DNA of 32,988 nucleotides. Origin: Ignavibacteria bacterium RIFCSPLOWO2_12_FULL_56_21. GTDB taxonomy: Bacteria > Bacteroidota > Ignavibacteria > UBA10030. Location: positions 1-32,988 of the forward strand of contig MHAK01000095.1 in NCBI GenBank assembly GCA_001802945.1. Direction: 5' to 3'. Below, in pieces: positions 1-32,988 of this stretch. The position numbers and the translations under genes are program-made. The number at the start of each line of letters is the position of its first letter. The first letter of the stretch is position 1. Under the pieces are notes generated by a model that saw nothing but the letters and a program-made list of their open reading frames with translations, had not been told where the DNA came from and ran no database searches.

Positions 1-3000
1 GACGGGCATTCAAACCATTCCCCTATGGGCGACGACGGCGCGTATTACCCCCGCGGTACGGGTAGTTTTATCTATCAAGACGGCATCGTATGGGGCGGGT
101 CGATGTATCTCGATGCCGCCCGCACTGTCCCCTATTCATCTGTGTCCATAAACCAAAACGTACGTGTCGGCGGTGGAACTTACGGCGTCGGGACAAGGGC
201 GGGGAGGGTCGTCGATCCATCGATCGGCCCGTCCGGAGTTGAATACCCCGGCGCTCCGGACGTTCACATTTACCGGATTCGAAGGGATTATGCCTTCATG
301 TCGAGGGTTGAACGGGAAGCAAGCGCCGCGGCGGTCAATGAGATCGGTCCCGAGAATGTGACGCAGGCGATGATCGACGCCGATTCGGCGCGATTTGCTG
401 TGGATTGGACTAACTGGCCGGTTGCGAAGGGAGCCCCGTATATCGAGCGCAACGGCGTACCGGGATATCAACCGCCTCCTGCGTTCAGTGAAGCTTTTGG
501 GGTTGATGACCTGATCACGGGCCACTATGACGAACCCGGACTTGCCGGCGCCGACCTGAGCGCACCGGCGGATGAGGTTCTCTGGACTGTCTACAACGAC
601 CTCAATGTCGCCGAAACACAATCCTTTGAAGGCTCCGATCCCATCGGTCTCGAGATCCAGAAGACCGTTTGGGGCTATAAGCGCACGGATGCCATCGGCA
701 ATGTATGGTTCAATCGCTACAGGCTGATGAACAAAGGAGGGGTGGACAGAGATGCATCGGACGCTGTATCGTACGGGGCGTTTCATGTCGACAGCATGTA
801 TGTGTGTCAATGGTCCGACGTGGATCTCGGCAATGCAGGAGATGACCTGCTCGGATGTGACACGCTCCTGAACATCGGGTTCGCTTACAATGGCAACGTG
901 AGAGACGACGAATACGATCTATTCTCGATGCCCCCTCCATCTGCCGGCTATGACCTCTTGTCGGGTCCGCTGGTGACTGCGCCTGGCGATTCTGGGATCT
1001 TCGATCTCAAGTGGATCCACGGCAAGAAGAACCTCGGAATGACGTCTTTTGCGTATTTCTCGTCCTCCTCGCCGTACCAAGACCCTCCCTGGGTTGATTA
1101 CCTGAATGGAACCGGCAGGTGGTGGAAATTGCTCCGGGGTTTTGCTCCATTGGGCAGTTTGGTCACTGCAGATCAGCCGTACAATTACCCGGCTGGAATC
1201 GAACCATCGGTGTTTACGCTGTCCGGAGACCCAGTGGCAGGGACAGGCTGGCTCGATGGAAAGGGAGAACCGTCGTCGATCGTTCCGGGGGACCGGCGGT
1301 TGTTGGTGACGACCGGACCCTTCACAATGGTCCCTGGCGACACGCAAGAGGTCTATATTGCCGGCGTCGCCGGGATGGGTGCCGATCGCCTCTCCAGTGT
1401 CGCCGTTATGAAGGCAAATGCACGTGCCGCCCAGAATCTCTTTGATCATTTGTTCGGCGGAACGCCTGTAGTCAATCGTCTGGTCGAGATCAGGCATCCC
1501 GGGGCCGCAGTCACAGAATTGGCCATACGAGCCACCCCACCGCCAGGGATGGTCGTCCAGTTTGGCGAGATTCTGTTTCAGCCAGAAGCCGGTTCAGAAC
1601 CGACTTTTTCTACTCCGCTCTTCGACGATGGCGCTCACTTCGACAGCCTTGCGGGCGACGGCATTTGGGGTGCAGTTCAGGCAACGTCAAACAGACAATA
1701 TCCCTACCGGGCGAAATTAACGCTTCAAACTTCAGCCGGCCCGATTGTCCTTGAGGACTTTCTCACGGGTCTGACTTTGCGTCCTCGTCCCGTACTTTCG
1801 GACTGGTCGATCGTCTGGGAAGATGGCAAACAGGATGGCAAGCTCAACCCAAATGAAAATGTCATAGTGTCATTCAGCGTGCACAACGTCGATCCCGTCA
1901 ATGCGATCAACCAACTGACCGTTCTCAACGAAGGTGTGTCGCCGTTCGAATCGAACCGGTCGGCGACGGCCCTCGCACCCATTTCTCCCGGGGCAACGGC
2001 CTCCGGCGAAGTTTTCACCCTGTCTTTCCACACAGCTTTGTCGGAATCCAGCGCAAGTCTGCTGTACACTGTGGCGTATGACGGTGCCGCATATTCCTCG
2101 AATGCCCGGTTTCCGGTGGAACCGTGGACACCGGATGCATCCTGGAGAGATACCCTGGAAGTCCTGAAATCGGTCGGCGTGACAATGAACGTCATACCTG
2201 TCATTGCGGACCCCGCCGCAATGACGGGTCATGATTACCTCGTCAGTTTTGTGACCCTCAATGACACGACCGGCGAAGTGGGATGGTCCCTGCAGGACAT
2301 GAACACCTCAGCCTGGCTGTTGACGGCGCAGAGGCTATCGACCAACATTGACGGCTGGCCCCACCCCGTGGTCGACGGTGTACAGTACATCGTCCGGAAC
2401 GTCCCTACCGATTTTGTTGACTTCCAGCAGTTGTCCGATGTAGCAGGTCCGCTCAACCCACCGCACTTTGCTTCCTTTGGCTTCATCGGTGTGCCGACAA
2501 CGCTTGCCCCCCAGGATCGACCGACGCCCGACGCCGGGGGCGGACAATGGGGCATCATCACCGGCAATACCGGGTCGACCATGAGCTATGACTATTTTGT
2601 GCTCAGAGTGACCAATGGCGGTGCCCGGTGGCCGATCCTGCTAAGGAATGACTGGGAGATTCGTTTCACTGCCGGGCCGAACTACGGACTCGAACCCGAT
2701 GCGTTCACAGGTATGGGCAACAATTTCATGAGAGTTCCGTTCGAGTTGTGGTATGTCGGCCCCGATCCCAATGATGCGTCCGATGATTATCGATTGTTCC
2801 CGTATATGATTGGCGACGGCGACAGCACGTTCGATATCACCAGATTCGATAACAACGTGTCCGGTGGGGACAATGATCCTGAGACCGACTGGTTCTATTG
2901 GGTGATCCCGACAGACAAAACACCCGGTCAAGCGGGGTACAACGCTATAGTCTCGAGCATACAAGCAAACATCCCTGGTCACGCGTACATGGATCCTGCG

Positions 3001-3492
3001 ATCATGAACGGAGATGCCATGCGGCGAATGGTGCTCGTGAATTACAACGGGGGATCGGTTGCGTCTCCGACGTTTCCGGAAAATCTGACCAGCAAGATGC
3101 CGGCGACGGGTTCAGTGTTCCGCATCGTCACCGGAAAGCCCAACGTTGCGGGAGACCGCGTCGTCGTTCGCGCAATTGCGACGACTGGCGTCGGTGGGAA
3201 CGGAATCGTTCCAGACCGGATTGACCTGGCCCAGAATTATCCGAATCCCTTCAATCCCGTGACCTCCATCAGGTATCAGATCCCACAAAAAGCGACGGTG
3301 AAACTTGAGGTCTTCGATGTTCTCGGCCGAAAGGTCCAAACGCTTGTCAACAAGGAGCACGTGCCCGGGTCGTATGTCGTCGAATGGGATGGGAAGACGT
3401 CGCACGGGATCTCTGTGTCGACCGGCGTGTATTTCTACAGTCTGACAGTCGGAGATCGACTCATGACGAAAAAAATGGTCCTCCTCAAATAG
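1..3492 (+). CDS. Large T9SS-secreted protein, 5' end outside window
   Basis: The frame is open from base 1 and no signal peptide follows the first in-window ATG (25), so the true start lies upstream; 1163 codons are visible. A choice-of-anchor-X-like segment with an FDDGAHFDSLAGDGIWG motif lies at about 1480-1790. It is followed by a beta-sandwich-like stretch with a DGKLNPNENV motif. The last ~90 residues (from about 3210) form a Por/T9SS sorting domain: AQNYPNPFNPVTSIRYQ, then a VFDVLGRKV block, a VYFYSL strand and a terminal KKMVLLK. In this family the domain directs export across the outer membrane and is removed or used for surface attachment. The function of the remainder is not recognised. 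An intrinsic terminator lies 24 bases after the stop. Confidence 0.85.
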   Translation, partial: DGHSNHSPMGDDGAYYPRGTGSFIYQDGIVWGGSMYLDAARTVPYSSVSINQNVRVGGGTYGVGTRAGRVVDPSIGPSGVEYPGAPDVHIYRIRRDYAFMSRVEREASAAAVNEIGPENVTQAMIDADSARFAVDWTNWPVAKGAPYIERNGVPGYQPPPAFSEAFGVDDLITGHYDEPGLAGADLSAPADEVLWTVYNDLNVAETQSFEGSDPIGLEIQKTVWGYKRTDAIGNVWFNRYRLMNKGGVDRDASDAVSYGAFHVDSMYVCQWSDVDLGNAGDDLLGCDTLLNIGFAYNGNVRDDEYDLFSMPPPSAGYDLLSGPLVTAPGDSGIFDLKWIHGKKNLGMTSFAYFSSSSPYQDPPWVDYLNGTGRWWKLLRGFAPLGSLVTADQPYNYPAGIEPSVFTLSGDPVAGTGWLDGKGEPSSIVPGDRRLLVTTGPFTMVPGDTQEVYIAGVAGMGADRLSSVAVMKANARAAQNLFDHLFGGTPVVNRLVEIRHPGAAVTELAIRATPPPGMVVQFGEILFQPEAGSEPTFSTPLFDDGAHFDSLAGDGIWGAVQATSNRQYPYRAKLTLQTSAGPIVLEDFLTGLTLRPRPVLSDWSIVWEDGKQDGKLNPNENVIVSFSVHNVDPVNAINQLTVLNEGVSPFESNRSATALAPISPGATASGEVFTLSFHTALSESSASLLYTVAYDGAAYSSNARFPVEPWTPDASWRDTLEVLKSVGVTMNVIPVIADPAAMTGHDYLVSFVTLNDTTGEVGWSLQDMNTSAWLLTAQRLSTNIDGWPHPVVDGVQYIVRNVPTDFVDFQQLSDVAGPLNPPHFASFGFIGVPTTLAPQDRPTPDAGGGQWGIITGNTGSTMSYDYFVLRVTNGGARWPILLRNDWEIRFTAGPNYGLEPDAFTGMGNNFMRVPFELWYVGPDPNDASDDYRLFPYMIGDGDSTFDITRFDNNVSGGDNDPETDWFYWVIPTDKTPGQAGYNAIVSSIQANIPGHAYMDPAIMNGDAMRRMVLVNYNGGSVASPTFPENLTSKMPATGSVFRIVTGKPNVAGDRVVVRAIATTGVGGNGIVPDRIDLAQNYPNPFNPVTSIRYQIPQKATVKLEVFDVLGRKVQTLVNKEHVPGSYVVEWDGKTSHGISVSTGVYFYSLTVGDRLMTKKMVLLK

Positions 3493-3515
3493 CGATTGAC
3501 AGCATCGGTGAAGAG

Positions 3516-3542
3516 AAAACCCGGCTTCGGCCGGGTTTTTTT
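3516..3542 (+). terminator. Intrinsic terminator with TTCG tetraloop
   Basis: A perfect 10-bp stem (AAAACCCGGC / GCCGGGTTTT) closes on a TTCG loop and runs into seven T residues. It lies 24 bases after the stop of the T9SS gene. Near copies occur at 28083-28110 and 32756-32777. Confidence 0.93.
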
Positions 3543-3584
3543 GTTGGGTAGCATATGCGTGACGAAAACTTCACGTTGAGGCAA

Positions 3585-3626
3585 GTGCGCGTGTCGGGTT
3601 CGACCGAGCGCGCACAACCGGGTTGT
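3585..3626. promoter_or_regulatory. Hairpin plus operator-like dyad upstream of the isomerase gene
   Basis: A hairpin pairs GTGCGCG (3585-3591) with CGCGCAC (3609-3615), with an inner TCGG/CCGA stem. It is followed directly by the 13-bp dyad ACAACC-G-GGTTGT at 3614-3626, about 55 bases before the isomerase start. The dyad could bind a sugar-responsive repressor, but no regulator gene is adjacent and no clear -35/-10 pair is visible, so this is tentative. Confidence 0.3.
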
Positions 3627-3681
3627 ATCCACAGGGAATTTCTTCGTACTCTGACGCCAGAATTCCAGGAGACTGAACGCC

Positions 3682-5115
3682 ATGGCACGTGCAACCACAC
3701 TCGGACTGATCGTCGGCAATCGCGGATTCTTTCCCGCCCACCTCTGTGAATCCGGCCGCAAAGAGGTACTCGCCGCACTCGATGCGGAAAGCATCCGTGT
3801 TGTTGCACTCCCAGTAGACGCCACAAACCACGGAGCCGTGGAAAGCTATGCAGACGCGAAGAAATGCGCCGAGGTGTTCCGCGCCCATGCCGACGAGATC
3901 GATGGCGTCCTCGTGACGCTGCCGAATTTTGGCGATGAACGCGCGGTCGCCGACACGCTGCGCCTGTTTGGAACCCGCGTACCGGTACTCGTCCATGCCT
4001 TCAGCGACGACAAAGACAAGATGACGATCGCATTTCGACGCGACAGCTTCTGCGGCAAAATGTCCGTCTGCAACAACCTGACCCAATATGGGATCAGGTA
4101 TTCGATCACCTCGCTCCATACCGTTGCGCCGGACGCTCCGTCGTTCCGCGAAGATATCCGCCGATTCGCCGCAACGTGCCGGGTGGTGCGCGACCTCCGC
4201 AATGTCCGCATCGGTGCGCTTGGCGCTCGTCCGACGGCGTTCAATACAGTGCGATACAGCGAGAAGCTGTTGGAGGCGTCGGGCATCTCGGTTGAGACCC
4301 TGGACCTCTCAGAAGCCCTGGGATGGGTGGGGAGGATGAAGGACAACGACACGGCCGTACAGGAAAAGCTCACCGGCATCACGTCCTACACGAATACGAC
4401 CGGTATTCCGGCGGCCAGCCTGATGAAAATGGCCAAGCTTGGATTGGCGATCGACCGATGGGTAGCGGACAAGAATCTCTCGGCAACGGCGATACAGTGT
4501 TGGACTTCACTCGAAGAATTTTTCGGCGTTGTGCCATGCACGCTCATGAGCATGATGTCCGAGTCGTTGATGCCGAGCGCCTGCGAAACCGACACGGCCG
4601 GAGTTGTCGGGATGATGGCGCTCCGATCCGCGTCGCAGAAGCCGGCTGCGCTTCTGGACTGGAACAACAATTATGGCACCGATCCGGATAAGGGAGTCGT
4701 GTTCCATTGCTCCAACCTTCCCCGCTCGTTCTTCAGTGAGCAGAAAATGGATTTCCAGGAGATCATTGCCGGCACGGTGGGGAAGGAGCAAACATTTGGG
4801 ACGATCGTCGGAACAATCGCACCAGGTCCGTTCACGTTCTGCAGGGTGTCCACTGACGATTTACATGGCCGCATAACGGCATATGTGGGAGAAGGAGAGT
4901 TCACTCAGGACCGCGTCGAGTCCTTCGGAGGCTACGGAGTGATCAAGGTCCCCGAATTCCAGAGTCTTCTTCAGTACATTTGCAGACACGGGCTGGAACA
5001 CCATGTTGCGGCCACGCGCACGCGGATGGCTCAGGCACTCGATGATGCATTCACGACGTACCTGGGGTGGGACACCTACCATCATTCGGCACACGCAGAG
5101 AGACACAACTTTTGA
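3682..5115 (+). CDS. L-fucose/L-arabinose isomerase-like protein
   Basis: The 477-residue protein matches the L-fucose isomerase-related family (COG2407 type), cytosolic enzymes thought to interconvert aldoses and ketoses in sugar catabolism. Visible family blocks are GARPTAFNTVRYSEKLLEAS (about 181-200), the YTNTTGIP stretch (236-243), CWTSLEEFFGVVPC (273-286), CETDTAGVVG (301-310), LLDWNNNYG (324-332) and GLEHHVA (437-443). By analogy with E. coli FucI, likely metal ligands are E302, D326 and one of H440/H441. The length is normal and the YLGWDTYHHS end looks complete. AGGAGA at 3667-3672 sits nine bases before the ATG. The exact sugar is unknown; the epimerase remnant right behind it suggests a former sugar-utilisation cluster. 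Confidence 0.85.
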   Translation: MARATTLGLIVGNRGFFPAHLCESGRKEVLAALDAESIRVVALPVDATNHGAVESYADAKKCAEVFRAHADEIDGVLVTLPNFGDERAVADTLRLFGTRVPVLVHAFSDDKDKMTIAFRRDSFCGKMSVCNNLTQYGIRYSITSLHTVAPDAPSFREDIRRFAATCRVVRDLRNVRIGALGARPTAFNTVRYSEKLLEASGISVETLDLSEALGWVGRMKDNDTAVQEKLTGITSYTNTTGIPAASLMKMAKLGLAIDRWVADKNLSATAIQCWTSLEEFFGVVPCTLMSMMSESLMPSACETDTAGVVGMMALRSASQKPAALLDWNNNYGTDPDKGVVFHCSNLPRSFFSEQKMDFQEIIAGTVGKEQTFGTIVGTIAPGPFTFCRVSTDDLHGRITAYVGEGEFTQDRVESFGGYGVIKVPEFQSLLQYICRHGLEHHVAATRTRMAQALDDAFTTYLGWDTYHHSAHAERHNF

Positions 5116-5224
5116 CGGTTTGCAGGGATACGTCGGCAAGAATCCTTACTTCGGATGTATCGCCGGACGATATGCCAATCGGATCGCCAAGGGGAAGTTC
5201 ACAGTGGAGGACGGAGACACTCGC
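5105..5224 (+). pseudogene. Aldose 1-epimerase (galM-like) remnant
   Basis: Translation in the frame starting at 5105 gives TTFDGLQGYVGKNPYFG, then CIAGRYANRIAKGKFTVEDG. This is the N-terminal signature of aldose 1-epimerase (mutarotase), where a GRYANRIA-type block follows a substrate-proximal NPYFG. The frame then hits a stop at about 5242 and nothing recognisable follows. The full family protein is about 300-380 residues; only about 40 remain. The fragment starts in the last codons of the isomerase gene, so the two were probably adjacent or overlapping before decay. A different frame at about 5217-5295 stays open but could not be assigned. Confidence 0.72.
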
Positions 5225-5319
5225 AACATACGTCACGGATGATGACGGACCGATTCGTAAGGATGGAGTTGAAATACGATACCCCGGCTTTGCCATGTTC
5301 TTGTTGCGTGAATGTCAGA

Positions 5320-6012
5320 TCACTCCTCCTCTCCCGACAGCCGATATCCGATGCCTGATTCGGTAAGGATCAAGCGGGGAGTAGAAGGATCATCTTCGAT
5401 CTTCTTCCTCAATTGACCCACATAGACGCGGGTATACTGAGTCTCACCTGCAAATGTGGGACCCCACACAGATTCGAGGATGTATGCGTGCGTCAGCACT
5501 CGGCCCGAATTCCTGACAAAGAGTGATAACAGAGAGTATTCCGTTGAGGTGAGGTGTACAATCTCGTCCTTCTTCTTCACAACGCGGGCAGTCAAATCAA
5601 TTGAAACGTTTCCGCAGGTGAACATCTCTCCCGGGGGGAGACCCGTCTCACGTCGGAGAGCCGTTCGAATGCGCGCAAGCAACTCACCGGTGCGAAAGGG
5701 TTTCACAAGGTAGTCGTCCGCCCCGGCGTCAAGACACGAAATGATCTCCGACTCTGCCGTTCGGACGGAAAGTATGATCACCGGTGTACGGAACTGGTCG
5801 CGAATATTGCGCAGCACCTGCTGCCCATCCATATCTGGGAGTCCCAGGTCGAGAATGATCAGATCGGGCCGCTCTGTTCCCGCCATGGCGATCCCATCGC
5901 GTCCGTTCACGGCGGAGCGAACTCGATAACGATTCGATTCGAGCGTCAATTCAAGAAGCCGCCGAATGGAAGACTCATCGTCAATGACGAGAATTGTGGG
6001 TTCAGGACTCAA
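5320..6012 (-). CDS. OmpR/KdpE-like response regulator
   Basis: The 230-residue cytoplasmic regulator has a receiver domain (about 5-118) with acidic pocket D11/D12, phospho-acceptor D55, S82 and K104 in the KPF motif. A winged-helix DNA-binding domain follows (about 130-228) with LTSTEYSLLSLFVRNSGRVL and the GIGYRL end. The overall pattern is closest to KdpE. The start is a TTG at 6012 whose first bases overlap the kinase stop (TTGA overlap, 6009-6012), which implies translational coupling. It probably receives phosphate from the kinase upstream and may act on the divergent transporter gene; that target is inferred from position only. Confidence 0.9.
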   Translation of the reverse strand: MSPEPTILVIDDESSIRRLLELTLESNRYRVRSAVNGRDGIAMAGTERPDLIILDLGLPDMDGQQVLRNIRDQFRTPVIILSVRTAESEIISCLDAGADDYLVKPFRTGELLARIRTALRRETGLPPGEMFTCGNVSIDLTARVVKKKDEIVHLTSTEYSLLSLFVRNSGRVLTHAYILESVWGPTFAGETQYTRVYVGQLRKKIEDDPSTPRLILTESGIGYRLSGEEE

Positions 6013-7499
6013 TGTGAAACACCCTGTTGTTCAAGCGGAAACGCAATGACAAATTCAGCTCCTCCTTCCGTTCTATTCAATACCGACAACGACCCCCGCT
6101 GCGCTTCAATGAATCCTTTCGCAATGGTCAGGCCAAGTCCTGTTCCGCCGGGCATGGCTCCTTCCGATCTGTAGAATTTCTCAAAGACCCGAGGAAGGTC
6201 CTTGGCAGGGATCCCAGGCCCTCGGTCCGCAATGATCAGGATGAACGTCTCGTCCTTCAGTGCGGCCGTTGCGATGATCGGGGTTCCGAGCGGCGTGTGG
6301 ACACAAGCATTGTGCACAAGGTTGATCAATGCCTGTTGTGTCAGCCCGAAATCAAGGCGTGCAAGTGGAAGGTCGGGCTGCACATCGAGTGTCAGTGATC
6401 GACCCGCCAGATCATCGTGCAGCTCTTTTTCCACCGCACGAAAGATATCGCCGACATCGCACCAGTCCGTTCTTGGACGGACGCGGCCCGCTTCCAGGCG
6501 GGACATGTCGAGGAGGTTGGAGATCAGTCTGTTCAGTCGTTCTGCCTCGCGATGTACTTCTCCGACATGTGCCTGCACGACCGCATCGTTCGTTTCCGCC
6601 GATGCCCGTAAAAGCTGCTCAGAAGATCCCAGGATGGCCGCGATCGGAGTTCGGAGTTCATGCGAGAGGGAATTGAACAACGTCTTCGTGAGTCGCTCAG
6701 ATTCTTCCAGCAGCAGAGTGTTCTTGTGTACATCATTGAGGAGTTCGCGTTCGCTTGCGATGCCGATCTGTGCAATGAAGTTCTCAAGCAGCGAATCACG
6801 TCCAAATGCCGTATGCGTGATGCTGTTGAGCCGCACGCCAACCACTCCCAGGGGATATCGCGGTCCCGACATGGGGAGATACGTAGCCTGGAAAGACGGA
6901 AGATGCGGTGTGGTCCGTCCGGCGGTCTTTTCGTTCCAATAAGACCATGCCGCGGCTTTGGCCTCTTCCTGGTCAGGCTGCCACGTGCTCGCAGGGTGAG
7001 GGCGAGGGGGCATGTCGCCGTCGGGCTCTCCCAGATACACGACAACATCAGCGTCGAAGAATCTCTTGATGTTTGCCACAGCTGTGCTGATGACCTCGTA
7101 CTGGGAGTGTGCCAACGATAGATCTTTTGTGAGAGCAAAAAGGGCCGCAGTACGCTGTTCCTTGGCAATAACCGACAGCTCCTTCTCCCTGATGCGTCCC
7201 GTCAAGATGCCGCTGACGATGGCGACGACAACGAATACGCCAAGCATCATGACGTCTTCGAAATGTCCGATCGTAAATGTGTAGAGGGGGGGAATGTAGA
7301 GAAAGTCCCAAGATAGGGCGGCGATCACTGCACTTATGAGGACAGGTCCGCGACCGAACCTGAGTGGCAGAATAGACACGAGGAGCAACAGCACAAGAGA
7401 GACCGCACGGAAGCCGATCAGCGGTGTCGCCGGAATACAGATAACGGCAACGGTGAGCACAACAAGAGGGGCAGCGATATACTCCCGCAATGAATGCAT
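6009..7499 (-). CDS. KdpD-like sensor histidine kinase lacking the KdpD N-terminal domain
   Basis: The 496-residue membrane kinase begins with a four-helix DUF4118-type segment (about 10-102) containing the FLYIPPLYTFTIG loop. A GAF-like sensor follows (about 118-250), then HisKA with phospho-acceptor H280 in SHELRTP, and HATPase_c with N397, DRGPGI (425-430) and GGTGLGL (451-457). Classical KdpD is near 900 residues and carries an N-terminal KdpD/P-loop and Usp region; both are absent. I chose the ATG at 7499 because AGGA lies eight bases upstream; the frame also extends to a TTG at 7574. It overlaps the regulator by four bases. No kdpFABC genes are nearby; the divergent KimA-like transporter suggests sensing of potassium or osmotic state. 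Confidence 0.88.
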   Translation of the reverse strand: MHSLREYIAAPLVVLTVAVICIPATPLIGFRAVSLVLLLLVSILPLRFGRGPVLISAVIAALSWDFLYIPPLYTFTIGHFEDVMMLGVFVVVAIVSGILTGRIREKELSVIAKEQRTAALFALTKDLSLAHSQYEVISTAVANIKRFFDADVVVYLGEPDGDMPPRPHPASTWQPDQEEAKAAAWSYWNEKTAGRTTPHLPSFQATYLPMSGPRYPLGVVGVRLNSITHTAFGRDSLLENFIAQIGIASERELLNDVHKNTLLLEESERLTKTLFNSLSHELRTPIAAILGSSEQLLRASAETNDAVVQAHVGEVHREAERLNRLISNLLDMSRLEAGRVRPRTDWCDVGDIFRAVEKELHDDLAGRSLTLDVQPDLPLARLDFGLTQQALINLVHNACVHTPLGTPIIATAALKDETFILIIADRGPGIPAKDLPRVFEKFYRSEGAMPGGTGLGLTIAKGFIEAQRGSLSVLNRTEGGAEFVIAFPLEQQGVSH

Positions 7500-7739
7500 G
7501 CTGATTCCTGTGAAACGTACGCACAATCTCCGAGAGAAACTCCTGTCGACCGAAGCAAAATGAAACTTGCGCAACTGGTTTGCGATGGAAGACGAATAAA
7601 GATAGGCGGTCAGGATGTAAAGAAATCATAAAACTTCTTTTCGATACCCACTTTTTACGAAGTTCATATTGTTCGTGAATCCATGTCCCGGTATCGTGTC
7701 CGTGGCCGCATTCCAGACACGAATACAGAGATCGATCAC
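7500..7739. promoter_or_regulatory. Divergent intergenic region between the kinase and transporter genes
   Basis: This 240-bp region should carry promoters for both directions. An inverted repeat AACTTC (7632-7637) / GAAGTT (7659-7664) in AT-rich DNA is the clearest candidate operator. For the minus strand a TTTACA ... TATTCG pair with 17-bp spacing is only a weak promoter match. No c-di-AMP (ydaO-type) riboswitch was recognised. Confidence 0.3.
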
Positions 7740-9776
7740 ATGAACACTGAAAGAGAGAGGACTTCATCGGCAGACGATGATCAGAACTTCACGATGGCGG
7801 CACGGTTGCGAAGGACTCTTTTGGGGGCGCCCCGAAGTATCAGCGACCCATCGCTGTTCCATCGGATATCGTTGATAGCATTTCTTGCATGGGTGGGTCT
7901 CGGCGCCGATGGTTTGTCTTCATCCGCGTACGGTCCGGAAGAATCATTCCGCGCTCTCGGCGATCAAACGTACCTCGCGATCGCACTTGCCGTGGCGACG
8001 GCATTTACTATTTTCATCATCTCGTACGCGTATTCGCGGATCGTCGAGCATTTTCCCTATGGCGGAGGCGGTTACGTGGTAGCCAGCAAACTCCTCGGTC
8101 CACGGTTTGGAGTGGTCTCCGGTTCTGCGCTTCTTGTCGACTATGTTCTGACTATCTCCGTTTCGATTGCCAGCAGTGCAGATCAGGTCTTCAGCGTCCT
8201 GCCGCCGGAATACCGGAGCTGGAAGCTCACGGTTGTTGCCGGGTCGATCCTCTTGCTGATGCTCCTCAATCTCCGGGGAGTGCGGGAGTCGGTCACGGTA
8301 CTCATGCCAATCTTCCTCGTCTTTGTTGCCACTCACTTGATCCTCCTTGTGGGCGGCATAGGATCGCATCTCGCCGATGCGGGCCGCATGGTGGGCGACG
8401 TTCGAGATGGATTCACTCGGGGAACTGAGACCATCGGATGGGCGGGGATGTTCGCGCTTTTCATCCGTGCTTACTCCATGGGTGCGGGCACGTATACAGG
8501 CATTGAGGCAGTTTCCAACGGTGTACAGATCATGCGTGAACCGAAAGTTGAGACCGCCAAAAGGACAATGGCATATATGGCGGTTTCGCTCGCCGTAACG
8601 GCGGGCGGGATAATGATTCTCTACCTCTTGTTCCGAGTACAGCCGACAGAAGGGAAGACATTGAATGCGGTTCTTCTCGAGGAATTTGCCGGCGGCTGGA
8701 GACCTGCAGGAATCCCCGCAGGATATTGGTTCGTTGTCATCGCGCTGGCGTCAGAGGCAGCATTGCTCTTCGTGGCAGCACAGGCCGGATTCATTGACGG
8801 GCCGAGGATCATGTCCAGCATGGCGACTGATTCGTGGTTACCTCACCGATTCAGTTCCCTCTCCGATCGTCTCACCATGCAAAACGGTGTGCTCCTCATC
8901 TCCATAAGTGCCATTCTCACGCTTTTGCTGACCAACGGACAAACCAGCATGCTAGTGTTGATGTACTCCATCAATGTCTTCCTAACATTCTCGTTATCCG
9001 AGATGGGAATGGTCTTGTACTGGATCCGCGGCAGGCGCAAGTATCGGGATTGGATTCGGCACATCATCATCCATATCGTCGGGCTTGTGCTGTGCCTCTC
9101 CATACTTGCCATCAATCTGTATGAGAAGTTCGGCGAAGGAGGATGGATCACGATCGTTATCACTGCGGTGCTCATAGCAGTGTGCGTCGTGATTCGGAAA
9201 CACTACCGAACCGTGGAACGGCATTTGACCAGACTAGATTCAGTGGTGAGCGAACTGCCGCTGGAAACGGCCGCATCCCATGTCATTCCCGACCGCAAGG
9301 CGCAAACCGCCGTTGTGCTGGTAAAAGAATACGGTGGTCTGGGTATCCATTCATTCCTGTCCGTCCAGAGACTCCTGCCGAATCAGTTTAGGAATTTTCT
9401 TTTCGTGACTGTACAGGTCTTGGATGCGGGGAATCTCAAGGGTGCGGAAGAACTTGACAAAGCGATCGGCCAGACGCGGGAACACCTGCAGAAATATGTT
9501 GACCTCGCCCGCGGATTGGGTTTTGCAGCGGATTGCCGCATGAGCGTAGGGACTGAAGTGTTGGATGAAGCAGAGAAGCTGTGTCGGGAGATCTCGAAGG
9601 AATACCCGCGGTCAATCTTTTTCGCCGGCAAGCTCGTGTTTCAAAAGGGAAAATGGTATCAGAGGTTTCTCCACAACGAAACGGCATATGAGTTTCAACG
9701 ACGTCTTCAGTTTGCCGGTCTCAATGCCATGGTTTTACCCGTAAGAGTGTTTGATGCCGCAGTCATCCCAGTGTGA
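7740..9776 (+). CDS. APC-superfamily transporter, KimA-like potassium permease
   Basis: The 678-residue protein has about 12 hydrophobic segments up to residue ~500, then a ~170-residue cytoplasmic tail starting near DRKAQTAVVLVK. The first helix carries GADGLSSSAYG with D57 and Y64. This parallels the SSDALSSVAYG region of Bacillus KimA (formerly YdaO), where the corresponding Asp and Tyr belong to the potassium site. YAYSRIVEHFPYGGGGY and SMGAGTYTGIEAVSNG are further APC/KimA-type blocks. KimA is about 600 residues, so the tail is somewhat long. The start is uncertain: ATG at 7740 is used here, ATG 7683 is possible, and neither has a strong ribosome site. The divergent KdpDE-like pair supports potassium over amino acids as substrate. 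Confidence 0.8.
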   Translation: MNTERERTSSADDDQNFTMAARLRRTLLGAPRSISDPSLFHRISLIAFLAWVGLGADGLSSSAYGPEESFRALGDQTYLAIALAVATAFTIFIISYAYSRIVEHFPYGGGGYVVASKLLGPRFGVVSGSALLVDYVLTISVSIASSADQVFSVLPPEYRSWKLTVVAGSILLLMLLNLRGVRESVTVLMPIFLVFVATHLILLVGGIGSHLADAGRMVGDVRDGFTRGTETIGWAGMFALFIRAYSMGAGTYTGIEAVSNGVQIMREPKVETAKRTMAYMAVSLAVTAGGIMILYLLFRVQPTEGKTLNAVLLEEFAGGWRPAGIPAGYWFVVIALASEAALLFVAAQAGFIDGPRIMSSMATDSWLPHRFSSLSDRLTMQNGVLLISISAILTLLLTNGQTSMLVLMYSINVFLTFSLSEMGMVLYWIRGRRKYRDWIRHIIIHIVGLVLCLSILAINLYEKFGEGGWITIVITAVLIAVCVVIRKHYRTVERHLTRLDSVVSELPLETAASHVIPDRKAQTAVVLVKEYGGLGIHSFLSVQRLLPNQFRNFLFVTVQVLDAGNLKGAEELDKAIGQTREHLQKYVDLARGLGFAADCRMSVGTEVLDEAEKLCREISKEYPRSIFFAGKLVFQKGKWYQRFLHNETAYEFQRRLQFAGLNAMVLPVRVFDAAVIPV

Positions 9777-9825
9777 ATAGAAATGCCCGTCACTGCCGGA
9801 AATTCTCTTTTTCAAACGCACGCTG

Positions 9826-12060
9826 TCAACTTCGGAAGAGATACTGCATCTTCACAAAGAATTGCCGTTCCGTGGTCGCGAATCCGTGTTGAGGTCCGTA
9901 GTCGAGGTAATTGTTCGTCAGCCCTGCGTAGAACGTGGTCAAAGCGTTGAGCTTGTAGTTGAAGAGGGGATACACATTAAACGTTTTCGTGAAGGAATTG
10001 TACTGGAATATGCTTCGCAGGAATATTTCCGGCGTGAATTGATAGATCCCCACCATCCGCCCAACATAGCCGTCATAAAAGAGAGTTCCACGCGACGCAC
10101 TCGAGAGTCGTGCGCGGTCATACGAAAGGTCGATCTTCAGTCGCGACGTCGGCTTGAGCGTCATCGACACTCCCAGATTGTGGCCCGTTCCGACTTCCGG
10201 GACGGAGGTCCGGTATATAAACTCCCCGAATTGTCCATAGATGTTGAACGAGAGCGCATCGAGGACCCTGGAATTGAGTTCTGCAATCGTGCGGTTAACG
10301 CCCCGGAACTGCACCCCGCGGAAAAGCTCTTCATTGACAAGGAGATACGACAGATACAGATATGTCTGGCCCTTCATCGTCAGATTGAGTTGCGGCTGCA
10401 CTCCCTTGTCTTTCGCTGTTCCCGAATGATTGATCTGATAGTTTCCCGACATCGACAACGTGACCCGTTCGAAGAATGATTCTTTTGGAAAGAGGGTGTA
10501 GCGGGGCGAAAAGTAGAACTGGTGATAATTTGTGGACGAGAATTGCCCGTTATACGTTTGATAGGTGGGTGAAAAATCATTGTAGACCGCATCGAATCCG
10601 TAGTCGCGTCCGGACTGATACACGACGACATGGATGCCGGAACCGATGAACTGTTCACCGTCAAGCCGGGCGGTCCGTCCGCTTGTTCCGAGCATACGAG
10701 ATGACGTCACCAAGGTCGTATCGCTCAGTTCCTTCGTGTGATTCAGGAAGCCTTCACCGTTGAAGTACCAATTGTTCCAGAAACGATAGTTCCAGTCAAA
10801 TCCCGCGACATAGTTGTGCCCTCCCGTGAGGTTCCTCGTCAGCAGCATGCCTCCTACGTACGCCTCATCCGCGAAATTGTAGCGGATCCTTCCGATGTTG
10901 GCGAAAGAGCGCAGGGAAGTCGCTACGGTGTTGCTTTCTTCCTCCCCCGGGATGATAAAAGCCGTATTGCGGTCCATGGCACCCAAGTACATGTAGGACC
11001 ATCCTCCGGACTTGCCGACGATACGACCGGCGAACAAAGGATTGTTGATCGATCGCGAATAATACATCGGTGTCTGGAGGAGCTCCGAGGATTCCAGGAA
11101 GAACGGACGGCGTTCCGGATACGAGAGTGCAAACGTGGTGTTGACGGCGATCTGGTCCGCGTCCGATTCCACCTGACTGAAGTCGGGGTTCACCACCAGG
11201 TCGGCGGAAAAATCGGAACTGGGGGAGTAGCGAAAACCCGAGCCCACACGTCCAAGTATATCTCCGTTCGAGAATGATGAGGCGGGATCGACCACGTTTG
11301 ATCGCACACCAACCTGTTGGCCGATGACATAGGGGAGAAGTTCGATCGACCCTCCGGGACGAATGTCACGTAACCCGGTGAGTTTCCCGCTCTGCGTCAG
11401 GAAACTTGGAATATTCCGGTCAATGGGCACCCAGCTGAATTGAAACCTGCTGGAACGCGGATACGTTCGGGAAAAGTTGACGCCCCATTCCTGAACATCC
11501 TTGTCCGGAAACCGCAGACTCTTGAACGGGATCGCTATTTCTGCAGTCCATCCATCAGACGTGATCGCCCCCGCCGATTCCCACAACATGTCGAAACTTT
11601 CATCTTCCCCGCTGCTCGTCATCATAAGATCGCCCTGTATTCCGTGCGGATTCACCACCAACTCGTAGGCACGCTGATAATCACCATACGTGTCGATGAT
11701 CACGACAAAAAAATCATCTGCGTAGATCCTGTCGCGATCGGAGAAATTTGCACGGATCTCTTGGGGACGCGGGTCGTAGCATCGGACCCCAAAATAGAGA
11801 TACTCGTCGTTGTACAGCGACATGACCTGTGTCCGGACCGGAGCCGGCGTATTTTCGCCGGGTTGAAATTCGTACGAAAGCTCCACCGTTCGGGCCGTCG
11901 CCCAGACCGGGTCGTCCAAAAGACCGGTCAGTCGAATCGGTCGGTCGATCCGAATTGTTGTGAATGTAGGCGTCGTTTTTTCAGTTGGGGCGGGGCTTTG
12001 AGCTGCTAATGGGAGGGCGAGCGAGGACAGGAGGAAGCAGGCTGCAACAAGGGTTCTCAT
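9826..12060 (-). CDS. Carbohydrate-binding (CBM9-like) / DUF5916 outer-membrane protein
   Basis: The 744-residue protein starts with a signal peptide (MRTLVAACFLLSSLALPLAAQ). A CBM9-like domain follows (about 30-215), with GLLDDPVWATA, YLYFGVRCYDP and WTAEIAIPFKSLRFP. The remainder is a long C-terminal region typical of DUF5916 proteins, rich in alternating aromatic strands and ending MQYLFRS, consistent with an outer-membrane beta-barrel. The start at 12060 is chosen because AGGA lies nine bases upstream and the signal peptide begins there; an in-frame extension to 12162 has no such support. The role is unknown; surface ligand binding or glycan handling is plausible. It converges with the transporter gene, with 49 bases between stops and no obvious terminator. 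Confidence 0.85.
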   Translation of the reverse strand: MRTLVAACFLLSSLALPLAAQSPAPTEKTTPTFTTIRIDRPIRLTGLLDDPVWATARTVELSYEFQPGENTPAPVRTQVMSLYNDEYLYFGVRCYDPRPQEIRANFSDRDRIYADDFFVVIIDTYGDYQRAYELVVNPHGIQGDLMMTSSGEDESFDMLWESAGAITSDGWTAEIAIPFKSLRFPDKDVQEWGVNFSRTYPRSSRFQFSWVPIDRNIPSFLTQSGKLTGLRDIRPGGSIELLPYVIGQQVGVRSNVVDPASSFSNGDILGRVGSGFRYSPSSDFSADLVVNPDFSQVESDADQIAVNTTFALSYPERRPFFLESSELLQTPMYYSRSINNPLFAGRIVGKSGGWSYMYLGAMDRNTAFIIPGEEESNTVATSLRSFANIGRIRYNFADEAYVGGMLLTRNLTGGHNYVAGFDWNYRFWNNWYFNGEGFLNHTKELSDTTLVTSSRMLGTSGRTARLDGEQFIGSGIHVVVYQSGRDYGFDAVYNDFSPTYQTYNGQFSSTNYHQFYFSPRYTLFPKESFFERVTLSMSGNYQINHSGTAKDKGVQPQLNLTMKGQTYLYLSYLLVNEELFRGVQFRGVNRTIAELNSRVLDALSFNIYGQFGEFIYRTSVPEVGTGHNLGVSMTLKPTSRLKIDLSYDRARLSSASRGTLFYDGYVGRMVGIYQFTPEIFLRSIFQYNSFTKTFNVYPLFNYKLNALTTFYAGLTNNYLDYGPQHGFATTERQFFVKMQYLFRS

Positions 12061-12216
12061 GCCGGTCGTTCCTGAGTGATGAATGAGGGGGAAGGGTGTG
12101 CATACGGGCATCACGAGGCACAAGTTTCGCGAAATTGAGAATTTTTCATCGTCAGCCAACAAGATGCTTGACCCTAGCAGTTATTCATGACTATGCGACA
12201 AGTCACATTCTCATAT

Positions 12217-12245
12217 TTGACAAAGCCATCTTAACGCACTACTTT
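12217..12245 (+). promoter_or_regulatory. Sigma-70-like promoter for the subtilase gene
   Basis: A perfect -35 TTGACA (12217-12222) is followed by a 17-base spacer and a -10 TACTTT (12240-12245), which keeps the key T, A and final T. It lies about 93 bases before the subtilase ATG. The rest of the 278-bp intergenic region holds no gene. Confidence 0.5.
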
Positions 12246-12338
12246 CTGACCGTTGTCGCTCTTCGCTGGAGTATTGCGCCGAGATCGAAAGTTACGAGCG
12301 TGTAGTTTTCCATCCCACAATCTACCGTCGGAGGCACC

Positions 12339-13778
12339 ATGGTATCCAGCAGCATCTTCTCTCGTTCCCGTCGGATCGCATCCATTCTCGCGATCGCGAC
12401 CCTTGTCGTTTGGTTCGGTTGCGAGCGTACGGCAGACGATCTTGGTACAACTCCCCCAAACTCCCCGACACAAATGGCGAATACGGAGGCAGAAATCTTC
12501 TTCGAGACTCCCCAGGCCCCTGAATACGTCGAGGGAGAAGTCCTCGTGAAATTTGTCGGCGGCACAAGTTCTGCCCGCCGAACGACGATCGCACGATCGG
12601 TCGGCGGCAAGGTCGCCGAACGGATCGTCACGCGCATCATGTTGAGTAGCGGCGACCAGGAAGGCGTGACACTTGTGCAGGTTGACCGGTCAGTGGAATC
12701 GGCGATCGCCACGCTGCGGGGCACAAAGGGTGTTGAGTACGCTGAGCCCAACTGGATCTACCAGCATAACGCCGTTTCCAACGACACGTATTACACGAAC
12801 GGTTCGCTGTGGGGCATGTACGGCGACGCAACGTCTCCTTCAAACCAATATGGCAGTCAGGCCGGCGAGGCATGGGCCGCCGGAAACGTCGGCAGCGCTG
12901 CTGTCTATGTCGGTATCATCGACGAAGGCGTCATGTACTCGCATGAAGACCTCGCGGCCAACATGTGGGTGAATCCGTTTGACCCGTCCGATGGCGTGGA
13001 TAATGATGGAAATGGATACAAGGACGACACACGCGGGTGGGACTTCGACGGCAATAACAACAGCACGTTCGACGGCACGCAGGATGATCACGGCACGCAT
13101 GTCGCCGGCACCATTGGCGGAGTCGGCGGGAACGGCAAGGGCGTTGCCGGCGTGAATTGGAGCGTCCAGATCATAACGGCGAAGTTCCTTGGACGGAGGG
13201 GTGGCACCACAGCGAATGCGATCAAAGCAGTCGACTATATCACCGACCTCAAAACCCGACACGGATTGAACATCGTCGCAACGAACAACTCCTGGGGCGG
13301 CGGTGGATTCTCGCAAGGCCTGCAGGATGCAATTGGGCGCGCGAATGCGGCCGGTATCCTCTTTGTTGCGGCTGCGGGGAATGGCGGAAGAGACGGTGTG
13401 GGGGACAACAATGATGCTGTGGCGAGTTATCCGTCGAATTACCCGAACGCCAATGTGATCGCGGTCGCTGCGATCACTTCGTCGGGGGCGAAATCCGGTT
13501 TCTCCAACTATGGCGCCACGACTGTCGATCTGGGAGCCCCGGGTTCCGCGATCTATTCGACGCTTCCTGGAAAGAACGGAGCGTCCACATACGGATCATA
13601 CAGCGGCACTTCGATGGCGACTCCGCATGTGACGGGTGCCGCAGCGTTGTATGCGGCATCGCATTCCGGCGCGTCGGCGGCGACGATCAAGGACGCCATC
13701 CTTTCGAGCACGGTGCCGACTTCCTCGCTTAGCGGCAAAACAGTGACAGGTGGACGGTTGGACGTGAGCGGTTTCTGA
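12339..13778 (+). CDS. Subtilisin-like S8 serine protease with I9-type propeptide
   Basis: The 479-residue secreted protease has a hydrophobic N-terminus ending at C28 (LVVWFGC), a non-ideal lipobox. An inhibitor-I9-like propeptide region follows (about 65-142; EGEVLVKFVGG to EYAEPNWIYQ). The S8 domain spans about 160-475. The catalytic triad is intact: D195 in IIDEGV, H251 in DDHGTHVAG and S425 in SGTSMATPHV; oxyanion N348 lies in AAAGNGG. The acidic DPSDGVDNDGNGYKDD loop resembles a calcium site. It stops soon after the catalytic domain and has no T9SS sorting domain, so it is probably lipid-anchored or released through another route. GGAGG at 12330-12334 precedes the ATG by four bases. Confidence 0.94.
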   Translation: MVSSSIFSRSRRIASILAIATLVVWFGCERTADDLGTTPPNSPTQMANTEAEIFFETPQAPEYVEGEVLVKFVGGTSSARRTTIARSVGGKVAERIVTRIMLSSGDQEGVTLVQVDRSVESAIATLRGTKGVEYAEPNWIYQHNAVSNDTYYTNGSLWGMYGDATSPSNQYGSQAGEAWAAGNVGSAAVYVGIIDEGVMYSHEDLAANMWVNPFDPSDGVDNDGNGYKDDTRGWDFDGNNNSTFDGTQDDHGTHVAGTIGGVGGNGKGVAGVNWSVQIITAKFLGRRGGTTANAIKAVDYITDLKTRHGLNIVATNNSWGGGGFSQGLQDAIGRANAAGILFVAAAGNGGRDGVGDNNDAVASYPSNYPNANVIAVAAITSSGAKSGFSNYGATTVDLGAPGSAIYSTLPGKNGASTYGSYSGTSMATPHVTGAAALYAASHSGASAATIKDAILSSTVPTSSLSGKTVTGGRLDVSGF

Positions 13779-13797
13779 GCTGATCTACGCTGACGAG

Positions 13798-13834
13798 AAA
13801 GCCCTCCGGGAATTTTCCCGGGGGGCTTTTTGTT
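13798..13834 (+). terminator. Intrinsic terminator after the subtilase gene
   Basis: A GC-rich stem of about 14 bp (AAAGCCCTCCGGGA with its near-complement TCCCGGGGGGCTTT, one G-T wobble) is followed by T-rich DNA. It begins 20 bases after the stop codon. Confidence 0.9.
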
Positions 13835-13868
13835 TTTGGGGCCATCCTTTCCAAATGACACATGAATG

Positions 13869-14174
13869 TCAAAAATGAGAATCGCATCGCAGGTCCGCAA
13901 TGATCTCCGTTGCTGGCTTATGTCCGTTCGTGCTTGGACGAAGCTTTGCGTAGTTCGTGTCGAGAGCTTCAACATCGTGAAAGTGGGGATCTTCGGGCCG
14001 GAAAGAGACAAAGTCAATCCAAGGATTTCGGCGGAGGATCTCTATGTGGTTTTCCAAACAGCGTACTCGAAGATCCAAGTCCGGATTGTGCGACTTCAAC
14101 GCCTTGAGGGCCGGGGTTGCAAGCCAGCAGTCGCCGATCCCGCCCCAGGTTTCAACCAGCAATACTCTCTTCAC
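13869..14174 (-). pseudogene. Truncated GT9 (heptosyltransferase-like) gene
   Basis: The translation begins VKRVLLVETWGGIGDCWLAT and continues with PALKALKSHNPDLDLRV and NPWIDFVSF. This is the N-terminal pattern of glycosyltransferase family 9 (ADP-heptose:LPS heptosyltransferase type), which transfers sugars during LPS assembly. Only about 101 residues remain of a usual ~330; the C-terminal nucleotide-sugar-binding half is missing. The stop lies 35 bases from the terminator of the convergent subtilase gene. The GTG at 14174 is preceded by AGGA seven bases upstream, so the start looks intact while the 3' part is lost. The frame also stays open upstream to 14264. Confidence 0.7.
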
Positions 14175-14604
14175 GTTCGGGTCCTGTCTAATCTTAGTCA
14201 CGTGCTGAAATCTAGTCAAAGTACACATCCGATGTGGGGGCACGTGACATGGAGGCATTATCAATAATGACTCTGGTTTTCATAACGATGGTTACGCATT
14301 GTCGTTGGTGTACCGCTCGATTGTTGACATTCTCGGCACACGCCGTTATACTGAGACACATGCTGATGAGGTTTGGAGAGGCATCTGTGTTCTCCAGATC
14401 TGAGCGCGCGGGAAGAGCTGGTTTCGCAACTTTCGCTCTTTGCTGTTCAACTTCCCTCACGCACCCACCTCTGCCCTGAAACCTTTCCAGTGGTCTGATA
14501 GAGCAGCGCAGGCCGATTTACCATTGGGCGCGCTATTCCGGCGGTCTTCGTTTTTCAATTCCAATATTCTAAGACCCACCATCTGGTTGACGAAGGTATC
14601 ATGT
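14175..14604. other. Intergenic region and long leader of the composite kinase gene
   Basis: The 430 bases between the GT9 fragment and the kinase gene contain one excellent plus-strand promoter (14324-14352). The predicted leader of about 245 bases holds an unsupported 39-codon frame from the ATG at 14360. No RNA family or repeat was recognised. Confidence 0.4.
14324..14352 (+). promoter_or_regulatory. Consensus sigma-70 promoter for the composite kinase gene
   Basis: TTGACA (14324-14329), a 17-base spacer and TATACT (14347-14352) give a near-perfect promoter. Transcription would begin near 14359, leaving about 245 bases of untranslated leader before the ATG at 14605. It is the strongest promoter match seen in the window. 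Confidence 0.75.
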
Positions 14605-17600
14605 ATGATTGGCCAAATCGTCTCCCACTACAGAATTCTTGAACACCTTGGCGGCGGCGGTATGGGTGTCGTTTATAAAGCAGAAGACACTCGGCTTAAG
14701 CGCACCGTTGCCCTCAAGTTTCTTCCACCCGAACTCACCCGTGACCGCGAGGCCAAAGAACGCCTCATCCACGAAGCACAAGCGGCTTCCGCGCTGCAGC
14801 ACAACAACATTTGTGCGATTCATGATATCGAAGAAACTGCCGATGGATGCTTGTTCATCGTCATGGATTACTACGAAGGAAGTACGCTGCGAGAGGAAAT
14901 TGCCAAAGGGCAATTGCCAATCGATACTTGCTTGAACTTTGCCCTCCAAATCGCCGAGGGTCTCCAAAAAGCCCATGAGATCGGCATCATCCACCGCGAC
15001 ATTAAGCCTGCGAATGTGATCGTCACAAAAGACGGCGTTGCGAAAATCGTGGATTTCGGCCTGGCAAAGCTCGCCGGCCAGGTCCATACGACAAGAGCCG
15101 GCTCAACGGTTGGGACTGCAGCGTATATTTCGCCGGAGCAGTCGCGCGGGGAAGAGGTTGACCACCGCACAGATATTTGGGCGCTGGGTGTCGTGCTGTA
15201 CGAGATGTTGACCTCAAAACTTCCTTTCTCGGCGGCGTATGAAGCCGCCATGCTGTATCTGATCCTTCATGAAAACCCACAGTCCATCAAAGAGCTGCGA
15301 CAGGAAGTGCCGGCCAAACTGGAAGCACTTGTGGAAAGATGCCTCAGGAAAGAACGAGATGAGCGCTTTCAAGAGGTCGGAGAGTTTCTTGCCGAAGCCA
15401 ATGCTCTGGTAAGAGCGTTGGAGCCGGGCGCACAAGGGACACATGTACAACCCGCTGAACAGAAAAGATTCGAGAGCGAACGCCGGCCCGTGACGATTCT
15501 GTTTGCCAGCATACTCCCGGCGAATGGAAATTCTATCGATGCTGATCCGGAATCTCTGACGGCCGGACTCGATGAATGTTCCGACGGTCTCACTTCCATA
15601 GTCCAGAAATACGGGGGAATGAAAGACCGCATTCTCGGTGACAGAATCATGGCTGTTTTTGGCGCTCCCGTTGCCCACGAGAACGATCCCGAGCGCGCTG
15701 TTCGGTGTGGACTCGAAATGATGTCCTATGTCAAGAGAATTAACTCCCTCGGTATTTCAGGAGTCACGACAGCACTTCAACTCAGGATTGGAATACACTC
15801 AGGAGTTGTTGTTGCGGGCTCCGTGGGTTCGGAAAAGGGAACGGAATATTCGGTTGTTGGCGATGCAATCAACGTCACCGCCGGCATCACCGATCTCGTG
15901 CCGGCGGGGGAGATCTATCTGAGTGCCGAAACGCTGAAGCGTGTTGCCGATATCGTTGAGATTGGACAAGCGCGCGCCATTTCCATCAAGGGGAAGGAGC
16001 AGGAGATCTCCGTGTATCCGCTGCAATCCTTGAGGTCGGGCCTGGAGCCGGGAAAGCGCGTAGCGGGGGGCGGCGCTTTTGTCGGACGAATGGACGAGCT
16101 GCGGATGTTTGAAGAGTCACTTGACCTCGTGCGGAGAAATGGTGAAGTGCGGATTCTGGTTCACGGAGAGGCGGGGGTTGGAAAGTCTCGGCTGAAGAGT
16201 GAGGTCATCAAACGGGCCGAAGGGCGAAAGATGTCAATTTGCGAGGGCAAATGTTCGAGTTTGGAGGTCAACACTCCATATTATCTCTGGAATACCTTGC
16301 TCAAGAGTCTGCTTCGCGTCGACCTCGAAATGCCCGAGTCAGAAGTCCGCACGCGACTTCATGAAATGGTCAAGATGCTCTCTCTCGAACCGGACGAGCC
16401 GTATTTGGCCGCGCTGCTGTCCCTCCATTATGAGGACATACTTTTGGAAGAGGACGAGAAGCGTAAGCGCAACATTTTCGAGGCCATGGGGCGGCTTCTC
16501 AAGAAATATGTTGGAGTCAAGCCCACAGTCGTCTTTCTGGAAGACCTTCACTGGATTGATCGATTCTCGCAAAGCCTTCTTGAGTTCATTCTGGGCGGGA
16601 ATGCCGTTGGTCCGGCGCTTATCGTTTGCCTCTACCGCCCCGGTTACGCCGGTGCGAGCCGGATCAGGGGGACGTCTCACGAGCTTGATCTCAGCCGCCT
16701 TTCGGGCGTAGAAGCGCGCGAATTGATGCGTCTGCGATGTGGCGTGGATTCTGTGCCAGAATCGCTCGCTCATCTCATAGAACAAAGGTCGGAAGGTAAT
16801 CCTTTCTTCATCGAAGAGATCATCAAGACATTGTTGGGAAAGAAGATCATCAAGGTCGGCAAGAACACGCTACACATCATGTCGGAGGACCTTGAATCGG
16901 GAGTTCCGGAGACTCTGCAGGGGGTCATTCTCGCACGGATCGACCAACTGGAAGAACGGATCCGGGAGGTACTGCTGGATGCGTCAGTGATCGGCAGAGA
17001 GTTTTCAAGGCCGGTGCTCGAGCAGATTGTTCAGAAGAAAACCGACGTGAGGGGGGAGCTGAAGAAATTGGAGTCGTTGGAGCTTGTCTTCGAGAAAGAA
17101 GAGGCGCGCGAACTTGAGTATCTGTTCAAGCACTATCTCATACAGGAAGTTGCCTACAATACGTTGCTGCAGAAGAAACGCAAACGACTGCATGGTCTGA
17201 TCGCTTCGGCAATAGAGAAGTTGTATGCAGATCGGTTGAAGGAGTTTTATGAGGTCTTAGCCTTCCATTACGAAAAGGCCGAGGAATGGGAAAAAGCAGC
17301 CGACTATTTGAGCCGTGCCGGCAGAAAGATGCGCGAGACTTTTACAAGGGAAGAATCAGAGGATTTTACCGAGCGGAAGGAAGCAGCCCTGCAGCATCTT
17401 TTCGCCTCAGAGACTGAGAAAGCCACCTGGTTCTATAAGTTGTTAAGTATCACGACCGTTGGATTAATGACCCTCATGTCGATCTTCCTTTTGTCCGGCG
17501 GCATCTATTTCTTTTTGTGGTCGATGGGGATACGATCAGAAACCGTGGATATCGTATTCTCGGGAGCGAAGAACGACTCCGTGGGACTCGGAATCATGTT

Positions 17601-18705
17601 GATCTTGATTGGGTCATGGTTCCTCTTTATCACGCTCGTCGTGGTCAAGACTCAATCGGCGCTCGGCAACGTAACGCTCTATGAAGTTCTTGATGAAGGG
17701 ATTTCATTGGTGTTCAAAGGAGGTGAAAGAATCATCGTTCCGTTTTCGGAAATACAGTCTGTATTCTTCCTTCCCATCCTTCGCGGAAAGAAGAACCTGT
17801 GGTCACTCGTAAAGAATGCACAAGAGTACACCCTCTATGCGATTTCACATCGAATGTTCCCTGGCTACATTCGGTGGCTGGGCAACAGTGCGCCCCTGTT
17901 TTCTGCACCGTCAAAAGAGGGATTCATTGGGATACGACGAAAACGTGGGATTTCGACGTTTGGGGCACAGATGCAGATTGGCGCACGGCAGAAGCAGATC
18001 TGGGAACGGGTAAGAAACATAGGTCTTACCCCGGCTCATACCGCCCAGTTTTACGATCACATGGTACTCGCCTTCACAAAATGGCAAACACGATACTGTC
18101 TTCGCTGTTCCGCTCCATTGGAACACGCCGTTCAGTGCCCTTCATGCGGATATCGATGTGGGACTGGTACTGTCCGAACAGATCCTTCTACGCCGGAAGG
18201 GACCGTGATTCGTTCGGTCGAGAATTCAGTTCAGTTTCTGCTCGAATTCTTTTTTAATCCGTATGTGCTCTTTGGTGTGTGGATGCTCTGCGTGTTTCTC
18301 TTCATTTCGTCGACAAAATCGGGCTTGGAGCTGGCATGGTTGTTCTTTCTCTTGATTCCGCTGTTCGGGGTTCCCTCGTTCACATTGTTGCATAAGAAGA
18401 GGTCGCACAGAAATTATGCGATGGCGATTCACAAAACGTCGTTGAGCTATGTTGGTGAAATGCCTGAACTTTTGGGGTCGACGATTCCGTTTCAAGATAT
18501 TCTCTCGATACGACGATATGCAAACCTCTTTCAGAGAATGCTTGGCCTGGGAAACATTGAAATCGAAACGAGAAACAGGGTTCCGTTGATGGACAGGACC
18601 CCTCTTTTTCACTTTGTCATCCCGAACATACGCGAAAGCAAAGAAGTGGAGAAGCTCCTCAGGGAGAGGTGCGACTGTTTGAACGTACCCAAGTCGCAAG
18701 ATTAG
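14605..18705 (+). CDS. Ser/Thr kinase - degenerate class III cyclase - AAA-type ATPase - membrane/PH-like protein
   Basis: This 1366-residue signalling protein starts at the ATG with GAAGG eight bases upstream. Residues 10-270 form a Hanks-type kinase with GGGGMGVVYKAE, K38, HRD D132 and DFG D150, all intact. Residues 293-476 are a class III cyclase homology domain: the second metal Asp (D346 in LGDRIMAVFG) and N423 are kept, but S302 replaces the first metal Asp and G427 replaces the transition-state Arg. Residues ~490-930 are a P-loop ATPase with Walker A GEAGVGKS (521-528), Walker B VVFLED (642-647), then a helical region. Paired hydrophobic segments (~951-973, 994-1014), a zinc-ribbon-like CxxC...CxxC (C1165, C1168, C1178, C1181), two more membrane segments (~1220-1262) and a bacterial-PH-like end follow. 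The N-terminal half would be cytosolic; targets are unknown. Confidence 0.9.
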   Translation: MIGQIVSHYRILEHLGGGGMGVVYKAEDTRLKRTVALKFLPPELTRDREAKERLIHEAQAASALQHNNICAIHDIEETADGCLFIVMDYYEGSTLREEIAKGQLPIDTCLNFALQIAEGLQKAHEIGIIHRDIKPANVIVTKDGVAKIVDFGLAKLAGQVHTTRAGSTVGTAAYISPEQSRGEEVDHRTDIWALGVVLYEMLTSKLPFSAAYEAAMLYLILHENPQSIKELRQEVPAKLEALVERCLRKERDERFQEVGEFLAEANALVRALEPGAQGTHVQPAEQKRFESERRPVTILFASILPANGNSIDADPESLTAGLDECSDGLTSIVQKYGGMKDRILGDRIMAVFGAPVAHENDPERAVRCGLEMMSYVKRINSLGISGVTTALQLRIGIHSGVVVAGSVGSEKGTEYSVVGDAINVTAGITDLVPAGEIYLSAETLKRVADIVEIGQARAISIKGKEQEISVYPLQSLRSGLEPGKRVAGGGAFVGRMDELRMFEESLDLVRRNGEVRILVHGEAGVGKSRLKSEVIKRAEGRKMSICEGKCSSLEVNTPYYLWNTLLKSLLRVDLEMPESEVRTRLHEMVKMLSLEPDEPYLAALLSLHYEDILLEEDEKRKRNIFEAMGRLLKKYVGVKPTVVFLEDLHWIDRFSQSLLEFILGGNAVGPALIVCLYRPGYAGASRIRGTSHELDLSRLSGVEARELMRLRCGVDSVPESLAHLIEQRSEGNPFFIEEIIKTLLGKKIIKVGKNTLHIMSEDLESGVPETLQGVILARIDQLEERIREVLLDASVIGREFSRPVLEQIVQKKTDVRGELKKLESLELVFEKEEARELEYLFKHYLIQEVAYNTLLQKKRKRLHGLIASAIEKLYADRLKEFYEVLAFHYEKAEEWEKAADYLSRAGRKMRETFTREESEDFTERKEAALQHLFASETEKATWFYKLLSITTVGLMTLMSIFLLSGGIYFFLWSMGIRSETVDIVFSGAKNDSVGLGIMLILIGSWFLFITLVVVKTQSALGNVTLYEVLDEGISLVFKGGERIIVPFSEIQSVFFLPILRGKKNLWSLVKNAQEYTLYAISHRMFPGYIRWLGNSAPLFSAPSKEGFIGIRRKRGISTFGAQMQIGARQKQIWERVRNIGLTPAHTAQFYDHMVLAFTKWQTRYCLRCSAPLEHAVQCPSCGYRCGTGTVRTDPSTPEGTVIRSVENSVQFLLEFFFNPYVLFGVWMLCVFLFISSTKSGLELAWLFFLLIPLFGVPSFTLLHKKRSHRNYAMAIHKTSLSYVGEMPELLGSTIPFQDILSIRRYANLFQRMLGLGNIEIETRNRVPLMDRTPLFHFVIPNIRESKEVEKLLRERCDCLNVPKSQD

Positions 18706-18773
18706 GAACAGCATTTCTGTGGCAATTGAGGCGGCTCTTTCATAGCATCTCGCTGATTCCGATATTAAGAATC

Positions 18774-19388
18774 ATGGTGCGAAACCGCCCGCTTCTCCTC
18801 CTCCTTTCGCTCACACTGTGCACCAACATCCTTGCACAGCCATCCCGCCTCATCCGTGTTCCGCAAGATCGTCGCACCATTCAATCCGCTGTCGATGCCG
18901 CGCACGTTGGGGACACGATACTCGTCGACCATGGTGTGTACTTCGAGAACATTCGAATACACAAGAACATCGTCCTGGCAAGCCGTTTCATTATCGACAG
19001 AGATACGACTCATGTGTCACGCACCGTGATCGATGGCAGCAAGGCGAAAGATGAACGCATGGCCTCTACTGTTCTCATCACTGGTCCGACGGACACTGCT
19101 TGTGCGCTGATCGGCTTTACGATCAGAGGCGGGTCCGGATCATATGGCTAGTTCCCGAATGATCCCACCCCTTCTCATTGGATCGTGGGCGGAGGTGTTC
19201 TTGTCCGACATGCCGGAGCGACGATCGCGAACAACAGAGGGACGCAAAATATACTTTCGCCGCGGTCGTGCGAGCACTCCGGCCAGACACGGACATACAA
19301 ACAATCGCTTCATGATCATTCGAAAATGACAACGGTACATTATCCCTCCACCCCTCGCGAATCAAGCCCTTTTTGGGCTTTTTCATAG
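18774..19388 (+). pseudogene. Beta-helix secreted protein gene interrupted by in-frame TAG
   Basis: A signal peptide (MVRNRPLLLLLSLTLCTNILAQ) leads into a pectinesterase/PbH1-like beta-helix start: IRVPQDRRTIQSAVDAAHVGDTILVDHG, VYFENIRI and SRTVIDGS, ending GFTIRGGSGSYG at the TAG (19149-19151). The same frame then continues with WIVGGGVLVRHAGATIANNR, again a beta-helix repeat pattern, and ends at a second TAG (19386-19388). This continuity argues for a nonsense mutation in a longer gene, with later decay. As it stands only 125 residues would be made. The start lies 69 bases after the composite kinase gene and has a poor ribosome site. Confidence 0.7.
19364..19383 (+). terminator. Intrinsic terminator after the beta-helix pseudogene
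   Basis: AAGCCC (19364-19369), a five-T loop and GGGCTT (19375-19380) form a short stem continuing into T residues. It separates the pseudogene from the giant T9SS gene; a TTG reading-frame extension of that gene lies inside this hairpin and is therefore not its start. Confidence 0.7.
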
Positions 19389-19546
19389 GTATTATGCACA
19401 TCACACGCTTGCATTCTGTTCTTCTCAAAGGTGGAAAATGTGTCCGGAACTCCCTACGTTACGGCGTCTCAGAATTAACAGTGGCCCAGGGGGGCGCGGC
19501 CCACACCCGTTCTGAACCGCTTCGTACCTACTCGATGGAGGTTGGT

Positions 19547-22500
19547 ATGCGCGTTCGTTCCCGTCTGCAGTTCCCTCGCCTCATCCTCGCCTCGATGGCG
19601 ATCTTTCTTTCCGAATCCTCCGATCCGCTTCTTGCCCAACCGGCAAATGTCCCCCTCTTCTCACCGATGTCGGTCACGACACACTCTATGGTCTTGACCT
19701 GGACGACATTCTCGGATTCGGTCACATTCAAGGAGTATCGTCTTTATAAAAGTTCGACTCCATCAGTGACGACGTCGAGCACGCTTCTTGCCACTATTAC
19801 CGACCGAACGGTCGCGTCGGTCACCGACTCGCTTCTCCGCGCTTCTTCTCTCCACTATTATAAAGTGTTCGTTGTCGACACGCTGAACGTATTGAGCAGC
19901 GGCAGCAACGAAGTTTTCGCCACGACGAAGGCGAACCTGTACCCATTCTTCGACAACGCGGAGGCGGACGCCTCATTGCGATTTGACATCGCCGCACCGT
20001 GGGCCCGTGACACTGCGTTTCCGTACGCGGGAGTCTACGCATGGTCTGAATCGCCGTCCGGAAACTATGCGACAACGGTCGATGCATCACTGCTTCTGCA
20101 CGTCGACCTTTCGACTGCGACGATGCCCGTTCTGACCTTCCAAACACGGTACGGATTGGAGGCGAACGGAGACTACGGGAGAGTGGAAGTGAGTATCGGC
20201 GGCGATTGGACGATCGTCGCTTATGTTACCGGAAGTCAATCCGCATGGAAACGCATCAGCGCGGACCTGACGCAATGGGCGGGAAATGCAGACGTGCGAG
20301 TGCGTTTCCGTCTTCTTACCAATGGTAACGCCACCGTAAGCAACGGCTGGCATATCGACGATATTTCTGTTGCCGAGACGCCTTCTCCGGCGCTCGGGTA
20401 TCCATTGATCGACCTCTTCGAGGACACCACCAGCCGCGCAAAATGGCACTGGGGTCAGTGGGACATTCAGTCGGGAGGGCATAATAGTAACGGACAGATA
20501 CATGACTCTCCTGTCGGACCATATCTGCAATCGGGGGTGATCAACACGTACGTCGACAACCCGAACAGTTTTACGGGGATGGTCACTTCGGGTGTCATCG
20601 ACCTCTCGGGCGCAGTCGACCCCATCCTTACGTTCTGGCAACGCTACGACTTCTTCAACTGGGAAGACGGGTGCTGGTATCAGTACGACTACGGTCGGAT
20701 CTACATCTCCCCAAACTACGGATTGCCGGGTTCATGGACCCAGATCTATGCCGTGGGGGACAACCAGAATACGACAGCACTGGCGACATGGCAATACGTC
20801 GAGATCGACCTCAGCTCATACGTGGGGAGTTCGACGGTTCGAATTATGTTCGTTGTTGATGATATGCCGGATACCCGGTCCGGATGTGGAGATCAATCCG
20901 GGGCCGGCGATGGATGGTATCTCGATGACATCCGCATAGATAATCGTCCGACCTCCGTGACACTCCAGCCTCCGACAAACGTTTCGATGCATGGAGCCGA
21001 CCTGTCGTGGAGCATGAACGCAGACGCAGACTTCCTGCAGTTTGAGTTGTATCGATCCACCTCATCGGGTGTCAGTCGTACGGACACACGGGTTGCCACT
21101 TTTGTGAATCAGGCGACGACGTCGTATCGGGACGATTACCAGATACTGCAGCCGAACATCTACTACTATAGAATGTATGTCGTTGATTCACTCGACCGGG
21201 TCAGCTATGGCAGCAACGTTGTGAGCGCTCCATACACTGTCCCTACGGTTTCGTTCCCGTTCTCTGACAACGTCGATTCGGCGTCCAGTGCAACAAAGTG
21301 GGCGTGGGGTGTTCCGTGGGCAAGGAGTACGGACCAGTCACACAGCGGGTCCTACAGCTGGACAGATAGTCCGGGCTCAAGCTATGGGCCCAACACGAAT
21401 TCCTCACTTTCGACGTTCATAAATCTCAGCCTGAGTTCCGCCCCGGTCCTCTCATTCTGGCATCGTTACGTGTTCGAGACCAACGCAGACTACGGCTATG
21501 TCGAGGTCAGCACGGACGGAGGCACGACGTGGTCGCGAGCCCTCACAGTCACGGGAGTGGACACAAATTGGACGGAACAGCGCATCGACCTCTCCGCGCA
21601 CGTGGGAGGGACGATCGGGCTGCGATTCCGGGTCCAGACGAATGCGACTTCACATTTGGACGGCTGGTTTGTCGACGATATCGTGATCGACGATGGAAGT
21701 CGAGTTGTTGGATATCCGTTCACGGAGAATTTCGAGTCCGGGTTTGGGAAGTGGTTCCTCGACAGTCCCTGGGGGTTGACATCCGTCAATCCGCATGGCG
21801 GAAGTGTCTCGATGGCAGAAAGTCCCTCAGGGATCTACGCACCGACGGTCGACGCCGGACTTCATCTGCACATCAACCTTTCAACCTCGGTCATGCCGTT
21901 GCTGAAGTTTTGGACCCGATACGCTACGGAGATCAACGGCGACTACGGTCGTGTGGAGGTCCGTGCGTCAGGAGCCTGGACTGTTGCAGCGTATGTCTCA
22001 GGAAGTAATACCGCATGGCAGGAAGTCAAGGTGGACTTGACGCAATGGGCAGGAAACAGCGATGTGCATGTACGCTTCAGGTTCCTCACGAACGGCAATG
22101 AGACCATCGGCGATGGCTGGTATATAGACGACGTTTCGATCGCAGAAACACCCACACCGTCACTCGCTTATCCATTGATTGAGACCTTTGACGACGAGAC
22201 CAGCGCATCCCGATGGCATGGAGGGCAATGGTCGGTCTTGACGAACGGAAGGTCATCGCCGGGGCTGATCCATGATTCGCCGACAGGCCCGTATCTGCAG
22301 TCGGGTGCGATAAACACGTATGTCGACGACCCCAATAGCTTCTCGGCGCTTGTTTCCGCCGGGACCTTTGATCTCACAAACGCCCGCAACCCCGTTCTGA
22401 CGTTCTATCAGAAGCTCGATTTCTTCAATTGGGAGGATGGGTGCTGGTATCAATACGATATGGGGCGGGTCTATGTCTCATCGAACTATGGCCAACCGGG

Positions 22501-25500
22501 TTCCTGGAACCAGGTCTATTCGGTGGGAGACAATCAGAACACGAACGCTCTTTCGGCATGGCAACGGGTAGAAGTGAATCTATCCTCATATGCCGGACTT
22601 TCGAACGTGCGGGTCATGTTCGTCGTGGACGACATGCCGGACACACGTAGCGGATGCGGAGATCAATCCGGTGCGGGCGATGGATGGTATCTCGACGATA
22701 TTCGACTGGAAGATCGGGTCGCCGACGTCGCTCTTGCCGGCCCAACGAACGTGACCCTTCATGGGGCCTCGCTCGCATGGACACGCAATCAGGACATCAA
22801 TTTTCAGCACTATAAGGTATATCGGCACACAAGCGCGGCGGTCGATACGAACTCGATCCTGGTAGCGGTGATAACGAACAGGGCGGATACATCGCTGCAC
22901 GATGTGTATCAGATCCTTCAACCCGGGACCTATTACTACCGTGTCTACACGGTCGATACGCTTGGCACATACAGTTTCGGCAGCAACGTGGTGAACGCGG
23001 TGTATCAGGTTCCAACGATCGTTTTTCCGTTCACGGAAAATGTCGACTCCGCCGCCGCGGAGATACGGTGGGCGTGGAGCGCACCGTGGGCGCGCACCAC
23101 TGCCCGGGCACATTCCGGCCTTTACAGCTGGACGGACAGTCCGGGAGCCAGTTCACCCCCGAACGCTAACACGTCGTTGACGACGTTCGTGAATCTCACA
23201 TTGAGCGGAACGCCGGTGCTCACGTTCTGGCATGCCTATTCCATGGAGGCCGGCGCTGATTTCGGCTACGTCGAGGTGAGTGACAACGACGGGGCGACAT
23301 GGACCCGGATCCACTCGGTCTCGGGTGTTGATACGAGTTGGAACGTTGAGCGTATCGATCTCACACCATGGACGGGACGGACGATCGGACTACGCTTCCG
23401 ATTGACGACAAACGGGTCGATCGAATCCGATGGATGGTATATCGACGACATCGCGATCCTCAACGGTGACCGCATCGTTGCTTATCCCTACGTCGATGAC
23501 ATTGAGAGCGGCCCGAGGTCGATGTTCACAGACTCCCCATGGGGGATCGCGTCTGTGAACGCTCACAGCGGGTCCAATTATTGGTCGAATAGTCCCGCCG
23601 GCAATTACAATCCAAGCGCGGACAATTCATTGTCGTTCCACGTTGACCTTTCTCAGGCGCAGATGCCGCTGATGACATTCTGGACGCGGTATGGCACGCA
23701 GGTCAACACCGATTACTGCCGCGTTGAGGTCCGCGTAGCGTCGAACTGGATCGTGGCAGCCTACTTCAGCGGAAGCCAATCCGACTGGAAGCAGATTCGG
23801 GTCGACCTTACACAATGGGCCAAGAACAGCAATGTGGAGATCCGGTTCCGCTTCACGTCTAATTCCGACGCGACGGTCAGCGATGGATGGGACATCGACG
23901 ACATTCATATCGCCGAAACACCGACACCCGTGCTCGCTTACCCGTTTACGGAATCATTCGACGATTCTTCGATGATCGACCGATTTCACATGGGGAGCTG
24001 GGGACGGCAGACGGGAGGACGCAGTTCACCGTTCTCGATCCACGACTCGCCCACGGGTCCGTATCTGCAGTCCGGCAGTCAGGACTCGTATGGTGACGAC
24101 CCGAACAGCTTTACTTTCATCATCACCTCCGGGGTCATCGACCTGACCGACGCGGTCAACCCCGCGCTGACCTTCTATCACAAGTACGACTTCTACAATT
24201 GGGAGGATGGATGTTGGTATCAATATGACTACGGACGGGTGTATATCTCGACAAACTACGGGTTGCCCGGGACGTGGACGGAGATCTATACGATCGGAGA
24301 CAATCAGAACACGAACGCACTCGGCTCATGGCAGAAAGTTGAGCTGAACCTCGCTTCCTATATCGGGCATGCCACTGTACGCCTCATGTTCGTCATGGAC
24401 GACATGCGGGATACCCGAACGGGGTGCGGCGATCAGTCGGGTGCGGGTGACGGTTGGTATTTAGACGATATCCGTCTGGGTGAGAACCTTGTGGCGGCTT
24501 CAGTCGTCGATTCCGCCTATATCGTCGGTCCTGCGACGACGAGCACAACGCCGGGCACACCAACAGTCCGCTTGTTCGGAAAGGTCTATGAAGGAGGCGT
24601 TACGAACGCCGCGGGGCAAGGTGCCGGTATCATGGCCGAACTCGGCTACGGGCCTCCGGGGTCGGACCCGGCCGACTCCACGTGGGTGTGGGTCAGCGCA
24701 ACATACGGATCAGATGACGGACTCTTCGACAGATACTACGGTACGTTGAGCGTTCCCGAGATCGGTTCGTATGACTATGCCTTCCGATTCACGCTAAACG
24801 GCGGCGCCCGTTGGGTCTACGCCGACCTGAACGGAAATGCCGAAGGAACCAACAGCGCGAACGGCTATGACCCCGGGATGGCGGGAAACCTCGTCGTCTC
24901 CAGACGCCCTCAGGCTTTGATCGGAGTCGACTCGCTCCATCAGACGATGCCTGTCGAGATGCGTCAGAACTGGAGCTTCGTTCTGGCGAATGCGGGTGTC
25001 AACGCTGAGGGACCGCTATCCTTCTCGTTCATCGAAACGCTGGACACAATGACGACGGTCGATGTCGGTTGGTTCTCCGTCAATCCAGCACGGGGCACGT
25101 TGCAGCCGGGTGAACGTGTGGTCGTGACGGCTACCTTTGACGCCACGGGACTTGTCCCCGATACCTCATACAATGCGCTTCTCCTCGTGCGCACGAACGA
25201 CCCTGACAGGATGGAGACCATCCTGGATGTCCGGTTGCAGACGCTTCAGGTCGGTGTCACGGTTCTCGCGGGTGCCGTTGTAGACCTCTCCGGAGGACCG
25301 CTCGGGTCCCTCGCGCGGGTAGAGGTTATTGAAGGGGGTTCGATCACGGCGGCGGCAATTTCCGATGAAGGTGGAAACTTCGCCTTCTTCGGTCTGTCGG
25401 CGGGCGCCTACAGGCTGCGGGTGCACGCCCCGGGTTTCTATCCCTACACATTGAGGTCGGTGGAAGTCCCGGGAGACCGGATCATCCTCAGATTGTCCCG

Positions 25501-27031
25501 CACCCCCGTCATCGCGCTCACCGATCAGAGCGCAAACTTCTGGGGATCGCTTTCGATGTTCGACGGCGCTCCGCTCAGGCCGGGTGACGTCGTAACGGTC
25601 GCGGACCCCGATAACGTTGTATGCGGGGTTTTCACGGTCGATTCATCGGGCGCCTACGGTTTCATGCATGTGTATGGCGACGACGGCTCAACGTCCGAGA
25701 TTGACGAAGGTGCGTCGCCCGGTGATACACTGCGGTTCTTCGTGAACGAGTCGCCCGCCCCATCCTCCGGACCCGATGCACCGGTCTGGATGGGAAATCT
25801 CACGACCTCGCATGTCGAGTTGAATGCCTCAAAACTCGATATCCTGCCGTTGAACGTCAATTGGAACCTCTCGTCGTTCACAGCCATACCACCGAATGAT
25901 TCGATCCATGTCGTTCTGCAATCGATCGGCGGTACGTTCACGCTCGTGTCGTCCTTCGACCAGTCCCTCGGCGGTGCCCGAACATACGACCCGGCTCTTC
26001 TTCCCTTCAGCGACCTGTGGCACGTCGACCCGATGCACGGATACTGGATCAGGATGAGCTCGGCGGATACACTGCAGGTGGATGGCGAACGGCTCTACAC
26101 CGACGCGCTGTTGCCGCTCGAGCAGGGATGGAATCTGACCGGATATCTGCCGGAGCATTCATTAGAGGTGGCGAAAGCGCTCGGCTCGATCGCCGGAAAG
26201 TATTCCGTTGTGAGCGGCTTCGATGACGGCGCACAAACCTTCGTGCCCGGCAGCCCCCTGAGCGACCTGACAAACATGAAGAATGGATTCGGGTACTGGG
26301 TAAAGACGACCGAACCCGCCTTGCTTCAATATTCCAGGAGCACACCGCTGGGAGTTCCTTCCAGAGTGTCCGACCAATCATCACAAAAGTCGGTCGTGGC
26401 ATCCGTTCTGATGTCCCCCTGGTGGACGGATTATTACGGAACGATCAACGAGGGCGGTGTTCCACTGCCGGTCGGCGCGGTCATGCAGGCCTTCGACCCG
26501 GACGGCGTCAAGTGCGGTGAGGTCGTCATCCGTCAAACGGGTCTGTATGGGTTCCTCCATGTTTATGGGGACGATCCCGCGACGAGTGGGCTCGATGAAG
26601 GGGCGGAGGCAGGGGATGACGTATCGTTCGTCGTGAACGGAAAGATCGTGGCGAGGACCACGCTCCCGGACCACCGCTGGAAAGGAGACCGGTCTTCCAT
26701 CTCGTTGTCGATCGATGTGTCTGCCGGAAACGGAACGACGGCTGCATTGCCGACGGTGTTCGAACTTTCTCAGAACTATCCGAATCCGTTCAATCCATCG
26801 ACTCTCATCCGCTATCAGGTTCCAGAGGAAGAGAGAGTGCACATCACGATCCACGACCTTCTCGGAAGAGAGATCGTCACACTGGTCAATGATATGACAA
26901 AGCCCGGAGAGTATGTTGCGCGCTGGAATGCTCAGGATGCGACCGGTGATATCGTGCCCGGAGGGACATACTTCTGCCGAATGAAGGCCGGGACGTTCAC
27001 ACGAACGATGAAACTCCTGCTGCTCAAATAA
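19547..27031 (+). CDS. Giant modular T9SS-secreted protein with tandem FnIII/MAM-like super-repeats
   Basis: The 2494-residue protein starts at the ATG with GGAGG five bases upstream, followed by a signal-peptide-like segment ending LLAQP. Residues 35-1645 hold three super-repeats of a fibronectin-III-like domain plus MAM/jelly-roll-like modules, the latter ending in GWYIDDI- or GWYLDDIR-type strands. Residues ~1649-1785 are a GYGPPGSDP...WVYADL domain, ~1785-1902 a HYDIN/ASPM-like Ig fold and ~1903-1985 a carboxypeptidase-regulatory-like domain. HVYGDD domains lie at ~1995-2085 and ~2285-2385, with a two-lobed W(N)L..GY repeat between. The T9SS sorting domain is 2402-2494 (SQNYPNPFNPSTLIRYQ ... 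KLLLLK). No catalytic motif was recognised; a surface adhesin or matrix protein is the best guess. Another T9SS gene follows after 26 bases. Confidence 0.9.
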   Translation: MRVRSRLQFPRLILASMAIFLSESSDPLLAQPANVPLFSPMSVTTHSMVLTWTTFSDSVTFKEYRLYKSSTPSVTTSSTLLATITDRTVASVTDSLLRASSLHYYKVFVVDTLNVLSSGSNEVFATTKANLYPFFDNAEADASLRFDIAAPWARDTAFPYAGVYAWSESPSGNYATTVDASLLLHVDLSTATMPVLTFQTRYGLEANGDYGRVEVSIGGDWTIVAYVTGSQSAWKRISADLTQWAGNADVRVRFRLLTNGNATVSNGWHIDDISVAETPSPALGYPLIDLFEDTTSRAKWHWGQWDIQSGGHNSNGQIHDSPVGPYLQSGVINTYVDNPNSFTGMVTSGVIDLSGAVDPILTFWQRYDFFNWEDGCWYQYDYGRIYISPNYGLPGSWTQIYAVGDNQNTTALATWQYVEIDLSSYVGSSTVRIMFVVDDMPDTRSGCGDQSGAGDGWYLDDIRIDNRPTSVTLQPPTNVSMHGADLSWSMNADADFLQFELYRSTSSGVSRTDTRVATFVNQATTSYRDDYQILQPNIYYYRMYVVDSLDRVSYGSNVVSAPYTVPTVSFPFSDNVDSASSATKWAWGVPWARSTDQSHSGSYSWTDSPGSSYGPNTNSSLSTFINLSLSSAPVLSFWHRYVFETNADYGYVEVSTDGGTTWSRALTVTGVDTNWTEQRIDLSAHVGGTIGLRFRVQTNATSHLDGWFVDDIVIDDGSRVVGYPFTENFESGFGKWFLDSPWGLTSVNPHGGSVSMAESPSGIYAPTVDAGLHLHINLSTSVMPLLKFWTRYATEINGDYGRVEVRASGAWTVAAYVSGSNTAWQEVKVDLTQWAGNSDVHVRFRFLTNGNETIGDGWYIDDVSIAETPTPSLAYPLIETFDDETSASRWHGGQWSVLTNGRSSPGLIHDSPTGPYLQSGAINTYVDDPNSFSALVSAGTFDLTNARNPVLTFYQKLDFFNWEDGCWYQYDMGRVYVSSNYGQPGSWNQVYSVGDNQNTNALSAWQRVEVNLSSYAGLSNVRVMFVVDDMPDTRSGCGDQSGAGDGWYLDDIRLEDRVADVALAGPTNVTLHGASLAWTRNQDINFQHYKVYRHTSAAVDTNSILVAVITNRADTSLHDVYQILQPGTYYYRVYTVDTLGTYSFGSNVVNAVYQVPTIVFPFTENVDSAAAEIRWAWSAPWARTTARAHSGLYSWTDSPGASSPPNANTSLTTFVNLTLSGTPVLTFWHAYSMEAGADFGYVEVSDNDGATWTRIHSVSGVDTSWNVERIDLTPWTGRTIGLRFRLTTNGSIESDGWYIDDIAILNGDRIVAYPYVDDIESGPRSMFTDSPWGIASVNAHSGSNYWSNSPAGNYNPSADNSLSFHVDLSQAQMPLMTFWTRYGTQVNTDYCRVEVRVASNWIVAAYFSGSQSDWKQIRVDLTQWAKNSNVEIRFRFTSNSDATVSDGWDIDDIHIAETPTPVLAYPFTESFDDSSMIDRFHMGSWGRQTGGRSSPFSIHDSPTGPYLQSGSQDSYGDDPNSFTFIITSGVIDLTDAVNPALTFYHKYDFYNWEDGCWYQYDYGRVYISTNYGLPGTWTEIYTIGDNQNTNALGSWQKVELNLASYIGHATVRLMFVMDDMRDTRTGCGDQSGAGDGWYLDDIRLGENLVAASVVDSAYIVGPATTSTTPGTPTVRLFGKVYEGGVTNAAGQGAGIMAELGYGPPGSDPADSTWVWVSATYGSDDGLFDRYYGTLSVPEIGSYDYAFRFTLNGGARWVYADLNGNAEGTNSANGYDPGMAGNLVVSRRPQALIGVDSLHQTMPVEMRQNWSFVLANAGVNAEGPLSFSFIETLDTMTTVDVGWFSVNPARGTLQPGERVVVTATFDATGLVPDTSYNALLLVRTNDPDRMETILDVRLQTLQVGVTVLAGAVVDLSGGPLGSLARVEVIEGGSITAAAISDEGGNFAFFGLSAGAYRLRVHAPGFYPYTLRSVEVPGDRIILRLSRTPVIALTDQSANFWGSLSMFDGAPLRPGDVVTVADPDNVVCGVFTVDSSGAYGFMHVYGDDGSTSEIDEGASPGDTLRFFVNESPAPSSGPDAPVWMGNLTTSHVELNASKLDILPLNVNWNLSSFTAIPPNDSIHVVLQSIGGTFTLVSSFDQSLGGARTYDPALLPFSDLWHVDPMHGYWIRMSSADTLQVDGERLYTDALLPLEQGWNLTGYLPEHSLEVAKALGSIAGKYSVVSGFDDGAQTFVPGSPLSDLTNMKNGFGYWVKTTEPALLQYSRSTPLGVPSRVSDQSSQKSVVASVLMSPWWTDYYGTINEGGVPLPVGAVMQAFDPDGVKCGEVVIRQTGLYGFLHVYGDDPATSGLDEGAEAGDDVSFVVNGKIVARTTLPDHRWKGDRSSISLSIDVSAGNGTTAALPTVFELSQNYPNPFNPSTLIRYQVPEEERVHITIHDLLGREIVTLVNDMTKPGEYVARWNAQDATGDIVPGGTYFCRMKAGTFTRTMKLLLLK
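19650..20945 (+). repeat. Super-repeat copy 1 (short form)
   Basis: Order is FnIII-like (19650-19930), a jelly-roll module ending IDDISVAETPSP (19944-20390), then the cysteine-containing module with WEDGCWYQYD and GCGDQSGAGDGWYLDDIR (20395-20945). This copy lacks the extra SYSWTDSPG module of the next two copies. Confidence 0.8.
20946..22720 (+). repeat. Super-repeat copy 2
   Basis: FnIII-like (20946-21240), a SYSWTDSPG module (21248-21705), an IAETPTP module (21714-22150) and a WEDGCWYQYD module (22165-22720) recur in this order in copy 3. The WEDGCWYQYD motifs of copies 1, 2 and 3 are each about 1770 bases apart. Confidence 0.85.
22721..24485 (+). repeat. Super-repeat copy 3
   Basis: It has the same four-module order as copy 2: FnIII-like (22730-23010), SYSWTDSPG module (23017-23465), IAETPTP module (23484-23920) and WEDGCWYQYD module (23935-24485). 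Amino-acid blocks such as GCGDQSGAGDGWYLDDIR are identical across copies while many codons differ, so the duplication is not recent. Confidence 0.85.
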
Positions 27032-27057
27032 ATGACCCGGCCGCAAGGAGTCGACCC

Positions 27058-28059
27058 ATGAAAATACTTTGGCTCGTACTTTTGGCAGGTGTTTTGAACG
27101 TTCACGCGACGGCGCAGGTCCAGCCGACGAATGTGTGGATGGATTGCTTTAGTCAGGCTTCGACCGTCAATGGCCAGGCGGTGCCCATCGGCGCACTCGT
27201 GCAGGCGTACGACCCGCAGGGAGTGCTTTGCGGCGAGTATCGTGTGCAGACGGCGGGTTGGTACGGGTATCTCCACGTGTATGGAGATGATGCCACGACC
27301 ACGGGGATCGACGAGGGGGCCGTCAACGGCGACACGATCACGTTTCGCATCGAGGGACTTGCCGCGCTCGCTTCCGCAAATGCCGTGTGGACGAGCGGAA
27401 ACCCTGGCGCGTTGCTCGAGGTACATCTGCATGCGAATTTGTCAGCCCCGCCACCCCCCCAGCTGATAAGCCCAGCCGACGGTGCCACGGAGACGCCTCG
27501 AGCGACGGTGTTGCGCTGGGCGCTTGCACCGGAACCATATCCTTCGCTCGGTGTCCTGATGCACCGTGTACAGGTCGCGACCGATTCTGCGTTTGGATCA
27601 ATGCTCGCAGACTCGTTGATAGGCACAGCAGATTCGCTTCACGTCTCCGGTCTGGCGATAGGGACGTTGTATCACTGGAGAGTGCGATACGAACACGATC
27701 TCGCGGGGCCAAGCGTGTATTCAGCGGTCCGTTGGTTTGCAACCGTGACGACGGGTATAGAGGACGGATCGCCGACACCTGTGGGGTTCGAGTTAAGGGA
27801 AAACTATCCCAATCCATTCAATCCCGAAACGAAAATCGAATACAGGATGAAGGAAGGAGGATGGGTGAAGGTGTCAGTGTTTGATGTTCTGGGGCGTGAA
27901 GTCGCCGTGCTGGTGGATGAAGAACAACCGGCTGGCGACTACAGAACGACGTGGAATGCATCAACGATGCCTTCGGGTGTCTACCTTTGTCGTGTGACGT
28001 CGTTGGGTATCAGCGGTCTTCGCTTTGAAGCGGCAATGAGGATGGTGTTGATGCGCTGA
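27058..28059 (+). CDS. Small T9SS-secreted protein with HVYGDD and FnIII-like domains
   Basis: The 333-residue protein has a signal peptide (MKILWLVLLAGVLNVHATAQ). A domain at about 22-125 carries VPIGALVQAYDPQGVLCGE and YGYLHVYGDD and closely matches two domains of the giant protein just upstream. An FnIII-like domain (about 131-236; PPQLISPADGATE, YHWRVRY) follows, then a T9SS sorting domain (about 240-333; RENYPNPFNPETKIEY, VSVFDVLGREV). AAGGAG at 27045-27050 is seven bases before the ATG. It lies 26 bases after the giant gene without an intervening terminator, so the two are probably co-transcribed and both exported by the T9SS. The role may be structural or accessory to the giant protein. 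Confidence 0.88.
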   Translation: MKILWLVLLAGVLNVHATAQVQPTNVWMDCFSQASTVNGQAVPIGALVQAYDPQGVLCGEYRVQTAGWYGYLHVYGDDATTTGIDEGAVNGDTITFRIEGLAALASANAVWTSGNPGALLEVHLHANLSAPPPPQLISPADGATETPRATVLRWALAPEPYPSLGVLMHRVQVATDSAFGSMLADSLIGTADSLHVSGLAIGTLYHWRVRYEHDLAGPSVYSAVRWFATVTTGIEDGSPTPVGFELRENYPNPFNPETKIEYRMKEGGWVKVSVFDVLGREVAVLVDEEQPAGDYRTTWNASTMPSGVYLCRVTSLGISGLRFEAAMRMVLMR

Positions 28060-28082
28060 AGGGTTGACTTTGTACACAGTGA

Positions 28083-28110
28083 AAAACCCAGCTTCGGCCG
28101 GGTTTTTTTG
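28083..28110. terminator. Bidirectional TTCG-loop terminator
   Basis: A stem AAAACCCAGC / GCCGGGTTTT (one A-C mismatch) closes on TTCG and is followed by T residues on the plus strand; A residues on the other flank supply a T-tract for the minus strand. It sits between the T9SS pair (+) and the convergent response regulator (-) and can serve both. Confidence 0.88.
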
Positions 28111-28189
28111 TGGGCAGGGTTGGACACATCAAGCGGGACTTCAGTTCGACTCTAGCTGTTCACCATTCAGGAGTATTCTTGACAATCGG

Positions 28190-28876
28190 TCACGTCTGAG
28201 CAGCGACGCTGATCATTCCTCTTTTGATCGCAAACTTCGCTAACCCGATCGCAGTGTGAATGTCCAGTTTCCTCATGATGCGTTCCCGATGCGTTTCCAC
28301 CGTTCGCGGGCTGATCTTCAGACGCGCAGCCGTTTCTTTATTACTGTTTCCTTCAGCGATGAGAATGAGGATCTCCTGCTCGCGTTCCGTCAATTCCGAC
28401 GGTCGGGCAGGCTGTACGCTGCGTGAGTCCGCCAAATATTGGCTGATAAGAACCTGAGACACGGCATCGGAGAAATAGGTCTTTCCCGCATGAACCGACT
28501 GAAAAGCTTTCACGAGTTCATCCCGTGAAGCCTCTTTCGACATGTACCCGCTGACACCAAGTTTGGCGAACTCCAAGATATACTCTTTCTCGTTGTGAAC
28601 AGTGAAAACAAGGATCTTCACGCCGGGAGACTTCTTCTTCAGTTTTTTTGCGACATCGATGCCGCTCATTTTTCCCAGACTGATATCAAGCAGAACAATA
28701 TCGGGTTCAAGTTTCTCGACCGCGGCAAGCGCCTCCTTCCCATTTCCCGCCTCGCCGACGACCTGAATGTCCCGCCGTGATGTAAGTTCTCTCCGCACGC
28801 CGCTGCGAACGATCGGATGATCGTCAACGAGGAGCAATCGGATCTTTTCCCGTCGTCGGGTCTTAGTGTCGAACAT
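28190..28876 (-). CDS. NarL/FixJ-family response regulator
   Basis: The 228-residue regulator has a receiver domain with D18/D19, phospho-acceptor D64 in VLLDISL, T92 and K114. A LuxR-type helix-turn-helix (about 163-225) carries ELTEREQEILILIAEG and KISPRTVETHRERIM. The start at ATG 28876 is chosen because GGGAG lies just upstream; a TTG at 28915 would extend the frame. It overlaps the 3' end of the kinase gene by 14 bases, so the two are translationally coupled and very probably a cognate pair. It is the last gene of the minus-strand cluster before a terminator. Targets are unknown. Confidence 0.92.
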   Translation of the reverse strand: MFDTKTRRREKIRLLLVDDHPIVRSGVRRELTSRRDIQVVGEAGNGKEALAAVEKLEPDIVLLDISLGKMSGIDVAKKLKKKSPGVKILVFTVHNEKEYILEFAKLGVSGYMSKEASRDELVKAFQSVHAGKTYFSDAVSQVLISQYLADSRSVQPARPSELTEREQEILILIAEGNSNKETAARLKISPRTVETHRERIMRKLDIHTAIGLAKFAIKRGMISVAAQT

Positions 28877-30020
28877 GGTCGTCTCCCGATTGTTGTCGGA
28901 ACGGTACTTCGGCAATGATCACGGTACCTCCGCTTGTTGTTGAAGATGCGTGAAAGGTCCCACCCAGAACCACCATCCGCTCACGCATACCTTGAATTCC
29001 CATTCCGCCGGATCTGGCCTTCTTTCTTCGAGGATTGCCATGAAGGCCGATCCCGTTGTCCGCGATCTCGACTCTGACCGTTGCGTCGGTTCGTGAGATT
29101 CGGACAACCGCTGACGCCGCCCGAGAATGTTTCTCAACGTTCGTCAGGCTCTCTTGAATCAATCGGTAGAGGGCGAGTTCAATGTGGCGGGGTAGGTTCT
29201 TAGGCTTCTCCTCCAAGGCAAGCCGGATGACGATCTTTGACCTGTTCTGCAGTTCATCGATGAGAGCTCGAACAGCGGGCAGAAACCCCAGGTCGTCGAG
29301 AATGCTCGGCCTGAGGTTTCGTGAGATCCTCCGAACGTCCTCCATCGCCGATTCCACAAGTCTCCCGGCATCCTTCGATGTCACTTTGATCTTGCGTTGA
29401 GCTGGGGAGATTCTGTGTTCGACAAAACTCAGCTTCCCCTTTGCAAGTGCGAGGGTCTGATTGACCCCGTCGTGCAGCTCACGGGCGACTCTCCTTCGTT
29501 CATTCTCTTCGGCCTCTATGATCTTGCTCGAAAGTTGCCGCAGGAGGAGGATCGCTTGTTTCTGCTGTGTTATGTCGGCTACAACGGCCTCGCACGTGCC
29601 ATCAGATTCATTGAGCACACCGAAAAGAGAAAGCCATGCAGGCTTCTGTCTCTTCCCTTGCAGAAGGATCTCGTGACCTTGGATCGACTTGGTCTTCTCC
29701 AACCCCTGAAGCAAGGGCGTTGGAATTCCCGCTTCGAACAGCCCCAGCCGCGAAGGAATGGTCTCCAGCGACCTCGTCCCCAGCATCTTGAGGAGTGCTT
29801 CGTTCGTTTCGATCACACGTCCTGTCGCAGCGTCGAAACGAACCATACCGACGATCGAATTCTCGAAAAGATACCTGAACTTCCGCTCGCTCTTGGTGAT
29901 CTCGCGGATAGATTTCCGTTGCCCGACAATGACCGAAACGACAAATGCGATCACGACCGACGCGATAACGAACATCGCTGCCAGAAGGACCCACAAGACA
30001 ACTATTTGGTCCAAAGGCAC
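28863..30020 (-). CDS. HisKA_3 sensor histidine kinase with PAS domain
   Basis: The 385-residue kinase has one N-terminal membrane helix (about 7-32) and a PAS domain (about 45-155; RYLFENSIVGMVRFD to VVADITQQK). The HisKA_3 dimerisation block has H183 in RRRVARELHDGVNQTLA, and HATPase_c carries N294 and DNGIGL (321-326). This is the NarX/DesK-like class that pairs with LuxR-type regulators. The GTG start at 30020 has AAGGGA six bases upstream and lies inside the last 19 bases of the membrane-protein gene. With essentially no extracytoplasmic domain of its own, it may take its signal from that membrane protein or through PAS. Confidence 0.92.
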   Translation of the reverse strand: MPLDQIVVLWVLLAAMFVIASVVIAFVVSVIVGQRKSIREITKSERKFRYLFENSIVGMVRFDAATGRVIETNEALLKMLGTRSLETIPSRLGLFEAGIPTPLLQGLEKTKSIQGHEILLQGKRQKPAWLSLFGVLNESDGTCEAVVADITQQKQAILLLRQLSSKIIEAEENERRRVARELHDGVNQTLALAKGKLSFVEHRISPAQRKIKVTSKDAGRLVESAMEDVRRISRNLRPSILDDLGFLPAVRALIDELQNRSKIVIRLALEEKPKNLPRHIELALYRLIQESLTNVEKHSRAASAVVRISRTDATVRVEIADNGIGLHGNPRRKKARSGGMGIQGMRERMVVLGGTFHASSTTSGGTVIIAEVPFRQQSGDDHVRH

Positions 30021-30688
30021 AGAAATCCCTTAGCAAAGATAACGGATGCCGCAGTGTGCGTAATCGCCTTGAAGGTCCATGGGATCAAGGCCAGTTCTTT
30101 CGGGAACAACATCAGAAGATTGCTTGCAACATAGACCACGGCTCCAACGCCAAAATGAAGCAACGTGGCAACAGAGATCCACATTGTTGGGTCGCTCGCA
30201 AGTCGTTCGGTGTTGCTCAAGCGCAGCTGAAACAACGTATAGCTCGAAATGATCACAATGGCGATCGCAGATACTGCCTTGCTGACGGCGTTGAATCCTG
30301 CCGAATGTTCTGAAACAATAGAGTCCAGAAGGGCCAGCGAAAGGAAGACGGGAATACTCCAGAGAATCACGCGACGGATAGTGCTTTCTTTCTGCCAATA
30401 ATGAAAGACCAGCATGATCAATCCGAATTCGAATGGTGTGTACAGCCGGATGACCCACAGGTTATTGACGCCTCGTACGGAAAGAGTGAAGAGCAGGATA
30501 TCTGTGAGGAACGAAGAAATGAGGTATGCCAGCATGATCTGCAGAGGGCGATCAAGCGCATCGCGGACTTTGTACCCTGCATAGATCGGGATCAACTCGG
30601 CCGCTACAGTTGCATAACCGATCGCCATCAAAATGTTCATGCGCCATGCGACGGAAAGAGTGAAAAAGTGAAGCAGGGTGTATTCCAC
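30002..30688 (-). CDS. Seven-helix membrane protein of the kinase cluster, function unknown
   Basis: The 228-residue protein shows about seven hydrophobic segments (roughly 20-39, 49-69, 82-98, 107-125, 136-156, 169-195, 203-226) and no enzymatic motif. Its gene ends inside the start of the histidine kinase gene, and the preceding gene stops 30 bases upstream. The start is uncertain: GTG 30688 follows GAGG closely; ATG 30640 has no visible ribosome site. Its position suggests a membrane sensor or partner for the kinase. This is inference from gene order, not from homology. Confidence 0.75.
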   Translation of the reverse strand: MEYTLLHFFTLSVAWRMNILMAIGYATVAAELIPIYAGYKVRDALDRPLQIMLAYLISSFLTDILLFTLSVRGVNNLWVIRLYTPFEFGLIMLVFHYWQKESTIRRVILWSIPVFLSLALLDSIVSEHSAGFNAVSKAVSAIAIVIISSYTLFQLRLSNTERLASDPTMWISVATLLHFGVGAVVYVASNLLMLFPKELALIPWTFKAITHTAASVIFAKGFLCLWTK

Positions 30689-30718
30689 CCTGCCTCGCGC
30701 GATATGGACCGCAGTACA

Positions 30719-31453
30719 TTAGCCAAGTCCGTTGAACGAAGGATCAGACGTCGGCCGTACCGGGAGTCCTGTGACGATAGGCCCGCTGAGAAGGTCATCG
30801 CCAACGGCATTGGCACCCACAAAAATGAGTGAGGGAGTCTCCGTCGAGTGAAGTCCAAAGTAGACCCTAATTCCCGCGCACTCCTCTTGCATCAACATGC
30901 TCATCAGAGAATCCGATGAGAGATCTGCACCGACGACGCGCATCGTCATCGACGTACGGGAATTGCCAACGAGCCTTTTTGCCTCGGCGAGCGTAATCCG
31001 GTGATTCTCATCCCCCGTGAACATGCGATGTCGTGAGCTTCGTACTTTGATGTACGACGGGACATTGTCATTGAGCGCATTGGGTGCGGCGCAGTACGGC
31101 GGACAGGGAAGCACATCCTCTCCCAAGACGCCCTTGGTCAACTCACGATACGAAGCATCCAATCCGACGAGTACGAGCGTTGAGGCGGTGTTCTCCTCTG
31201 CCGCAAAATACGCTCTAATTCCGAAACAATCCTCCTGTGCCAGAATCTTCTCAATGATATTCCTGCCGAAAAAGCCCCCCTTCCTTGATCCGGGCAGCAT
31301 ATTCTGCCGGTACCTTTCTGTCAACCTCCCTGCTTCATCAAGCCGTATCGATGTATCTTTGAATGCAACGGATCGTACGGTCGTCGCGAGTTGTTGTGAA
31401 GGTGAAAGTTGAGTTGTGTGGAACGAGGGGGATTGCGTTTGCTGGGTTTTCAT
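30719..31453 (-). CDS. Protein with duplicated QE-C-GIR-YF motif, function unknown
   Basis: The 244-residue protein has no signal peptide or membrane helix. Two homologous units are visible: residues 36-100 (IRLDEAGRL..., ILAQEDCFGIRAYFA, TLVLVGLDA) and 153-214 (ITLAEAKRL..., MLMQEECAGIRVYFG, SLIFVGANA). The linker carries CPPYC (117-121). The conserved Cys inside each unit and the paired Cys in the linker suggest metal or redox chemistry, but that is a guess. AAGGA at seven bases before the ATG (31453) fixes the start; the frame remains open to 31609 without support. It is the first gene of the minus-strand cluster that continues with the membrane protein, kinase and regulator. Confidence 0.75.
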   Translation of the reverse strand: MKTQQTQSPSFHTTQLSPSQQLATTVRSVAFKDTSIRLDEAGRLTERYRQNMLPGSRKGGFFGRNIIEKILAQEDCFGIRAYFAAEENTASTLVLVGLDASYRELTKGVLGEDVLPCPPYCAAPNALNDNVPSYIKVRSSRHRMFTGDENHRITLAEAKRLVGNSRTSMTMRVVGADLSSDSLMSMLMQEECAGIRVYFGLHSTETPSLIFVGANAVGDDLLSGPIVTGLPVRPTSDPSFNGLG

Positions 31454-31876
31454 GACGGTTCCTTGAGAAATGGGAGTCTCCCGATGGAAGCCGTCCTGTG
31501 CAGCACTCATCTTCGGTCCGCACGTACGCCCCCAGGACGCAACCGATGGGGGACCAATCAGTGATGAATAAGGGAGGAGGGGGTCCAAATGAACGGAGGG
31601 CTCCGACAACCGGGATATTTAAGAAGGAAGGCTGGACAATTCGCCGGCACGCACATATCCTTTCGACGCTGTCGGGTAAACGTATGAGAGTGTTCTCACC
31701 CAGAATAGAATGACCGGCAACAAACCCGTTCAATACGCCTCATTACGGTATATGTTTGTACCATGGACTACCGAACGAGCCGGCTGATAATTGGACGGGA
31801 ACCTTGATCACTGTCGTCGAATCTGACAATCGAACGTCGAAGGGTTACGGCGAAGACCGGAGTGTGTAACAAAGCT
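31454..31876. other. Non-coding upstream region of the four-gene cluster
   Basis: No supported gene was found here. The minus-strand promoter of the cluster should lie in this stretch; the best candidate is a weak TTGAAC-17-TTCTAT pair near 31713-31735. GTTAC (31844-31848) and GTAAC (31866-31870) form a short inverted repeat. Confidence 0.3.
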
Positions 31877-31904
31877 TTGATGAAGATTGGGCAAGCGTTA
31901 TACC
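31877..31904 (+). promoter_or_regulatory. Promoter-like element upstream of tandem dyads
   Basis: TTGATG (31877-31882), a 16-base spacer and TATACC (31899-31904) form a moderate sigma-70 match. Predicted transcription would start near 31911, inside the first of two operator-like dyads. No protein gene on the plus strand follows, so the product would be an RNA or a very short peptide. Confidence 0.4.
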
Positions 31905-31907
31905 GAA

Positions 31908-31948
31908 TCCGTACCACTACGGACAAACGACATCCGTTATCGTACGGA
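31908..31948. promoter_or_regulatory. Two matched TCCGT-N6-ACGGA dyads
   Basis: The same dyad TCCGT-N6-ACGGA occurs at 31908-31923 and 31933-31948, with equal inner spacing but different inner bases, and centres 25 bp apart. This is the form expected of a dimeric regulator binding twice just after a -10 element. The regulator is unknown; the response regulator of the adjacent cluster is one candidate. Confidence 0.5.
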
Positions 31949-32048
31949 TTGTAAATATTGAATTAGCTGCGGACCTTTATCGCATGGAAATGGGAGGGGC
32001 ACCGGACTCGGAATGCAATCTGCAGCTTACGTCCTCAAGAGGGTAGAA

Positions 32049-32104
32049 GTAGTATGACTACACGAGGGTGGCGAAAGCCAGAGCCCCTGAGAGATCAGGG
32101 GCTC
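32049..32104 (+). ncRNA. Possible structured RNA: three consecutive perfect hairpins
   Basis: In 56 bases there are GTAGT-ATG-ACTAC (32049-32061), TGGC-GAAA-GCCA (32069-32080) and, with no gap, GAGCCCCTGA-GAGA-TCAGGGGCTC (32081-32104). The last two loops, GAAA and GAGA, are both GNRA tetraloops on the plus strand only, which favours a plus-strand RNA. No T-tract follows. It matches no riboswitch family I recognise. The 10-bp hairpin could instead act as a minus-strand terminator for the S41 remnant, 45 bases past its stop. Confidence 0.4.
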
Positions 32105-32148
32105 CAGTGTTTCTAAGACTTCGCGTCCTTGCTGGGATGCAGCTTTTG

Positions 32149-32537
32149 TTACTTCTTCTTTGGATACGCAGGCGCAGCCGGAACGTCCACCGGCTCCTTC
32201 GCGATCTTTTCCTTCAAGTATTGGATGGCAGCGTCAAGTTGGGCATCGCTCCCGCCGAACGTTGCACGCGGAGGATTGTCGACGAATATATCCGGCACAA
32301 CGCCGTGCCCTTCGATCAGCCACTCCCGTTCGGGTGAATACACGCCGAATTCCGCCGCTGTGGCGATGCCCCGGTCGACGAGCGTATTGCTGGACGTGAG
32401 CCATATCTCGCCCCCCACGTCCGCGTGCCGACGACCTTTCCCAACCCCAGCCGCCGGAAACCCTCGGCGAACGCTTCGCCGTCCGATGCGGTCCACTCGT
32501 CGCAGAGCACCACGAGATGGCCGCGGATTATATGCAA
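32149..32537 (-). pseudogene. C-terminal remnant of an S41/tricorn-type peptidase, frameshifted
   Basis: One frame (32537 to about 32416) gives GHLVVLCDEWTASDGEAFAE and GFRRLGLGKVVGTRTWG. A second (about 32415 to 32149) continues with GGEIWLTSSNTLVDRGIATA, AEFGVYSPEREWLIEGHGV and VPDIFVDNPPRATFGG. Together these form the continuous C-terminus of an S41 family (tricorn-like) serine peptidase, including the presumed nucleophile Ser of TASDGE (codon near 32487). The switch falls at a run of six G (plus-strand C 32411-32416); one added G restores the frame. The rest of the protein is missing: beyond about 32540 the DNA belongs to a T9SS domain on the other strand. Upstream of the shift this is therefore a fragment, not a gene start. 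Confidence 0.85.
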
Positions 32538-32540
32538 CGT

Positions 32541-32717
32541 CCTTCTTCGGTGTTTGATGTGTTAGGGCGCGAGGTAGCTGTGCTGGTCGATGAAATGAAA
32601 CCGGCCGGCGCATACAAAGCGACATGAAATGCGGCCAGGATGCCAAGCGGAGTCTACTTCTGCAGAATGACGGCGAGCGACTTCACGACAACAAAAAGGC
32701 TGACACTGATGAAATAA
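32541..32717 (+). pseudogene. Orphan T9SS sorting-domain remnant
   Basis: The frame through 32550 reads SVFDVLGREVAVLVDEMKPA, then GAYKAT, a TGA (32625-32627) and NAARMPSGVYFCRMTASDF, ending TLMK and TAA at 32717. This is the last ~57 residues of a Por/T9SS sorting domain; the TGA sits where family members have the Trp codon TGG. The N-terminal cargo and the NYPNPFNP part are gone. It resembles the C-terminus of the 27058-28059 gene and still has its terminator 39 bases downstream. Confidence 0.85.
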
Positions 32718-32755
32718 AGTTGTGCGAGCCTCGGAGAAGATCAAGTGGAAGAAAA

Positions 32756-32783
32756 ACCCGGGTTTGGCCGGGTCTTTCTTTTC
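32756..32783 (+). terminator. Intrinsic terminator after the T9SS remnant
   Basis: ACCCGG (32756-32761) pairs with CCGGGT (32768-32773) around a GTTTGG loop and is followed by a T-rich run. It is a variant of the terminators at 3516 and 28083. Confidence 0.7.
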
Positions 32784-32799
32784 TGCGGGTTTGGAACTT

Positions 32800-32958
32800 C
32801 TACAGCTTTACTTCGGCGGAAGCTTCCTTGATCGTCTGAGCTTCGATCGTGCACCATGATTGAAACGCGATGCGTGTAACGTCGGTCTTGTTGAGTCCGT
32901 AAGGAAACGATGCCGAAAAATTCTTCATAATGTGGTCGAGGAACGTGTTGAAGTCCAT
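32800..32958 (-). CDS. Possible small protein or 3' end of a gene beyond the window
   Basis: A 52-codon frame starts MDFNTFLDHIMKNFSASFPY, continues with GLNKTDVTRIAFQSW and ends AEVKL. Codon choice resembles the neighbouring genes. The frame is also open upstream of the ATG (32958) to the window edge, so the gene may be longer. Only a weak GGGA precedes the ATG. No family was recognised. It converges on the terminator of the T9SS remnant. Confidence 0.45.
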   Translation of the reverse strand: MDFNTFLDHIMKNFSASFPYGLNKTDVTRIAFQSWCTIEAQTIKEASAEVKL

Positions 32959-32988
32959 GATGTTGGTCCCGGGTGTTGAAGCGTGAAA

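Follow-up and report, generated by a model that had tools for sequence, protein, structure and literature searches.

A protein kinase fused to a degenerate class III cyclase domain and a STAND-type ATPase suggests a changed signalling output in Ignavibacteria

Class III cyclases act as pairs in which one half supplies two metal-binding Asp residues and the other half an Asn and an Arg, and activity is compatible with some non-canonical residues in enzymes of this class. A kinase fold, a cyclase fold and a membrane part are combined in one chain in the membrane receptor guanylyl cyclases (e.g., NPR-A), where the cyclase is the active domain and the kinase-homology domain the dead one. The order kinase, cyclase-homology domain (CHD) and ATPase is already known from the NCBIfam family TIGR03903 (TOMM system kinase/cyclase fusion protein). 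A cyclase-like domain also occurs in membrane protein kinases such as Trypanosoma brucei RDK1 and its relatives (PMC8519429); these are eukaryotic, the cyclase region of RDK1 precedes its kinase, and the accessible part of that paper discusses neither an ATPase nor catalytic residues. Catalytically inactive cNMP cyclase domains have also been published in bacterial multidomain proteins, namely those of vWA-MoxR conflict systems (PMC7159879), where they are fused to vWA components; the accessible part of that source does not describe a kinase-CHD-STAND chain. A search by title and abstract start, outside which most subscription journals lay, found no paper on dead cyclases in kinase-CHD-STAND fusions.

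In this work, we analysed a stretch of 32,988 nucleotides from Ignavibacteria bacterium RIFCSPLOWO2_12_FULL_56_21 (contig MHAK01000095.1; hereafter, the window), which encodes a protein with the following features, the single residues of the CHD being assigned by alignments:

14605..18705, plus strand: whole gene, 1366 amino acids, an open reading frame without internal stop, in the order kinase, pseudo-cyclase, AAA/STAND ATPase, hydrophobic segments, zinc-ribbon-like stretch, hydrophobic segments, weak PH-like match
14629..15369, plus strand: Ser/Thr protein kinase domain, residues 9-255 (Pfam Pkinase PF00069, E 3.4e-51; VALK, HRD, DFG and SPEQ motifs)
15472..16038, plus strand: degenerate class III cyclase domain (CHD), residues 290-478 (Pfam PF00211, phmmer, Foldseek)
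15508..15510, plus strand: S302 at the first metal Asp position
15628..15630, plus strand: R342 at the base-selecting Lys position
15640..15642, plus strand: D346, second metal Asp, retained
15871..15873, plus strand: N423, transition-state Asn, retained
15883..15885, plus strand: G427 at the transition-state Arg position
16078..16608, plus strand: AAA_16/STAND-type ATPase, residues 492-668 (Pfam PF13191, E 2e-19; Walker A 521-528, Walker B 642-650)
16702..17409, plus strand: post-ATPase region, residues 700-935, more conserved than any other part (59-70% identity in comparisons with four homologues)
17440..17646, plus strand: hydrophobic segments, residues 946-976 and 996-1014 (hydropathy scan; helices also in a low-confidence AlphaFold2 model)
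18097..18147, plus strand: zinc-ribbon-like CxxC ... CxxC, residues 1165-1181 (motif; Pfam DZR E 0.53, below its cut-off)
18250..18387, plus strand: hydrophobic segments, residues 1216-1234 and 1243-1261 (hydropathy scan)
18481..18585, plus strand: bPH_2-like segment, residues 1293-1327 (Pfam PF03703, 21.2 bits, slightly below the cut-off of 22)

The open frame extends upstream to a TTG at 14440, but 14605 is the likely start, since the related kinases open with a similar 'MIG..SHY'. The kinase displays intact VALK, HRDIKP, DFG and SPEQ motifs, including the Hanks-type catalytic Lys, HRD and DFG, and the ATPase, here called STAND-type, has intact Walker A (GEAGVGKS) and Walker B (VVFLED at 642-647) motifs. 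The first-pass annotation had called both domains intact, which holds at the level of motifs only. A C-terminal fold assignment from AlphaFold2 was dropped, the model (mean pLDDT 50) being too poor. As a whole, the protein is probably a membrane-anchored signalling switch.

Among NCBIfam families, TIGR03903 matched the window protein best (379.2 bits, residues 33-932), and the domain order is shared, but the score lies far below the curated cut-off of 705.75 bits. Moreover, the profile match ends at 924 of 1267, whereas the window C-terminus carries the hydrophobic and zinc-ribbon-like parts; an ATPase-only tree separates the window protein from the plasmid group, and Pfam scans of 17 of the window's 75 listed ORFs found no TOMM biosynthesis genes. 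Three plasmid proteins exceed the cut-off (L090, 760 bits; L092, 1317; L104, 1680), and all lack the first metal Asp. The other close relatives are kinase-less proteins of the same order, built of zinc ribbon, cyclase and AAA (e.g., L072 and L030), whose CHD, ATPase and post-ATPase regions are homologous to those of the window protein (about 40-47% identity in long matches), and which also have a hydrophobic C-terminus, with low similarity to the window's. They differ in that the kinase is absent, a zinc ribbon is N-terminal wherever the start is readable, and the Asp, Lys, Asp, Asn and Arg are all present.

The cyclase fold of the window CHD is recognized by Pfam Guanylate_cyc (PF00211; residues 294-471, 72 bits against a cut-off of 21.9) and by phmmer, which matched it to 2w01 (E 5.6e-30), a structure entitled guanylyl cyclase Cya2. 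Foldseek also matched a CHD-ATPase model to 2w01 (TMt 0.81), this model, with a mean pLDDT of 55, being used for the fold match alone; PDB 9bcv (GC-A) was likewise among the structure matches of both programs. The phmmer alignment to 2w01, gap-free around both sites, pairs the metal Asp with S302 and the Arg with G427, and an HMM built without the fused proteins gave the same assignment. Thus, only D346 remains of the two metal Asps and only N423 of the transition-state pair, precisely as the first-pass annotation had read these four residues, and no other Asp or Arg is aligned in the catalytic positions. Absent from that annotation were the C-terminal part (hydrophobic segments, zinc-ribbon-like stretch and weak PH-like match), R342, and the rewriting of the beta1-alpha1 metal/triphosphate loop, which reads FASILPAN in the window against FADVTGFT in a relative and is 5 residues shorter in the paralogue. 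Its proposal that the domain probably lacks cyclase activity has good support from the sequence: both halves of the composite site lose residues, and the same two residues are missing from the paralogue and from the homologue of another genome, while the kinase-less family members keep them. As a side observation, the Arg at the base-selecting position is by itself weak evidence, being shared by the kinase-less L079, in which the other positions are in place.

A search for the same domain order elsewhere, which the annotation had proposed, recovered 11 kinase-CHD-ATPase fusions with the order of TIGR03903. The first metal Asp was present in 0 of the 10 fusions read (the eleventh, H32, is 99.7% identical to L090 and lay outside the reading), or in 0 of 9 without L105, a gene broken in its record, whose kinase and CHD share a frame that the ATPase does not; for L091, L093, L104 and L105, the columns come from CHD matches scoring 32-55 bits. 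Conversely, the Asp was kept in all 23 readable kinase-less CHD-ATPase rows out of 26 (in L068, L075 and L058 its column is cut short or masked), a count that excludes eight single-CHD rows without a kinase (seven from the window's own genome and one of L114), which do not belong to the ATPase relatives. The transition-state Arg was kept in 34/34 kinase-less single-CHD rows, and is still present in four fusions (L091, L092, L093 and L105). These counts leave out four tandem-CHD proteins without a kinase (L098-L101), several of whose eight domains are degenerate, and the 11 kinase-less plasmid comparators were hand-picked among 30 rows listed of 575 records. L078, kinase-less and outside the final residue table, also has the Asp. 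Within the window's own family, all three kinase-fused members lack both Asp and Arg, and kinase-less members retain both wherever readable.

Degenerate queries recovered most of the fusions and may bias the sample towards degenerate relatives. A query with an intact CHD yielded 31 CHD rows at 30 loci (34 places listed), none of which joined an intact CHD to a kinase; the three kinase-fused proteins that it recovered were all previously known and all lacked the Asp. Phyla beyond the window's were sampled through plasmid records and one genome-contig scan, and a phage search gave partial matches alone, covering at most 29% of the query among the 10 rows listed of 19.

Since class III enzymes can stay active with some non-canonical residues, and the Asn is replaced by His in five kinase-less relatives from plasmids, a sign of some variation there too, the window protein might still be a cyclase of unusual chemistry; however, with the metal Asp, the transition-state Arg, the base-selecting Lys and the substrate loop all altered, we regard this as highly improbable. 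Nearly as improbable is that it forms half of a heterodimeric cyclase, its missing residues being supplied by a second CHD protein in the cell. Candidate partners exist, the genome having 10 PF00211 matches, of which two belong to this family and seven others are complete at the five positions (the C5 match lay outside the reading), and the tandem-CHD proteins are a precedent for degenerate domains; but the window CHD lacks one residue of each set and therefore cannot fully serve as either half.

The first-pass annotation had also suggested that the domain may dimerise or still bind a nucleotide, and so act as a sensor. Under a sensor reading, the pseudo-cyclase would bind but not turn over ATP, GTP or a cNMP and would inform the kinase of this. 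D346, N423 and the fold are retained, so weak nucleotide binding is possible, and 8/10 fusions read have the second metal Asp in its column (with a possible one-column shift in L085). This proposal is nevertheless weakened by the rewritten loop, shortened in the paralogue, and by the base-selecting Lys, which is Arg in both paralogues and, across the nine other fusions read, Arg, Lys or Gly, with Gly in six plasmid fusions. We consider nucleotide sensing unlikely, and less likely than a relay role, CHD dimerisation being the reading that we favour for what the dead domain may do.

Alternatively, the cyclase domain could be a vestigial linker heading for loss. Several catalytic residues are gone, a loop deletion is found in the paralogue, and two proteins outside our counts (L087 and L102) have kinase and ATPase with no detectable CHD; thus, the CHD is not required everywhere for kinase-ATPase coupling. 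Against this, the CHD is full length in all three kinase-fused family members and is 61% identical between the paralogues, about the level of the ATPase (63%; the kinase, 48%), which makes mere decay a rather poor prospect.

Phylogenetic analyses addressed the history of the fusions. In the ATPase-only tree across families, a single clade of fusions was rejected (AU p 1.3e-6), with at least three changes, and a single clade was also rejected for the kinase domains of the three fused family members (AU p 7e-5; a two-row test gave a weaker p of 0.02, the paralogue kinase being a long branch). Both results indicate that kinases were gained or swapped repeatedly. Six of the 10 fusions form one group and three of those six are very close kin, so the independent cases number about three. 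The fused body within the window's family may have a single origin, forming one clade (support 96/98; 71/77 without the CHD), although the wider ATPase-only tree, to be read with caution given the long branches that meet in it, groups the G003 protein with kinase-less proteins (80/100), apart from the window pair.

Because the kinase-fused protein lacks cyclase catalytic residues that kinase-free relatives keep, these comparisons suggest that the output of the switch may have changed from cyclic nucleotide to protein phosphorylation. We lean, with some reserve, towards a membrane switch with exchanged output, in which the STAND ATPase now drives a kinase and the dead cyclase is a dimerising relay. 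The older architecture was likely a zinc ribbon, a complete class III cyclase, a STAND ATPase and a hydrophobic C-terminus, as persists in the kinase-less relatives, where the ATPase switch presumably governs the pairing of cyclase domains and hence cNMP synthesis. In the window lineage, a Ser/Thr kinase would have been placed at the N-terminus and the cyclase chemistry lost, with the fold retained as a relay or dimerisation platform; ATP-dependent STAND switching, possibly in response to a signal at the membrane, would then join two kinase domains, allowing trans-autophosphorylation and substrate phosphorylation with no cNMP output. No conserved gene neighbour that could name a substrate was found; a TPR-like lipoprotein downstream of the fused L010 and L059 was considered and rejected, for in phmmer the two matched neither each other nor the window. 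More tentatively, and with slightly less than even confidence, we propose a convergence in which each kinase gain by a STAND-controlled cyclase would be followed by loss of the chemistry and retention of the fold as a coupler, and in which the window's family would have swapped one paralogous kinase for another while conserving the dead-cyclase/ATPase body, a reusable kinase-activation platform.

The fused protein mirrors the receptor guanylyl cyclases, whose dead partner is the kinase fold. On present evidence, kinase-fused proteins carrying names such as 'kinase/cyclase fusion' should not be assumed to produce cNMPs, and the availability of matched complete and dead cyclases on one type of ATPase body makes possible a direct test of STAND control over the output domain.

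The gene studied encodes a protein kinase followed by a class III cyclase domain (CHD) and an AAA/STAND ATPase:

14605-18705, + strand: open reading frame of the kinase-CHD-ATPase gene, 1366 aa
Residues 9-255, + strand: protein kinase domain (Pfam)
Residues 294-471, + strand: class III cyclase domain (Pfam)
Residues 492-668, + strand: AAA_16 (Pfam)

Downstream of residue 935, hydrophobic segments flank a CxxC...CxxC stretch, and a Pfam match to bPH_2 near the C-terminus falls slightly below the cut-off. The first-pass annotation had described a CHD deprived of catalytic residues, and its numbering (S302, D346, N423, G427) proved exact upon translation. Two alignments, one by phmmer against PDB chains and the other to an HMM built only from kinase-less relatives, agree in placing S302 in the first metal Asp column and G427 in the transition-state Arg column, with D346 and N423 at their expected columns. 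Further, the base-selecting Lys column holds R342, and the loop that is FADVTGFT in one relative is FASILPAN in the window protein. The kinase and the ATPase appear intact, judging by their motifs.

Elsewhere in the window, a short frame (18774-19151, +, stop at 19149-19151) follows the kinase gene; it begins, by eye, like a secreted protein, gave no match in a Pfam scan, and is perhaps a decayed gene. A giant ORF (19373-27031, +, 2552 aa) displays MAM-like, reelin-subrepeat-like and CarboxypepD_reg matches, and matches to type IX secretion sorting domains occur in ORF 27058-28059 and, below the family cut-off, in ORF 25-3492.

The source genome is a 3.36-Mb draft in 138 contigs. A paralogue on a different contig (L010) is 51% identical across residues 3-1195, its frame of 1159 aa stopping short of the zinc-ribbon-like part, and at least 12 further kinases resembling that of the window lie on contigs C17, C23, C34, C59, C61 and C91, several sharing one contig. 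A query from the CHD to the transmembrane part matched 16 of 98 genomes of the order and, at a stricter limit, 14 of 391 drawn from the class, all 14 belonging to the same order. A scan of named genome contigs yielded eight loci in Ignavibacteriales/Ignavibacteria, Bacteroidetes, Marinimicrobia and Calditrichaeota drafts, two of which (L060 and L061) matched chiefly via the kinase.

Three family members bear a kinase: the window protein, its paralogue, and one gene of genome G003 (L029, the same as L059). In all three, the first metal Asp is replaced (Ser, Thr, Gly) and the transition-state Arg is Gly; the G003 protein is also devoid of the second metal Asp. Kinase-less members carry a zinc ribbon wherever their start is readable. 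In the rows covering the site they retain all five residues (Asp, Lys, Asp, Asn, Arg), except for the distant L079 (31% identical), which has Arg at the base-selecting Lys column.

The same domain order, sought elsewhere as the first-pass annotation had proposed, is present in one additional protein (L085), recovered when 395 genomes of the phylum were searched with TIGR03903, and in seven from plasmid records, six of which were read (L090-L093, L104 and L105, the last divided between two reading frames). The first Asp is missing in all ten fusions read, its column holding Ser in the window protein, then Gly, Thr, Lys, Arg, Ser, Ser, Ser, Cys and Cys; the transition-state Arg is missing in six and kept in four. 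Among 34 kinase-less single-CHD rows, Asp is found in 31 of the 31 readable at that column, including 23 of 23 readable among the 26 CHD-ATPase relatives. Kinase-less proteins are not always canonical, since five plasmid comparators have His for Asn. A search with an intact kinase-less query returned 31 CHD rows from 30 loci, with some repeats: 27 kinase-less with Asp, one kinase-less without it (half of a tandem CHD pair), and three kinase-fused, all already known and none with the first Asp. L087 and L102 have a kinase and then an ATPase match, with no CHD match found. Four other phylum genomes (L098-L101) encode kinase-less proteins with two tandem CHDs ahead of the ATPase, the missing catalytic residues differing between the two, a layout that resembles mammalian soluble cyclase.

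Because common descent could account for the ten fusions, a tree was built from the post-CHD part. It contains several long branches and places the six plasmid proteins in one group; the fusions as a single clade are rejected (AU p 1.3e-6), and well-supported branches force at least three changes. Within the window family, the three fused bodies (the CHD/ATPase part) form one clade with support 96/98, or 71/77 once the CHD is removed, and the wider post-CHD (ATPase-only) tree groups the G003 protein with kinase-less members (80/100); the trees disagree, and these bodies may or may not share a single origin. The kinase-domain tree conflicts with the body tree: the window kinase is 65% identical to L055, an unfused kinase of another genome, versus 49% to that of the paralogue, and AU tests reject one clade of the three family kinases (p 7e-5) and of the two paralogues' kinases (p 0.02). 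Hence the kinase has been either acquired at least twice or swapped for paralogous kinases, of which the genome encodes the 12 or more others noted above.

The nearest named family is TIGR03903 (TOMM system kinase/cyclase fusion protein), although the window protein scores under its cut-off and its gene context does not fit. Of four other fusions scanned, L090, L092 and L104 lie above it and L085 below, and the three above have likewise lost the first Asp. One member adjoins TOMM precursor genes; no TOMM gene was found among the 17 of 75 listed window ORFs scanned with Pfam. Inactive cyclase domains have already been described from bacterial NTPase systems (PMC7159879), and our literature search found neither kinase-linked loss across several lineages nor a mismatch of kinase and body trees.

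Between the paralogues, the dead CHD (61% identity) is about as conserved as the ATPase (63%), with the kinase at 48%, which speaks against free drift. The first-pass annotation had suggested that the domain may bind a nucleotide or dimerise and so act as a sensor; with the metal/triphosphate loop rewritten and the base-selecting Lys changed, nucleotide sensing is less likely than a structural role. Rescue of activity in a heterodimer is also unlikely, because residues from both half-sites are gone. Given this conservation and the lesser likelihood of sensing or rescue, we take the cyclase fold to be a probable dimerising relay that would link the ATPase switch to the kinase. The same genome contains six cNMP-binding matches and seven other CHDs that have every one of the five residues read, which makes it probable that this cell relies on other proteins for its use of cyclic nucleotides.
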